Of a stretch of 64,000 nucleotides of DNA, positions 1 to 64,000 are shown one piece after another. The first letter of the stretch is position 1, and each line of letters starts with the position of its first letter. This DNA comes from Pelagerythrobacter aerophilus (GTDB lineage: Bacteria; Pseudomonadota; Alphaproteobacteria; Sphingomonadales; Sphingomonadaceae). The notes beneath the pieces were generated by a model, which was not told where the DNA came from, did not search any database, and saw only the letters and a program-made list of their open reading frames with translations. The stretch is taken from NCBI RefSeq assembly GCF_003581645.1, contig NZ_QXFK01000014.1, forward strand, positions 496,001 through 560,000, written 5' to 3'. The translations under genes and the position numbers were made by a program.

Positions 1-589
1 TCCACGACTCCGCCGTCCGCTCGATCGCAACCTCGCCAGCATACGGCACGCACAACGCCCTCGCCTCCTCCGGTGCCGCGTGCTGCCACCGCTCGTAGTC
101 ATCGGGCCGCAGGATCACCGGCATGCGGTCGTGCACCTCCGCCGCAGCCCCGCCGGCGTCGGTCATGATCATCGAATAGCAGTTGCCCCACTCGTCGCTG
201 GCACGCCAGATCCCCGCACAGGCGAAGATCGGCTGATCGGGCAGGCTCATCCATGTGCGGGTCATGGCGCCCTTGGGACCCTCGGCTTCGGCCCATGCGG
301 TGAGCGGGATCAGGCAGCGCCGCTCCTGAAAGCTGTAGCGCCACATGAAGCTGTCGAGCCTGTCGGTGCGCGCGTTGTTCACCGGCCGGGGCTTGAGAGG
401 TTGCCCGGTCCGCTTGCTCTTCTGCGCCAGCGGGAAGCCCCAGACCATCGTTCTCAGCGTGCCATCGGCCACGACAAGACCGGGATAGCCGGGGTAGACC
501 TCCTCTGCCGCGTTGCCGATCGTGCTCTCGACCCGGAAGAGGCGGGCGATCTCGTCGGCAGAACGGGCGGCGCGGTAGAGATTACACAC
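1..589 (-). CDS. SOS response-associated peptidase (SRAP/YedK/HMCES family), 3' end outside the window
   Basis: SRAP proteins form a thiazolidine crosslink with abasic sites in single-stranded DNA and so shield them during replication. The reading frame starts with GTG and continues M-C-N-L-Y, which places the catalytic Cys at residue 2. A good ribosome site (AAGGAG) precedes it. The other active-site residues are present: Asn72 in NNAR, Glu101 after RCLIP, and His153 in EVHDRMPVIL. The segment after RCLIP reads LTAWAEAEG rather than the usual GFYEW, so it is a divergent member. About 196 codons are visible and the gene runs off the left edge; the family is usually about 200-240 residues. The start overlaps the stop of the upstream gene by 8 bases, suggesting co-transcription. 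It may be cargo of the element that ends at the tRNA-Pro scar. Confidence 0.88.
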   Translation of the reverse strand, partial: MCNLYRAARSADEIARLFRVESTIGNAAEEVYPGYPGLVVADGTLRTMVWGFPLAQKSKRTGQPLKPRPVNNARTDRLDSFMWRYSFQERRCLIPLTAWAEAEGPKGAMTRTWMSLPDQPIFACAGIWRASDEWGNCYSMIMTDAGGAAAEVHDRMPVILRPDDYERWQHAAPEEARALCVPYAGEVAIERTAESW

Positions 590-893
590 CCTCGTCTCCT
601 TTATACCGGACCAGCTCCCCGTCCGGCCATACCCAAGTCTGCATAACCTGGTCATAGCGTTGGCCCTTGAGTTCGCGGCCCTCGGTATGGCTGTCCTTGA
701 CGATGTAGCTCAGGTCGAGGTCCCATTTCTCCCGGCCGTAGAGCCGCGCATACTCGGCGAGCACGATCCGGTGTTGTTCCGCCCCGTTGCTGGCCCGATA
801 TAGCGCCCGGAGATAGCGGCCCTTCTCCTCACCGGGTCGATCGGCCGTGAAGGAGGGGTCGGGTAATTCGTTTGGCCAACCAATATCGCGCAT
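582..893 (-). CDS. hypothetical protein, about 103 aa
   Basis: I do not recognise this protein. It is small and charged and begins M-R-D-I-G-W-P-N. It is rich in Tyr, Arg, Asp and Glu, with no signal peptide or membrane segment. The ATG at 893 is preferred because a longer in-frame start at 965 would add an Arg/Ser-rich tail and run to the end of the upstream gene. Its TAA overlaps the GTG of the SRAP gene, so the two are probably translated from one message. It lies within the putative integrated element. Confidence 0.6.
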   Translation of the reverse strand: MRDIGWPNELPDPSFTADRPGEEKGRYLRALYRASNGAEQHRIVLAEYARLYGREKWDLDLSYIVKDSHTEGRELKGQRYDQVMQTWVWPDGELVRYKGDEGV

Positions 894-954
894 CGTCTCG
901 TTCCCGTCATCGAATCGCCCCCGCGCCGATGTAGAACGAATATGGAACAAAGCG

Positions 955-1260
955 CTAGGCCTCACGCTCCCCGGCCAGCACGTCGACCATCCGATTGAAG
1001 AACTCGAGCAGCTCGGCCGGCTCGCTCAGCGGTGCCGAGACATAGGCACCCTCAAGCGCCTTCCGCACGTCATCTTCATCTGCCGCGCGCAGTGCCGCGA
1101 GGACGTCTTTTCCCATGCCCCATTCCTCCAGAACCTCGGATAGCTCGTCGACCGCCCGGACGAGCCGCGACGGGTCCGACAGTCTGCCAAGATCGAGCGC
1201 GTAGGCAAGCTTCGATACTTCCGCGGCGTTGCGGGCGAGGCGTTGGCGCGGAGTGAGCAT
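955..1260 (-). CDS. hypothetical protein, about 101 aa
   Basis: An unrecognised, mostly helical, acidic protein starting M-L-T-P-R-Q-R. Leu, Ala, Glu and Asp dominate and no cysteine is visible; helices with heptad-like leucines run through the middle. The ATG at 1260 shares a base with the stop codon of the 40-residue membrane peptide upstream (TAATG). That supports this start over the longer in-frame start at 1374 and suggests translational coupling. It is probably element cargo. Confidence 0.6.
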   Translation of the reverse strand: MLTPRQRLARNAAEVSKLAYALDLGRLSDPSRLVRAVDELSEVLEEWGMGKDVLAALRAADEDDVRKALEGAYVSAPLSEPAELLEFFNRMVDVLAGEREA

Positions 1261-1382
1261 TAAACGGCGCGGAAAAGCGATACGAGCACGACGGCGAAAG
1301 AAACCGCAACCAACGCGCCGAACACGCCTTGCTCCATGCGGTCCAGGATGCTCGGTCGCTCTTCGTCGCCCCACGGTCTCAT
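1260..1382 (-). CDS. predicted 40-aa single-pass membrane peptide
   Basis: The short frame reads M-R-P-W-G-D-E-E, then a hydrophobic stretch of about 20 residues (roughly 19-37, Val/Ala/Leu/Phe rich) and a short basic tail ending R-A-V. Its TAA overlaps the ATG of the next gene by one base, the arrangement seen across this operon. The acidic N-terminus and single helix fit a small inner-membrane protein. No strong ribosome site is visible upstream, so expression is uncertain. Function unknown. Confidence 0.45.
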   Translation of the reverse strand: MRPWGDEERPSILDRMEQGVFGALVAVSFAVVLVSLFRAV

Positions 1383-1425
1383 CGAGCTATGTTGGCAGGG
1401 TGGCGGGGGATTCGCTAGTCAGCGA

Positions 1426-2307
1426 TCACGCCGCCTCTCCCGCGCACCAAAGGCCGCACTCAGCGTCCATGTCCGGATCGTCATCGAACAAGCCGCCGGC
1501 AAACATGTCGGGCTGGCGCCGCACGTCCTGGATCAGTTCGGCGTAGCTATACTCGGTTACGAACCGTGCACCGCTCGCCTTGTTGGTCTTGCCAGTGATC
1601 TCGGCTTCCTGCTGCGACCACCAATCCAGCGTCCCCGGCCGGGTTCGCTCGACCTCCCACAACTTCGGGCGAGCCTTCAGGAAGCAGGCATCGCAGTTGC
1701 CCTCGAAGGGCAGCAATCCGAGATCGAACTCCTGTCTTGCCCAGAACGCGCGCACATCGCGGTTGGTCACGCCGGCATCCGCCAGTGGCATCACGGTCTT
1801 CCAGCGATCCTTGCCGCTTGCGTTCCTGGCATGGCCGCGCGCGACACGGTGCATCTCGTCCGCGCGGAGGCCCACGACATTGGTCCAGGTCTTGTAACCG
1901 AGCGAGAGCATGAAGTGCTTCAGCGTCTCGATCTTCATGTGCGTGGTGCAGAAGCGAGTGACGCTGTTGGGCAGGTAGCCCTTACGTCTGATCACGGCCG
2001 CGAAGGGCTCACCCGATCGGCTCGCGCTGTTGAACCCGACTTCCTCGAAGCGATCGGCAACGGGAGCCTTCTTGGCGTAGTCGACGAACTCGATCCACCG
2101 CACCCGCACGCCCCACCTGGTCGCGCACTCGTGCACGAAGCGCAGCGTCTCCTCGCGCTCCTTGCCGGTATTGGCGAAGCAGACATGCACGTCGTCCGGC
2201 AGTTTGCCGTCGTGCGCGTCGAGAATGTGCCAGAGCATGTAGCCGCTCGTCCGGCCGCCCGAAAACGAGATCAGCGCCGGGCCTTCGATGCGATAGGGGT
2301 TCGTCAT
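1426..2307 (-). CDS. phage-type phosphoadenosine phosphosulfate reductase-like protein (PP-loop family)
   Basis: The protein starts near an S-F-S-G-G-R-T-S PP-loop, the ATP-pyrophosphatase signature shared by PAPS reductases, DndC and related thiolation enzymes. Further cysteines lie in R-F-C-T-T-H-M-K-I and G-N-C-D-A-C, positions where this superfamily carries redox or iron-sulfur ligands. Length is 293 aa from the ATG at 2307; a GTG at 2319 in the same frame is an alternative. No sulfate-assimilation genes lie nearby, and it sits beside a tRNA integration scar. A role in phage or island DNA or RNA modification is therefore as likely as assimilatory sulfate reduction. Substrate unknown. Confidence 0.75.
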   Translation of the reverse strand: MTNPYRIEGPALISFSGGRTSGYMLWHILDAHDGKLPDDVHVCFANTGKEREETLRFVHECATRWGVRVRWIEFVDYAKKAPVADRFEEVGFNSASRSGEPFAAVIRRKGYLPNSVTRFCTTHMKIETLKHFMLSLGYKTWTNVVGLRADEMHRVARGHARNASGKDRWKTVMPLADAGVTNRDVRAFWARQEFDLGLLPFEGNCDACFLKARPKLWEVERTRPGTLDWWSQQEAEITGKTNKASGARFVTEYSYAELIQDVRRQPDMFAGGLFDDDPDMDAECGLWCAGEAA

Positions 2308-2467
2308 GGCGACACCCACCCCGCACGCCCAACCTCACCATTAAGACAGGGGTCGAAGGTCCGCAGCGAACCTATTTCCGGAACGTTGGCGGAACATGCG
2401 CCATCATATGCAGACGGCACACACCGAAGATCGGCAGAAAACCGCCATATGCGACGAGGGGAAGCGT

Positions 2468-2513
2468 CTTCGGGAGGCAGGGGCCGGAGGTTCGAATCCT
2501 CTCTCCCCGACCA
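2468..2513 (+). other. 3' half of tRNA-Pro(CGG): attachment-site (att) remnant
   Basis: The sequence runs from a proline-type anticodon loop (TTCGGGA at 2469-2475) through anticodon-stem 3' side GGCAG, variable loop GGGCC, T-stem and loop GGAGG-TTCGAAT-CCTCT, acceptor 3' side CTCCCCG, discriminator A and encoded CCA. Upstream bases do not complete the anticodon stem beyond two or three pairs, and no D-arm or acceptor 5' side (CGGGGAG) is present. A 3' tRNA fragment cut at the anticodon loop is what tyrosine-integrase elements leave at one end. The intact tRNA and the integrase gene should lie to the left of the window. Confidence 0.8.
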
Positions 2514-2562
2514 GTTTTCCGTGACTCGTGAATGTCCGGCGGACATTCACGGCCGGAAAACT
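2513..2562. repeat. 50-bp nested inverted repeat between the att site and the phosphatase gene
   Basis: A perfect 11-bp inverted repeat, GTGAATGTCCG and CGGACATTCAC (2528-2538 and 2540-2550), has a one-base spacer. It is nested inside an outer pair AGTTTTCCG (2513-2521) and CGGAAAACT (2554-2562). It could form a cruciform or a transcription hairpin after the tRNA gene, since it begins at the CCA end. No T-tract follows directly, so simple intrinsic termination is not assured. The rest of 2308-2467 shows no gene I can support. Confidence 0.7.
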
Positions 2563-2591
2563 CCCAAGTGCAAGCGCGGGAGGAGATCATG

Positions 2592-3065
2592 ATGACCACC
2601 CCCGCCATCCTCTTCGTCTGTCTCGGCAACATCTGCCGCTCTCCGTTAGCCGAGGCGGCGTTTCGCGAGGCAGCGGCGCGCGCCGGCCTTGACTCTACGG
2701 CCGACAGCGCCGGGACCGCCGACTACCACGTCGGCAAGCCGCCCGATCCACGCAGCATCGCAACGGCGGCGCGGCACGGGATCGACATCACGCACTATCG
2801 CGGACGGCAGCTGACAGCGGCGGATTTCGATCGCTTCGACTGGATCGTCGGTATGGACCGATCGAACATGCGCAATATCGAACACCTCCGGCCGGCAAAC
2901 AGCAGGGCGAAAGTGACCATGCTGATGGACCTCGTGCCCGGCCGCGAAGGAGCCGAGGTCGCTGATCCATGGTATGGCGGGGAGGACAATTTCGCCTACA
3001 CCTGGGAAGACGTCAGCCGCGGCGCAGAAGCGCTCGTCGCGCTGTTGCGCCAGGGCGGGCACTAG
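2592..3065 (+). CDS. low molecular weight protein-tyrosine-phosphatase
   Basis: A cytoplasmic cysteine phosphatase acting on phosphotyrosine or related small substrates. The N-terminal P-loop C-L-G-N-I-C-R-S matches the C-x5-R-S signature, and the general acid is in the late V-A-D-P-W-Y motif. Length is 157 aa, normal for the family. Two adjacent ATGs lie at 2589 and 2592; the second is better spaced from AGGAG at 2581. The gene converges on recG with a 4-base overlap. No kinase or polysaccharide genes are adjacent, so its physiological substrate cannot be guessed. Confidence 0.92.
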   Translation: MTTPAILFVCLGNICRSPLAEAAFREAAARAGLDSTADSAGTADYHVGKPPDPRSIATAARHGIDITHYRGRQLTAADFDRFDWIVGMDRSNMRNIEHLRPANSRAKVTMLMDLVPGREGAEVADPWYGGEDNFAYTWEDVSRGAEALVALLRQGGH

Positions 3066-5122
3066 CCCCCGCGCAGCAGTTGCACGCCCCAGTCGCGTTC
3101 GAACAGGTAGAGCAGCACGCGGGCTGCGGCTCCGCGTTCGCCTTCGAGCCCGCCATCACGCTCCATCAGCAGCCGCGCGTCGTCGTGCGCGAGTGGGAGG
3201 AGGCGCTGGATCTGCTCGAGGGTGGCAACGCGGAACGGCGTGTCGCCCGACTGGCGCGTGCCGAGCAGTTCGCCGCCGCCGCGCAGGCGCAGGTCTTCCT
3301 CGGCGAGACGGAAGCCGTCCTGCGTTTCGCGCATCAGAGCGAGGCGTTCGCGCCCCGTTTCCGACAGGGCGTCTCCGCGCAGGAGCAGGCAGGTCGACTT
3401 CTCGCTGCCCCGCCCAACGCGCCCACGCAACTGATGGAGCTGTGCGAGGCCGAAGCGCTCGGCCTGTTCGATCACCATCAGGGTCGCCGCCGGCACGTCG
3501 ACGCCGACTTCGATCACCGTTGTCGCAACCAGCAGCTTCGCCTCACCGCGCGCGAATCGCTCCATCGCGGCATCCTTCAGTTCCGGCTTGAGCTGCCCGT
3601 GGACCAGCACGACCGTTTCGCCGAAACGTTCGCGCAGGGCCGCATAGCGCGCCTCGGCAGCGGCGATGTCCTCGCTCTCGTGTTCGCGAACCATCGGGCA
3701 GACCCAATAGGCCTGCTGTCCTCCCGCGATGTGGCGTCCGACCGCCTCAATCACATCCTGCACCCGCTCCTGCGCGACCACGCGGGTGTCGATCGCCTGG
3801 CGCCCGGGGGGCATCTCGTCGAGGCGGCTGACGTCCATCTCGCCGTACTGCGCCAGAGTGAGCGTGCGCGGGATCGGCGTCGCGGTCATCGCCAGCGTAT
3901 GCGGCGTGCGGCGCCCCTTGCCCGCAAGTTGAAGCCGCTGCGCGACGCCGAAGCGGTGCTGCTCGTCGATCACCACCAGCGCGAGGTCGCGATAGGAAAC
4001 GCTCTCCTGAAAGATGGCATGGGTACCGACGACGATATCGATACTGCCGTCCATCAGGCCCATCAGGATCGATTCGCGGGCCTTGCCCTTGTCGCGCCCC
4101 GTCAGCAGCGCGATCTCGACTCCGGTCGGCCGCGCCATCGCCCGCAGCGTCTCGAAATGCTGGCGCGCGAGGATCTCTGTCGGGGCAAGCAGGGCGGCCT
4201 GGCTGCCTGCTTCCACGGCGATCAGCATGGCCTCGAGCGCGACCACCGTCTTGCCCGCGCCAACGTCGCCCTGCAGCAGCCGCAGCATCGGCGCTTCCTG
4301 CGCCAGATCGCCTTCGATCTCGCTAATCGAGCGCTTCTGTGCGCCGGTAAGCGGGAACGGCAGTTGCAACTTGGCCCGCAGCCCGCCGTCACCCTGTAGC
4401 GGCTGCCCGCGTCGGCGGCGATTGTCCGCCCGCACCAGCATCAGCGCCAGGCTGTTGGCGAGCAGTTCGTCGTAGGCAAGGCGATCGCGGGCGGACGTGT
4501 GCTCTCCCGCATGAGCGAGCTTCAGGGCATCTGCCCAGGCAGGCCATTTCTGCCGCCCGAACTGCCCCGGCTCGATCCATTGCGGGAGCTCGGGCAGCCG
4601 CGCAAGCGCCTGCTCGACCAGGCTGGCAACCTTCGGCTGGGTCAGCCCTTCGGACAGCGCGTAAACCGGCTCGCAGAGCTGGCCCAGCGCATCGCCGCCC
4701 TCTTCCGACACGTGGTCCGGGTGGACGATCTGGAGCATGTCCCCGTAGCGGTCGAGGCGGCCGGCAACCCAGCGCTTCTCGCCCACCGGAAGCTGCTTCT
4801 TCGCGGTGTAGGACGCGCGGCCGAAATAGGTCAGCGCGCAGACGTTGCCGACCGCATCCTGCGCGAGCACGCGGTAGGGGCCGCGGCCGCTCCGCGGGGC
4901 GCGATGTTCGGTCGGCGTGAGCGCAACCACGATCTGCTCGCCCTCGCTCGCGGCATCGAGGTTCTCGACCGGGCGGCGCGTGACGAAGCGTTCCGGCAGG
5001 TGATAGGTCACGTCCTTCACCCGCACGAGGCCGAGCTTGTCGAGCGGCTTCTGCAGCTTGGGCCCGACACCGTCGAGCGTCGCGGTCTCGGCGAACAGCG
5101 GGTTGAGGATATCGGGGCGCAT
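3062..5122 (-). CDS. recG: ATP-dependent DNA helicase RecG
   Basis: RecG remodels stalled replication forks and Holliday junctions. At 686 aa it is full length. The N-terminal wedge/OB region is followed by the superfamily-2 helicase motifs: Walker A G-D-V-G-A-G-K-T, DExH box [18 protein letters not shown], and late R-G-R-V-G-R-G. It is transcribed away from sdhE and mfd, a recG-sdhE-mfd neighbourhood common in alphaproteobacteria. Start M-R-P-D-I-L-N-P fits family N-termini. Confidence 0.97.
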   Translation of the reverse strand: MRPDILNPLFAETATLDGVGPKLQKPLDKLGLVRVKDVTYHLPERFVTRRPVENLDAASEGEQIVVALTPTEHRAPRSGRGPYRVLAQDAVGNVCALTYFGRASYTAKKQLPVGEKRWVAGRLDRYGDMLQIVHPDHVSEEGGDALGQLCEPVYALSEGLTQPKVASLVEQALARLPELPQWIEPGQFGRQKWPAWADALKLAHAGEHTSARDRLAYDELLANSLALMLVRADNRRRRGQPLQGDGGLRAKLQLPFPLTGAQKRSISEIEGDLAQEAPMLRLLQGDVGAGKTVVALEAMLIAVEAGSQAALLAPTEILARQHFETLRAMARPTGVEIALLTGRDKGKARESILMGLMDGSIDIVVGTHAIFQESVSYRDLALVVIDEQHRFGVAQRLQLAGKGRRTPHTLAMTATPIPRTLTLAQYGEMDVSRLDEMPPGRQAIDTRVVAQERVQDVIEAVGRHIAGGQQAYWVCPMVREHESEDIAAAEARYAALRERFGETVVLVHGQLKPELKDAAMERFARGEAKLLVATTVIEVGVDVPAATLMVIEQAERFGLAQLHQLRGRVGRGSEKSTCLLLRGDALSETGRERLALMRETQDGFRLAEEDLRLRGGGELLGTRQSGDTPFRVATLEQIQRLLPLAHDDARLLMERDGGLEGERGAAARVLLYLFERDWGVQLLRGG

Positions 5123-5138
5123 GGGGTGCTCTTAACCG

Positions 5139-5217
5139 CTATCGTCGTCCTAGCGAAAGCCGGGATAGCATGTCCGGCACTGCTCTATGGAGAGCGATGC
5201 CAGCTTGCGCTGGCATG
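5139..5217. repeat. REP-like palindromic element pair between recG and sdhE
   Basis: An imperfect palindrome, GCTATC...CTAGC-GAAA-GCCGGG...GATAGC (5139-5170), is followed by a perfect 8-bp hairpin, ATGCCAGC-TTGC-GCTGGCAT (5198-5217). The core resembles the CCCAGC-GAA-GCTGGG palindromes at 30111, 48232 and 53641. It sits in the recG/sdhE divergent region, so it may affect local transcription or simply be a dispersed repeat. Confidence 0.65.
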
Positions 5218-5239
5218 ACGGGGAAGATAGGCGCCCCGC

Positions 5240-5503
5240 ATGGCCGACCCCACCCGCCTTTCCCGCGCCCGCTTCCGCGCCTGGCACCGCGGTACGCGCG
5301 AGGCCGACTACATGATCGGCGGCTTCTTCGATCGCTATCACGCCGATTGGGGGGAGACGGAACTGGCCTGGTTCGAGGCGCTGTTGGAAGAGGACGACGT
5401 CGACGTGATGGCCTGGGCGCTCGGCACGCAGGTAGTGCCGGACCGGTTTGCCGGCACACAGATGGCGGCGATGCAGAAGCTCGACTACGTCGAGATTTCA
5501 TAG
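5240..5503 (+). CDS. sdhE: FAD assembly factor SdhE (succinate dehydrogenase assembly factor 2)
   Basis: SdhE promotes covalent attachment of FAD to the flavoprotein subunit of succinate dehydrogenase. The 87-aa protein carries the family signature R-G-T-R-E-A-D followed by M-I-G-G-F-F, and a tryptophan/acid-rich second half typical of the five-helix fold. It is divergent from recG and upstream of mfd on the same strand, the usual alphaproteobacterial setting. No sdh genes lie in this window. Confidence 0.93.
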   Translation: MADPTRLSRARFRAWHRGTREADYMIGGFFDRYHADWGETELAWFEALLEEDDVDVMAWALGTQVVPDRFAGTQMAAMQKLDYVEIS

Positions 5504-5588
5504 CTCTCCAAAGGTCGACACCCCCGTGAGGGTTGGGATGACGGGTGGGAAAATCGCCCCGAATGTCTATGTGAAGCACCAACGACTC

Positions 5589-5616
5589 ACCCGCTCGAAT
5601 CCCTCGGGCGGGTTTT
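5589..5616 (+). terminator. probable intrinsic terminator after sdhE
   Basis: A stem ACCCGC / GCGGGT with a 13-base loop is followed by TTTT. It lies 85 bases after the sdhE stop and 47 before the mfd start, so mfd probably has its own promoter or depends on readthrough. The stem is only six pairs. Confidence 0.45.
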
Positions 5617-5662
5617 CGCTCGTGCGCGGAACGCGGGCGCGGCAACACGATTTGGACAAAAC

Positions 5663-8600
5663 ATGCCCGACCTCCACGGTATCCTGAAGGCCGAAAGGCC
5701 GCTCACGCTCTCCTCGATCGCTCGGGGTGCGCAGCCCCTGGTGATGGCCGATCTCGCGCGCGCGGCGCAGGGCCGTGCGGTGTTCATCGCGGCGGACGAA
5801 GCGGCGATGCACGGCGTGACGGAGGCGGCGGAGTACTTCGCGCCCGAGCTGGAAGTCATCGAGTTCCCGGCCTGGGACTGCCTGCCTTACGACCGCGCGA
5901 GCCCGGCCCTTACCGTCAGCGCCCGTAGGCTTTCGGCGCTGCATCGACTTCAGGCAGGCAAGGCGGGATCACAACTTCTCGTGACCACCGTCAACGCCGT
6001 GCTCCAGCGCGTGCTGACGCCGTTCCGGGTCCGCGAGAGCGTGCGCGAGTTCAAGCCCGGAATCGAGATCGGCCGCGAAAGCCTGGCCGCGCTGCTTCAG
6101 CGGCAGGGCTACAGCCGGACGGACACGGTGGTCGACAAGGGCGAGTACGCGGTGCGCGGCTCGATCGTCGACATCTTCCCTTCCGGGCTCGACGAGGGCC
6201 TGCGGCTCGACTTCTTCGGCGACGAGCTGGAAAGTCTGCGCAGCTTCGATCCATCGACCCAGATGAGCACCGGCATTCTCAAGTCGCACCTTCTGCTGCC
6301 GGCGAGCGAGGCGCTGCTCGACGAGGACAGCATCAAGCGCTTCCGCACCCGCTACCGCGAAATGTTCGGCGCCAACGCAACGCAGGACCCGCTCTACGAG
6401 GCGGTAAGCGAAGGCCGCCGTCTCGCCGGCATGGAGCACTGGCTGCCACTGTTCGAGGAGCGGATGACAACGCTGTTCGATCACCTCGGCGATGACGACA
6501 TGGTCGCGATCGATTCCGCGGCGCTCCAGGCCGCTGAAGAGCGGCTGTCGGACATTTCCGACTATCACGAGCAGCGCAAGAGCACGGGCGGGCAAGCCAG
6601 AGGCAGCTATCGCCCCCTGCCCGCCGACGCGCTCTATCTGGCGGAAGATGAATTCGGCACGGCGCTGGACAAGAAGCCCGTCCACCGCACGACGATCTTC
6701 GCCGAACCCGAAAGCGAGCGCGTGGTCGACTTCGGCTTCTCCTCCGCCCGCGACTTCGCGCCCGAGCGAGCGCGGGGCGACAACGTTTACGAGGCGGCCG
6801 CGGAGCACCTCGGCACGGTCGGCAAGGCTGGCAAGAAAGCGCTCTTCGCCGCCTATTCGCCCGGCAGCCGTGCCCGCATCGCGTCGATCCTCTCGGAGGC
6901 CGGGGCGAAGACCCAGCTTGCCGATAGCTGGCAGGAAGCGCTCGGCCTCGCCGCCAAGGGCAAGCCGGTGGCGCTGGTCCTGCCGCTCGAGACAGGGTTC
7001 GCGAACGACGAACTGGAGCTCCTCACCGAGCAGGACGTGCTCGGTGATCGCCTCGTCCGCCGCCGCAAGAAGCGCAAGGATTCCGACGCATTCCTGGCAG
7101 AGCTATCCGCGCTGAACCGGGGCGATCTGGTGGTCCACGTCGAGCACGGGATCGGCAAGTACCTTGGGCTTGAACCGATCGCGGTCGGCAAGAGTCAGCA
7201 CGACTGCGTGATGCTGGAGTACAAGGGCGGCGACAAGCTCTACATTCCGGTCGAGAACATCGACGTCCTCAGCCGCTACGGCAGCAGCGAGGAGGCAGTC
7301 ATGCTCGACCGGCTCGGCGGCGAGGCGTGGCAGAAGCGTCGCGCGCGGCTCAAGGAGCGTATCCGCGAGATCGCTGGCGAACTGATGCAGGTGGCGGCGC
7401 AGCGGGCGCTCAAGAAGGCACCGGTGCTCGCGGCGGAGGAGGCGAGCTTCAACCAGTTCGTCGACCGTTTTCCATGGCAGGAAACCGACGATCAAGACCG
7501 CGCCATCGAGGACGTTCTGGGCGATCTCGAGGCTGGTCGTCCAATGGACCGGCTCGTCTGCGGCGACGTCGGCTTCGGCAAGACCGAGGTCGCGCTGCGC
7601 GCCGCCTTCGTCGCGGCGATGGCGGGGCAGCAGGTCGCGGTGGTCGCGCCGACGACGCTGCTGGCGCGCCAGCACTACACCAATTTCATGGAGCGTTTCG
7701 CCGGCTTCCCATTGCGGATCGGTCGCCTCTCGCGCCTCGTGCCCGCCAGGGAGATGGCCGAGACGCGCGACGGTCTTGCAGACGGCAAGGTCGATATCGT
7801 GATCGGCACGCACGCGATCCTCTCCAAGACCACGAAGTTCCGCAATCTAGGGCTCGTGATCGTGGACGAAGAGCAGCGCTTCGGCGTCACTCATAAGGAG
7901 AAACTCAAACAGCTCCGTGCCGACGTTCACGTGCTGACGCTGACCGCCACGCCGATCCCGCGCACGCTACAAATGGCGATGAGCGGCCTGCGCGAACTCT
8001 CGACCATCCAGACCCCGCCGGTCGACCGGCTCGCGGTCCGCACTTACGTGATGGAGTGGGACGACATGGTCATGCGCGAGGCGCTGCTGCGCGAGCACCA
8101 TCGCGGTGGGCAGAGCTTCATCGTCGTCCCGCGCATCTCCGACATGGAGTCGCTGTCGGACTGGCTGCACGAGCACGTGCCCGAAGTGAAGTTCGTCGCC
8201 GCGCACGGCCAGATGGCCGCGGGTGAGATCGAGGAGCGGATGAGCGCGTTCTATGAGGGCAAGTACGACGTGCTGCTCTCGACCACGATCGTCGAAAGCG
8301 GGCTCGACCTGCCAAGCGCCAACACGATCATCATCCACCGCGCCGACATCTTCGGCCTCGCCCAGCTCTACCAGCTCCGCGGCCGGGTCGGCCGGTCGAA
8401 GCTGCGCGCCTATGCCTACCTCACTTACGAGAAGGATGTCGCGCTGTCCGAAGTCGCCGAGAAGCGGCTCAAGGTGCTCGGTGATCTCGACAGCCTGGGC
8501 GCCGGGTTCCAGCTCGCCAGCCACGATCTCGATATTCGCGGTGCGGGGAATCTGCTGGGCGACGAGCAGTCGGGTCACATTCGCGAGGTCGGGTTCGAAC

Positions 8601-9157
8601 TCTACCAGTCGATGCTGGAGGACGCGATCCTCGCCGCAAAGGCCGGCGATGCCGGGCTGGAGCGCGGCGGCGATCCGCTGAGCCCGCAGATCACGGTCGA
8701 CGCGCCGATCATGATCCCGGAGGACTATGTGCCCGACCTCGCCGTGCGCATGGCGCTCTACCGCCGCCTCAACGACGCGAAGGACAGCGCCGAGATCGAA
8801 GCGATGGCGGCCGAGATGATCGACCGCTTCGGCCCTCTGCCCGATGCGACGGCGAATCTCATCCGCCTGATCGAGATCAAGCATCAGGCCATCATCGCCA
8901 ACATCGCCAAGATCGACGTCGGCGCGCGCGGCACGCTGGTGACGTTCCACAACGACGATTTCCCCGATCCCGCCGGCCTGCTCGCCTATGTCGAGCGGCT
9001 GAAGGATACCGCCAAGTTGCGGCCGGACATGAAGCTCGTCATCAACCGCGCCTGGGGCGATCCGAAATCGCGGCTGAATGGACTGTTCCAGTTGACCAAG
9101 GGCCTGAGCGGAATCGTCCGCAAGACGAAGAAGCGCGAGAAGGAACTCGCTGCCTAA
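5663..9157 (+). CDS. mfd: transcription-repair coupling factor Mfd
   Basis: Mfd pushes RNA polymerase stalled at lesions off the template and recruits UvrA. At 1164 aa it is full length. It has an N-terminal UvrB-like module, the RNA polymerase interaction domain around residues 480-550 ([12 protein letters not shown]), then a RecG-like translocase. The translocase has Walker A G-D-V-G-F-G-K-T, DExQ box V-D-E-E-Q-R-F-G-V and [14 protein letters not shown]-type C-terminal domain follows. It ends 26 bases before the convergent EAL gene. Confidence 0.98.
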
Positions 9158-9183
9158 GGCCCGCGAACGACTTCCTCGCTATC

Positions 9184-9987
9184 CTAGCTCGCGAATTCCA
9201 TGAACGCCTGCGCAGCCATCGGCCGCGCGCGCAGGAAGCCCTGGAACGCCGCGCAGCCTTCATCGCGCACCTTCTCCAGTTGCGCTTCGTCCTCGATCCC
9301 CTCGGCAATCACGGCTATATCGAGCGCGCCCGCCAGGGCGGCGATCGCGCGCAGCACGGCCAGATCGCGCACATCCGTAACTATCCCCTCCACCATCGAG
9401 CGATCGAGCTTGAGATAATCGAGCGGCAGGATCTTGAGGTAGCGGAAGTTGCAGAAGCCTGCGCCGAAGTCGTCGAGCGCGATCCGCATGCCCTTGTCGG
9501 CGAGCCGCGCGAGTTGGAGCGCGCTGCCGTCGATGTCGCGCACCAGCGCCTGTTCGGTAAGTTCGAGCGTCAGGCGCTCCGCCGGAAAACCCGATTCCCG
9601 CACCAGAGCGCCAAAGGTGTCGGCAAAGTCCTCCGCGGCGATATCGGCGGCGGTCACGTTGAGTGAAAGGCGCAGCGGATCGGGCCAGAGCGCCGCAGCC
9701 GCCAGCGCCCGGGCGGCGATATGGTGCGTGAGGGCTGCAGCGTCGCCGGCGTTGCCGGCCAGGGAGAACAGGGAGTCGATCCCGATCATCCCGTGCCGCG
9801 GATGGTTCCAGCGCGCCAACGCCTCCGCGCCGATAAGCCTCTCGTCACCGCAGGAAAACTGGGGCTGAAAGAGCAGTTCGACTTGGTTCTCGTCGATCGC
9901 AGCGAACAGTTCTTGCGAACGCTCGTTCGCGCCGCGTCGGCGGTCGGTGGGGGAACGGCGCTCGCGAGTCGATGTCATGCAGTTCAT
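9184..9987 (-). CDS. EAL-domain protein, predicted cyclic-di-GMP phosphodiesterase
   Basis: A stand-alone cytoplasmic EAL domain of 267 aa, with no PAS, GGDEF or membrane part and only a short Arg-rich N-terminal tail. The catalytic set looks complete: A-E-A-L-A-R-W, L-N-V-T, L-E-L-T-E, D-D-F-G-A-G, L-K-L-D and A-E-G-I-E, plus F-Q-G-F near the end. Active cleavage of c-di-GMP to pGpG is therefore expected. A PilZ-domain receptor gene lies at 33356. The gene is divergent from nadK; M4 is a possible alternative start. Confidence 0.9.
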   Translation of the reverse strand: MNCMTSTRERRSPTDRRRGANERSQELFAAIDENQVELLFQPQFSCGDERLIGAEALARWNHPRHGMIGIDSLFSLAGNAGDAAALTHHIAARALAAAALWPDPLRLSLNVTAADIAAEDFADTFGALVRESGFPAERLTLELTEQALVRDIDGSALQLARLADKGMRIALDDFGAGFCNFRYLKILPLDYLKLDRSMVEGIVTDVRDLAVLRAIAALAGALDIAVIAEGIEDEAQLEKVRDEGCAAFQGFLRARPMAAQAFMEFAS

Positions 9988-10093
9988 TCCCAGCCGTTGG
10001 CGCAGTCCGCCCTGCCCGTCTGCCTGCGTGCGGCGCGCGTTGCAAATCGAGACGGTGGCCCATAGGGTGCGCGCCGGCAGGACGGAGCTCTAA

Positions 10094-10882
10094 GTGGGCG
10101 TTTCCAACGGATTTACACGGCTGGCGATGATCGCCTCCGACACGGAGCGTGCGCAGGAAGCGGCCCACGACTTGCGCCAGTCGCACACCTTCTGCCCGGT
10201 CGAGGAGGCTGAGGTGGTGGCCGTGATCGGCGGCGACGGCTTCATGCTCCACACGTTGCACCAGATGCTCGACAGCGGAGACGTGAAGCCGGTCTACGGC
10301 GTGAACCTCGGCACCGTCGGTTTCCTGATGAACAAGTACCGCAAGGGCGGAAAGCTGCTCGACCGTGTGAACCGCGCCCGCACGATCGCGATCGCCCCGC
10401 TGCGCATGGAAGCCGTGACGCAGGATGGGGTCAAGACGACGTTCTGTGCGATCAACGAGGTCTCGCTCCTGCGCGAAACGCGCCAGACGGCGAAGATCGA
10501 GGTATCGGTCGACGACCGGGTGCGAATCGAAGAACTCGTCTGCGACGGTGTGCTGGTGGCGACCCCGGCCGGTTCGACCGCTTACAACCTGTCCGCCCAC
10601 GGGCCGATCCTGCCGCTCGATTCGAACCTCCTGGCGCTGACGCCGATCAGCCCGTTTCGTCCCCGCCGGTGGAATGGAGCGCTGCTGCCCGATCGGAGCC
10701 GGATTCAGTTACGCGTGCGCGAGCCCTCCAAGCGGCCCGTGTCGGCCGTCGCCGACCAGAAGGAGGTGCGTGACATCGCAGAGGTGACGCTGGAAATCGC
10801 CCGCGAATCCGAGCTGACCCTGCTGTTCGATCCGGGTCACGCGCTCGACGAACGGATCGTCGCCGAGCAGTTCGTCGCCTGA
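10094..10882 (+). CDS. nadK: NAD kinase
   Basis: Phosphorylates NAD to NADP in the cytoplasm. The 262-aa protein has the ATP-binding G-G-D-G-F-M motif, the N-E-V segment and the glycine-rich A-T-P-A-G-S-T-A-Y-N-L-S NAD-binding motif, all characteristic of the family. The start is GTG, preceded by AGGACGGAG. It is monocistronic as far as seen, with a strong terminator 30 bases downstream. Confidence 0.95.
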   Translation: MGVSNGFTRLAMIASDTERAQEAAHDLRQSHTFCPVEEAEVVAVIGGDGFMLHTLHQMLDSGDVKPVYGVNLGTVGFLMNKYRKGGKLLDRVNRARTIAIAPLRMEAVTQDGVKTTFCAINEVSLLRETRQTAKIEVSVDDRVRIEELVCDGVLVATPAGSTAYNLSAHGPILPLDSNLLALTPISPFRPRRWNGALLPDRSRIQLRVREPSKRPVSAVADQKEVRDIAEVTLEIARESELTLLFDPGHALDERIVAEQFVA

Positions 10883-10911
10883 CCGCATTCCAAGGCAATC
10901 CCAGGACACGC

Positions 10912-10949
10912 AAAAAGGGCGCGATGGGAAGACCCGCCGCGCCCTTTTT
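10912..10949. terminator. strong bidirectional intrinsic terminator
   Basis: A 12-bp perfect stem, AAAAAGGGCGCG (10912-10923) and CGCGCCCTTTTT (10938-10949), gives a U-tract on either strand. It separates nadK (plus) from tRNA-Asn (minus) and can serve both. Confidence 0.88.
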
Positions 10950-10968
10950 CCATGCCGTTACAGAATGA

Positions 10969-11043
10969 TGGCTCCCCGAGTTGGATTCGAACCAACGACC
11001 AAGTGATTAACAGTCACCTACTCTACCGCTGAGCTATCGGGGA
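10969..11043 (-). tRNA. tRNA-Asn(GTT)
   Basis: A complete cloverleaf with acceptor stem TCCCCGA/TCGGGGA, D-arm AGCTCAGCGGTAGAGT, anticodon loop CTGTTAA (anticodon GTT), T-arm GTTGG-TTCGAAT-CCAAC, discriminator G and encoded CCA. It is 75 nt with CCA and lies between secA and the bidirectional terminator. Confidence 0.96.
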
Positions 11044-11136
11044 GCAGCCCCTGCAGGCAGAGCGCGCGTATATGGTCGAGCTTCGGAGTTTGCAACCCCG
11101 TCGTTATGGTGGACGAACGATTGCCGACAACGCGCC

Positions 11137-13884
<2,748 letters not shown>

Positions 13885-13977
13885 GAAAGTGGCCCTGTCC
13901 GGACTGGAAATGGATGGAAGCCGCCCGCGCGCATTCGGCGCCGGCGGCGGAAAACGTCGGAAAATGCAGAAACGCGC

Positions 13978-14250
13978 CTATTCGAAAGCGCGGTCGGGCC
14001 CGAACTGGACGGTCGGAATATAGATCCTGACCGGTTTGCGCACCTTGCAGCCCGACGTGGAATCGGCTTTCGCGGGCAGCTTGCTTCTGCAGACAGCAGC
14101 CTCGCAGCGCTGGGCCTTGCCCGGCTGAGCCTCCACCGCCCGGTCGCTGACCTCCGCGCTCAGCGCTTGGGCAAACGCCGCATTCGCCGGCGCGCCGGCA
14201 GGGGCAAGGCCGGTAATGAGCGCAAGGCAGGCGAGAAGGCGGGTCAGCAT
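13978..14250 (-). CDS. small exported protein of unknown function, 90 aa
   Basis: It has a clear Sec signal peptide: M-L-T-R, a hydrophobic core, and an Ala-x-Ala-type site near residue 24. The mature part of about 66 residues has three Cys, which could form disulfides in the periplasm, and many Lys/Arg. No family is recognised. It is upstream of secA on the same strand, about 90 bases away, and is divergent from argJ. Confidence 0.6.
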   Translation of the reverse strand: MLTRLLACLALITGLAPAGAPANAAFAQALSAEVSDRAVEAQPGKAQRCEAAVCRSKLPAKADSTSGCKVRKPVRIYIPTVQFGPDRAFE

Positions 14251-14336
14251 CTCGGCGCAAGATAGGTGCCGTTCGTCCGATCGTCCACCAAGAAAGCCGC
14301 ATTTACCCCCGCGTGCGGTCCGGGTAGGAGCCGGCC

Positions 14337-15563
14337 ATGGACCTCGAACGCTCGCCCCTCGCGCTGCCCTTTCCCGAAATGCCGTCGATAGCCGGCGTCG
14401 TGCCGCGCGTCGCGCGTGCCGGTTACAAGGATTGGGGGCGCTGCGACCTGACCTACGTGGAGCTTGCGGAAGGCACGGCGGTGGCGGGCGTGTTCACACG
14501 CAACGTGTGCTGCTCCAGCGAGGTCGAGCTCGGGCGCGAGCAGGTCAGGACCGGCCGCGCCCGCGCGCTGGTGGTCAACGCGGGCAATTCCAACGCCTTT
14601 ACCGGTTATCGCGGGCGCGAGGCGGTGGAGGCCATCATGGCGCAGGTCGCTGAGCACCTCGGCTGCCCGCAGACCGAGGTGTTCGTCTCCTCCACCGGTG
14701 TGATCGGCGTGCCGCTGCCGAAGGACAAGGCGCGCGCCGGTATCGCCGCGGCGCTGGAGGCGGACGCGTGCTCGTGGGAGGAAGCGGCCGCAACCATCGG
14801 AACTACCGATACTTTCCCCAAGGGCGCTATCGCCCGTGCAGTGATCGGCGACACGACAGTCACACTGTCCGCCATCATCAAGGGCAGCGGCATGATCGCG
14901 CCGGACATGGCGACGATGCTTGGTTACGTCTTCACCGACGCGGCCATCGAACCCGCATTCCTGCAGCGCCTGCTGTCGGAAGCGAACGAACGGACGTTTT
15001 CCTGCATAACTGTCGACAGCGATACCTCGACCAGCGATACCGTGCTCGCCTTCGCGACCGGCAAGGCCGGCAACGCGCCGCTCGCCTCGTTCGACGATGC
15101 GGGTGCCGACGCCTTCGCCGCTGCGCTGCACGACGTCTGTCGCCAGCTCGCGCATCTCGTCGTCCGCGACGGCGAAGGGGCTCGCAAGTTTATCGAGGTA
15201 GCGGTGACCGGCGCCGTATCCGACGAGAGCGCCCGCAAGATCGGCCTCGCGATCGCCAATTCGCCGCTGGTCAAGACGGCCATCGCGGGCGAGGATGCAA
15301 ACTGGGGCCGCGTTGTCATGGCCGTCGGCAAGGCAGGCGAGCCTGCCGACCGTGACAGGCTCTCGATCGGATTCGGCGGCCACTGGACCGCCCGCGACGG
15401 CCTGCCGCTCGCCGATTACGACGAAGCACCGGTCGCCGAGCATCTCCGTGGCAGCGAAATCGCCATCGCGGTGGACCTCGGCCTCGGCGACGGCCGAGCG
15501 ACCGTATGGACCTGCGATCTCACGCACGGCTACATCGCAATCAACGCGGACTACCGTTCGTGA
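14337..15563 (+). CDS. argJ: bifunctional glutamate N-acetyltransferase / amino-acid acetyltransferase ArgJ
   Basis: ArgJ recycles the acetyl group of N-acetylornithine onto glutamate in arginine biosynthesis and may also make N-acetylglutamate from acetyl-CoA. The 408-aa precursor contains the self-cleavage site K-G-S-G-M-I-A-P-D-M-A-T-M-L; cleavage before the Thr gives alpha and beta chains with Thr as nucleophile. It overlaps the next gene by 4 bases (GTGA), so the two are co-translated. Confidence 0.96.
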   Translation: MDLERSPLALPFPEMPSIAGVVPRVARAGYKDWGRCDLTYVELAEGTAVAGVFTRNVCCSSEVELGREQVRTGRARALVVNAGNSNAFTGYRGREAVEAIMAQVAEHLGCPQTEVFVSSTGVIGVPLPKDKARAGIAAALEADACSWEEAAATIGTTDTFPKGAIARAVIGDTTVTLSAIIKGSGMIAPDMATMLGYVFTDAAIEPAFLQRLLSEANERTFSCITVDSDTSTSDTVLAFATGKAGNAPLASFDDAGADAFAAALHDVCRQLAHLVVRDGEGARKFIEVAVTGAVSDESARKIGLAIANSPLVKTAIAGEDANWGRVVMAVGKAGEPADRDRLSIGFGGHWTARDGLPLADYDEAPVAEHLRGSEIAIAVDLGLGDGRATVWTCDLTHGYIAINADYRS

Positions 15564-16357
15564 GCCTGCTCGACCGTGAGATTCTCGCACTGATGCGGCG
15601 GGTGAGCGAGGAAGCCATCGTACCGCTCTACCGCGCGCTTGCGGACGACCAGATCGTTGCGAAGGCGCCGGGCGACGTGGTGACGGTGGCAGATCATGCT
15701 GCCGAGGCGATGCTCGCCGAAGCGCTGGCAGAGTTCGAGCCGGCGCTACCGGTCGTCGGGGAGGAAGCCTCGCACGCGGATGCTTCGGTCCAAGATGCGC
15801 TCGCCCGCGACTGCTGGATCGTCGATCCGCTCGACGGTACGCGCAATTTCGCGCGCGGAGAACCGCCGTTCGGGATCATTATCGCGCGCGCCGAAGGCGG
15901 CGTGGCACGCTCGGGCTGGATTTACGACTGCCTGAGCGGACGCTTCTGCGCTGCGCATGAACGTGGCGGCGCGTTCGTGGACGGAGAGCGGATCAAGGCC
16001 CGCCCCACGGGCGAAACGCCACCAGTTGCGGCGATCTCGCTGATCTTCATGGACGAGGCGCGACGCGAGGCGGTGAGGCGGCGGATCGCCCCGCACTATC
16101 GCATGACGGACATTCCCTATTGCGCCGCCGAGCAATACCCGCGCCTCGCGCTGGGCGTAAACGATGTCTCGATCTTCGAGCGCACGCTTGCGTGGGACCA
16201 CGCCGCCGGGGTGTTGTGGCTCAATGAGGCCGGCGGGAAGGCAGCGCGACCCGATGGCTCGCCCTATCGTGTGGACGAATGGGAGAAGCCGGGCCTGCTC
16301 GGCGCGGCAAGCCCCGCGCTATGGGACGAGCTAGCAGAGCGGATGGCTGAGATCTGA
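15560..16357 (+). CDS. inositol monophosphatase family protein (possible histidinol-phosphatase)
   Basis: A magnesium-dependent phosphomonoesterase of 265 aa. Metal-binding motifs are present: G-E-E near residue 70, W-I-V-D-P-L-D-G-T-R-N-F and the C-terminal W-D-H-A-A-G. I chose the GTG at 15560 because it overlaps the argJ stop; an upstream frame start at 15506 lies inside argJ. Pairing with argJ suggests amino-acid biosynthesis. HisN-type histidinol-phosphatase is possible, but inositol phosphatase or 3'-nucleotidase activity cannot be excluded. Confidence 0.85.
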   Translation: MSLLDREILALMRRVSEEAIVPLYRALADDQIVAKAPGDVVTVADHAAEAMLAEALAEFEPALPVVGEEASHADASVQDALARDCWIVDPLDGTRNFARGEPPFGIIIARAEGGVARSGWIYDCLSGRFCAAHERGGAFVDGERIKARPTGETPPVAAISLIFMDEARREAVRRRIAPHYRMTDIPYCAAEQYPRLALGVNDVSIFERTLAWDHAAGVLWLNEAGGKAARPDGSPYRVDEWEKPGLLGAASPALWDELAERMAEI

Positions 16358-16370
16358 CAAAATTACCGAA

Positions 16371-16450
16371 TCCCGGCGAAGGCCGGGACCTCAGGCAGTC
16401 ATAGTACTATCGCCGAACCTGCGACGAGAGGACGATCAAGCGGCCTGAGG
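16371..16450. repeat. palindromic intergenic element with nested inverted repeats
   Basis: A hairpin TCCCGGC-GAAG-GCCGGGA (16371-16388) is directly followed by CCTCAGGC (16389-16396), whose complement GCCTGAGG lies at 16443-16450. The element fills the space between two convergent genes, the phosphatase and trxA. It may act as a terminator for either, though no T-tract is present. Similar in character to the other short palindromes in the window. Confidence 0.6.
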
Positions 16451-16468
16451 CCCCGGTCGTGCATGATT

Positions 16469-16789
16469 TTAAAGCTCGCTTTCGAGCCACCCCTTGAGCT
16501 GGCTCTTGGGCGCGGCGCCGAGCTTCTGCGCGACCGGCTTGCCGTCTTTGAACAGCACCATTAGCGGGATCGACTGGACGCCGATCTCACCGGGCACGCC
16601 GGTGTTTTCCATGATGTCCATCTTCGCGATCGTCACCTTGTCGGCCAGTTCCTCGCTGATTTCCTCGAGCGCGGGCGCGATCATCTTGCAGGGGCCGCAC
16701 CAGTCGGCCCAGAAATCGACCAGCACGGGCTTGCTGCTATCGAGCACATCGGCCTGGAAGCTGGCATCGGTGACGTTGACGGTCGCCAT
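16469..16789 (-). CDS. trxA: thioredoxin
   Basis: A general cytoplasmic disulfide reductant of 106 aa with the active site W-C-G-P-C-K and a cis-proline segment (S-I-P-L-M-V-L-F). Start M-A-T-V-N is preferred over a frame start at 16858, which lies inside addA. It is 25 bases downstream of addA and is the last gene of the divL-to-trxA operon. Confidence 0.96.
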   Translation of the reverse strand: MATVNVTDASFQADVLDSSKPVLVDFWADWCGPCKMIAPALEEISEELADKVTIAKMDIMENTGVPGEIGVQSIPLMVLFKDGKPVAQKLGAAPKSQLKGWLESEL

Positions 16790-16814
16790 GGGGAATCTCC
16801 TGTTGTGTTGCCCT

Positions 16815-19800
16815 TTATTTAGGGCCGCGGTCTGCCGGCTCAACGGGTGGCCGGCCAAAGCTTTCCTGCGCTGTGGACAAGGCGGCTTTCTGCGCCGCCA
16901 GAACCTCCGCAGGAATTGCGATCAGCCGCGGTGCCTGCGTGTAGAGGACGGCCGCGGCAATCTCCCGGCCCGGATAGATCTGCGCAAGGGCGGCGGCATA
17001 GGCCGCCATCTGGCGGACGGTTGACGACGGCACCTGCTCGAGGGTTTCGGGCGGGCGCCGCGCAGTCTTGAAGTCGACCACCGCTACGCGGTCCGGCTCG
17101 ACCAGCAGGCGGTCGGCGGTGCCAGCCACGACCTGCCCCTCGACGATCGCGGCGAGCGGAACCTCGGCCAGCGCATCAGATGCGAAAACATGGGCGAAAG
17201 CAGGGTCGGCCATCACCGCGAGGGCGGAGGCTAGCACCTCACGGCGGACATCGGCGGAAAGGCCCTGCCCCTGCCGTTCGAGCCATTCGCGCCCTACCTG
17301 CTCGCGTTCCTCGACGGGCACCGCCGGTAGCCGTTCAAGCAGCTTGTGGGTCAATGTGCCGCGCAGCGCCGCCTCGCGCAGCATTTCAGGCGGCAGCGGT
17401 GGATCGGCGCCCGTGTCCTCGCCTGCGGATGACGGTGCGAGAGGACGCGGTGGACGGGGCTCCGGGCCGACCGGCTTGGTGGCCCAGTCGGGAAGCGTGC
17501 GTTCGGCCGCTCGATCGGCCGGGTCCTCGACCGGCAACCGCGGTGCCGGCGTGCCGAGTTCCCAGCGCGCCCCCCACAGGTCGTCCGCAAGTCCGTCGCC
17601 TTCGAACAAGGGGCGGAGGCGCGCGTACCAGCTGTCGGCGTGCGGTTCCCCCTTTTCGCGGGGCCCGAGCGAGCCCCCGATGAACAGCGCCTCCTCCGCG
17701 CGGGTCATCGCGACATAGAGCAGGCGCCAATGCTCGCGCATTTCCTCGGCCATAGCGGCCTCGTGGGCGGCGGCGATGGGACCGAGGCGCTGGTTCTTCG
17801 GCAATCCCGGTATCGGCACGCTGCGGCCCGTGTCGCCGCGCGGCACCGGTTCGACGAGCGTCAGCGCGCCGCCTGAAGGAGGGGTTCCGGTCGCATCGGC
17901 CAGGATCACGATCGGCGCTTGCAGCCCCTTCGATCCGTGCGCCGTCATGACGCGGACGAGATCGCCGCCCTCCCCCGCTTCGCGCTTGAGCTCGCCTTCG
18001 CCCGCATCGAACCAGCGGATGAAACCTTGCAGGCTCGCCGGATACGCGGCGGCATAGGCGTGCGCGGCATTGAGCAGTTCGTCGATCGGATCGTTGACCT
18101 CGCTCCCCAGCCGCGCGACCAGCCTGCGCCGTCCCTGCCATGGACCCACGAGGATCCAATGGACCAGCGCCTGCGGCAGTTCGAAATCGGCCCGCGCCAA
18201 CAGCGCACCAAGCCGTTCGAGGGTCTCCACCACGAGCGGCTCGCGCGAGGCACGCAGGTGCGTCCACAGCCGTATGCCCGGCCGCCGATACCCGTGCTCC
18301 AGCAGATCCTCCTGACTCCATCCGCCGAGCGGCGACACGAGAAGGTTGGCAAAGTTGAGATCGTCGAGCGGCTGGGCTGCGAAGCGGAGCGCCGCCATCA
18401 AGTCCTTGACCCCCAGGGGCGCGCCGAGCCGCAGCCGGTCGACACCCGCCACCGGCACGCCCGCCGCATGAAGCCGCGCGACGATCAGCCCGGCAAGCTC
18501 TTTGCGCTTGCGCACCAGCACCATGATGTCGCCCGGGCCGGCGTTGCGTGGATTGTCCTTGTCTTTGACGAGTGGGAAGCCATCGTCGAGCCAGCGTCCG
18601 ACTTGGCGCGCGATGCGGTCGGCCATCTGCCGGTCGTGACGCGAGAGCCAGCCTTCCTCGCCTTCGTCATCCTCCCCGTCGAGCGCTTCGCCGGTGACCG
18701 GCTGCCAGAGTGTAACGAGGCCCGCTCGCGCCTCGCCGATATGGGGATCGGACGGCTGGCCCAGACCCAATTCGGCGAACCCGACCGCTTCGATCGCGCG
18801 GTCGACGAAATCGAGCACCGGTTGCCCCGTGCGGAAGGAATGGCCGAGGCCGTATTCTTGCAAGCGGCGGATCGGAACCTCGGAAAACAGCATCCCAGCC
18901 GCCTTGGAGGTATCTTCCGCAGCTTTCGCCGCCGCCTCCATCTCGCGCTTCACGCGATTGCGCGCGGCCTCGAAATTCTCCGGGCTGGTGCCCTGGAAGC
19001 GGAAGATCGCCTGCTTGTAGTCGCCGACGGTGAAGATCGTGCGCAGCTTGCCGTCGTGCGCGCCCTCGCCGCTGAAGAAGTCGTCGATCAGCGCGAAGAC
19101 GATCGCCCACTGCTCGGCGTTCGTGTCCTGCGCCTCGTCGATCAGGATATGGTCGAAGCGGCGGTCGAGCTTGTAGCGGATCCACGCCGCCATGTCGGCG
19201 CGACCGAGCAGGTCGGCGGCGCGGCGGATCTGGTCGTCGAAATCGACCAGTCCCTCGCGCGCCTTGGCTTCCTCCCACAGCAGCGCGAACTTGCGACCGA
19301 GCTCGAGCAGCGGGGCGATATTCTCCGCCAGTGCCAGAAGGCCGAGGAATTCGCGCACCTTGGCGATGCACTCGCCCGCTCGCGCACTGGCGCCGGAGAA
19401 TGCGGGATCGGCGGACTTGGGCAGCTTGGGGTTGCCGTTCTTGAAGAACAGTGCCTCGGCCAGCGCCTCGATCCCCGCAGCGCGCATCGAGCCATCGCCT
19501 TCGAGCCAGCCGTCGATCGCTTCGACCGCGGCCGCACCGGTCTTGCCCTTCCACTCGCGGTATTGCGCGAGGCATTCCCGCAAAGCCGCAACGTCGAAGC
19601 TCTCGTCCGCGCAGAGCCTCGCCGCATCCTCAGGCCGGGCATCGGCTTCCAGTCCCAGCAGGCGGTTGACACGCGGACGCATCGGCGGCTGCCAAGAGCC
19701 AGGGCCGAACCAGAGTTCGCTCGCACCGGCGCAGCGCATGAGCCAGGTACGCACCCCGTCCGGCCCCTTCTCGCGGCTGAGCCTGGCGATGGCATCGAGC

Positions 19801-20330
19801 GTCGCCGTGTCGCCCTCGCGCTCCGCCGCGAGCAGCATATCCGCGAGCACGTCATGCGAGAGCAACTCGCGCTCCCGATCCTCCATCGGGCGCGAACCGG
19901 GGACGATCCGCGCTTCCTCCGGGAAGGTGGCGAGGAGCCACTGGGCGAAGGCGTGGATCGTATCGATCCTGAGCCCCCCGCCCGGTGTGTCGAGCACGCT
20001 GGCGAACAGGGTGCGCGCCCGCGCCTGCGTCTCGGGATCGAACGGCGCACCGATAGCCTTGAGCTCACCCGCCAGCGCTGCGGCGTCCATCCGCACCCAG
20101 CGTGCGAGCACATCGTTGACCCGCACCGCCATCTCCGCCGCGCCCGCCTTGGTGAAGGTGAGACACAGGATCTGCGACGGATCGGTATCCGGTTGGAGCA
20201 ACAGGCGCAGCACGCGCGCCGAAAGCACCTGCGTCTTGCCCGTCCCCGCCGAGGCGGACAGCCAGACGCATTCGCGCGGATCGACCGCTGCGCGTTGATT
20301 GCCATGGAGCGGATAGACCTTGCCACTCAT
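16815..20330 (-). CDS. addA: double-strand break repair helicase-nuclease AddA
   Basis: The large AddAB subunit processes double-strand ends for RecA loading. It is about 1171 aa from an ATG overlapping the addB stop (ATGA). Motifs include Walker A S-A-S-A-G-T-G-K-T, UvrD-type I-L-I-D-E-A-Q-D-T, G-D-Y-K-Q-A-I-F-R-F, V-M-T-A-H-G-S-K-G-L, and the C-terminal RecB-type nuclease core V-A-V-V-D-F-K-T. Both motor and nuclease look intact. Confidence 0.96.
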   Translation of the reverse strand: MSGKVYPLHGNQRAAVDPRECVWLSASAGTGKTQVLSARVLRLLLQPDTDPSQILCLTFTKAGAAEMAVRVNDVLARWVRMDAAALAGELKAIGAPFDPETQARARTLFASVLDTPGGGLRIDTIHAFAQWLLATFPEEARIVPGSRPMEDRERELLSHDVLADMLLAAEREGDTATLDAIARLSREKGPDGVRTWLMRCAGASELWFGPGSWQPPMRPRVNRLLGLEADARPEDAARLCADESFDVAALRECLAQYREWKGKTGAAAVEAIDGWLEGDGSMRAAGIEALAEALFFKNGNPKLPKSADPAFSGASARAGECIAKVREFLGLLALAENIAPLLELGRKFALLWEEAKAREGLVDFDDQIRRAADLLGRADMAAWIRYKLDRRFDHILIDEAQDTNAEQWAIVFALIDDFFSGEGAHDGKLRTIFTVGDYKQAIFRFQGTSPENFEAARNRVKREMEAAAKAAEDTSKAAGMLFSEVPIRRLQEYGLGHSFRTGQPVLDFVDRAIEAVGFAELGLGQPSDPHIGEARAGLVTLWQPVTGEALDGEDDEGEEGWLSRHDRQMADRIARQVGRWLDDGFPLVKDKDNPRNAGPGDIMVLVRKRKELAGLIVARLHAAGVPVAGVDRLRLGAPLGVKDLMAALRFAAQPLDDLNFANLLVSPLGGWSQEDLLEHGYRRPGIRLWTHLRASREPLVVETLERLGALLARADFELPQALVHWILVGPWQGRRRLVARLGSEVNDPIDELLNAAHAYAAAYPASLQGFIRWFDAGEGELKREAGEGGDLVRVMTAHGSKGLQAPIVILADATGTPPSGGALTLVEPVPRGDTGRSVPIPGLPKNQRLGPIAAAHEAAMAEEMREHWRLLYVAMTRAEEALFIGGSLGPREKGEPHADSWYARLRPLFEGDGLADDLWGARWELGTPAPRLPVEDPADRAAERTLPDWATKPVGPEPRPPRPLAPSSAGEDTGADPPLPPEMLREAALRGTLTHKLLERLPAVPVEEREQVGREWLERQGQGLSADVRREVLASALAVMADPAFAHVFASDALAEVPLAAIVEGQVVAGTADRLLVEPDRVAVVDFKTARRPPETLEQVPSSTVRQMAAYAAALAQIYPGREIAAAVLYTQAPRLIAIPAEVLAAQKAALSTAQESFGRPPVEPADRGPK

Positions 20331-23300
20331 GCAGCGCTCTCGCCGTCGTCGAGGCGCGCCTGCCATTCGTCTAACCGCATGAGCTGGTCGTAATCCGCGT
20401 AGCCCGGATAGTCCGGGTTCTTGCGCGCGGTGAACGGTTCGGAGCCCTTGATATAGTCGCCGATCGCCTCGTGCAGCTTTTTCTCGGTCAGCGGCAGAAA
20501 GCTTTCGGGCGCGATTCCGACCCTCTTGGTGCCGATCCGCAGCGGCGTTTCGACATAGCCGAAATCGCCCTCACGATTCTTCGCGAGCGACCAGTATTCG
20601 AAAGCCGTGGGTTCGCCGGAAACGTCCTTGATGCCATCCGTGCGCGCCATCAGACCGATCAGGCCGAGCTGGAGTGCGAAACCTTCCTGCACCATGGCCC
20701 AGCTCGGCGGCTTGCCGGTCTTGTAGTCCACGATCGCGAGTTCGCCACCGGGCAGACGGTCGATCCGGTCCGCGCGTCCGTGAATGCGGACGCCGTCGAC
20801 GATCATCTCGCCCTTGCGCTCGACGGCGATCACCTCGCGTTCCGGCTCGGCGTCGATCTGCGCCTCGACCCATTCGAGAGCAGCCATCAGGCGGGGACGC
20901 CAAAGGCCGCGCATCAGCGGATGGGCGTTCATTTCCTCCAGCACGCTTTCGGCAATGGGTTTGAGCGGCGCCCGGGGATCGTCCTCGCGAGCGGCGTGCC
21001 AGCGTTCGAGAATCTTGTGCGCTGCGGTGCCCTGCCATGCGGCGGAAGGCTCGGCGTCGAGCGCGTCGAGAGGGCGCAGGCCAAGGATCGCGCTTGCGTA
21101 GAACTGGTAGGGATCGCCGAGCAGCCGATCGAGCGCGGTGACAGCGATCGGCACGTCGCGCTGCTCTGCACTGGGGCGCGGCTCCGGGCGCGGATAGGGC
21201 GGCGGCTCGGCTGAAGCGGCATCGAGTACCCGCGCCAAGTCGACCGCGGCCTTCTCCTCATGCGATTCGAGCAGTGTCTCGCCGAGAAGCGCCTTGACCC
21301 GCAGCAGGAACCGCGAGGGGATTGCCGGGCCGCTCTCATCCCGCGCGGCACGGCTCAGCACCACCTCAGGCGCGCCCAGAGCGCCCGCAAGATCGTGCGC
21401 CGACAGGCCGATGCGGAAGTCCGCACCGGGAACGCCCAGCGCCCGCATCACCGGTGGTGCGAGAAGCGGGTCGGGCGCGGGGCGCGGCGGCCAGCTCCCC
21501 TCGTTGAGGCCGCCGCAGATCACGAGATCCGCGCGGCTCATGCGCGATTCGAGCAGGCCATAGATCGCGACACGCGGGTGCCCGCCGTAGGGAGGCCGCA
21601 CGGCGACCCGGTCCATCGCCTCACGCAGCACGGTGGCGAGATCGGTGGAGGCGAGGTCAAGGCCTACTTCCCGTGCATGCAGGCGCAGGTCGTCGATAAA
21701 GGCAGAGAGCGCGCGCCCGTCCTCGCGTGCCCAGAGCTGCGCGCCGCACAGCGCCTCCCCCGTCGCTGCAAGCGCGTCGAGTTGATCGGCAAGCAGCGGT
21801 TCGTCCTCCCCACTTAGGAGGAGCGGCGCGAGAATCGTTTCTATCTCGGTCCACCAGTCCGCAATCCCGCGCGATTTCTCGCCAAGACGCAGGACGAACT
21901 CGCGCAAGGGCGCGAAGCCCGGCGCGGGTCGCGGCCCCCGTAGCGCGAGTTCGAGCGCGCGCGCATGGTCGAGCCAGTCGGCGCGGCCGAACGGCAGCCC
22001 CGCCAGTGGGTGCTCCAGCAACGCCATCAGCGGCACCGGCGCAGCGTCCTCGGCTGCAACCTCGGCAAGCAGGAGCAGAAGCCGTCCCGCCGGCGTTTGC
22101 GACAATGGCCGCCCTGCGGAATCGTCCGCCTCGATATTCCAGCGCCGCAAATGCGCCGCGACGCGCGCCGCGAGCCCGCGGTCGGGCGTCACCACCGCCA
22201 CGCGCTTGCCGGGGACCTCCAGCGCCTCGCGTACGAGAAGCGCGATCGCCTGCGTCTCCTCTTCCGGATTGGCGCTTTCCATGATCCGCACGCCAGTGAG
22301 GCGGCGCTTCTCGGAAGGAAGTTCGACCCAGCCCGTGCTCGCCTGCGGCGGCAGGAACAGGCTGGAGATCGCGTGGCTGCGCCTGGGCTCCGCCGCGCCG
22401 AGCCCCCGGCGGTGCCACGGCAGCACCTCGCCCCGCGCGACACCCATGCGGTTGAGCAGCAGTTTGAGGTGATACTGCGGATGGGTCACCGCATCGCCGC
22501 GTGCGAACGCGGTATCTTCAGGACTGTCGCCCCGGCCCGCGCGCCCCAGCTCGTCCCACACGGCGTCGTCCAATGCGAGGTCGAAATCGGGCAGCACGAC
22601 CGCGCCGTTGGGCAGATCGGCAACCACTCTCAGCAGTTTGGCGAGTTCGGGCGCGGCGCTGGTCACACCTGCCGCAACAATGGGACTTGGCGGTGGATGG
22701 TCCCGCCACCGCTTCGCCGCGCGGGCGAACAGCATGTTCCGGCGCGTGGCGGCGTCGACCATGCCGAGTCGTTGGAGCTCCGCCAGCCATATCGTCTGCA
22801 CGGTGTAGAAAAGCTTGGTGTTTTCGCTCCAGTGAGAGGCGACTTCGGCAAGCGCCTGCATCACCGGCTCCTGCCACAAGTCGTCGGGCGCGACGCCTTC
22901 CACCAGCAGCCGGTCCATCGTTTGTCCGATCTCGTGCGCGATCCGCAGCCGGCCCGCTGGCGTCGGCTTCGGATCGCGCCCGAGTGCCGCCATCGCCTGG
23001 TCCACGAGCTGCGCCAGCGTCAACCAGCGCCGCGTGGGCTCGACCGCTGGAGGAATGTCGCTCGCACCCAGCGGGTCGAGCAGCGCGCCTAACGTCTCGT
23101 CGAGATCGAGGTCGCCGACAACGGCCATGCGCGGCATCAGCATTCCGGGCTGACTCTCTGCCCCGAAGTGGCGGATGAAGGCTTCGGTAACGGTGCGGAC
23201 GGCGCGAGTGCTCGGCAGCAGCAGCGTCAGGCGGGCGAGACCGAGATCGGCTTCGGCGTAGCGCGGGACGAGGCCGGCCACCAGCGCATCGGCGAAACCG

Positions 23301-23347
23301 CGGTGCGCGGCGATCGAATAGACGCTCGGCCCGCTGCGTTCAGCCAC
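20327..23347 (-). CDS. addB: double-strand break repair protein AddB
   Basis: The partner of AddA, about 1006 aa, with a RecB-family nuclease core near the C-terminus (L-A-I-V-D-Y-K-T-G-K-P). The N-terminal helicase-like half lacks a clear Walker A. The C-terminal region that in Bacillus AddB holds three iron-sulfur cysteines reads N-P-D-Y-P-G-Y-A-D-Y-D, with no Cys. I chose the GTG at 23347, which overlaps the murU stop by 8 bases; a longer frame to 23491 runs into murU. Confidence 0.93.
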   Translation of the reverse strand: MAERSGPSVYSIAAHRGFADALVAGLVPRYAEADLGLARLTLLLPSTRAVRTVTEAFIRHFGAESQPGMLMPRMAVVGDLDLDETLGALLDPLGASDIPPAVEPTRRWLTLAQLVDQAMAALGRDPKPTPAGRLRIAHEIGQTMDRLLVEGVAPDDLWQEPVMQALAEVASHWSENTKLFYTVQTIWLAELQRLGMVDAATRRNMLFARAAKRWRDHPPPSPIVAAGVTSAAPELAKLLRVVADLPNGAVVLPDFDLALDDAVWDELGRAGRGDSPEDTAFARGDAVTHPQYHLKLLLNRMGVARGEVLPWHRRGLGAAEPRRSHAISSLFLPPQASTGWVELPSEKRRLTGVRIMESANPEEETQAIALLVREALEVPGKRVAVVTPDRGLAARVAAHLRRWNIEADDSAGRPLSQTPAGRLLLLLAEVAAEDAAPVPLMALLEHPLAGLPFGRADWLDHARALELALRGPRPAPGFAPLREFVLRLGEKSRGIADWWTEIETILAPLLLSGEDEPLLADQLDALAATGEALCGAQLWAREDGRALSAFIDDLRLHAREVGLDLASTDLATVLREAMDRVAVRPPYGGHPRVAIYGLLESRMSRADLVICGGLNEGSWPPRPAPDPLLAPPVMRALGVPGADFRIGLSAHDLAGALGAPEVVLSRAARDESGPAIPSRFLLRVKALLGETLLESHEEKAAVDLARVLDAASAEPPPYPRPEPRPSAEQRDVPIAVTALDRLLGDPYQFYASAILGLRPLDALDAEPSAAWQGTAAHKILERWHAAREDDPRAPLKPIAESVLEEMNAHPLMRGLWRPRLMAALEWVEAQIDAEPEREVIAVERKGEMIVDGVRIHGRADRIDRLPGGELAIVDYKTGKPPSWAMVQEGFALQLGLIGLMARTDGIKDVSGEPTAFEYWSLAKNREGDFGYVETPLRIGTKRVGIAPESFLPLTEKKLHEAIGDYIKGSEPFTARKNPDYPGYADYDQLMRLDEWQARLDDGESAA

Positions 23348-24056
23348 GCCTGAGCGCTTCTTCGGTCGGCGCAATCGCCTCCGGAGTCCCGACCTCGAAC
23401 CATAGACCGGTGAATACGGTGCCGTAGAGTCGACCTTCCGCCATGGCGCGCTCCCACAGCACCATGGTGCCGAACGGACCCTCCGGCGCATCGCGCAGCA
23501 GGCGGTGCGACACGAGCTGGATACCGGTGTAGATGAACGGCGCGATCCGGCCGGGCAAGCGCCGCTTCAACCGGCCGACCGGATCCATATGGAAGTCGCC
23601 CAGTCCGCGGAAATTGCTCGCCCGAGCATGGGGCACAACCAGCAGGAGCGCGTCCATCTCGTCCGGATTCCACAGCTCCGACAGGTCGGCGAAGGCATCG
23701 CGCGGGCCTTCGAGCCAGATGTTGTCGGCATTGAGGCAGAAGAACGGGTCCGGCAGGTGCGGCAACGCCTTGGTCATACCGCCGCCGGTTTCGAGCAGCA
23801 GGTCGCGCTCGTCGGAGATCGTCACTTTCGGCCTGGCGCGTTCCTTCAGGTGCGCCTCGAGCGAATCGGCGAGGTAATGGACGTTGACCACCGCTTTCGC
23901 CACGCCGGCCTCGGCGAGGCGATCGAGCGTGTGGTCGATCAGCGGCTTGCCGGCGACGCGCACCATCGGCTTGGGCTGGCTCGCGGTGAGCGGCCGCATG
24001 CGTTTTCCCAGCCCGGCGGCCATGACCATCGCGGTGTCGGACGCAAGCGTGGTCAC
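23340..24056 (-). CDS. murU: nucleotidyltransferase, probable N-acetylmuramate alpha-1-phosphate uridylyltransferase MurU
   Basis: It has the sugar-nucleotide pyrophosphorylase signature M-V-M-A-A-G-L-G-K-R-M-R-P-L and a later L-N-A-D-N metal site. With AmgK upstream, it should form UDP-MurNAc from recycled MurNAc, bypassing de novo synthesis and the fosfomycin target. The GTG at 24056 overlaps the amgK stop (GTGA); 238 aa fits the family. Assignment rests on pairing with the kinase as much as on sequence. Confidence 0.85.
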   Translation of the reverse strand: MTTLASDTAMVMAAGLGKRMRPLTASQPKPMVRVAGKPLIDHTLDRLAEAGVAKAVVNVHYLADSLEAHLKERARPKVTISDERDLLLETGGGMTKALPHLPDPFFCLNADNIWLEGPRDAFADLSELWNPDEMDALLLVVPHARASNFRGLGDFHMDPVGRLKRRLPGRIAPFIYTGIQLVSHRLLRDAPEGPFGTMVLWERAMAEGRLYGTVFTGLWFEVGTPEAIAPTEEALRRG

Positions 24057-25042
24057 TGGATTTCCCCGCCGAACGTATCGCGGATATTGCGCGGAATGTT
24101 GAGATCGAACCAGCTTGCGACGGGAGCGAGCGCGGGGTGCGCGAGATCGCGCTCCATCGCTTCCCATACACGCGGGATCATTGCGAGATAGCGCGCCTTG
24201 CCGTCGCGCTTCCACAGGCGAGTGAAGATGCCCACGATCTTCGCATTCCGCTGCGCACCGAGCCGGGCATAGTCGGCCTCGAACTCGTCACTGGGCGCGG
24301 CACGTGCAATGTAGCGGTCGAGCATCGCGCGCTCGAGCTCGACCGAAACGTCGCGGCGGGCATCCTGCAGCAGCGACACGAGGTCGTAGGCGGGATGGCC
24401 GACGAGCGCATCCTGGAAATCGATCAGCCCCTGCGCGCCGGTGCCGTCCGGCGCGGGGCCGAGCAGCATGATGTTCTCCGCATGATAGTCGCGCAGGACG
24501 GTCACGCCGGGCTGCTGGCGGGCCAGCAGCGGCGCGAGCGCTTCATTCCATGCGGTAGAGTAACCCTCGGCGTCGACCGCCAGCTCCATCGCGGGGCAGT
24601 ACCATTCGGTCAGCAGTGCGGCTTCGCGTTGATAGACCGCCATATCGTAGGGATCGAACGGTCCCGGCGGCGCGCGGTGCAGCTCGACGAGGGCATCGAT
24701 CGCCGCCGCGTAGGCATTGGTCTCGCCATCGGGGTTCTCGTCCAGCCAGTCGCGCATCCGGTCGACGCCGAAATCCTCCAGCAGGATCCAGCCCGCCTCG
24801 GCGTCCTCCGCAATGATCTCGGGCGCACGCTGCCCGTGCGCGGCAAGCCAGTGCGCGACGTCGAGGAACGGGCGGGGGTCTTCCTCAGGAGGCGGCGCGT
24901 GCATCAGCATGGCCTTGCGATCACCGTCGCGCACGCGGAAATAGCGGCGGAAGGATGCATCGCCGGGGATCGGATCGACCGCGGCCCCTCCCCATCCTGC
25001 GCTTTCGAGGAATTGAATCAGGCCGTCGGGCAGTTCGCTCAT
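24053..25042 (-). CDS. amgK: aminoglycoside-phosphotransferase-fold kinase, probable MurNAc/GlcNAc anomeric kinase AmgK
   Basis: A 329-aa protein of the APH fold with the catalytic loop D-Y-H-A-E-N and metal motif G-L-I-D-F-Q-D-A. AmgK phosphorylates the anomeric carbon of MurNAc/GlcNAc in cell-wall recycling. It overlaps tsaE (ATGA) and murU (GTGA). The M-S-E-L-P start is chosen for that overlap. Aminoglycoside resistance is unlikely given the context. Confidence 0.85.
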   Translation of the reverse strand: MSELPDGLIQFLESAGWGGAAVDPIPGDASFRRYFRVRDGDRKAMLMHAPPPEEDPRPFLDVAHWLAAHGQRAPEIIAEDAEAGWILLEDFGVDRMRDWLDENPDGETNAYAAAIDALVELHRAPPGPFDPYDMAVYQREAALLTEWYCPAMELAVDAEGYSTAWNEALAPLLARQQPGVTVLRDYHAENIMLLGPAPDGTGAQGLIDFQDALVGHPAYDLVSLLQDARRDVSVELERAMLDRYIARAAPSDEFEADYARLGAQRNAKIVGIFTRLWKRDGKARYLAMIPRVWEAMERDLAHPALAPVASWFDLNIPRNIRDTFGGEIQ

Positions 25043-25479
25043 GGCAGGCGCCCTAGCCAATCCGCGCCGGGTTCGACAATCGCCTTGCGTCCGCTTCCAG
25101 CAATTTCGAGCAGGATCGAGAGGCAGCCCGGCTCGTGCGCGAAGCCGCCGGCGTTCTCGGGCCATTCGGCAATCAAAGCAGCACCCTCTCGGTAGTCGTC
25201 TAGACCGATTTCCTCTGCCTCCTCGGGGTGTTGGAGTCGGTAGAAGTCCGCGTGGACGAGCGGCGGGTCGAGTGCGTCGTAAGTCTCGACGATCGTAAAA
25301 GTAGGCGAAGGCACTTCCCCGTCGTGGCCGAGTGAGGAGACGATCGCGCGCGCCAATGTGGTTTTACCCGCGCCCAGTCCACCCGAGAGTGCGATCACGT
25401 CACCCGCCCGCAACCGAGCGGCTATGCGCCTGCCGAACGCCTCAACCGCGGATAGGTCGGGAAGCTCCACTTCAACCAT
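25039..25479 (-). CDS. tsaE: tRNA threonylcarbamoyladenosine biosynthesis ATPase TsaE
   Basis: TsaE works with TsaB and TsaD to make t6A37 in tRNAs reading ANN codons. The 146-aa protein has Walker A S-G-G-L-G-A-G-K-T-T and the later H-A-D-F-Y-R-L segment typical of YjeE/TsaE. The ATG at 25479 shares a base with the upstream kinase stop (TGATG); a GTG one codon earlier is possible. Confidence 0.95.
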   Translation of the reverse strand: MVEVELPDLSAVEAFGRRIAARLRAGDVIALSGGLGAGKTTLARAIVSSLGHDGEVPSPTFTIVETYDALDPPLVHADFYRLQHPEEAEEIGLDDYREGAALIAEWPENAGGFAHEPGCLSILLEIAGSGRKAIVEPGADWLGRLP

Positions 25480-27821
25480 CACGGCAATTCGATCGTCACG
25501 GTCGTACCTTTGCCTTCGCGCGACACGATCTCGAGGGCCCCGCCCTGTGCTTCGATGAGCTGGCGCGCAAGCGGAATGCCGAGCCCCTGGCGCCGCACGA
25601 GGCCGTTGCCGTCGGGCGTCGTGCGCAGCCCGTCGAGCGCATGCGCGAGTTCCTTGGCGGTCATGCCCCTGCCATTGTCCGAGATTACGATCCGTGCACC
25701 CTCGGCCTTGCGCGTGAGGTCGACCAGTATCTTGCCGCCCTTACCGGTCGCAGCGATCGCATTGTCGAGCAGGTGCCCGATCGCGCGGCCGAGCTGACGC
25801 GGGTCGGCATCGACTTTGCCTGCCGCGCTGCCGCGCAAGTCGAGGCTCAGCCCGCCGCCAAGGATCGCCTGCTCCCGCTCGCGCACTACTTTGGTCACGA
25901 ACGGCATTAGCGCGATCCGCTCCTTGGCGATCGGCAGCAGCCCCGCTTCGCTCTGCGAGAGATCGAGCACGTTCTCGACCTGATCGGCCAGCCTCGCGAC
26001 CGAATCCAGTATCGCGCGAACATAGTCCTTGCCCTGATCGGAAAGTTCGCCCGCCGCACCGCTCTCCAGCAATTCGGCGAACCCGCCGATCGACGTGAGC
26101 GGCGTGCGGAACTCGTAGGACATGTTGGCAAGGAAACGGGTCTTGACCTGATCCGCCTCCTCCAAGGCCATGTTCCGCTCTCGCAGTGCCTCCTCGGCTT
26201 TCTGCGAATCGGTGATGTCGAGCACCGTCAGCAGCCCGTTGCCGTCGGGTAAGGGAACCCCTGCGAACTCGAGCGTGCGCCCGTCGGCGAGCTGGATGCG
26301 CCCCCCTTGCTCCTTGCGATCGAGTGTCGCCGCCCGGATCACCTCACCGACTGCCTTGGTCTGAGCGGGCTTGGCGAGATTCGGCGCGATCGCTTCGAGC
26401 AGCCGGTCGGCGGAAGGGTGCGTGTCCATCAGTTCCGGATCGAGGCCCCAGCTCCCGGCAAAGCCGCGATTCCATAGCTGCAAGTGTCCGTCCGGCGCGA
26501 AGACCGCGAGTGCTTCGAACAAACTGTCGAACGTGGCGGTCCGAGTGCGCAGGAGCGTGTCGCGGGTGGCGGAAAGCGCGAGCTGCTCGGTGCGGTCCTC
26601 GGCGATCAGCACCAGACTGCCGTCCGGCATCGGGTTCGCGACCACGCGCAGGTGCGTCTTGTCCGCGAGCGGCCAGGCTTCCTCGCGCGGCGCGCCGGCG
26701 CTGAACCACTCTGCGTGCTCGCGGCGCCATGTCGGGAAATCGCGTACCTCGGGAGTCTTTCCGGCATCGCGCGCGTCGCTGAGGAAGCGCTCGAAGTCGA
26801 GCCCGGCCGCGACGGAACCCGGCGCCACGCCGAAGATCCGGCGGAAAGGCTGGTTGGCAAAAGTCAGGCGGCGGCGCGCGTCGAACTGCGCGACGCCGAC
26901 GGAAAGCTGGTCGAGGATCGATCGCTGAGCCTCCCGGAAGGCCCGGAACGCGCGGGCGAGTTCCTCCTGGTCCTCAATGTCGATCGCATAGCCGGCGATC
27001 CCCTCCTGCCCGAGAGGCAAGTCGCTAACCCGTAGCGAGCGTCGCTTGCCCGCGACCGTGGTGGCGACGATCCGCTCGATCGGCGTCTTCTGGTCGACGG
27101 AGTGGCGGGCGACCTGCGCGGCCGTCAGCCCGTCGACCGCCTCGATCAGCTCGAGCTGGCGCTCGACGGCATCGGCCGCACTGGCCGCGCCGACCGCTTC
27201 GACATAGGCCGCATTGACGAGCTGCAGCCGCGCGTCGGGCCCGCGGAACCACATCGGCATCGGCGCCCCTTCGATCAGGCCGACCAGTGCCGCGAAATCG
27301 CCACGAGCACGTGCTGCTTCCTCTCGCAGCAGGGCGAGTTCGCTCTCGCTTTCGCTGAAATCGAACACCCAGACGAGCGCGGCGCCGCCGGGCGAGACTT
27401 GTGGATCGGCGAGAGCGCCGCGCAGAGCCAGGCTGCGCTGCGATCCCGGGGGGGTAATGGCCATGCGGAATGGCGCAGCAGTTTTCTGCGCGCGGCGCAC
27501 GTTCTCGGTCAGTTCGGCGAGTTGACCATCCGACAGGCCTTCCCCGTTCCGACCGGCCAGTTCACTCAGGTATGCAGGCAGCTTGGCAAGCCCGAGCCAG
27601 GCTGCGAGCCGCTCCGATGCCTCGATCCGCATGTCGGCGCGCACCAGCAGTGGAATGGCCGGCGCCTCGTCGATCATGCGGGCCATGCGCCGTGCGGCCC
27701 GGCGGCTGGTTTCGGCCCCTTTAGCCTTCCCCGCCGCCGCGATCATCAGCCATGCGGCACCGGCCGTCCAGGCTGCAAGCAGCAGCCCGATCAGAGCCAG
27801 CGCGGTAGGGGAGAGGTCCAT
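25479..27821 (-). CDS. divL: DivL-like tyrosine-bearing sensor histidine-kinase homologue
   Basis: A 780-aa protein with one N-terminal membrane segment (residues about 6-30), several PAS-like regions (roughly 180-290, 300-410, 430-540), a dimerisation/H-box helix and a C-terminal HATPase. In the H-box F-L-A-N-M-S-Y-E-F-R-T-P-L the phospho-accepting His is Tyr569 (codon 26115-26117). Caulobacter DivL has the same exchange at Tyr550; there it controls CckA-CtrA signalling through DivK rather than acting as an ordinary kinase. N (L-L-D-N-A) and G (D-N-G-R-G-M, G-L-G-I-P) boxes remain, so ATP binding is likely. The downstream order tsaE-amgK-murU-addB-addA supports the name. Confidence 0.85.
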   Translation of the reverse strand: MDLSPTALALIGLLLAAWTAGAAWLMIAAAGKAKGAETSRRAARRMARMIDEAPAIPLLVRADMRIEASERLAAWLGLAKLPAYLSELAGRNGEGLSDGQLAELTENVRRAQKTAAPFRMAITPPGSQRSLALRGALADPQVSPGGAALVWVFDFSESESELALLREEAARARGDFAALVGLIEGAPMPMWFRGPDARLQLVNAAYVEAVGAASAADAVERQLELIEAVDGLTAAQVARHSVDQKTPIERIVATTVAGKRRSLRVSDLPLGQEGIAGYAIDIEDQEELARAFRAFREAQRSILDQLSVGVAQFDARRRLTFANQPFRRIFGVAPGSVAAGLDFERFLSDARDAGKTPEVRDFPTWRREHAEWFSAGAPREEAWPLADKTHLRVVANPMPDGSLVLIAEDRTEQLALSATRDTLLRTRTATFDSLFEALAVFAPDGHLQLWNRGFAGSWGLDPELMDTHPSADRLLEAIAPNLAKPAQTKAVGEVIRAATLDRKEQGGRIQLADGRTLEFAGVPLPDGNGLLTVLDITDSQKAEEALRERNMALEEADQVKTRFLANMSYEFRTPLTSIGGFAELLESGAAGELSDQGKDYVRAILDSVARLADQVENVLDLSQSEAGLLPIAKERIALMPFVTKVVREREQAILGGGLSLDLRGSAAGKVDADPRQLGRAIGHLLDNAIAATGKGGKILVDLTRKAEGARIVISDNGRGMTAKELAHALDGLRTTPDGNGLVRRQGLGIPLARQLIEAQGGALEIVSREGKGTTVTIELP

Positions 27822-27878
27822 GCCGATCAGCTATGCGGCATGCGGAAAGGATGCAACGGCTATCCCGGCGCAAACGCC

Positions 27879-27912
27879 CGCTGCCGGACACCATCTGCGG
27901 CGTCCGGCAGCG
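27879..27912 (-). terminator. probable terminator hairpin after ahcY
   Basis: An 11-bp perfect stem, CGCTGCCGGAC (27879-27889) and GTCCGGCAGCG (27902-27912), lies 15 bases after the ahcY stop on the minus strand. Only a short T run follows, so it may also protect the transcript end. It separates ahcY from the divL operon. Confidence 0.5.
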
Positions 27913-27926
27913 GAGACAGCGCTGGC

Positions 27927-29339
27927 TCAGTAGCGGTAGTGATCCGGCTTGAACGGGCCGTTCTGTGGCACGCCGATATAGTCGGCCTGCTTCTTGCTGA
28001 GCTGCGTCAGCGCCACGCCGAGCTTCTCCAGGTGCAGCGCCGCGACCTTTTCGTCGAGGTGCTTTGGCAATACGTAGACATCGTTCTGGTATTCGTCCGA
28101 CTTGGTGAACAGCTCGATCTGCGCCAGCGTCTGGTTGGTGAAGCTGCTGCTCATCACGAAGCTCGGATGGCCGGTCGCGCAGCCGAGGTTCACCAGCCGT
28201 CCTTTGGCGAGCACGAGAATCGACTTGCCATCCGGGAAGGTGACCAGGTCGGTGCCCGGCTTGATTTCCTTCCACGTGTAGTTGTCGAGCGCCGAGATCT
28301 GGATCTCGCTGTCGAAGTGGCCGATGTTGCACACGATCGCCATGTTCTTCATCGCCTTCATGTGCTCGGCAGTGATCACGTCTTCGTTGCCGGTCGCGGT
28401 GACGAAGATGTCGCAGCGCGCGACCGCCTCCTCCATCGTCACCACCTCGAACCCGTCCATCGCCGCCTGAAGCGCGCAGATCGGGTCGATCTCGGTTACC
28501 ATGACACGCGCGCCGCCATTGCGCAGCGACGCAGCCGAACCCTTGCCGACATCCCCGTAACCCGCGACGCAGGCGACTTTGCCCGCCAGCATCACGTCGG
28601 TCGCACGGCGGATCGCGTCGACCAGAGACTCCTTGCAGCCGTAGAGGTTGTCGAACTTCGACTTGGTGACCGAGTCGTTGACGTTGATCGCCGGGAACGG
28701 GAGCTTGCCCTTCTTGGCGATCTGGTAGAGCCGCATCACGCCCGTGGTGGTCTCTTCGGAGACGCCCTTGATGTTCTGCACCGTCTTCGTGAGATAGCCC
28801 GGCTTCGCCTTCACGAACGCCTTGAGCGCGCGCTGCATCTCGATCTCTTCGGCATTCTGCGGTTCCGGCATTTCCTCACCCGCCTCGATCCGTGCGCCCC
28901 ACAGCGCGAACATCGTCGCGTCGCCGCCGTCGTCGAGGATCATGTTGGCGGTGCGATCCGCATCGTCGGGGGTCGACCAGTCGAAGATCTTGCCCACATA
29001 ATCCCAGTAGTCGGCAAGGCTCTCGCCCTTGACCGCGAAGACCGGGATGCCCTGTGCAGCGATCGCCGCGGCGGCATGATCCTGCGTCGAGAAAATGTTG
29101 CACGTCGCCCAGCGGACCTCAGCCCCGAGTGCGACCAGGGTTTCGATCAGCACCGCGGTCTGGATCGTCATGTGCAGGCTGCCGGTGATCCGGGCGCCCT
29201 TAAGCGGCTGCGCGGCGCCATATTCCTCGCGTAGCGCCATCAGGCCCGGCATCTCGGTTTCGGCAATCCCGATCTCGTCGCGCCCATATTCGGCGAGGGC
29301 GATGTCCTTGATGATGTAGTCCTGCTTGGCGTCGGCCAC
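27927..29339 (-). CDS. ahcY: adenosylhomocysteinase
   Basis: Hydrolyses S-adenosylhomocysteine to homocysteine and adenosine, using bound NAD, and so keeps SAM-dependent methylation running. The 470-aa length fits the bacterial form. The NAD site G-Y-G-D-V-G-K-G, the C-N-I-G-H-F-D segment and the C-terminal K-P-D-H-Y-R-Y end are all present. The start is GTG. A perfect dyad about 95 bases upstream suggests control by a SAM-cycle repressor. Confidence 0.98.
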
Positions 29340-29432
29340 GAATGATCTCCTGCAATTCTGCTACGTCCGGCCCCGCGCGAGGGGGGACCTCGTGATCGGT
29401 CGCGATGTAGCGACCGGTCTGTTTCGAGGCAA

Positions 29433-29452
29433 ATATAAAGCGATCTTTATAT
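29433..29452. promoter_or_regulatory. operator-like dyad between ahcY and peroxiredoxin genes
   Basis: A perfect inverted repeat ATATAAAG-CGAT-CTTTATAT, AT-rich in a GC-rich genome, lies midway in a 188-bp divergent intergenic region. Its form and position are like operators of ArsR-family SAH-responsive regulators (SahR type), which control ahcY and methionine genes in proteobacteria. No arsR-type gene is in this window, so the regulator is inferred only. Confidence 0.6.
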
Positions 29453-29527
29453 GATGCCATATTGCCGTGCTGTGCGCAGGCTCTATATCGGGCGCGAACG
29501 GACGGGACGACGAAAGGAAATTTCTCG

Positions 29528-30010
29528 ATGACGATTTCGGTAGGCGACAAAATTCCCGATGTGACGCTGGTCAAGGCGACCGAGAACGGACCCGAGAAGG
29601 TTCAGTCGAGCGACTACTTCAAGGGCAAGAAGGTCGCGCTGTTCTCCGTCCCCGGCGCGTTCACCCCGACCTGCTCCGCCCGGCACCTTCCCGGCTACGT
29701 GGAGAAGGCGCAGGACCTGAAGGCGAAGGGCGTCGACGAGATCGCCTGCACCGCCGTCAACGACGCCTTCGTGATGGGCGCCTGGAACCAGAACGCGGGC
29801 TCAGGCGACATCACTATGCTCGCCGACGGCAACGGTGAGTTCGCCGAAGCGGTGGGGCTGACGATGGACGGCAGCGGCTTCGGCCTCGGCAAGCGCGGCC
29901 AGCGTTACTCGATGATCGTCGAGGATGGCGTGGTGAAGGAACTCAATGTCGAGCAGCCGGGCGACTTCTCGGTCTCGAGCGCGGAGCACATGCTCGGCCA
30001 GCTCGGCTGA
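29528..30010 (+). CDS. peroxiredoxin (Prx5-like, thiol peroxidase)
   Basis: A cytoplasmic 160-aa peroxiredoxin that reduces hydroperoxides. The peroxidatic cysteine lies in P-G-A-F-T-P-T-C-S, with a conserved Arg in the C-terminal half (G-K-R-G-Q-R-Y-S). The start ATG at 29528 (M-T-I-S-V-G-D) follows GAAAGGAA. It is divergent from ahcY and followed by a good terminator. Confidence 0.94.
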   Translation: MTISVGDKIPDVTLVKATENGPEKVQSSDYFKGKKVALFSVPGAFTPTCSARHLPGYVEKAQDLKAKGVDEIACTAVNDAFVMGAWNQNAGSGDITMLADGNGEFAEAVGLTMDGSGFGLGKRGQRYSMIVEDGVVKELNVEQPGDFSVSSAEHMLGQLG

Positions 30011-30055
30011 AGCGTCTCCTCAGTCCGGCCCACGCCGGACGTAATGAAAGTACCG

Positions 30056-30086
30056 GCCGGGGCGTTCTGCGACGTCCCGGCTTTTT
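30056..30086 (+). terminator. intrinsic terminator of the peroxiredoxin gene
   Basis: A 9-bp stem GCCGGGGCG / CGTCCCGGC (one G-T pair) with an 8-base loop is followed by TTTTT, 46 bases after the stop codon. Confidence 0.85.
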
Positions 30087-30110
30087 CGTAGCGATCAGGC
30101 CGTCACCAAT

Positions 30111-30140
30111 GATCGTGACCCTAGCGAAAGCTGGGATGAG
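30111..30140. repeat. REP-like palindrome
   Basis: The core CCTAGC-GAAA-GCTGGG (30120-30135) with flanking GTGA and GATGAG resembles the palindromes at 5139 and 53641. It lies between the convergent peroxiredoxin and folE genes. Confidence 0.6.
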
Positions 30141-30178
30141 TGACTGGCCGAAAGGGGCGCTGCGCGCCCCAACAGCCC

Positions 30179-30787
30179 TCAATACCCCATCAGCTTGAGG
30201 ACCTCCTCGCGGCTGCGAGGATCGTCGAGGAAGGTGCCCATCATACGACTGGTGGTCATGGTGACGCCAGGCGTTCGGACGCCGCGGGCGGTCATGCAGC
30301 TATGGCTGGCCTCGATCACGACGGCCACCCCTTGGGGTTGGAGGTGCTCCCAGATGCAGTCCGCGACTTCTGCGGTCAGGCGCTCCTGCACTTGCAGGCG
30401 GCGGGCAAAGCCGTGGAGAACGCGGGCGAGCTTGGAGATGCCGACGACGCGGTCGGTCGGGAGATACGCTATCGCGGCCTTGCCGATGATCGGTGCCATA
30501 TGGTGCTCGCAGTGGCTCTGGAAAGGGATGTCCCTGAGCAGAACGATCTCGTTGTAGCCGCCGACTTCCTCGAACACGCGGCTGAGATGGATGGAAGGAT
30601 CCTCCCCGTAACCGAGGCAATACTCCTTCCACGCTCTGGCGACACGCTGGGGCGTGTCGAGCAGGCCTTCGCGCAAGGGATCGTCGCCCGCCCAGCGGAT
30701 CAGAGTGCGGATCGCCTCCTGCACGTCCTCGGGCACCGGCGGCTTTCCGCGGGGATCGTCTTCGTCCGGTCCGACTAGGCTGCTCAT
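30179..30787 (-). CDS. folE: GTP cyclohydrolase I FolE
   Basis: Converts GTP to dihydroneopterin triphosphate, the first step to folate. The 202-aa protein has the zinc-site motif S-H-C-E-H-H and later conserved Q-E-R-L-T and T-R-G segments with another zinc Cys expected nearby. The ATG overlaps the stop of the phospholipase-D-family gene by 4 bases. The other folate genes are not adjacent. Confidence 0.96.
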   Translation of the reverse strand: MSSLVGPDEDDPRGKPPVPEDVQEAIRTLIRWAGDDPLREGLLDTPQRVARAWKEYCLGYGEDPSIHLSRVFEEVGGYNEIVLLRDIPFQSHCEHHMAPIIGKAAIAYLPTDRVVGISKLARVLHGFARRLQVQERLTAEVADCIWEHLQPQGVAVVIEASHSCMTARGVRTPGVTMTTSRMMGTFLDDPRSREEVLKLMGY

Positions 30788-32322
30788 TTCCCTATCCTCT
30801 TCTTTGCCCCGCGAAAGGCGCGGCGCAGCGAGCTCCCCTTACGGAAAAGTCCACCTTTGGCAAACGGCTCGAACAGCTCTTCCGGTCGCTCGGGATCAAG
30901 CAAGCCGGACCCGGCAACCGTCTCCTCGATCGCACCGATCTCGGGTGGATCGAAGGCTCGCAGCGAGCGCTCTTCCCCCTGTCCGTGCGCGGCGATCAGG
31001 CCATGCATCGAAGGGTCCGCAGCAAGCAGCCGCGCCACCTCTTTCCCCTCGAGTCCGCAGTGCTCGCCGAGCAGCGAGTGGCGCAACGCCGCGACCCCGT
31101 CACAAGCGTGGTCGTTGCCCGGTCGATCGCAGTCGATGAACACGTCGCATTCGGAATCGAGGCCCATCGAGCGGTTGTTGAAATTGGCCGAACCGATCCG
31201 GAGAATCCGATCGTCCACGATCATCAACTTTGCGTGCACGTAGATCGGCGTATCGCCGGTGTGCGGAACATAGACCTGGAAGCGGCGCTTGTGGTCGAGC
31301 TCGGCGAGGCTGTGGAGCAGGCAGTTGCGTGCATGATCCATCGCCTGCTGTTCGAGCCAGCCCTCGGCCGTTAGCGGCTGGACCATCACGATCTCGGGCG
31401 GATCGTCCTCCTTCAGCCGCTCACCGATCGCCTCGGCGATCTTGCGCGAGGTGAAGTACTGGTTCTCGCTGTAGATGAACCTCTCGGCGCGGGCGATCTG
31501 GGTGAGCAGCAGTTGCTCGATCTCGTTCACCTGAGGCGATCCGTCGTGCTTGGCGCGCGTTCGCGCGATACCGATCTCCACATCCTCGAACTGAACGGGC
31601 AAATCGTCGGGCCAGAGGCTTTCGTCGGGGATCGGCACTTTCTCGAGGCGCTCGCCGCCCGCCCGCTCCCACCGGTTGCGGCCGAGAGCGCCGAGCTCGC
31701 GCGCGGCATCGCCTTCGAACATCATCGTTGCGTCGTGCCAGGGTCCATAGCGTCTGCCATGTGGACGTCGCCGGCGCCGATCGTGCTCCAGATGCTCGCG
31801 CGTGTCCCATCGGTCCTGGGTCATGTCGATCCCGCCGCAGACGGCCAGTTTGTCGTCCAGCACGGCGATCTTCTGGTGGTGCGAGCAACCGACCGGGTGG
31901 TGGGTGTCGAACTTGAAGGTGATCCCGCGGTGCGCGGCCATGCGCGCCAGATCCACCAGCATGTAGCCGCGCAGCATGAACTGGAGCAGGCCCAGGCTCC
32001 ACTTGAGAACCCGGATCTCGATCCCCGGACGATGGCGCGCGAGCCACATAAGGAAGCTACCGAGCCGGCGCGGATACTTGCGGCGCAGGATCCGATGGAA
32101 CCAGCGGCGGCCCAGCGCGAGGTGAATACGCGTGTCGAAATCCCATCCGACCAGAAATATCCGGTGGCGCGCCTTTAGCATCGCCTGCTGCATCAGCGCG
32201 AAATAGGCTGCCGCATCGACGATCACGCTCGCGCGATCGACGCGAGCATAGCGCCAGACGCCCGGTTCTTCCGAATGGTCGTCGAAATCCGGCTCGCTCA
32301 AGTCTTCCTCGGCCGCAGTCAC
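30784..32322 (-). CDS. phospholipase D-family protein (cardiolipin synthase-like)
   Basis: A 512-aa protein with two HKD motifs, H-Q-K-I-A-V-L-D and H-A-K-L-M-I-V-D, spaced as in PLD/phosphatidyltransferases. A nearby G-S-A-N-F-N-N-R-S-M-G-L motif is typical of cardiolipin synthases. No N-terminal membrane segments are seen, so it could be a peripheral phosphatidyltransferase or a phospholipase. The start is GTG at 32322. It is in line with the hemerythrin gene upstream and folE downstream. Confidence 0.88.
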   Translation of the reverse strand: MTAAEEDLSEPDFDDHSEEPGVWRYARVDRASVIVDAAAYFALMQQAMLKARHRIFLVGWDFDTRIHLALGRRWFHRILRRKYPRRLGSFLMWLARHRPGIEIRVLKWSLGLLQFMLRGYMLVDLARMAAHRGITFKFDTHHPVGCSHHQKIAVLDDKLAVCGGIDMTQDRWDTREHLEHDRRRRRPHGRRYGPWHDATMMFEGDAARELGALGRNRWERAGGERLEKVPIPDESLWPDDLPVQFEDVEIGIARTRAKHDGSPQVNEIEQLLLTQIARAERFIYSENQYFTSRKIAEAIGERLKEDDPPEIVMVQPLTAEGWLEQQAMDHARNCLLHSLAELDHKRRFQVYVPHTGDTPIYVHAKLMIVDDRILRIGSANFNNRSMGLDSECDVFIDCDRPGNDHACDGVAALRHSLLGEHCGLEGKEVARLLAADPSMHGLIAAHGQGEERSLRAFDPPEIGAIEETVAGSGLLDPERPEELFEPFAKGGLFRKGSSLRRAFRGAKKRIGK

Positions 32323-32338
32323 CCTCCCTTGCTTTCCG

Positions 32339-32830
32339 CTATTCCTTGGCGTCTTCCATCTTCTCCGGCGTTACCTCGGCGTCCGCCTTTTCCGCCCGCT
32401 TGCGGCGCTCGAAGACCGATTCCATGTACGCCTCATCCTCTTCAGTGAGATATTTTTCGAAGTCGGGGAAGTGCTCGTCCTCCTCTTCCTCGATATGGTG
32501 GCGGTAGCGATGATCGAGGGCCTTGAACTTGCTCATCCAGTCACCGCTCGACATCTTCGTCGCGGCCAGATCGTTGAGCATCTCGTCGATCTCGTGATGC
32601 TCGGCCACGGAATGGCGTGTTTCGTCGGTGGTCTCGGGCTTCCGCAGCATGGTCGAATAGAGCGCCTGCTCCTCCGCTGCTGCGTGGCTCTTCAATTCCC
32701 TGGTCAGTTCGGTGAAAAGGGCTTCACGCCTCTCGTCTTCGTCGCGGCTGTCGAGAATCCGGTCGAGCAGTTCGCGGTGCTTGTCGTGATCCTGCTTGAG
32801 ACGCGCGAAGATCGCTTCGGCTGCTGCCAT
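32339..32830 (-). CDS. hemerythrin HHE-domain protein
   Basis: A 163-aa four-helix protein with repeated His/Glu iron ligands: H-D-K-H-R-E-L-L, H-A-A-A-E-E-Q-A-L-Y, H-H-E-I-D-E-M-L and H-R-Y-R-H-H-I-E-E-E-E. Such proteins bind a di-iron centre and sense or store oxygen or nitric oxide, or serve in iron-sulfur repair. The last third is charged and coiled-coil-like. Start M-A-A-A-E-A-I-F is used; an upstream extension overlaps the divergent zincin gene. Confidence 0.88.
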   Translation of the reverse strand: MAAAEAIFARLKQDHDKHRELLDRILDSRDEDERREALFTELTRELKSHAAAEEQALYSTMLRKPETTDETRHSVAEHHEIDEMLNDLAATKMSSGDWMSKFKALDHRYRHHIEEEEDEHFPDFEKYLTEEDEAYMESVFERRKRAEKADAEVTPEKMEDAKE

Positions 32831-32942
32831 ATCGGGAGGTTCCTGTTCGGTTGATGTTCCACCAAAAAATGGACGAGTCGAAGCATTGTTCCTCGCGCTC
32901 CCAGGGGGTGACGAAGGCCCGAACGCACTCCATATTCGCGGT

Positions 32943-33359
32943 ATGGACGCATTCCGACAGGTCCCGCCGACTGCCGAGGACATGGAGCGCATGGCGCAGG
33001 CCGTGATCGATTCCCTGCCCGAGGAATTTCGCGAGCCGCTGCGCCAGGTCGTCGTGCGGATCGAGGAGTTCGCCACGCGCGAACAGCTCGATTCGGTCGA
33101 TATCCGCAGCAAGTGGAATCTTACCGGCCTCTACGAAGGACGTCCGCTCGGCGAGCAGTCGATCTGGGACCCCGGCGACCTACCGCCGGTCATCAGCCTG
33201 TTCCGCCAACCGCTAGTGCGGGAATGGCGCGAAACCGGTGTCGATTTCAGCGATTTGGTGCGGCATGTGGTGATTCACGAAGCTGGGCATCACTTCGGCT
33301 TTTCCGACGACGAGATGCATTGGCTGGAAGAGAGCGTGGACGACGGGCTTGCGCCCTAG
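32943..33359 (+). CDS. metallopeptidase family protein (zincin, DUF1025-like)
   Basis: A small 138-aa cytoplasmic protein with the zinc-binding H-E-A-G-H-H motif near its C-terminus, followed by F-G-F-S-D-D-E. This matches the minimal zincin family found next to many alphaproteobacterial genes. The substrate is unknown. Start M-D-A-F-R-Q is chosen; an upstream frame to 32796 overlaps the divergent hemerythrin gene. It ends in a 4-base convergent overlap with the PilZ gene. Confidence 0.85.
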   Translation: MDAFRQVPPTAEDMERMAQAVIDSLPEEFREPLRQVVVRIEEFATREQLDSVDIRSKWNLTGLYEGRPLGEQSIWDPGDLPPVISLFRQPLVREWRETGVDFSDLVRHVVIHEAGHHFGFSDDEMHWLEESVDDGLAP

Positions 33360-33670
33360 CTGTCAGGATTCCGCGCAAGCTGGTTGCGGATGTGATCGAG
33401 CACGGGGCCATAGATCGGGTTCTCGAACTCGACCCCGACAACCTGGCGCTCGGCCCACTTCACCGTGGCGGCGATCGGGCCGATCGGGCCGATGCGGATC
33501 GTGATCTGCGCACCGGGAAGCAGGCTGCCGAACTTGTCGAAGAAGCGGCAGCCGCGTTCCGAGATGTCGAGCACGCTGACGTCCTTGGGCACACCGCTGC
33601 CAGTGCGGTAGCGCCCTTCGACCGCGATATGGTGACGCTCCTCGCGCCGGCCCTCGTCCCCCTGCCCCAT
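33356..33670 (-). CDS. PilZ-domain protein, predicted cyclic-di-GMP receptor
   Basis: A 104-aa stand-alone PilZ domain. The c-di-GMP-binding motifs R-R-E-E-R near the N-terminus and D-I-S-E-R-G (a D-x-S-x-x-G type) are present. It could relay c-di-GMP levels to motility or envelope functions. The frame continues upstream through tRNA-Arg, which is an artefact; the start at M-G-Q-G-D-E-G is used. Confidence 0.85.
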   Translation of the reverse strand: MGQGDEGRREERHHIAVEGRYRTGSGVPKDVSVLDISERGCRFFDKFGSLLPGAQITIRIGPIGPIAATVKWAERQVVGVEFENPIYGPVLDHIRNQLARNPDS

Positions 33671-33763
33671 GTGCGGGAAATTACGCCGGAGGGCAGACGA
33701 AGCAATAGGGATTCGCGAAAGGCCCGGGTTCGACGAGAGCTTCGGTCTTGTCGGGCCATAAGC

Positions 33764-33797
33764 AAACAGGGCCGCCTCCGAGAGAGACAGCCCTGTT
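33764..33797 (-). terminator. probable terminator after tRNA-Arg
   Basis: A 9-bp perfect stem AAACAGGGC (33764-33772) and GCCCTGTTT (33789-33797) begins 3 bases after the tRNA-Arg CCA on the minus strand and ends in TTT. Confidence 0.6.
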
Positions 33798-33799
33798 TG

Positions 33800-33876
33800 A
33801 TGGCGCGCCCGAAAGGATTCGAACCTCTGACCCCCAGATTCGTAGTCTGGTGCTCTATCCAGCTGAGCTACGGGCG
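33800..33876 (-). tRNA. tRNA-Arg(ACG)
   Basis: A complete cloverleaf with acceptor GCGCCCG/CGGGCGC, D-arm with AGCTCAGCTGGATAGAGC, anticodon loop CTACGAA (anticodon ACG, whose A34 is normally converted to inosine by TadA), T-loop TTCGAAT, discriminator G and encoded CCA. It is 77 nt with CCA. Confidence 0.96.
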
Positions 33877-33922
33877 CGCTTGGAGGGCGCCACATAAGGG
33901 GGGGAGTCGGGCTTGGCAATCC

Positions 33923-34357
33923 CTATTGGACGGCTTTTTCGGACGAGCCTCCGAACAGCGCCCGGCAGAGCGCCACGTCCAGCGGAGGCTTGGGCAGCGG
34001 GATGATCTCTTCGCGCGTGAGCCAGGCGACCTCCCCGCCCTCGAGTGCCTGAGGCTCGCCAGTCCAGTGGTCGGTCCGGTAAAGGAGAATTACGATCCCG
34101 GGCGCACCGTCGTGCAGCGCCGATTGGGCAAAGCTAACGGGCTGGAGCCGATCGCGGCGGATCGCGATGCCGAGTTCCTCGCGGATTTCCCGCTCCAGCG
34201 CACGATCGGGCAGTTCGTCCGGCTCGACCTTGCCGCCGGGGAATTCCCACAGCCCCCCATGATGCTTTTCCGGCGGGCGACGGTGCATCAGCCAGCGACT
34301 ATCAGCCTTCCTCAACGCCAGCGCCACGACCGCGATCCACTTCGACTTCCGTTCCAT
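33923..34357 (-). CDS. mutT: Nudix hydrolase MutT, 8-oxo-dGTP diphosphatase
   Basis: Removes 8-oxo-dGTP from the nucleotide pool. The 144-aa protein has a full Nudix box running G-G-K-V-E-P to R-E-I-R-E-E-L-G-I, and the MutT-type N-terminus V-V-A-L-A-L-R. It lies upstream of tRNA-Arg and is divergent from the Flp pilin genes. Confidence 0.92.
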   Translation of the reverse strand: MERKSKWIAVVALALRKADSRWLMHRRPPEKHHGGLWEFPGGKVEPDELPDRALEREIREELGIAIRRDRLQPVSFAQSALHDGAPGIVILLYRTDHWTGEPQALEGGEVAWLTREEIIPLPKPPLDVALCRALFGGSSEKAVQ

Positions 34358-34437
34358 CCCGCGGGCTTATCAGAACTTTTTCTTAATAGAGATGGCTCAT
34401 GGTTCGCGCTCGGGACCGTACCGGGGGGAAGCGTCCA

Positions 34438-34620
34438 ATGCAGCAGACGAATCTTCTGAAGCGCATCGCATGCGACACCCGCGGCGCAACTGCCATCGAG
34501 TACGGCCTGATCGTGGCTTTGATCGTGATCGCCTGCATGGGCGCTCTCCAGCTCGTCGCCGGGGAGACCATCGAACTGTGGGGCCGGGTTTCGAGCGAGG
34601 TCACCAGAGAGAGGGGATAG
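34438..34620 (+). CDS. Flp family type IVb pilin, first copy
   Basis: A 60-aa prepilin with the Flp processing region R-G-A-T-A-I-E-Y-G-L-I, where prepilin peptidase would cleave before or near the A-T-A, followed by a hydrophobic helix. Start M-Q-Q-T-N is chosen because GGGGGGAAG lies 8 bases upstream. It is the first of two tandem pilin genes. No tad assembly genes are in view. Confidence 0.9.
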   Translation: MQQTNLLKRIACDTRGATAIEYGLIVALIVIACMGALQLVAGETIELWGRVSSEVTRERG

Positions 34621-34741
34621 GATGATCGGCCGTTGCCGACCTTTAGCACTTTATAAAGCCATTCCCCTTATTGCCGCTCACTGCTCGTTCCCGCGTTGCA
34701 GGAAAGAGTTCGGGTATCGAAGACTGAACCAGGAGACTGAC

Positions 34742-34906
34742 ATGAAGTTCATCAACAAGCTGCTCCGCGACGAGCAGGGCGCCACCGCCATCGAATACGG
34801 CCTGATCGCCGCTCTGATCGCGGTTGCTGCCATGGGCGCAATGGGAACTCTCGGCGGAAAGCTGACGGAGACGTTCTCGGCTGTCTCGTCCAAGATGGGC
34901 GGCTGA
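34742..34906 (+). CDS. Flp family type IVb pilin, second copy
   Basis: A 54-aa prepilin with Q-G-A-T-A-I-E-Y-G-L-I-A and a very Ala/Gly-rich helix ending S-K-M-G-G. It starts at the ATG after GGAGACTGAC. It lies 121 bases after the first pilin and is followed by a strong terminator. The spacing and the AT-rich stretch between them suggest it may have its own promoter. The two copies differ in C-terminal parts and so may not be interchangeable. Confidence 0.92.
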   Translation: MKFINKLLRDEQGATAIEYGLIAALIAVAAMGAMGTLGGKLTETFSAVSSKMGG

Positions 34907-34925
34907 AGCCAATAATCGCACGAAG

Positions 34926-34955
34926 GGCGGCGGGAGCGATCCCGCCGCCTTTTTT
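34926..34955 (+). terminator. strong intrinsic terminator of the pilin genes
   Basis: A 10-bp perfect stem GGCGGCGGGA / TCCCGCCGCC with tetraloop GCGA is followed by six T, 19 bases after the second pilin stop. Confidence 0.92.
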
Positions 34956-34971
34956 GTGCGCGGGCGAATGT

Positions 34972-36444
34972 CTAGCTCCCCCTCACGACGATCTTCACCT
35001 TCTGCCCGGCCTGCAGAGTATCGCCAGAGCCGAGACCGTTGAGCACCCGGAAACGTTGCTCCTGTGCGTTATCGTAGGCCATGCGCCGCGCCAGCGATGA
35101 AATCGTATCGCCGCTGCGCACCGTCACTACGTCGATCCGCCGTGGCACGACCTGATTCGCCTCCGCCTGACTGATCCGGCGCATCGAGTTGAACATCGGC
35201 GTGAACACCCCCGACCGCCCGGCCTGGCTGATCGCGGCGAAGTGGAACGCCTGATTGTTCGAGAACTCATAGGCGAACACCACCACATCCACTTGGCCAT
35301 TGCCGCTGTTGACGCGCGCGATGCCGTAAGCGGCCGGAATGCCGTTCACCGTCGTCTGTTCCATGCTCGCCGGGGCCAGCGTCTGCTGGTTGCCGCCGAG
35401 CGCGCGGAATACGCTGCGAATGTAGTTGCCGAGATTGCCGTCGTAGGGCCCGGTGCTGAGCTGCGCCTGCCCGCTTTGCCCGTTGATCGACACCGCGCGG
35501 GTGCCATTGACCATGTAGAATCCCTGCGGCGCGGTGAACGAGAGCCGGAATACCGGATGGATGAACTGCCGCCCCTCGATGATCCCCTGCGCCGGATCGT
35601 CGCCATAGACCAGGCCGTCTATCCGCGTCAGGAAGGTGTCGCGATTGGTGACGCCGGTACCGCCGGCCGCCCTTTGCAGCGCCGTCTGCACGCGGCTCGC
35701 CGGGTCGGGGTGGGTCGAGGCCCATTCGGGTACCCTCGCGTCATCACGACCCTGCAGAGAAGCATCGAGCGCGTTCTGCGCGGCGAGGCTCTGCAACACG
35801 GTAGCCATCGCTCGCGGATCGTAGCCTGCGCGGTTGAGATACTGGATGCCGAGCTCGTCCGCCTGCAATTCCTGATCGCGCGAGAAGCGCAGCGTCAGCA
35901 TTTGCGATCCCTGCAGGATACCGCGGGAGATTTGCTGTCCGATACCGCTGTCGCCCAGCAGGATGCCCGACAGAATCGCCCCGGCCGCGCCAAGCAGAGT
36001 GTTCTGCTGGGCCGCAGCCTGCCGGCGCTGCGAGTGGCGGGCTGCGACGTGGCCGACTTCATGCCCGAGCACGCCCGCGAGCTCCGCTTCGTTGTTCATC
36101 AGCGTGACGAGCTGGCGCGTAGTGTAGACGTAGCCACCCGGGATGGCGAAGGCGTTGTTGACCGAGCTGTTAAGCAGCGTGACGGTGAAATCCGACTGGG
36201 CGTTACCCAGTCCCGACTGCACCGCGATGTTCTTACCGACCTGCTCCACGTACTGCGCCTGCGGACCCGTCATCGCCCCGCCGAACTCGGCGAGGAGCTG
36301 AGGATGCGCCTCTGCGCCCATCTTCGCTTCCGGCTGCGTGATAGGCGTCGACGCGCTGGGGATATTGCCCATCGAGGTGCATGAACCGAGCGTAACGGAA
36401 AGCGCGGCGACCGAAGCCAGCGCGAGGGGTTTCAAGCGACGCAT
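34972..36444 (-). CDS. M48-family metalloprotease lipoprotein with C-terminal LysM domain
   Basis: A 490-aa exported protein. The N-terminus M-R-R-L-K plus hydrophobic core ends at a lipobox L-G-S-C (Cys22). The M48 zinc motif H-E-V-G-H-V-A-A-R-H is followed by the third-ligand region E-L-Q-A-D-E-L-G. The C-terminal 50 residues form a LysM module (V-R-S-G-D-T-I-S-S-L) for peptidoglycan binding. It resembles BepA/LoiP-type outer-membrane quality-control proteases. The start at 36444 removes seven residues that lack signal character. Confidence 0.92.
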   Translation of the reverse strand: MRRLKPLALASVAALSVTLGSCTSMGNIPSASTPITQPEAKMGAEAHPQLLAEFGGAMTGPQAQYVEQVGKNIAVQSGLGNAQSDFTVTLLNSSVNNAFAIPGGYVYTTRQLVTLMNNEAELAGVLGHEVGHVAARHSQRRQAAAQQNTLLGAAGAILSGILLGDSGIGQQISRGILQGSQMLTLRFSRDQELQADELGIQYLNRAGYDPRAMATVLQSLAAQNALDASLQGRDDARVPEWASTHPDPASRVQTALQRAAGGTGVTNRDTFLTRIDGLVYGDDPAQGIIEGRQFIHPVFRLSFTAPQGFYMVNGTRAVSINGQSGQAQLSTGPYDGNLGNYIRSVFRALGGNQQTLAPASMEQTTVNGIPAAYGIARVNSGNGQVDVVVFAYEFSNNQAFHFAAISQAGRSGVFTPMFNSMRRISQAEANQVVPRRIDVVTVRSGDTISSLARRMAYDNAQEQRFRVLNGLGSGDTLQAGQKVKIVVRGS

Positions 36445-36632
36445 TGCGATGTCTCCTCCAAGCATGCGCGACGCTGCGATCGCCGCTGCGGTTGATTCTA
36501 TGCGAGAAACCCGGCGTCCGGGGGCTTGGTTCCCGTGGCATCGCGAGCCGTCGCTCTCTTCACCGCCATCGGCGAAAGCAGGGAGACGGTTCTATCGCGG
36601 ATGACAGACGATGGGAGCGGCCGCCGCTCCGA

Positions 36633-37580
36633 TCAGGCGCCGTCGATCTGGAGGAACCGTTCCTCACGCATGCGCCTGATCTCATCGGGCGACAGGCTAC
36701 CGAGCGCGTCCAGCTCTTCGCCGATCGCGCGCGCCAGCACTTGCGCGGTCGCTACGGGATCGCGATGCGCGCCGCCCACAGGTTCGGGCACGATGCGGTC
36801 GATAACGCCGAGCCGCTCGAGATGCTGGGCGGTCACCTTCATCGCTTCGGCCGCATCGGGCGCTTTCTCCGCCGTGCGCCAAAGGATGGAGGCGCAGCCT
36901 TCGGGAGATATCACCGAGTACACCGCATGTTCGAGCATCAGCACACGCTCCGCGCTCGCCAGTGCGACCGCGCCGCCCGAACCGCCCTCGCCCACGATCG
37001 TCGCGACCATCGGCACCGGCAGCGCAAGACACGCTTCCGTCGAACGCGCGATCGCCTCGGCCTGACCGCGTTCTTCCGCCTCGACGCCGGGGAAGGCCCC
37101 CGAGGTATCGACGAGCGTGACCACCGGCAGGCCGAAGCGCCCGGCCATCTCCATCAGACGGATCGCCTTGCGGTACCCTTCGGGCTTGCCCATGCCGAAA
37201 TTGTGCCGCAGGCGGCTTTCTGTGTCGTTGCCCTTCTCGTGCCCGATCAGCATGACGCGCCGATCGCCCAGCTTCGCGAATCCGCCGAGGATCGCTTCGT
37301 CTTCGCCATAGCAGCGGTCGCCGCCGAGCGGGATGAACTCTTCGAACGCATGTTCGACGAAATCGCGGAAGTGCGGCCGTGCCGGATGGCGGGCCACTTG
37401 CGTTTTCTGCCACGGGGTCAACGCGCCATACGTGCTGGCGAGCAGGTCCGCGCTCTTCTGTTCGAGCCGCTGGAGCTCGCCCGAGATATCGACGTCGTCG
37501 CCTTCGGCTGCGGTGCGCAGCTCCGCGATCCGAGCCTCGAGCTGCGCGACGGGCTTCTCGAATTCGAGATAGGAAATCAT
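36633..37580 (-). CDS. accA: acetyl-CoA carboxylase carboxyltransferase subunit alpha
   Basis: Transfers carboxyl from carboxybiotin to acetyl-CoA with AccD, committing carbon to fatty acids. The 315-aa protein starts M-I-S-Y-L-E-F-E-K, a typical AccA start, and has R-P-H-F-R-D-F, L-V-D-T-S-G-A-F-P-G and G-E-G-G-S-G-G-A motifs. A frame extension to 37763 overlaps xerD and is dismissed. A 7-bp hairpin at 36614-36630 follows the stop without a T-tract. Confidence 0.97.
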   Translation of the reverse strand: MISYLEFEKPVAQLEARIAELRTAAEGDDVDISGELQRLEQKSADLLASTYGALTPWQKTQVARHPARPHFRDFVEHAFEEFIPLGGDRCYGEDEAILGGFAKLGDRRVMLIGHEKGNDTESRLRHNFGMGKPEGYRKAIRLMEMAGRFGLPVVTLVDTSGAFPGVEAEERGQAEAIARSTEACLALPVPMVATIVGEGGSGGAVALASAERVLMLEHAVYSVISPEGCASILWRTAEKAPDAAEAMKVTAQHLERLGVIDRIVPEPVGGAHRDPVATAQVLARAIGEELDALGSLSPDEIRRMREERFLQIDGA

Positions 37581-37590
37581 CGCAGAGCGC

Positions 37591-38469
37591 CTAGTCCGGG
37601 CGGCGGCGAACGGCAAGAGGATGCCGTTCGTTGACCAGCGCAACCAGCCGCGCGCTGTCGACGTGAGTATAGATCTGCGTGGTTGCGATATCCGCGTGGC
37701 CGAGCAGGGTCTGGAGCACACGCAAGTCCGCACCGCCCTCCAACAGATGCGTGGCAAAGGCATGGCGTAGTACGTGCGGGCTGACCTTTTCCACCGCCAG
37801 CCCGGCCCGGGTGGCGAGCGCCTTCAAAAGCTGGAAAAGACGCACGCGGGTCAGGTGCTTGCCGCCGCGCGAGGGGAAGAGGTGTTTCGACCCCTCCGGC
37901 CGCAGCTGCAGCCACCGCGACAGCGCCGCGCCCGCGCGGCCGCTGACCGGCACCATGCGGGCCTGTCCGCCCTTGCCGGTCACCGTCAGGAACGGCGCGT
38001 CCCGCGGGACGGCCGAGAGCGGCAGCGAAACAAGTTCGGTCGCACGCAGACCCGAGCCGTAGAGGAGTTCCAGGAGCGTCAAGAGCCGCACTGCGTGCGG
38101 ATGGTCGCCCTGCGCCTCCTCCTCCGCACGAACGAAAAGCGCCTCGACCTCGCCGTGCGAGAGAATCTTCGGCAGCGGACGCCGCGCTGCAGGCCGAGGC
38201 AGTGCGGTCGACGGGTCGTCGCCGCGCTGTCCTTCGTCGACCAGGAAACCGTAGAACTGCCGTAGTGCTGAGGATTTGCGCGCCACGCTCGATGGCGCGA
38301 GCGTCGCCCAGACCTGCCCGAGGCGGGCCAGCTCGTCTCGTCCCGCGCGTTCCAGGGAACCGATCGCTTCCTCCGCCCCTTCGAGATCCCGCCGATACGC
38401 AGCGAGCGTGTTCGCCGCCGCGCCGCGTTCGGCGGCGAGCATGGCGAGAAAATCCTCGATTGCGGACAC
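37591..38469 (-). CDS. xerD: tyrosine recombinase XerD-like (chromosome dimer resolution)
   Basis: A 292-aa site-specific recombinase of the XerC/D type. The N-terminal SAM-like domain is followed by catalytic residues: Arg in G-S-G-L-R-A-T-E, H-V-L-R-H-A-F-A-T-H, L-G-H-A-D-I, and nucleophile Tyr in Q-I-Y-T-H-V. The GTG start at 38469 gives the usual length; the frame to 38562 adds an atypical tail. Position beside accA and aroK matches XerD in related genomes as I recall; XerC cannot be excluded from sequence alone. Confidence 0.88.
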   Translation of the reverse strand: MSAIEDFLAMLAAERGAAANTLAAYRRDLEGAEEAIGSLERAGRDELARLGQVWATLAPSSVARKSSALRQFYGFLVDEGQRGDDPSTALPRPAARRPLPKILSHGEVEALFVRAEEEAQGDHPHAVRLLTLLELLYGSGLRATELVSLPLSAVPRDAPFLTVTGKGGQARMVPVSGRAGAALSRWLQLRPEGSKHLFPSRGGKHLTRVRLFQLLKALATRAGLAVEKVSPHVLRHAFATHLLEGGADLRVLQTLLGHADIATTQIYTHVDSARLVALVNERHPLAVRRRPD

Positions 38470-38572
38470 TAGTTGCCTGCCCGCTCGTCGGAGGAGTTCG
38501 AAGGACGGATGCGGAGCCGGAGCATGAATGGCATTCTGGCGCACGCCCGGCCCGTCCCGCAAGCGGAAGGGA

Positions 38573-40402
38573 TCAGGCGCGTGCCACGGCCTCCGCAGCG
38601 ATCATGCGGGCTTCAGCCGAAAGCCCGACGCGGTTGAGCGCGGAGACGATATGGAACAGGTGCCGCGCAGTCATTCGGTCCCATCCTTCGCCCTGCATGC
38701 CGAGCCCGGCGAGCAGGGCCACGAGCGCCGGGTTGTCGACATCGGCGGCGCGTTCGATCGTGCGCATCCACTTCGTCTGGCGCGAGAGATCGATACCGAC
38801 ACGATCCGAATAGGATTGCGCCGTATCGCCGTCGATCCGCCCCAGCCCCGCCAGCGCCGCGACCAGGAAGCGCGACTTGCGCTGCCCGCTGCTCTCGTCG
38901 GCATCGATAAAGCTATCGAGCGGCCCACCGCCGATGGAATCCCGAGCATCGGGCTGCGCCAGTGCCAGGAGTGCCCAGGCCTCGCTTCCCTGCTCGACGA
39001 CAGACGCCCATTCCATTGCGTCGCGGTCCAGCCCGGCGGCGAGCATCGATGCGATCAACTGCGGGGCGGCGTCAGCCAGGTCCTCGCTCGGCCGCAGGCG
39101 TGCGGCGGCATAGGCAGTGAGGACCAGTCGGCCATAGGCAGACGAATCCGACGCGCCCCAGATCTCCTGCATTGCAGCCAGCCGTGCGGCGGGCTCGCCG
39201 ACATAGGCCGCCCGCAGGCTCGTGGCCGTCTCCGCGGCGGGACCTTCGATGCCTTCGATCGCGTAAATCTGGCTGTAGAGATCCACCATCGCGGAAGCGG
39301 AGAGAATGCCCTCCCGGCCCGCCCGGTCCGCACCGGCCGCGCGCGCCATCGGTGCGAGCATCGGTGCGACAGCAGCAACCCGCTGATAATAAGGCTCCGG
39401 ATCGGCGAGCAGGTTCTCGGGAATTTCCGCGCCGACAGCGGTTGCCACGGCGAAACGCCATGGCGTGATCTCGTTGACCTCTCCCCATTCAAGGGTGACG
39501 GCCCGCCGCCCCGATCCCGCGGCACCCGCATATCGCTGGGCTAGGAGGACGTCGATCGCCGGCGCGGTTCCCCGCGAGAGCGCGCGGCTGAGTTCGGTCC
39601 CGGCGCGCACGCCCTGCCCCGCAAAGGCCGAGCAGATCGAGCGCCAGAGCTGCCAGCGCGCTTCATCGCGGTCGCTGCCCTGAAGTTGAACCGCCGGACA
39701 TGCGCCGACGATGTCCCCGGTCGCAACATAGGCGTCGAGCGCTGCGCCTGTCAGGGCGCCGTTCCAGTTGCTCGTGTCGATATCCTGCGCGATCGCGCGT
39801 GCGGCAGTGTACTCTCCAATGGAGTTGAGCGTCGCGGCGCGCAGGGCTGCGAAGTCGACCGGATCCATGCCTTCAGGCGCTGCAAGCCGGCTCGCGAGTG
39901 CGCGGCGGAGTAGAATATGGCCCCAACGCGAGACGAGCGGCCCGCGCGTTCCGGCAAGCGCTGCGCGCACCAGCGAGGCTGGCTGCGCCGCGAGAGAGGC
40001 AGTCGCGAACCCGCCTTCCTCCGGCGCCAGCACGCCGACTTCTGCGAGCGAGCGACGCGCCGCCGGCGGAATGTCGTAGCGAGGCTTGAGCCCCAGCAGT
40101 TCGTCGAGCTCATCGGTGTCCATCGCTTCGAGTTCTTCGAGCGAAGGCAGATTCGGCGGCAGTTCGATATCCGCAACGTCCAGTTCGGGTAGCGGCTGGA
40201 CGACAGGCGTGTTGGTCGCGCTCGGCGCAGGAGCGGCAGTGCTCGTGGCGGTAGGACGCGGAGTTGGCGTCGGGCTCGGGCTTGGGGTCGGTGCCGGATC
40301 ATCGAACCCTGGCGGCAACAGCGATTCGGGGGCGCTCTGCGCCAGCACGAACGTGGAGCTCAGCGCGAGCGCCGCGCCTCCCGCAAGGAGCGCGGCCCTC
40401 AT
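38573..40402 (-). CDS. exported protein of unknown function with Pro/Thr/Ser-rich linker, 609 aa
   Basis: Start M-R-A-A-L-L is followed by a signal peptide with cleavage near A-Q-S (about residue 22). A low-complexity P-T-P-S-P repeat follows at about 37-70, then an acidic segment (E-E-L-E-A-M-D-T-D-E) and a long Ala-rich, predominantly helical region to the end with tetratricopeptide-like character. I recognise no enzyme motif. The proline-rich stretch could span a gap in the envelope. The ATG overlaps the stop of a 44-aa membrane-peptide gene (ATGA), so the two are co-translated. Extensions upstream of 40402 are not supported. Confidence 0.75.
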   Translation of the reverse strand: MRAALLAGGAALALSSTFVLAQSAPESLLPPGFDDPAPTPSPSPTPTPRPTATSTAAPAPSATNTPVVQPLPELDVADIELPPNLPSLEELEAMDTDELDELLGLKPRYDIPPAARRSLAEVGVLAPEEGGFATASLAAQPASLVRAALAGTRGPLVSRWGHILLRRALASRLAAPEGMDPVDFAALRAATLNSIGEYTAARAIAQDIDTSNWNGALTGAALDAYVATGDIVGACPAVQLQGSDRDEARWQLWRSICSAFAGQGVRAGTELSRALSRGTAPAIDVLLAQRYAGAAGSGRRAVTLEWGEVNEITPWRFAVATAVGAEIPENLLADPEPYYQRVAAVAPMLAPMARAAGADRAGREGILSASAMVDLYSQIYAIEGIEGPAAETATSLRAAYVGEPAARLAAMQEIWGASDSSAYGRLVLTAYAAARLRPSEDLADAAPQLIASMLAAGLDRDAMEWASVVEQGSEAWALLALAQPDARDSIGGGPLDSFIDADESSGQRKSRFLVAALAGLGRIDGDTAQSYSDRVGIDLSRQTKWMRTIERAADVDNPALVALLAGLGMQGEGWDRMTARHLFHIVSALNRVGLSAEARMIAAEAVARA

Positions 40403-40533
40403 TCTGCCGTCTCCGGCAGGTCGATGGGTTCGGCGATGGAGCGTATCGGCTCCTCTCCTCCGTCGATCCAGGCATAGAGCAGCAGTGCGGCGACCAGCAT
40501 CACCACCGCCCAAACGATACGCCTACCCGTCAT
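40399..40533 (-). CDS. 44-aa single-pass membrane peptide
   Basis: It reads M-T-G-R-R, then a hydrophobic helix of about 18 residues (6-23) and an acidic tail (G-G-E-E-P-I, L-P-E-T-A-E). The topology is basic inside, acidic outside. It is translationally coupled to the 609-aa exported protein and divergent from aroK. It may tether or insert with its partner. Function unknown. Confidence 0.6.
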   Translation of the reverse strand: MTGRRIVWAVVMLVAALLLYAWIDGGEEPIRSIAEPIDLPETAE

Positions 40534-40610
40534 TGCCAAGCCAGCAGACCCTTCTTTGCCCGTCCTTGCACAGTTGCGCCGCACCTAGCCCATCTATAGG
40601 CGAAGCGGCA

Positions 40611-41180
40611 ATGACCCAGCAGTCCGAAACATGGAACGACGCCGAAATCGCCCGCGTCGCACGGCGGATCGACCGGCCGGTCGTGCTCGTCGGACTGATG
40701 GGTGTCGGCAAGTCCACCGTCGGGCGCAAGCTCGCCACGCTGCTGAGCAAGAGCTTCGTCGACGCGGACGAAGCGATCGAAGACGCCGCCCAGATGCCGA
40801 TCACGGAGATATTCGACCGCTTCGGTGAGAGCTACTTCCGCGATGGGGAGCGGCGCGTGATTGCTCGGTTGATCGAGGAGCGGCACGGGGTGATCGCCAC
40901 CGGCGGGGGCGCCTTCGTCAACGACGTCACGCGTGCGCTGATTCTTGAGAAGGCGATCGCAGTATGGATCGACTGCGAAGTCGCGACTCTCGTCGAGCGG
41001 ACCGGTCGCCGTAACGTCCGCCCGCTGCTGCGCGACGGCGATCCTCACGAGATACTCACCCGGCTCCATCGCGAGCGCATGCCGTTTTATTCCGAGGCGC
41101 CGATCCGCGTCGCTGGCGAGGACGGACCGCATCTCGACACCGCAATGGCCATAGTGGAGGCAATCGACCGATGGCTGTAG
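40611..41180 (+). CDS. aroK: shikimate kinase
   Basis: Phosphorylates shikimate at the 3-position in aromatic amino acid synthesis. The 189-aa protein has Walker A G-L-M-G-V-G-K-S-T-V, the shikimate-site D-A-D and G-G-G-A-F, and a lid Arg in R-R-N-V-R-P-L-L. Start M-T-Q-Q-S-E-T is used. It overlaps aroB by 10 bases. Confidence 0.96.
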   Translation: MTQQSETWNDAEIARVARRIDRPVVLVGLMGVGKSTVGRKLATLLSKSFVDADEAIEDAAQMPITEIFDRFGESYFRDGERRVIARLIEERHGVIATGGGAFVNDVTRALILEKAIAVWIDCEVATLVERTGRRNVRPLLRDGDPHEILTRLHRERMPFYSEAPIRVAGEDGPHLDTAMAIVEAIDRWL

Positions 41181-42280
41181 TGCCGGTGGAACTGGGCGGC
41201 CGATCCTACGAGGTTCGCATCGGCAAGGACCTCCTGCGCGACGCTGCGCGCCAATGCGCGCCGCTGCTGCGCAAGAGCTCGGTGCCGATCGTAACCGACG
41301 CCAACGTGGCGCGGCGCTGGCGCGAGCCTGTCGAAGCCTCTTTCGCGCGCGAAGGCGTGGAGCCGCACTGGCTCGTGCTCGACCCCGGCGAAGCAGCGAA
41401 GAGCTGGGAAAACCTGCAGCGCGTCACCGACTGGTTGCTGGCGGAGCAGGTCGAGCGGGGCGATCACGTTCTCGCGTTGGGCGGCGGAGTGATCGGCGAT
41501 CTCGTCGGATTCGCGGCGGCGATCCTCAAGCGCGGATGCGGCTTCATCCAGTTGCCGACCACGCTGCTGGCGCAAGTCGACAGCTCGGTGGGCGGTAAGA
41601 CCGCGATCAACACCGGCGCGGGCAAGAACCTGATCGGTGCATTCCACCAGCCCTCGTTGGTCCTGGCCGATCTCGGGGCGCTTGCCACTCTGCCCGACCG
41701 TGAGATGCGCGCCGGCTATGCCGAGGTGCTCAAGTACGGCGTCCTCGGCGACGCGCCGTTCTTCGACTGGCTCTCGGCCCATGGCGTGGAGGTCCTGGCC
41801 CGCGAGGAAGGGTCGCTCGAACACGCAGTCGCCACCAGCGTCGCCGCCAAGGCGCGGATCGTCGCCGAGGACGAGCGCGAGACCGCCGATCGGCGCGCGC
41901 TGCTCAATCTCGGCCATACTTTCGGCCACGCATTGGAGGCGGAGACCGGCTTTTCCGACCGGCTGCTGCACGGAGAGGCCGTCGCGCTCGGCATGGTGCT
42001 CGCGGCGCGCTACTCGGCGCGGCGAGGCGAGATAAGTGACGCCGATGCGGAACGTGTAACACGCGCAGTGAATGCGGCAGGCCTGCCGAGCGAGATCACC
42101 GCCCTCGGTCTCGACTGCGATGGGCGCCGGCTCGCGGAGCATATGCTCCACGACAAGAAAATGGACGCAGGCACCCTCCCCTTCGTCCTCCTGCGCGCGA
42201 TCGGCGACGCCTATGTGGCGCGCGATGTGGAATTGGCAGACATCACCGAGTTTCTGAATGGCGAGCTGCGGGCGGATTGA
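41171..42280 (+). CDS. aroB: 3-dehydroquinate synthase
   Basis: Converts DAHP to dehydroquinate with NAD and a divalent metal. The 369-aa protein contains G-G-G-V-I-G-D-L-V-G-F, D-S-S-V-G-G-K-T, Y-A-E-V-L-K-Y and metal ligands in G-H-T-F-G-H-A-L and H-G-E-A-V-A. It is co-translated with aroK. Confidence 0.97.
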   Translation: MAVVPVELGGRSYEVRIGKDLLRDAARQCAPLLRKSSVPIVTDANVARRWREPVEASFAREGVEPHWLVLDPGEAAKSWENLQRVTDWLLAEQVERGDHVLALGGGVIGDLVGFAAAILKRGCGFIQLPTTLLAQVDSSVGGKTAINTGAGKNLIGAFHQPSLVLADLGALATLPDREMRAGYAEVLKYGVLGDAPFFDWLSAHGVEVLAREEGSLEHAVATSVAAKARIVAEDERETADRRALLNLGHTFGHALEAETGFSDRLLHGEAVALGMVLAARYSARRGEISDADAERVTRAVNAAGLPSEITALGLDCDGRRLAEHMLHDKKMDAGTLPFVLLRAIGDAYVARDVELADITEFLNGELRAD

Positions 42281-42311
42281 CCGCGCGCCTGGTTCAAAGC
42301 ACTCTCGCTCG

Positions 42312-43079
42312 ATGACGCGCTTCGTCGACCTCTCGATCCCGATCACCAACGACGTGATCTCCGACCCCGACGTGATGCGGCCGAAGATCACCTATATGAC
42401 TCACGAGGATACGTGGCAGCAGATCGCCATGTTCTTCCCCGGGCTCGAGAAGGGGGACCTGCCAGACGGCGAAGGCTGGGCGGTCGAGATGCTCGAGCTC
42501 TCCACGCATAACGGCACGCACATGGACGCGCCGTGGCATTACCACTCGACCACCGGCGAAGGCACCCAGCCCGCCCCAAGCATCGACGAAGCGCCACTCG
42601 ATCGCTTTTTCCGCCCCGGCGTGAAGCTCGATTTCAGCCACCTGCCGCACGGCCACGTGGTGAGCGCGGCGGAAGTCGAGGTGGAACTCAACCGAATCGG
42701 CTACGAGCTCAAGCCGCTCGACATCGTGCTCGTGCAGTCGGGCGCGGTTTATGGAACCGCGAACTTCACCGACCAGGGCGTCGGCCTCGGCGCGGAAGCA
42801 ACGCTATGGCTGACCGAACGCGGCGTCGAAGTGGTCGGCACCGACGCTTGGAGCTGGGACGCGCCCTTCAGCCACACCGCCCGCCGGTGGGCGGAAAACC
42901 GCGATCCCTCGATCATCTGGGAAGGCCACAAGGCCGGCCGCATCCGGCCCTATTACCAGATCGAGAAGCTCACCAACCTGGAGAGCCTGCCGAGCCACGG
43001 CTTCACGCTAAGCTGCTTCCCGGTGAAGATCGAGCGCGCCAGCGCCGGCTGGATCAGGGCCGTGGCGCTGATCGACTAG
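42312..43079 (+). CDS. cyclase family protein (kynurenine formamidase-like)
   Basis: A 255-aa metal-dependent hydrolase with the family motif H-N-G-T-H-M-D-A-P-W-H-Y, which supplies the divalent metal ligands, and a later C-terminal H-K. Members include bacterial arylformamidase KynB and isatin hydrolase, so an amide or lactam is a likely substrate. No tryptophan-degradation genes are adjacent. The start at 42312 lies 31 bases after aroB; a frame start at 42258 overlaps aroB. Confidence 0.88.
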   Translation: MTRFVDLSIPITNDVISDPDVMRPKITYMTHEDTWQQIAMFFPGLEKGDLPDGEGWAVEMLELSTHNGTHMDAPWHYHSTTGEGTQPAPSIDEAPLDRFFRPGVKLDFSHLPHGHVVSAAEVEVELNRIGYELKPLDIVLVQSGAVYGTANFTDQGVGLGAEATLWLTERGVEVVGTDAWSWDAPFSHTARRWAENRDPSIIWEGHKAGRIRPYYQIEKLTNLESLPSHGFTLSCFPVKIERASAGWIRAVALID

Positions 43080-43446
43080 AACAGGCGCGAGCCGTTCGGC
43101 ACCGGCTTGTCGGGAGCGAATAGCACGACCTCGCCCGCCTCGTCGGCAAAGCCCAAGGTCAGCACTTCGGACATTGCCGGGCCGATCTGGCGCGGCGGAA
43201 AATTGACGACCGCCGCGACCTGCCGCCCCGGAAGCTCCTCAAGCGTGTAGTTCGCCGCGATCTGCGCGCAGCTCTTCTTCTCGCCGATCACAGGACCGAA
43301 ATCGATGCGCAACCGGTAGCTCGGCTTGCGCGCCTCGGGAAATGCCTCGGCCGCGACGATCGTGCCGACGCGGATATCGGCCTTGAGAAACGTCTCGAAA
43401 TCGGTTTGCTCGGCGGCGGGCGCGTCGGGCGAATGATGGAGGTGCA

Positions 43447-43447
<1 letters not shown>
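43076..43447 (-). CDS. csaA: tRNA-binding domain protein, CsaA-like
   Basis: A 123-aa single OB-fold domain of the tRNA-binding type (F-L-K-A-D-I-R-V-G-T-I, then V-N-F-P-P-R-Q-I-G and S-E-V-L-T-L-G-F). It has an N-terminal His/Pro-rich extension. CsaA has been described as a dimeric secretion-related chaperone and tRNA binder; its exact role is unsettled. The ATG shares a base with the pccA stop (TAATG). Confidence 0.88.
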
Positions 43448-46333
<2,886 letters not shown>

Positions 46334-46337
<4 letters not shown>

Positions 46338-47419
46338 TCCGCCGCCTCCGCCACACGGCGCGCACGCCCAGAGGCTCTCAGAGGCTCCTCGCCTTGCAGC
46401 GCCGTCAGCCCAAGCTTCGCGAACAACGCGCCATCGCTGTCGTCGCCCGCATTGGGTGCGGTCAGGAGCTTGTCGCCGGTGAAGATCGAATTCGCGCCGG
46501 CGAGGAAGCACAGGGCCTGGGTCGTCTCGCTCATCGACTCGCGGCCGGCGGAGAGGCGGACCATGCTGAGCGGCATGGTGATCCGCGCCACCGCGACGGT
46601 GCGGACGAATTCGATGTCGTCGATCTTGGCGAGCGGGGTGTCGGCCAGCATGTCGCCTAGAACGGTACCCTTGACCGGCACCAGCGCGTTGACCGGCACG
46701 CTTTCCGGGTGCTGCTCCAGCGTGGCGAGCGTGTGGATGAAGCCGACGCGGTCCGCGCGCGTCTCGCCCATGCCGACGATCCCGCCCGAGCAGACGTTGA
46801 TCCCGGCCTGGCGCACGTGGTCCAGCGTCTCCAGTCGCTCGTCCATCGTGCGCGTGCTGATGACGCGCTCGTAGTACTCCGGGCTACTGTCGATATTGTG
46901 GTTGTAGTAGTCGAGCCCCGCTTCGGCGAGCTGCTCGGCCTGGCTCGGCGTCAGCATGCCGAGCGTCATGCAGGTCTCGAGCCCCATCTCGCGCACGCCC
47001 TTCACGATCTCGATGATCTTGGGCATGTCCCGATCTTTGGGATTGCGCCAGGCGGCGCCCATGCAGAACCGCTGGCTGCCGTGATCCTTGGCTTGCGCCG
47101 CGGATTGGAGCACCGCCTGCACATCCATCAGCTTGGTCGCTTCGACGCCGCTGTCGGCATGGACGCTCTGCGAGCAATAGCCGCAATCCTCCGGGCACCC
47201 GCCGGTCTTGATCGAGAGCAGCGTGCAGAGCTGCACCTGGGCAGGGGGATGGTTCTCCCGGTGCACCGAGGCCGCATGGAACACGAGCTCGGTAAAGGGC
47301 AGGTCGAACAGCTCGGTGATTTCTTCGCGCGTCCAGTCGGTGCGAATCTCCCCGAGCCCTAGTGAACTTGATTGTCCCATCTGCACGGGGGCTCGCATCG
47401 GTTCGTGTGTTTTGTTCAT
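46334..47419 (-). CDS. bioB: biotin synthase BioB
   Basis: A radical-SAM enzyme inserting sulfur into dethiobiotin. The 361-aa protein has [10 protein letters not shown] for the [4Fe-4S] cluster, and the conserved Y-N-H-N-I-D-S region. The ATG at 47419 (M-N-K-T-H-E-P) overlaps the DUF3445 gene stop by 4 bases; the longer open frame upstream is that gene in another frame. No bioA/D/F genes are adjacent. Confidence 0.97.
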
Positions 47420-48222
47420 ACTCGCTGTCCGATAGCGACCTCGCGCGTTTGCGCAAACCCTTGCAACGCGGCGGCATAGTGCGGCGCACCGCGGCGGTCG
47501 CCCTCGCCCGACAGCAGCTGCTCCATCGCACCGGCGAGCCGGGTCACGTTCGCGTCCGACAGCGAGCTCAGCGGCGCGACGTAGACTCCGATGGTGAACA
47601 CGATCGCGCCGGTTTGCGGCAGGCGGCGCAACGTCTGGCGTTCGGAGCGGACGAACAGCGTTTCGCCGGCGTTCTCGGGTGTGACATGGGCGAAGGCCCG
47701 CTCGGGCGCTTCGGCGACCCAGCGCAGGGCGGGCGTCGCGGCGATGAACCAGTTGCAGCGGCCGAATATCCGCCCGGGGGCGAGCCCGGAGATGAAGCGG
47801 TCCACGCCGCTCGCGAGTTGCTCTGCATAGCCCTGGATCGGCGCATGCATGGCCGCGAGCGGGAGACCCATCTTCTCGGCCGGCCGCCAGTCGCTCGGGA
47901 AGGCGACCGCGGCGCCGACGAGGCGATAGACATCCTCGCCCTCGCGGCGCGTGAGCAGGCACATGTCTTCCCATCGCGCCTGCGCGGCTTCCGGCAGCCC
48001 GCCGTTAATGCCAAGCATCGCTGCGAGTTCGCGACCCGGCGCTTCGCTCTCAGGCGCTAGCTGGATGCCTTCGGGATAAGCCGCGAAGCCCGCCTTGCGC
48101 GCCTCGAGATCCGGGGCGGGATCGAGCCATTCGTCTTCCGACAGCGCAGCGAGCCCCATCTTGAGCACACCTCCTCCGCGAGCGCGAGGCAAAAGCTCGT
48201 CGACGGAGAAGCCGAGGGTCAC
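47416..48222 (-). CDS. DUF3445 heme-dependent oxidative N-demethylase family protein
   Basis: A 268-aa protein of the heme-dependent oxidative N-demethylase (HODM) alpha-subunit-like family. Typical features are [15 protein letters not shown] and a mid-protein N-W segment. HODM removes methyl from dimethylamine. The other subunits are not next to it, so function here is uncertain. The start is GTG. It sits between the mutase and bioB in the same transcript. Confidence 0.75.
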
Positions 48223-48231
48223 GAGGCTATC

Positions 48232-48316
48232 CCGTCACCCCAGCGCAAGCTGGCGTCGGGTGCCGCATGCTCCGGCCGGGCGGAGAACGATCCCAGCCTC
48301 CGCCGGGATGACGGGG
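48232..48316. repeat. REP-like palindromic cluster between mcm and the DUF3445 gene
   Basis: Two small hairpins, CCAGC-GCAA-GCTGG (48240-48253) and ATCCC...GGGAT (48289-48308), with a GTCACCCCAGCG context match the genome-wide palindrome type. They sit within the operon, where they could stall RNases or attenuate transcription. Confidence 0.55.
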
Positions 48317-48322
48317 ATTCGA

Positions 48323-50500
48323 TCACTCCGCCGCCTCGGCGCGGTCGTCGCCGGTGTCCTCCCCGGCGGGCGGCATGTTGTGGCCGAGCAGGCGCAGCAT
48401 GTCGGCGGCGCATTCGACGACGTTGGAGCCGGGCCCGTAGATGCCCTGGACGCCGGCCTTGCGCAGGAACTCGTAGTCGCTCGAGGGGATCACGCCGCCC
48501 GCGACGACTTTGATGTCCGCACGCCCCGCATCCTTCAGGAGCTGGATCAGCTCGGGGATCAGCGTCTTGTGACCCGCTGCGAGGCTCGAGGCGCCGATCG
48601 CATCGACGTCGGCCTCGAGCGCCATCTCCATCGTCTCGCGCGGGGTCTGGAACAGGGGGCCGCTCAGCACCTCGAAGCCCATGTCGGCGAAGGCGCTGGC
48701 GATCACATTGGCGCCGCGGTCGTGCCCGTCCTGCCCCATCTTGGCGACCATGACCCTCGGCTTGCGGCCGAGCCGGCGTGCAACCGCCTCGACCCCGCGC
48801 ACCACCTGCGCATAGCGTTCGTCGTCCTTGTAGGCGGCGCCGTAGATGCCCTTCACCGGGCGCGGCATCGTGTCGTAGCGGCCGAAGGCTTCCTCCATCG
48901 CGGCGGAGATCTCGCCCAGCGTCGCCCGCTCCCGCGCAGCATCGACCGCCAGCGCGAGCAGGTTGCCCTTGCCCTTCGCACCTTCGGACAGTGCCTTGAG
49001 CGCCGCCTGACACTTCGCCTCGTCGCGATTTGCACGCACGCGTTCGATCCGCGCGATCTGGCTCTGGCGGACCTTGGTGTTGTCGATGTCCAGCGTCTCG
49101 ATCGGGTCCTCGTCCTTGAGGCGGAACCGGTTGACGCCGACGATCACGTCCTCGCCCCGGTCGACCCGCGCCTGACGTCCGGCAGCGGCTTCCTCGATCA
49201 TGCCCTTGGGCCAGCCCGCGGCGACCGCCTTGGCCATGCCGCCCTCGCTCTCGACCCGCTCGATGATTGACCAGGCCTCGTCGACGAGCTGCTTGGTCAG
49301 CGCCTCGACATAGTACGAGCCGCCGAGTGGATCGACCACGTTGGTCATCCCGGTCTCTTCCTGCAGCACGATCTGCGTGTTGCGCGCGATGCGGGCGGAG
49401 AAGTCGGTCGGCAGCGCGATCGCCTCGTCGAGCGCATTCGTATGCAGGGACTGCGTGCCGCCGAGCATCGCGGCCATCGCCTCGATCGTCGTGCGGATGA
49501 CGTTGTTGTACGGGTCCTGCTCGGTCAGCGAGACGCCGCTCGTCTGGCAGTGCGTGCGCAGCATCTTGCTGCGTTCGCTCTTGGCGCCGAGTTGAGTCAT
49601 CGCACGGTGCCACAACGTGCGCGCGGCGCGCAGCTTGGCGACTTCCATGAAGAAGTTCATGCCGATCGCGAAGAAGAAGCTGAGCCGCCCGGCGAACTTG
49701 TCGATATCGAGCCCGCTGGCGACGCCGTACTTCACGTATTCCATGCCGTCGGCGATGGTGAAGGCGAGCTCCTGCACCTGCGTCGCCCCGGCTTCCTGCA
49801 TGTGGTAGCCGGAGATCGAGATCGAGTTGAACTTCGGCATGTGATCCGCCGTGTAGGCGAAGATGTCGGAGATGATCCGCATGCTCGGCTCGGGCGGGTA
49901 GATGTAGGTGTTGCGGACCATGAACTCCTTGAGGATGTCGTTCTGGATGGTCCCGGTGAGCTGATCGGGGCTCACCCCCTGCTCCTCCGCAGCGATGATG
50001 TAGAACGCAAGGCACGGGATCACCGCGCCGTTCATCGTCATCGACACGCTCATCTCGCCCAGCGGAATGCCGTCGAAGAGGATCTTCATGTCCTCGACGG
50101 TATCAATCGCCACGCCCGCCTTGCCGACGTCCCCCACCACGCGCGGATGGTCGGAGTCGTAGCCGCGGTGGGTCGCAAGGTCGAAGGCGACCGACAGCCC
50201 CTTCTGCCCCGCCGCTAGGTTGCGGCGATAGAAGGCGTTCGATTCCTCGGCAGTCGAGAAGCCCGCATATTGCCGGATCGTCCACGGCCGCCCCGCATAC
50301 ATGCTCGCCTTCACGCCCCGCGTGTACGGCGCGAAACCAGGCAGGCCCGGATCCCAGCCCTCGACATCCGCCTCGGTATAGAGCGGCTTCACATCGATCC
50401 CCTCCGGCGTATGCCAGGTGAGATCGCGGCCTTTCACTTCCTTCTCGGCGAGGCTTTGCCAAGCGGAGAGGTCGGTCGCGTCGTTTTTCTGGTCGGTCAT
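48323..50500 (-). CDS. scpA: methylmalonyl-CoA mutase, single-chain type
   Basis: A B12-dependent enzyme isomerising methylmalonyl-CoA to succinyl-CoA. The 725-aa single chain has a TIM-barrel N-terminal part ([10 protein letters not shown]) and a C-terminal cobalamin domain with [10 protein letters not shown]. It completes propionyl-CoA assimilation with PccA. It has no N-terminal extension and is of the usual length. Confidence 0.95.
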
Positions 50501-50570
50501 GGGGACGCCCGATCCACCATTCCGGCGGAAATTTCAATGCGAGCCTGGTTTGGCCGGCGCCAACGTACGA

Positions 50571-51182
50571 TCAGGCACCGGCACTCGGGCGGGCCGACAC
50601 GCGGGTGTGCCAGGCGGCGAGACAGGTGCAGCTTTCCGGTGGCGGACAACCGGCGAACGCAGCGAAATCGACCGTCGTCAGCAACAGGATGTCCGCAAAG
50701 GTGAAGCGCTCGCCGGCAAGGAATTCGCGATCCGCCAGGGTTTCGTCGAAGAAGCCGAAGGCCTTCGCCACCGCTGCGCGATTGGCCTCGCCCCAGGCTT
50801 CGTTGCGGCCCGGCAGCGCTGCAGTGAAACGGTGCGTGTGGACCCAAACCGCGCCGACCGGATACATTGCGATCATTTCCACGCGGCGATTCCACATCTC
50901 GATCAGCGCGATCTCCTCGGGCGTCGTTCCGAACAGGTTAGGCTCCGGATGCAATGCCTCGAGATAGCGGCAGATCGCTACGCTCTCGGCGATGACGGTG
51001 CCGTCATCCAGTTGGAGCGCGGGCGTCTGTCCGCGCGGATTGATCGCGAGATACTCGGGCGACTTCTGCTCGCGCTCGAGAATCGAAACTTCGCGGGTCG
51101 GCAACTCGATGCCCTTCTCCGCCACGAAGATGCGCACACGCCGCGGATTGGGCGCGGGGTTCGGGCTGTCGTAGAACAGCAT
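50571..51182 (-). CDS. glutathione S-transferase family protein
   Basis: A 203-aa protein with an N-terminal thioredoxin-like domain (M-L-F-Y-D-S-P-N-P-A-P-N, N-P-R-G-Q-T-P-A-L) and a helical C-domain. E-S-V-A-I glutathione contacts are conserved. The catalytic Ser of many bacterial members is plausibly in S-P-N. The ATG shares a base with the crotonase stop, so the two are co-translated. Confidence 0.85.
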   Translation of the reverse strand: MLFYDSPNPAPNPRRVRIFVAEKGIELPTREVSILEREQKSPEYLAINPRGQTPALQLDDGTVIAESVAICRYLEALHPEPNLFGTTPEEIALIEMWNRRVEMIAMYPVGAVWVHTHRFTAALPGRNEAWGEANRAAVAKAFGFFDETLADREFLAGERFTFADILLLTTVDFAAFAGCPPPESCTCLAAWHTRVSARPSAGA

Positions 51183-51964
51183 CAGCAGCCCTTGAACGCG
51201 GGTTTGCGCTTCTGGAGGAAGGCCATGCCGCCTTCGCGTGCATCCTCGGTCGAGGCTGCGACGCGCTGACCTTCGGCTTCGGCCTGCAGCGCCTGAGCGT
51301 AACTGTTCTCGAGCGCAGCAAGAATATTCTTGCGCATGGTGGCGTAGGAAACCGTCGGCCCGTTGGCGAGCCTGGCGGCGAGGGCTTCGGCTTCGCCAGC
51401 CAGCGATTCGTCGGCCACGGCCTTGTAGATCATGCCCCACTCGAGGGCCTTCTCGGCGCCGATCTTCTCGCCCAGCATCATCATCTCGGTCGCGCGCGCC
51501 TTGCCGATCAGGCGCGGCAGCATCCAGCTCGCGCCGCCGTCCGGCACCAGCCCAATGTTGACGAACGCCTGCAGGAAATAAGCGCTCGCGCCCGCGATCA
51601 CGAAATCGCCTGCCAGCGCGATCGAGCAGCCGATCCCTGCCGCCGGGCCGTTCACGGCGCAGATGACCGGCACATCGAGCCGTGCGAGCTTCATCATCAG
51701 CGGGTTGTATTTCTCGGTCAGCGCCATGTAGCTGCCCTGCGCCCCGGTCACCGGCCGGTCGCCGCGCGCGGCAAGGTCCGCGCCCGAGCAGAACGCCCGC
51801 CCCTCGCCTGTGAGCACCAGCACCCGCGCATCGCCGAGGTGGTCGAGCGCCATCAGCACCTCGTCTGCCATCTCCAGCGAGCAGGCGTTGAGCCGCTCGG
51901 GCCGGTTCAGCGTAATCGTGGCGACGCGCTCGTTCACCGCGAACCTGATTGTCTGGAAATCCAT
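51182..51964 (-). CDS. enoyl-CoA hydratase/isomerase family protein
   Basis: A 260-aa crotonase-fold protein with N-terminal I-T-L-N-R-P-E-R-L-N-A and the oxyanion-hole motifs F-C-S-G-A-D-L and G-P-A-A-G-I-G-C-S. It resembles PaaG-type 1,2-epoxyphenylacetyl-CoA isomerases, but substrate is not fixed by sequence. It is the first visible gene of the propionate block, preceded by a good ribosome site (GGGAGGG) and a 15-bp dyad. Confidence 0.88.
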   Translation of the reverse strand: MDFQTIRFAVNERVATITLNRPERLNACSLEMADEVLMALDHLGDARVLVLTGEGRAFCSGADLAARGDRPVTGAQGSYMALTEKYNPLMMKLARLDVPVICAVNGPAAGIGCSIALAGDFVIAGASAYFLQAFVNIGLVPDGGASWMLPRLIGKARATEMMMLGEKIGAEKALEWGMIYKAVADESLAGEAEALAARLANGPTVSYATMRKNILAALENSYAQALQAEAEGQRVAASTEDAREGGMAFLQKRKPAFKGC

Positions 51965-51978
51965 ACACCCTCCCAAGC

Positions 51979-51993
51979 GTTGCGTTTCGCAAC
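51979..51993. promoter_or_regulatory. candidate operator dyad upstream of the crotonase gene
   Basis: A perfect dyad GTTGCG-TTT-CGCAAC lies 15-29 bases before the crotonase start, within a wider CCAAGC/GCTTGG pair. It could be an operator for an acyl-CoA-responsive repressor or the end of the SH3 gene transcript. No regulator gene is visible. Confidence 0.35.
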
Positions 51994-52054
51994 CGAGCTT
52001 GGCCGCCCCCGTGCAGCGAGGCAAGTCCTCAATTCATACAGTGTAGCAGGACTG

Positions 52055-52525
52055 CTAGGGTTCGCCCGCACCCCAGAGGCGCTCGGCCCGTACCCACCCG
52101 ACACGGCCGTCGACGTCGAAGCTGCACCAGGCGTTCTCGCACTCGCCCAGCTTGCCGACCACGCCGGGCTCGGCATTCCACCTGAGCTTTGCATTGTCCG
52201 AAGGTTCCTCCCGCAACGCCGCAAGCCCCTCCCCCACGACGACAGCGCCGCGGTCGGCATCGAGCAGACGTGCTACGACCCAGCCCTCCGTGCCATCGGG
52301 GTCGCGGATCAGACGCCACCCATCCACGACGCGGACCACTTTCACCGGCAGGCCCTCTCGCTTGTAAACCCAGGCGATCCGGTAGTTGACACTCGGCCCG
52401 ACGCGCATGTTGAGCTTGCTCGTCCCGATCGTCGCCCAGTAGGGCACCTCCCGCTCCTGTGCCGCAGCGGGCGCGGAAACGGCTGAGAAAAGGGCGAGAA
52501 CGGCGGCGAGGATGAAGCTGCGCAT
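52055..52525 (-). CDS. exported SH3-domain protein
   Basis: A 156-aa periplasmic protein. Its signal peptide M-R-S-F-I-L-A-A-V ends near A-A-A-Q, then one or two bacterial SH3 repeats follow (L-N-M-R-V-G-P-S, and a second with A-L-R-E-E-P). Such modules often bind peptidoglycan. The role is unknown. It is divergent from the 2-hydroxyacid dehydrogenase gene. Confidence 0.8.
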   Translation of the reverse strand: MRSFILAAVLALFSAVSAPAAAQEREVPYWATIGTSKLNMRVGPSVNYRIAWVYKREGLPVKVVRVVDGWRLIRDPDGTEGWVVARLLDADRGAVVVGEGLAALREEPSDNAKLRWNAEPGVVGKLGECENAWCSFDVDGRVGWVRAERLWGAGEP

Positions 52526-52617
52526 GGGTTCGATCCATAAATCGTTGAGAGGCCTCGCTTCAAGCCGTCTCGCGCACGGCTTGACCACGGCGCACTGCCC
52601 ATCCTAGCGCGGCATAC

Positions 52618-53634
52618 ATGGACAATGCGGGAGACATCGCGAATCGGCGCGTAGCGGGCAAGCCCCGCGTCATCGTGACGCGCCACCTGCTCCCCTCGAT
52701 CGAGGCGCGGATGGAGGAGCTGTTCGAAACGCGTCTCAACCGCGACGATCTGCCGATGACGCGGGATGAGCTCGCGGCCGCGATGCGCGAGTGCGACGTC
52801 CTCGTCCCCACCGTGACCGACCGGATAGATGCCGAGCTGATCGCCCAGGCCGGCGAGCGGTTGGGCCTGATCGCGAGCTTCGGCACCGGCACCGACCACA
52901 TCGATCTCGGCGCGACGGCTGCGCGGAAGATCATGGTGACGAACACTCCCGGCGTCTTCACCGAGGACACCGCGGACCTCACCATGGCGCTGATCATCGG
53001 CGTGCCGCGCCGTCTGCGCGAAGGCACTGCATTGATCCGCCAAGGGCAATGGACCGGCTGGGCGCCGCTGGCGATGCTCGGGCGCAAGCTCGGCGGCAAG
53101 GTGTTGGGAATCGTCGGACTGGGCCGTATCGGCCAGGCGGTCGCGTTCCGCGCGCGCGCCTTCGGCCTGCAGATCCGCTATCATAACCGCCACCGCCTGC
53201 CCCCTGCGGTCGAATCGATGTTCGGCGCCGAGTACGTCGAGGATCTCGACAAGCTTCTGGCGGATTCGGACGTCGTCACCTTGCACTGCCCGGCAACCGC
53301 GCGAACCCGCAGGCTGATCGACGCACGGCGAATCGCGCTGATGAAACCCGGTGCGGCGCTGATCAACACGGCGCGCGCGGACCTCGTCGATTACGAGGCG
53401 ATGATCGACGCGCTCGAGAGCGGTCATCTGGGCGGTGCGGGGCTCGATGTCTTTCCCGATGAGCCGCAGGTCGACTCGCGGCTGATCGCACTGCCGAACG
53501 TCATCGCGCAGCCGCATATCGGCAGCGCCACGATCGAGGGTCGCGAAGCTTCGGGCGAGAAAGTGATCGCCAATATCCGCTTCTGGGCCGACGGCCACCG
53601 TCCGCCGGACCAGGTGCTGGAAGCGCTGGTCTAA
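52618..53634 (+). CDS. D-isomer-specific 2-hydroxyacid dehydrogenase (glyoxylate/hydroxypyruvate reductase-like)
   Basis: A 338-aa NAD(P)-dependent reductase. The nucleotide fold has G-L-G-R-I-G-Q-A-V-A; the catalytic triad lies in A-R-A (Arg), D-E-P (Glu) and Q-P-H-I-G-S-A-T (His). Similar enzymes reduce glyoxylate, hydroxypyruvate or formate-like acids, so the substrate is open. Monocistronic in view; a REP-like palindrome follows directly. Confidence 0.9.
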   Translation: MDNAGDIANRRVAGKPRVIVTRHLLPSIEARMEELFETRLNRDDLPMTRDELAAAMRECDVLVPTVTDRIDAELIAQAGERLGLIASFGTGTDHIDLGATAARKIMVTNTPGVFTEDTADLTMALIIGVPRRLREGTALIRQGQWTGWAPLAMLGRKLGGKVLGIVGLGRIGQAVAFRARAFGLQIRYHNRHRLPPAVESMFGAEYVEDLDKLLADSDVVTLHCPATARTRRLIDARRIALMKPGAALINTARADLVDYEAMIDALESGHLGGAGLDVFPDEPQVDSRLIALPNVIAQPHIGSATIEGREASGEKVIANIRFWADGHRPPDQVLEALV

Positions 53635-53640
53635 TCGACG

Positions 53641-53663
53641 TCATCCCAGCGAAGCTGGGATGA
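53641..53663. repeat. perfect REP-like palindrome
   Basis: A perfect 10-bp inverted repeat TCATCCCAGC-GAA-GCTGGGATGA, 7 bases after the dehydrogenase stop and 25 before the convergent flavin oxidoreductase end. It is the clearest member of the window's palindrome family. Confidence 0.8.
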
Positions 53664-53687
53664 TGAATGAACGCGCGATGGACGGGA

Positions 53688-55094
53688 TCAATCCCCGGTC
53701 AGAATACGGTCGACCAATTGCTTCACCGTCGGGGTGAAGTTGTTCGAATAGAACGGGTCCTGCTTGAAGCGGTAGGCCGCGTGGCCTGCGAAAGCGAGAT
53801 TCTGTTCGACCGGGCCGCCGTGGGCGATGTCCTGCAGGGTTTTCTGAATGCAGAAGCTGCGCGGATCGGCGAGGCGGCCGGTGGTGTAGTCGTCGTGATC
53901 CTTCCACGACGAGAACCCGCAATGCGACAGGCAGCCCATGCAATCGGCCTGGTCCTTGCGGATTTCGGCTCGGCTTTCCGGCGTGACGAAGACGACCGTG
54001 TCGTCGGGGGTCTTGAGCGCCTCGGTGAAGCCCTCGCCCACCCAGGTCCGCGCACGCTCTCGGTCCTTGGGCGTGACCCAGAAGTTCTTGCCCTTGATGC
54101 CGACGTCGAGCTGCACGGTATGCTCGCCCGCCTCGACCTTCGAATAGGGGATCTGCCGCTCGCTGCGGTGGATGAGGTCCCACAGGAACGGATTCTTGAC
54201 TGCCGAGGAATAGAAGCCCGTGGGCGAGAACTTGTGCAGCAGCACGTCGCCGGGCTCGATCGTGCGGAGCATATCCTTCCAGCCCTGCGGGATCGGGCTT
54301 TCCTCGGTCAGCAGCGGGCGCGTGCCGAACTGGAACGCGATCTTGCCGAGCTCGGGATTGTCGATCCAGTCGTCCCACTCGCGCAGGAACCAGACGCCGC
54401 CGGCCATGACGATCGGCACGTCCTCGCTCACGCCTTCGGCGCGCATCGTCTCGCGCAGCGCCTTCACCCGGGGATAGGGATCCTCGGGCTTCTCAGGGTC
54501 CTCCGCGTTCGAGAGTCCGTTGTGCCCGCCGGCGAGCCACGGGTCCTCGTAGACGACCGCGGCCATCAGCTCGCTCACCTTGTGGTAGCTGCGCTTCCAC
54601 AGCGCGCGGAAGGCACGGGCGGAGCTGATGATCGGCAGGTAGCTCACATTGAAGCGCGCGGCGATCTCGGCCAGCTTGTAGGGCATGCCCGCGCCGCAGG
54701 TGACGCCGGTGACGAGGCCTCTGGTGCGCTCGAGCACGCCTTCCAGCACCTGCTGCGCGCCACCCATTTCCCACAGCACGTTGATGTTGATCGCGCCCTT
54801 GCCGCTCGAAAGCTCGTAGGCGCGCTTTACCTGCTCCGTAGCGCCGTCGATGGCGTAGCGAACGAGTTGCTCGTGCCGTTCCTTACGGGTGAGCTGATCG
54901 TAGATTTGCGGGATGATCTTGCCTTCGGCGTCGTAGCTGTCGGCATTGACCGCGCTGACCGTGCCGATCCCGCCCGCAGCCGCCCAGGCGCCCGAGCTCG
55001 CGTGATTGGTCGCGGAGACGCCCTTACCGCCCTCGATGAGCGGCCAGACCTCGCGGCCACCATATACGATCGGGCTGAGCCCCTTGAATGCCAT
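53688..55094 (-). CDS. nitronate-monooxygenase-like flavin oxidoreductase with C-terminal cysteine cluster, 468 aa
   Basis: A TIM-barrel flavoprotein of the 2-nitropropane-dioxygenase type; FMN-contacting glycine segments (V-T-C-G-A-G-M-P, V-M-A-G-G-V-W-F) are visible. The first 350 or so residues fit the family, but the C-terminal portion carries C385-x2-C388-x3-C392 and C415. This looks like a metal or iron-sulfur site and is not part of classical NMOs. Substrate unknown. It lies between the palindrome and the methyltransferase-lipoprotein gene. Confidence 0.78.
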   Translation of the reverse strand: MAFKGLSPIVYGGREVWPLIEGGKGVSATNHASSGAWAAAGGIGTVSAVNADSYDAEGKIIPQIYDQLTRKERHEQLVRYAIDGATEQVKRAYELSSGKGAININVLWEMGGAQQVLEGVLERTRGLVTGVTCGAGMPYKLAEIAARFNVSYLPIISSARAFRALWKRSYHKVSELMAAVVYEDPWLAGGHNGLSNAEDPEKPEDPYPRVKALRETMRAEGVSEDVPIVMAGGVWFLREWDDWIDNPELGKIAFQFGTRPLLTEESPIPQGWKDMLRTIEPGDVLLHKFSPTGFYSSAVKNPFLWDLIHRSERQIPYSKVEAGEHTVQLDVGIKGKNFWVTPKDRERARTWVGEGFTEALKTPDDTVVFVTPESRAEIRKDQADCMGCLSHCGFSSWKDHDDYTTGRLADPRSFCIQKTLQDIAHGGPVEQNLAFAGHAAYRFKQDPFYSNNFTPTVKQLVDRILTGD

Positions 55095-55120
55095 TGAACT
55101 GCTAATCCTTGTGCGCGGCC

Positions 55121-55861
55121 TTATTGCGCCGCATTGTCTGCCTTGACCGGTGTTCCCCGGCAGGGCTTGATATCTTCCGGTTCCGGCCTCTTAGCGGCCC
55201 GCTTGAACTGTGCATAGTACCCCGCCAGCTCGGGCGCGTCCCGGAACGTCACCAGCTCGAAACCGACCTGGGTGAATTCACACGCCAGCAGCAGCGGATC
55301 GATTCCGTGCTGATCGGCCGGCCGGTCGATGTCCACCACGATCACCTGGCCACCCTCGCGCAGCGTGGGCCACATGCGCCACAGGAACGCGTAAGGCTCG
55401 CTGATCTCGTGGTACATGTGCACCATGAAGATACGATCGAAGCTGTCCCCGGGCAACTTTGGATCGTCGATCTCGCCCAGCTTGATCGAGACGTTGTCGA
55501 GCCGCTCGCGCTCGACGCGGCGCGCCAGGCGGTCGAGCGCGTCGCGATCGATATCCTGCGCAAGCACACGGCCGTCCTCCCCAACCCGGTCGGCGAGGCG
55601 GACGGTGTAATAGCCCTCGCCGGCCCCGATGTCGGCCACGCTCATGCCCGGTTCGATTTCCGCGAAGTCCATCACCTTGCGTGCTTCGCCCACGCTGTCG
55701 CGCGCGTCCTCGGACGAAAACTCGTTCGCCCCAAGGCCGGAAACGGGCCGGTCTGGAAGGGGGAAATCGCGCGCGGTGTCGGGCCGGCCGTCATCGACCG
55801 GCTCGCACGCCGCAAGGCCGAGCGCCAGCATCACGCAGAGGAGGGAAACAAGGCTCTTCAT
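55121..55861 (-). CDS. lipoprotein with SAM-methyltransferase-like domain
   Basis: A 246-aa protein whose N-terminus (M-K-S-L-V-S-L-L, lipobox L-A-A-C with Cys19) predicts export and lipidation. The rest is a class I methyltransferase fold: motif I V-A-D-I-G-A-G-E-G-Y (about residues 75-84), acidic residue in Q-D-I-D, later M-V-H-M-Y-H and V-V-D-I. SAM is not known in the periplasm, so the domain may bind another ligand. It is upstream of the flavin oxidoreductase on the same strand, 26 bases away. Confidence 0.82.
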   Translation of the reverse strand: MKSLVSLLCVMLALGLAACEPVDDGRPDTARDFPLPDRPVSGLGANEFSSEDARDSVGEARKVMDFAEIEPGMSVADIGAGEGYYTVRLADRVGEDGRVLAQDIDRDALDRLARRVERERLDNVSIKLGEIDDPKLPGDSFDRIFMVHMYHEISEPYAFLWRMWPTLREGGQVIVVDIDRPADQHGIDPLLLACEFTQVGFELVTFRDAPELAGYYAQFKRAAKRPEPEDIKPCRGTPVKADNAAQ

Positions 55862-55918
55862 ATGGTCCAGAGAAGCCCTAGCGGAACCGAAGGGCGCGGC
55901 AAAGCTGCCGAGCGCCTC

Positions 55919-57046
55919 CTATTCGACGTCCTCGACCTCGACCGCCTCGCCGGTGACGCGCTGAGCGAGCGCGGCGGAGATGAACGGATCGAGCGCGCCG
56001 TCGAGCACGTCGTCGGGCGAGCTCGAGGTCACGCCGGTGCGCAGGTCCTTGACCATCTGGTAAGGCTGCAGGACGTAGCTCCTGATCTGGTGCCCCCAGC
56101 CGATATCGGTCTTGCTGGCATGCTCCGCGCTGGCGGCTTCCTCGCGCTTGCGCATCTCCTCTTCGAACAGGCGCGCCTTGAGCATGTTCATCGCGATGTC
56201 GCGGTTCTTGTGCTGACTGCGGTCCATCTGGCTGGCGACGATGATCCCGCTGGGAACGTGGGTGATGCGTACCGCCGAATCGGTCGTGTTGACGTGCTGC
56301 CCACCCGCGCCGCTTGCGCGGTAGGTGTCGATCTTGAGGTCGGCCGGGTTGATCTCGATGTCGATGGCGTCGTCGATCACCGGATAGACCCAGACCGAGC
56401 TGAAGCTCGTGTGCCGCCGCGCGGCGCTGTCGTAGGGGCTGATACGCACGAGACGGTGCACGCCGCTTTCGGTCTTGGCGTAGCCGTAGGCGTTCTCGCC
56501 CTTGATCAGCAGGGTGGCGGCCTTGATCCCCGCCTGCTCGCCCGCGTGATAGTCGACCAGCTCGACCTTGAAGCCGCGCCGCTCGGCCCAGCGGGTGTAC
56601 ATCCGCTGGAGCATTTCGGCCCAGTCCTGGCTTTCCGTCCCCCCCGCGCCGGCGTGAATTTCGAGATAGGTGTCGTTCGCGTCCGCCTCGCCACCGAGAA
56701 GCGCCTGGACTTTGTCCGCGTCGGCGCGTTCGGCGAGCTTCGCGAGGCTGGTAAGCCCCTCCGCCACGATATCGTCGTCACCCTCGGCTTCGCCCATTTC
56801 GACGAATTCGATCGCGTCGTCCTTTTCGGAACTGATCTGCCGGACAGTTCCGATCGCACTCTCGAGCCGCTTCTGCTCGCGCGTGATCGCCTGGGCTTCC
56901 TTGGGATCGTCCCACAACGTCGGATCCTGGACGCGCGCATTCAGCTCGTCGAGCCGGCGCAGCGCGCGTTCCCAGTCGAGCGACTGCCGCACCAGCGCCA
57001 GCGCGGCATCGATACGGTCGATATGGGCCTGCCCTTCGGCACGCAT
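55919..57046 (-). CDS. prfB: peptide chain release factor 2
   Basis: Recognises UGA/UAA. The 375-aa protein has the catalytic G-A-G-G-Q-H motif. The stop-recognition tripeptide is S-P-Y (in R-I-S-P-Y-D) instead of the E. coli S-P-F. The reading frame is continuous, with no in-frame UGA frameshift at the start. ATG at 57046 is used, with TTGGAG 9 bases upstream; a TTG at 57061 is a weaker alternative. Confidence 0.96.
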   Translation of the reverse strand: MRAEGQAHIDRIDAALALVRQSLDWERALRRLDELNARVQDPTLWDDPKEAQAITREQKRLESAIGTVRQISSEKDDAIEFVEMGEAEGDDDIVAEGLTSLAKLAERADADKVQALLGGEADANDTYLEIHAGAGGTESQDWAEMLQRMYTRWAERRGFKVELVDYHAGEQAGIKAATLLIKGENAYGYAKTESGVHRLVRISPYDSAARRHTSFSSVWVYPVIDDAIDIEINPADLKIDTYRASGAGGQHVNTTDSAVRITHVPSGIIVASQMDRSQHKNRDIAMNMLKARLFEEEMRKREEAASAEHASKTDIGWGHQIRSYVLQPYQMVKDLRTGVTSSSPDDVLDGALDPFISAALAQRVTGEAVEVEDVE

Positions 57047-57123
57047 AAATTGATTCTCCAAAAGGATGTGGCCGCCCGCTTAGCGGAGGGGCGTGCGAAG
57101 CGAAAGGGACGCTCGAAAGGAGG

Positions 57124-57663
57124 TCAGCGGCCTCGTTCGAGCTTCTTCACCGCGGCCAGCGTAAGGCGAACGTGATTGCGATAGTCGAGGTCCGAATGGA
57201 CGAACACGATCCGGCCGCTCTGGTCGATGACGTAGCTGATGCGCTCGGTCATGCCAGTGTCCTTGCCGTCGCGGACGAGCGCGGCGTCGTACGCTTCGAT
57301 GATCGTCGGCGTCGCGGCGCCGACGGCGAACTTGTCGCGGCATTCCTTGGTCGAGAACCGCTTCAGCGTCTCGATATCGTCGGCCGACATCCCAATCACG
57401 GTCGCGCCCGCAGCGGCGAACTCGTCCGAGGCCTCGGCAAACTGGCGCGCCTCCAGCGTGCATCCCTTGGTGAAGGCCTTGGGGTAGAAATAGAGCACGA
57501 CCGGGCCTTTCGCCAAGGCGGTGCGCAGGTTGAAGGCGAACGCCTTGCCGGCCAGCGCCGCGTCCGTGGCGAACAGCGGCGCCTTCGCTCCAATTGGCAG
57601 CTCGGCCGACGCGGGTGCGGCCAGAAGCGCGGCGAACGCGGCGGCCATGGCTAGTTTCCTCAT
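57124..57663 (-). CDS. exported peroxiredoxin (AhpC/TSA, BCP-like)
   Basis: A 179-aa protein with a Sec signal peptide (cleavage near A-S-A, residue 20) and a Prx domain. Peroxidatic Cys68 is in F-T-K-G-C-T-L-E-A-R. The resolving position five residues later, Cys in E. coli BCP, is Arg here; another Cys is at 108. It may be 1-Cys or use Cys108. Periplasmic hydroperoxide removal is likely. It lies between PBP1A and prfB. Confidence 0.87.
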   Translation of the reverse strand: MRKLAMAAAFAALLAAPASAELPIGAKAPLFATDAALAGKAFAFNLRTALAKGPVVLYFYPKAFTKGCTLEARQFAEASDEFAAAGATVIGMSADDIETLKRFSTKECRDKFAVGAATPTIIEAYDAALVRDGKDTGMTERISYVIDQSGRIVFVHSDLDYRNHVRLTLAAVKKLERGR

Positions 57664-57683
57664 CGCGCTTTCCTTCCCAATCG

Positions 57684-60200
57684 TCAGTAGATGCCGCCCT
57701 GGTCTTCGACGAAGTCCGAAGGCTCGCCGTGACGCCCTGTACCATACCGCGAGTTGCGGCGCGCCATCTCGCCACGGCGGATCAGGTCCAGGAACTCGCG
57801 GCGCTTGGCCTCGATCGCATCGGCGCGCGTGCGCCGTGGCGGTTCGGTGTCGGGCTTAAACGCTTCCCAAATGATCGCGCTCAAGGGGTCGTCGGTCGGG
57901 GAGCCATCGAGCACCCGTTTGCCGGAGCGCCGGTCGATCCGCACCATTCGCACGCCCGCCGGCGCGACGAACGGTTCGTCGGACCAGCGATCGCGCGTTT
58001 CCTGCACAAATTCCTTAAACATCGGCGCGGCCGTGTTTCCGCCCTGGACCCAACCGCCCATATTCCGCGGCTGATCGAAGCCCAGGTACATGCCGGCGAT
58101 GATCTCGGGCGATCCGCCCACGAACCAGGCGTTCGTTGGGCCGCTGGTGGTGCCGGTCTTGCCGAACAGCGGCAGGTCGAGGTCGCGCAGCCGCACCGCC
58201 GTGCCGCGCGTCACCACGCCTTCCAGCATGTGCACGACCTGGTAGGCCGTGCGGGGATCGAGCACCTGCTTGCCGCTGCGCCCGAGCCGCGGCATCGGCT
58301 TGCCGTCCCACTCGGGCATATTGCATCGTTCGCAATTGCGGGTGTCGGCGCGCCAGATCACCTTGCCGTGGCGGTCCTGCACATAGTCGATCAGCGTGGC
58401 GTTGTTCTGCTGCCCGTGGTTGACCAGCGCCGCATAGGCGTTGACCATCTTGAGCACCGTGGTGTCGCCCGCACCGAGCGCAAAGGCCGGGTAAGGCTCG
58501 TAGCTACCGATCCCGACCCGCTCGAACGTGTCGATGACCTTGGGCATGCCCGCGTCCATCGCAACGTGCACGGTCATCAGGTTGCGGCTCTGCTCGAGGC
58601 CCCAGCGCATCGTGTGGACCCCGCCCCCGCCCCCGCCGAAGTTGCGGAAGCACTTTTCGCCGAGCGCCGCTCCCTGATAGAAACAGAACGTCTGGTCGGG
58701 CACTTGCGTCGCGGGCGTCATGCCGTTGTCGAGGCCGGTGGCATAGACGAACGGCTTGATCGTCGAACCAGGCTGGCGTTGGGCCTGGGTCGCGCGGTTG
58801 AAGTCGCTCAGACCGCTGTCGAACCCGCCCTGCATGGCGAGTACCCGGCTCGACTGCGGGGCCATCGCGACGAAACCGCCGGAAACCTCTGGCACCGAGC
58901 GCAATCGGTAACCGTTGCCCGCTCGTTCGACCGCAACGACATCGCCCACTTTGACCGCATCGGGAAAGCCGGTCAGCGGATAGGTCTCTCCATCCGTGAG
59001 CCCCACGGTCGCGGACGATCCGCTGCGTTCGGTCACGACGCCGACGCGCCAGTCGCGGAAATCGAGATAGAGATTGGACGAGCGGAGCTGCGCCACGAGA
59101 TCGCCGTTGTCCGGATCGATCGTCGCCACCGGACCCGGCCAGCCGCGATTCCCGTGATAGCGCAGCATGCCATTTCGCAGCGCGTCGCGCGCAGCTTCCT
59201 GCAACTCGGGATCGAGCGAGGTGCGAACCCACAGCCCGCCGGCATAGACGCTGTTGCGCCCGTCTTCCGCCGTTTCGCCGAACTTCTCGATCAGCGTGCG
59301 CCGGACTTCCTCGAAGAAATAGCCTGCATCGACCGTTTCGTGCTGCGCACGCATCGGCTTGAGGCCGAGCGGCTGGCTCTTGGCCTCGGCCGCCTGCGCC
59401 GCAGTGACGAAATCGTTCTCGACCATCTGGTCGAGCACGAAATTGCGCCGCTCAAGCGCCAGTTCCGCATGCTGCTTGCGCCCGTAGCGCTCCGGCGCCT
59501 TGGGCAGGATCGCGAGGAACGCCATCTCGTGCAGTTCGAGATCGCCCACGTCCTTGTCGAAATAGGCGCGCGACGCGGCCTGCACCCCGAAGCTGCGCCG
59601 CCCGAGCGGGATCTCGTTGAGATAGAGCTCGAGGATCTGCTGCTTGGTCAGCACCCCTTCGATGCGCCGGGCGAGGATCATTTCCTTGAGCTTGCGGGTG
59701 ACCGAATATTCGTTCGACAGCAGGATATTCTTGGCCACCTGCTGGGTGATCGTGGAACCGCCGACAGCCCGCTCGCCCGAGCCAAGCTTGCTGACATAGT
59801 CGATCACCGCACCGGCCAGGCCGCCGGCATCGATCCCCCCATGGCTGAAGAACGTCTTGTCTTCGGCCGCCAGATAGGCCTCGATCAGTTCGACGGGGAA
59901 GTCGGCGTACTGCAACTGGACGCGGCGCTCGCGCGCATAGGAATAGACGATGTCCCCGTCGATTCCGCGCACCATTGTCGGCAAAGGCGGTTCGTATTCG
60001 AGCAGCGTTTCCGCGTCGGGCAGATCGCGTGCAAGCAATGCCCAGACGACGAGCCACAGCGCCAGGAACGCGCCCAGCAGGATCGTCGTCCAGCGGAACC
60101 AGCGCTTTTCGCGCCAGCTCGTCCTGAACCAGTTCAACGCGCCGGACGCATCGCGGCGGATCCGGTAGCGGAAATACTCGGTGGTAGACTGTTCGGCCAT
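57684..60200 (-). CDS. mrcA: penicillin-binding protein 1A, bifunctional peptidoglycan synthase
   Basis: An 838-aa inner-membrane enzyme with one N-terminal transmembrane helix (about residues 35-55). The glycosyltransferase domain has E-D-K-T-F-F-S-H and G-G-S-T-I-T-Q-Q. The transpeptidase has P-G-S-T-I-K-P-F (active Ser), S-R-N and F-G-K-T-G-T-T. The C-terminal tail is Arg-rich. The start at M-A-E-Q-S-T-T is chosen; a 44-residue upstream extension lacks support. Confidence 0.96.
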   Translation of the reverse strand: MAEQSTTEYFRYRIRRDASGALNWFRTSWREKRWFRWTTILLGAFLALWLVVWALLARDLPDAETLLEYEPPLPTMVRGIDGDIVYSYARERRVQLQYADFPVELIEAYLAAEDKTFFSHGGIDAGGLAGAVIDYVSKLGSGERAVGGSTITQQVAKNILLSNEYSVTRKLKEMILARRIEGVLTKQQILELYLNEIPLGRRSFGVQAASRAYFDKDVGDLELHEMAFLAILPKAPERYGRKQHAELALERRNFVLDQMVENDFVTAAQAAEAKSQPLGLKPMRAQHETVDAGYFFEEVRRTLIEKFGETAEDGRNSVYAGGLWVRTSLDPELQEAARDALRNGMLRYHGNRGWPGPVATIDPDNGDLVAQLRSSNLYLDFRDWRVGVVTERSGSSATVGLTDGETYPLTGFPDAVKVGDVVAVERAGNGYRLRSVPEVSGGFVAMAPQSSRVLAMQGGFDSGLSDFNRATQAQRQPGSTIKPFVYATGLDNGMTPATQVPDQTFCFYQGAALGEKCFRNFGGGGGGVHTMRWGLEQSRNLMTVHVAMDAGMPKVIDTFERVGIGSYEPYPAFALGAGDTTVLKMVNAYAALVNHGQQNNATLIDYVQDRHGKVIWRADTRNCERCNMPEWDGKPMPRLGRSGKQVLDPRTAYQVVHMLEGVVTRGTAVRLRDLDLPLFGKTGTTSGPTNAWFVGGSPEIIAGMYLGFDQPRNMGGWVQGGNTAAPMFKEFVQETRDRWSDEPFVAPAGVRMVRIDRRSGKRVLDGSPTDDPLSAIIWEAFKPDTEPPRRTRADAIEAKRREFLDLIRRGEMARRNSRYGTGRHGEPSDFVEDQGGIY

Positions 60201-60303
60201 GGTCTGGAGCGTCCCTAGCACGCGGATTCCGTCTTGCGCCATATCGATTAGGTCGGCAGCGCCACAATCCTCCGCCGTTGACACGCAAAGCGAGAGGATT
60301 GCG

Positions 60304-61053
60304 ATGCCCGCCACCCCCGCCTGGCCGCCCAAATCGACCCCGCGTCTCTATCTCGAAGAGCGGATCGAGACCGGTGCCGCGATCGAGCTCGATCAGGCCC
60401 AGTCGCGTTATCTGCTCGGCGTGATGCGACGCGGCGATGGCGATGTCGTGCGCGTGTTCGACGACCGTACGGGCGAGTATCTGGCGCGTCTGGCCACTGC
60501 CGGGGGCGGACGCTGCCTCGCAACCGTCGAGGAGAAGCTGGCGCCGCGGGAGGAGGTGCCGGACCTGTGGCTCTGCGCTTCCCCCCTCCAGCGCGATAAC
60601 TTCGCCCTCGTTGCGGAGAAAGCGTGCGAGCTCGGCGTGCGGCGGTTTGTTCCGGTCGAGATGCGCCGCTCGGTCGTGCGCAAGATCAACAATGCGCGGC
60701 TGCAGAAGCGGATGATCGAGGCTGCCGAGCAGTGCGAGCGTACTGCCCTGCCCGTGCTTGCGCCCCTGACGAAGCTCGATCGGCTCCTGCGGGACTGGCC
60801 GGCGGATCGCACGCTGTTCTTCGCCGACGAGCTTGGCGGCGAAGCGCCGGCAGAGGCGCTGGCGAATCATTCCGGACCGGCGGCGCTCCTGATCGGCCCG
60901 GAGGGCGGCTTCGACGATGCGGAGCGCACCGCGATTCGCGCATTGCCGCAGGCACGCCCGATCTCGCTGGGCCCGCGAATTCTGCGCGCCGAAACCGCGG
61001 CAATCGCCGCGACGGCGCTATGGATGGCCGTCGCCGGGGACTGGCGCAATTAG
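60304..61053 (+). CDS. rsmE: 16S rRNA (uracil1498-N3)-methyltransferase
   Basis: A SPOUT-family methyltransferase of 249 aa. The C-terminal trefoil knot carries L-I-G-P-E-G-G-F and L-G-P-R-I-L-R-A-E-T, which bind SAM. Start M-P-A-T-P is used. It is divergent from PBP1A and upstream of gshA in the same direction. Confidence 0.94.
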   Translation: MPATPAWPPKSTPRLYLEERIETGAAIELDQAQSRYLLGVMRRGDGDVVRVFDDRTGEYLARLATAGGGRCLATVEEKLAPREEVPDLWLCASPLQRDNFALVAEKACELGVRRFVPVEMRRSVVRKINNARLQKRMIEAAEQCERTALPVLAPLTKLDRLLRDWPADRTLFFADELGGEAPAEALANHSGPAALLIGPEGGFDDAERTAIRALPQARPISLGPRILRAETAAIAATALWMAVAGDWRN

Positions 61054-61092
61054 CGCTTTCCTCCAATTCACCGGTTGCCTATCGCAACCCGC

Positions 61093-62463
61093 ATGAGCAC
61101 CCGCGAAGCCTCGGCCGCCGACGATCCCACCATCGAGAACCGCGACCAGTTGGTCGCGCCGATTGCCGCCGGCGAGAAGCCGAAACACGCCTGGCGCATC
61201 GGCACTGAGCACGAGAAATTGGTCTACAAGCGGGACGATTTCCACGCTCCCGCTTACGACGAATCATGCGGCATCCGCGATCTTCTGCTGAACCTGCGCA
61301 AGTTCGGGTGGGAGCCGGTCGAGGAAGGCGGCAAGGTTATCGCGATGCGCGGTACGGACGGCACCGTGAGCCTGGAGCCCGCGGGGCAACTCGAACTGTC
61401 GGGCGCGCCGCTCGAGAACCTGCACGAGACCTGCAACGAAACCGGCCGTCACCTCGAACAAGTGAAGGCGATCGGCGAATGCTGCGGGGTCGGCTTCCTC
61501 GGGTTGGGCATGTGGCCCGACAAGACCCGCGAACAGATGCCGGTAATGCCCAAGGGCCGCTACGAAATCATGATGCGGCACATGCCGCGCGTGGGCACCC
61601 TCGGCCTCGACATGATGCTGCGCACCTGCACCATCCAGGTGAACCTCGACTATGGCAGCGAGGTCGACATGGTGAAGAAGTTCCGGGTCGGGCTGGCGCT
61701 GCAGCCGCTCGCCACCGCGCTCTTCGCCAATTCGCCGTTCACCGAGGGCAAGCCCAACGGCTACCTCTCCTACCGCAGCCATATCTGGTCGGACACCGAT
61801 CCGCACCGCACGGGCATGCTGCCCTTCGTGTTCGAGGACGGCTTCGGGTACGAGCGGTGGGCCGACTACATGCTCGATGTGCCTATGTACTTCGTCTTCC
61901 GTGACGGAAAGTACATCGACGCTGCCGGGCAGAGCTTCCGCGACTTCCTCGAAGGCAAGCTGCCCGCGCTGCCCGGTGAGAAACCGCGCGAGAGCGACTG
62001 GTGGGATCATCTCTCCACCGCGTTCCCCGAAGTGCGGCTCAAGAGCTTCCTCGAAATGCGCGGCGCCGATGGCGGGCCGTGGAACCGGATCTGCGCCCTG
62101 CCCGCCTTCTGGGTCGGCCTGCTCTACGACGAAGGTGCGCTCGATGCCGCGTGGGACGTCGTGAAGGACTGGACGATGGAGGAGCGCGAGGCGCTTCGCA
62201 GTGCAGTACCGAAGCTCGCCCTCGATGCGCCGCTTCCGGGTGGCGGCAAGCTGCACGACATCGCGCGCGAGGTGCTCGCGATCTCCCGCTCTGGCCTCGC
62301 GGCACGCGGTCGACTCAACAGCGGCGGCGACAACGAGACGGGCTTTCTCGAAACGCTTGAGGAGATCGTGGCCAGCGGGAAAGTTCCGGCACAGCGGCTG
62401 CTCGACCTTTACCATGGCGAGTGGAACGGCGACGTCTCGCGCGTCTATGAGCAGAGCTTCTAG
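61093..62463 (+). CDS. gshA: glutamate-cysteine ligase
   Basis: First step of glutathione synthesis. The 456-aa protein is of the plant/alphaproteobacterial type (I-G-T-E-H-E-K, M-M-R-H-M-P-R-V-G, Q-V-N-L-D-Y). The ATG at 61093 (M-S-T-R-E-A) is preferred over a TTG six codons earlier. It follows rsmE by 39 bases and converges on the multi-pass methyltransferase gene with 3 bases between. The glutathione-S-transferase gene at 50571 is a possible user of the product. Confidence 0.95.
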   Translation: MSTREASAADDPTIENRDQLVAPIAAGEKPKHAWRIGTEHEKLVYKRDDFHAPAYDESCGIRDLLLNLRKFGWEPVEEGGKVIAMRGTDGTVSLEPAGQLELSGAPLENLHETCNETGRHLEQVKAIGECCGVGFLGLGMWPDKTREQMPVMPKGRYEIMMRHMPRVGTLGLDMMLRTCTIQVNLDYGSEVDMVKKFRVGLALQPLATALFANSPFTEGKPNGYLSYRSHIWSDTDPHRTGMLPFVFEDGFGYERWADYMLDVPMYFVFRDGKYIDAAGQSFRDFLEGKLPALPGEKPRESDWWDHLSTAFPEVRLKSFLEMRGADGGPWNRICALPAFWVGLLYDEGALDAAWDVVKDWTMEEREALRSAVPKLALDAPLPGGGKLHDIAREVLAISRSGLAARGRLNSGGDNETGFLETLEEIVASGKVPAQRLLDLYHGEWNGDVSRVYEQSF

Positions 62464-62466
62464 CTC

Positions 62467-63822
62467 CTACTCCGCAGGCTGCTGCACGGCAGGCCTGCGT
62501 CGCCGCAGCCCCCGCTTAAGCGCCGCGAGCCGCCGGGTGATCGGCCCGCGATGTTCCATCCAGGCGTGATATTCGCGGTACTTGGCATCCTCGCCGAGCA
62601 GATGCGCCTCCTCGGTCTTCGCGCGCCAGTAATAGATCGCGCTGACGCAGCCGAGGAAGAAGGTGTTGCGTACCACGTCCACCGCGGAGCCGCTGGAGAC
62701 GAGAAACGGCAGCGTCGAGCACCACCAGAACAGATTCTTCGACAGATACGCCGGGTGCCGCGTGAACCGGTAGGGCCCGTTCGTCAGCACGCCCCGGTAG
62801 GTCAGGTTGGAAAAGCGCACCCCGAACGCGAGTGTTGCCCAGGCGTAGATCGCTGTCAGGAACACGAGCCACGCGGCCCAAACCGAAGCCAGAACGGGAT
62901 GACCCCCGAACCAGAAACCCCAGCCGGGTGTGTTGACCTCGTAGGCCAGCACCCCTTCGGCGCCCATGAATGCAAAGACGAACGGCGGATAGCAAATCAG
63001 CGCCGCCAGCCATCCCGCCAGGAACGGATTGCCGCTGCGGATATGCGCATCGAGCGGGCGGAAGGTGACGAGATAGCCGACCGTACCGATCTGCACGTCG
63101 ATCACGAACAGGAGCTGGACCAGCAGCATGCCCAGCGCGACGGGGTTGGCGGCGATCTGCGCAAGATCCGTTTCCACCACCGCGGCGAAGCCGGCAGGCA
63201 GGATCGAGATCATGAAGGCGCCGAAGAACGCCTTGATGATCCAGGCTCGCCAGTGCTTCTTCACCTCATCCGGATCGAAGGCCTCGCGCCCGAGAAGCAT
63301 GGCGCCGAAGTGCCAGGCGTGATCGCGCGGGTTGACCATGTAGCGGTCGAGCCAGAGTACGTAGGGCACCGACAGCACAACCAGTGGAATCGCCGCTGCG
63401 GTGATAACGTCCATGGCGAAGAGATACTGCCCCCGCCAGTACCAGCGCGCGACGCAGTAGAGGAAGCCGAGGATCGCCCAGGTGACCCAGAGGCCGGCAA
63501 TCTTTACCAGCGAGACACCGACCACTTCGGACAGCGCGCGCTTGCGGCTCCAGTCGATCCCGGTGGAGGGATTGCGGTGAACCTTGTCGACGAAGATCGA
63601 CCACAGGACCATCGGCGCCGCGGAGAAGAACAGCGCAGTCAGCGCGGCATGCGGGCCGGAGAGCGGCTCGCGCGGCCCCGGCAATGCAAAGACATCCGCG
63701 AAATGGGGCCAATTGCGGCAGAAAACGATCCATGCGAGCAGCCCGAGCAGGCCGGCAAGGCCTACACCCGCCGAGACATCGCTTGCCGGAAGCCCCTTTG
63801 CCGAGATCGGGTGCGCGCTCAT
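62467..63822 (-). CDS. multi-pass membrane protein with isoprenylcysteine-methyltransferase-like C-terminus
   Basis: A 451-aa protein with about ten predicted membrane helices. Its last third has the ICMT/phospholipid-methyltransferase motifs G-P-Y-R-F-T-R-H-P-A-Y and R-A-K-T-E-E, followed by E-Y-H-A-W-M, which bind SAM at the membrane face. Bacterial members often methylate lipids or small hydrophobic molecules; the substrate is unknown. The N-terminal half has no recognised domain. Confidence 0.82.
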   Translation of the reverse strand: MSAHPISAKGLPASDVSAGVGLAGLLGLLAWIVFCRNWPHFADVFALPGPREPLSGPHAALTALFFSAAPMVLWSIFVDKVHRNPSTGIDWSRKRALSEVVGVSLVKIAGLWVTWAILGFLYCVARWYWRGQYLFAMDVITAAAIPLVVLSVPYVLWLDRYMVNPRDHAWHFGAMLLGREAFDPDEVKKHWRAWIIKAFFGAFMISILPAGFAAVVETDLAQIAANPVALGMLLVQLLFVIDVQIGTVGYLVTFRPLDAHIRSGNPFLAGWLAALICYPPFVFAFMGAEGVLAYEVNTPGWGFWFGGHPVLASVWAAWLVFLTAIYAWATLAFGVRFSNLTYRGVLTNGPYRFTRHPAYLSKNLFWWCSTLPFLVSSGSAVDVVRNTFFLGCVSAIYYWRAKTEEAHLLGEDAKYREYHAWMEHRGPITRRLAALKRGLRRRRPAVQQPAE

Positions 63823-63872
63823 GACGAGTCGCGCGATAGCGGCAAAGGGTTAAGCGCGCGGTAAGAGGCCGA

Positions 63873-64000
63873 TCACCGGAAGGTGTGGATCGTGCCGCCG
63901 TCGTCGAGCAGGTAGAGGGTGTTGTTGGCTACCACCGGCGGAAGCGACACGGACGTTTTCAGGTCGGTGAACAGGCTCGCCGATCCTTCGCCGACGCTGA
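63873..64000 (-). CDS. bamB: outer-membrane assembly factor BamB-like protein, C-terminal end only
   Basis: The last 41 codons only. The visible part reads S-V-S-L-P-P-V-V-A-N-N-T-L-Y-L-L-D-D-G-G-T-I-H-T-F-R, the final PQQ-type beta-propeller blade and short tail expected of BamB, which binds BamA. The gene extends beyond the right edge. The assignment is tentative because other propeller proteins end similarly. Confidence 0.6.
   Translation of the reverse strand, partial: SVGEGSASLFTDLKTSVSLPPVVANNTLYLLDDGGTIHTFR

Follow-up and report, generated by a model that had tools for sequence, protein, structure and literature searches.

Insertion into tRNA-Pro(CGG) is already known from Rhizobium phage 16-3 and from the Sinorhizobium prophage Phi3LM21, according to the available text of PMC5537653. 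The annotated attP of phage 16-3 also carries a tRNA 3' half, as read from its bases, with the integrase gene adjoining. It differs from the present system in its integrase, which is 24.6% identical, and in its 260-bp attP, where the best match to the arm repeat described below scores 8-9 of 15, the control level, so that it is without these arms. Phi3LM21 lies in tRNA-Pro(CGG) with a 57-nt repeat and a reconstituted tRNA gene (PMC5537653, available text), and we liken it to our case by description, not by sequence. In Islander-type tDNA islands of the anticodon-centred class, an intact tRNA gene and a displaced 3' fragment mark the two ends (PMC4383910, available text); compared with these, the present case adds attP-like sites in relatives and conserved arm repeats.

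The window analysed here is the whole 64,000-nucleotide stretch C1:496001-560000, and its left end lies inside an integrated element. What was observed comprises both ends of this element, its integrase gene, its phage genes, the uninterrupted site in related genomes and, in related viral contigs, a form that resembles attP. We read the locus, with a probability of about 0.97, as a temperate tailed phage that used its own tyrosine integrase to enter the chromosome of a Pelagerythrobacter-like bacterium at the tRNA-Pro(CGG) gene. The prophage is already in IMG/VR with inexact ends, and the arm architecture is the only part of the system without a description in the literature searched; no description of the prophage or of the arm repeat was found there, the letters of the repeat not being among the search terms. 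The features are collected in Table 1.

Table 1. Features of the prophage, its ends and the adjoining host genes (window positions unless given as C1).
Feature	Position	Strand	Remark
Intact tRNA-Pro(CGG), 77 bases	C1:450421-450497	same orientation as fragment	left copy of repeat inside
Prophage, 48,016 bp	C1:450498 to C1:498513		window 1..2465 = right end
Tyrosine integrase ORF, 364 aa	C1:450505-451599	-	ends 7 bp past intact tRNA
Partner arm repeat	C1:450529-450555		31 bp after attL, inside integrase ORF end
SRAP-domain (SOS-response-associated peptidase) gene	1..589 (C1:495990-496589)	-	prophage cargo; last 11 bases outside window
Small prophage ORF, 103 aa	582..893	-	no Pfam match
Small prophage ORF, 101 aa	955..1260	-	no Pfam match
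PAPS-reductase-like gene	1426..2319	-	PHROG 424, annotated phage auxiliary gene; last gene called before attR
Left arm repeat of att site	2346..2372	+	93 bp before attR core
attR core: displaced tRNA-Pro(CGG) 3' half	2466..2513 (C1:498466-498513)	+	48 bp identical to intact gene
Host low-molecular-weight protein tyrosine phosphatase gene	2589..3065	+	first host gene after attR
Host gene taken to be recG	3062..5122	-	protein used as query for recG loci

Two copies of the tRNA 3' half and the empty site

The initial annotation had reported a 3' half of tRNA-Pro(CGG) at 2468-2513. Its identity and place stood and its extent did not, the perfect match being two bases longer (2466-2513). The fragment corresponds to positions 30-77 of the tRNA, from three bases inside the 5' strand of the anticodon stem to the encoded CCA; the letters bore out that D-arm and 5' acceptor strand are absent from this interval, and no tRNA was called there by ARAGORN or by Rfam at gathering score. 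A 32-bp part of the fragment, searched with up to 3 mismatches, matched once in the window and never in 100 shuffles. Searched in the same way, it matched twice in the genome (3.65-Mb assembly, 19 contigs, 4.71% estimated contamination), at attR and at an intact tRNA-Pro(CGG). This intact gene was found to the left of the window in the orientation of the fragment, as had been predicted, and the tyrosine integrase ORF expected on that side lies directly beside it. The leftward search recovered a perfect 48-bp copy of the fragment (C1:450450-450497 versus C1:498466-498513), so the objection that no repeat exists to the left fails. The copies are direct repeats 48,016 bp apart in the same orientation, and the adjacent base differs on either side.

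Integration would start from a phage attP that carries a copy of the tRNA 3' half. The integrase would recombine the two sites inside the core that they share, most likely at the anticodon loop. The 5' half from the host and the 3' half brought by the phage would then form the intact gene at attL; the host's own 3' half would be displaced to the far end and become the attR fragment at 2466-2513. The structures before and after this step were observed, and we infer the step itself, from the anatomy of the locus and the Islander principle (PMC4383910, available text), and the exact bases of crossover.

The host locus was compared with that of relatives. The phosphatase gene was present in 48 of 59 genomes searched, and 30 loci were taken (our own genome included in both counts), 6 of them from other genomes of the genus. 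In four of these six (G001, G004, G005 and G006) the phosphatase gene is immediately preceded by an intact tRNA-Pro(CGG), thyA protein matches lie on the far side, and the artificially joined host flanks align through the junction without a break, over about 2.9 kb and at 80.6-90.9%. The flanks are contiguous through an intact tRNA-Pro in these four relatives, so that the suggested comparison with genomes lacking the insert reveals the empty site directly; in G004, the first 55 bases after the CCA are those that follow attR here. In the two others (G002, locus L021, and G003, locus L025) tRNA-Pro and the phosphatase gene are separated by about 2.2-2.4 kb of other sequence; no further tRNA core match was found within that stretch, and other core matches, at 2 mismatches, occur elsewhere in these genomes. 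Gene order is thus not universal, and the stretch after the tRNA varies even without the prophage.

A wider set was drawn with the gene that we take to be recG, as the initial annotation named it. It consists of the best 80 named loci of 578 recG relatives, several of them on short contigs; among these 80, Pelagerythrobacter rhizovicinus has the closest RecG (96%). The target tRNA gene was seen in 42 of the best 80 loci and adjoins thyA, at no more than 400 bp, in 39 of the 42; the phosphatase gene is also present in 27 of the 42, 40 to 8,034 bp after the tRNA (measured to the start of the protein match), and in four named relatives at 40-89 bp. In relatives the phosphatase gene comes after the tRNA gene; the insertion puts 48 kb between the two, which may alter expression of the phosphatase gene. 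All 36 sites with the tRNA 3'-half pattern in the best 80 loci have a D-arm, so there is no partial tRNA copy among them. The SRAP, PAPS-reductase-like and integrase proteins matched none of the 80 (E 1e-8, in the DNA at hand, several contigs being short), and the objection that genes 1-2307 might be syntenic with recG therefore fails as well.

Integrase relatives, attP-like sites and arm repeats

Integrases were surveyed in 298 genomes of the family (E <= 1e-30, at most the 6 best candidates scored per genome). A related integrase was present in 21 genomes, our own included, and 21 matches remained without our own copy. All six integrases at 54-60% identity lie beside tRNA-Pro(CGG), the G030 copy reading with two stops. 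Among the 15 at 34-39%, 8 are near tRNA-Val, Ala, His or Thr and 7 have no tRNA within the locus. The six same-genus genomes gave no related integrase or capsid at E <= 1e-30, an absence that for the integrase is not exhaustive since the best 6 candidates per genome were scored. The capsid was found in 9 of the 298 genomes, our own included, at the same threshold. G272 contains a sister prophage bounded by the same two ends at a distance of 45.7 kb; the SRAP and PAPS-reductase-like proteins had no match in the 60 kb around it (E 1e-8). In another genome (G102:C1:135234-136181) a prophage-like region has a capsid 83% identical to ours and a best integrase match of 29%, a sign of module exchange.

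IMG/VR provided 17 integrase loci, of which one is the present prophage and another (L212) is a fragment at 44%, truncated where its contig ends. Four of the other 15 lie at an intact tRNA-Pro(CGG) and eight at the 3' half alone (about 600 bp away in L201), while in the remaining three the contig stops no more than 12 bp from the integrase match, so that any site would lie beyond it. Integrases of at least 54% identity are thus associated with tRNA-Pro(CGG) or its 3' half in 6/6 genomes and 12/12 testable viral contigs, two sets that may overlap. The eight loci with a half tRNA are without its 5' half and have an arm repeat on either side, and so resemble the attP of unintegrated phages. They become identical to the tRNA from position 30, 32 or 33 onward, at the anticodon loop, which would place the crossover there or 3' of it.

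The arm repeat is about 27 bp long and has the form ACAGGGG-N4-AGG-N8-GAACC. In the eight attP-like relatives the left arm always stands 93-94 bp before the core, and 14 of the 16 arms score 13-15 of 15, the other two 11, scores that are not blind because the pattern was written after viewing an alignment of 9 attP sites. Among control segments of the same loci, 7 of 2,000 reached 13 and none reached 14. In ten further relatives the right arm alone was accessible: five reach 13-15 of 15 and one reaches 12, and the remaining four (L155, L157, L158 and L159) have 10, which is the control level; the arms of these four are at the expected place, and the spacer of their inverted repeat is shorter. 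The offsets of the right arms gather near 29, 40, 62 and 83 bp. When the 10 distinct offsets were compared with uniform draws, 35 of 20,000 reached the value observed at 10.5 bp, and 28 of 3,000 did when periods were scanned; the test took 19 right-arm offsets, the four weak ones included, with a range chosen after the data were seen and relatedness ignored. L156 yielded a second tRNA-like site, with a score of 8, which was excluded from the test. The offsets are suggestive of steps compatible with about one helical turn.

Could the arm repeats instead be regulatory sites, for example repressor operators, outside the recombination system? The repeat is partly an inverted one (AGGTTC-N4/5-GAACCT in several copies), as dimeric regulators bind. 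We consider this unlikely, since one repeat stands on each side of the core in 8/8 attP-like relatives, with the left one at its constant distance, and since in our own genome, with up to 1 mismatch, the pattern occurs at the two prophage ends only, both times without mismatch (the reversed control pattern gave 1 match). Moreover, a stricter form of the pattern has a single exact match in the 298 genomes: it lies in G123, where a tRNA-Pro 3' half follows at 94 bp and the related integrase is about 43 kb away. Our own arms and the five remaining genomes that have a close integrase gave no match to this form. Judged from position and pattern, the arm repeats probably bind the integrase or its partner. 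We further propose, tentatively and at somewhat less than even odds, that this integrase lineage is dedicated to tRNA-Pro(CGG) in the host family and in related viral contigs and that it uses a distinct, simple attP. There, one composite site of about 27 bp (ACAGGGG, then the partial inverted repeat AGGTTC-N-GAACC) would stand on each side of the tRNA half, the left one fixed at 93-94 bp and the right one shifting by about one helical turn. This lineage of integrases, together with the conserved attP, is a potential tool for site-specific insertion in these bacteria.

Gene content of the prophage and its surroundings

A simple codon-model caller gave 73 ORFs between the prophage ends, of which 40 were scanned against PHROGs. 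PHROG matches were obtained for 33 of the 40 (6, 8, 9 and 10 per batch of 10), two of them weak (E about 2e-4 and 7e-4); 13 of the 40 have either no match (7) or a match to a family of unknown function only (6, the SRAP gene included). The integrase itself matches Pfam Phage_integrase (5.1e-16) and the PHROG integrase family (4.8e-46). It is followed by a RecT-like annealing protein, an exonuclease, a weak repressor-like match and a DNA methyltransferase, then by a primase, an AAA ATPase of primase/helicase type, the small and large terminase subunits and the portal. Head morphogenesis protein, head protease, major capsid, tail proteins and tape measure come next, and then tail fibre, a GDSL lipase-like protein and endolysin. 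Terminase, portal, capsid, tape measure and lysis genes are all present. Judged from these assignments, the gene order is that of a tailed temperate phage and the phage genome between the repeat copies appears complete. The prophage may still be able to excise.

These genes bear on the nature of the element, which the initial annotation had left as a phage or a genomic island: integration stood, and the undefined island is refined to a 48-kb tailed prophage. A non-phage genomic island or an integrative conjugative element could have left the same scar, which by itself fits any tyrosine-integrase element and is generic according to the available text of PMC4383910; with terminase, portal, capsid, tape measure, tail and endolysin genes in the interval, this is very improbable. 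An origin of the half by decay of a duplicated tRNA gene, or by chance similarity with no element linked to it, is less probable still: partial tRNA genes in prokaryotes are often miscalled (PMC9897764, available text), but 48 perfect bases, a linked integrase, the empty site of relatives and arm repeats at both ends argue against it.

The integrated tailed phage is, as far as compared, the same prophage as IMGVR_UViG_2837529137_000001, which is 100% identical over three compared pieces (5.9, 7.3 and 6.6 kb, of which the 7.3-kb piece contains the 5.9-kb one) and whose length fits the span. That record covers C1:447966-498307, takes in the host thyA and stops 206 bp before the attR end, so the ends of a catalogued but mis-bounded prophage are now fixed to the base. 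The prediction that the left end of the window is element cargo was confirmed for 1-2465, inside the prophage ends. The SRAP and PAPS-reductase-like genes, the last named genes ahead of attR, are phage cargo and not host genes linked to recG. A linked module of the two was considered and rejected: both occur in only 2 of 21 viral loci with either protein (14 and 7 loci, flanks up to 5 kb, close relatives only), and as both loci are the same prophage the pair was not seen as a conserved unit at that sensitivity. No solved structure was matched by sequence for the PAPS-reductase-like protein (E <= 0.001) or for the large terminase (E <= 0.01).

The large terminase gene (C1:469216-471330, or L018:9216-11330), outside the window, has an apparent in-frame intein of about 262 aa. 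The terminase profiles are interrupted, and an NCBIfam model that contains an intein aligns with residues 120-382 (E 2.5e-07, with a score far under the cut-off); Pfam found no intein domain in the terminase. The insert starts with C and ends with HN before C, which we take to be intein motifs.

Further into the window, the integrase-like gene at 37591-38562 might have belonged to another element, but it scores best as a XerC/XerD-type tyrosine recombinase and was therefore rejected as an island integrase. Finally, an inverted repeat at 2514-2561 (GTTTTCCG ... CGGAAAAC), seen by eye, directly follows the tRNA end, has no T run and is shared with the empty site of G004.
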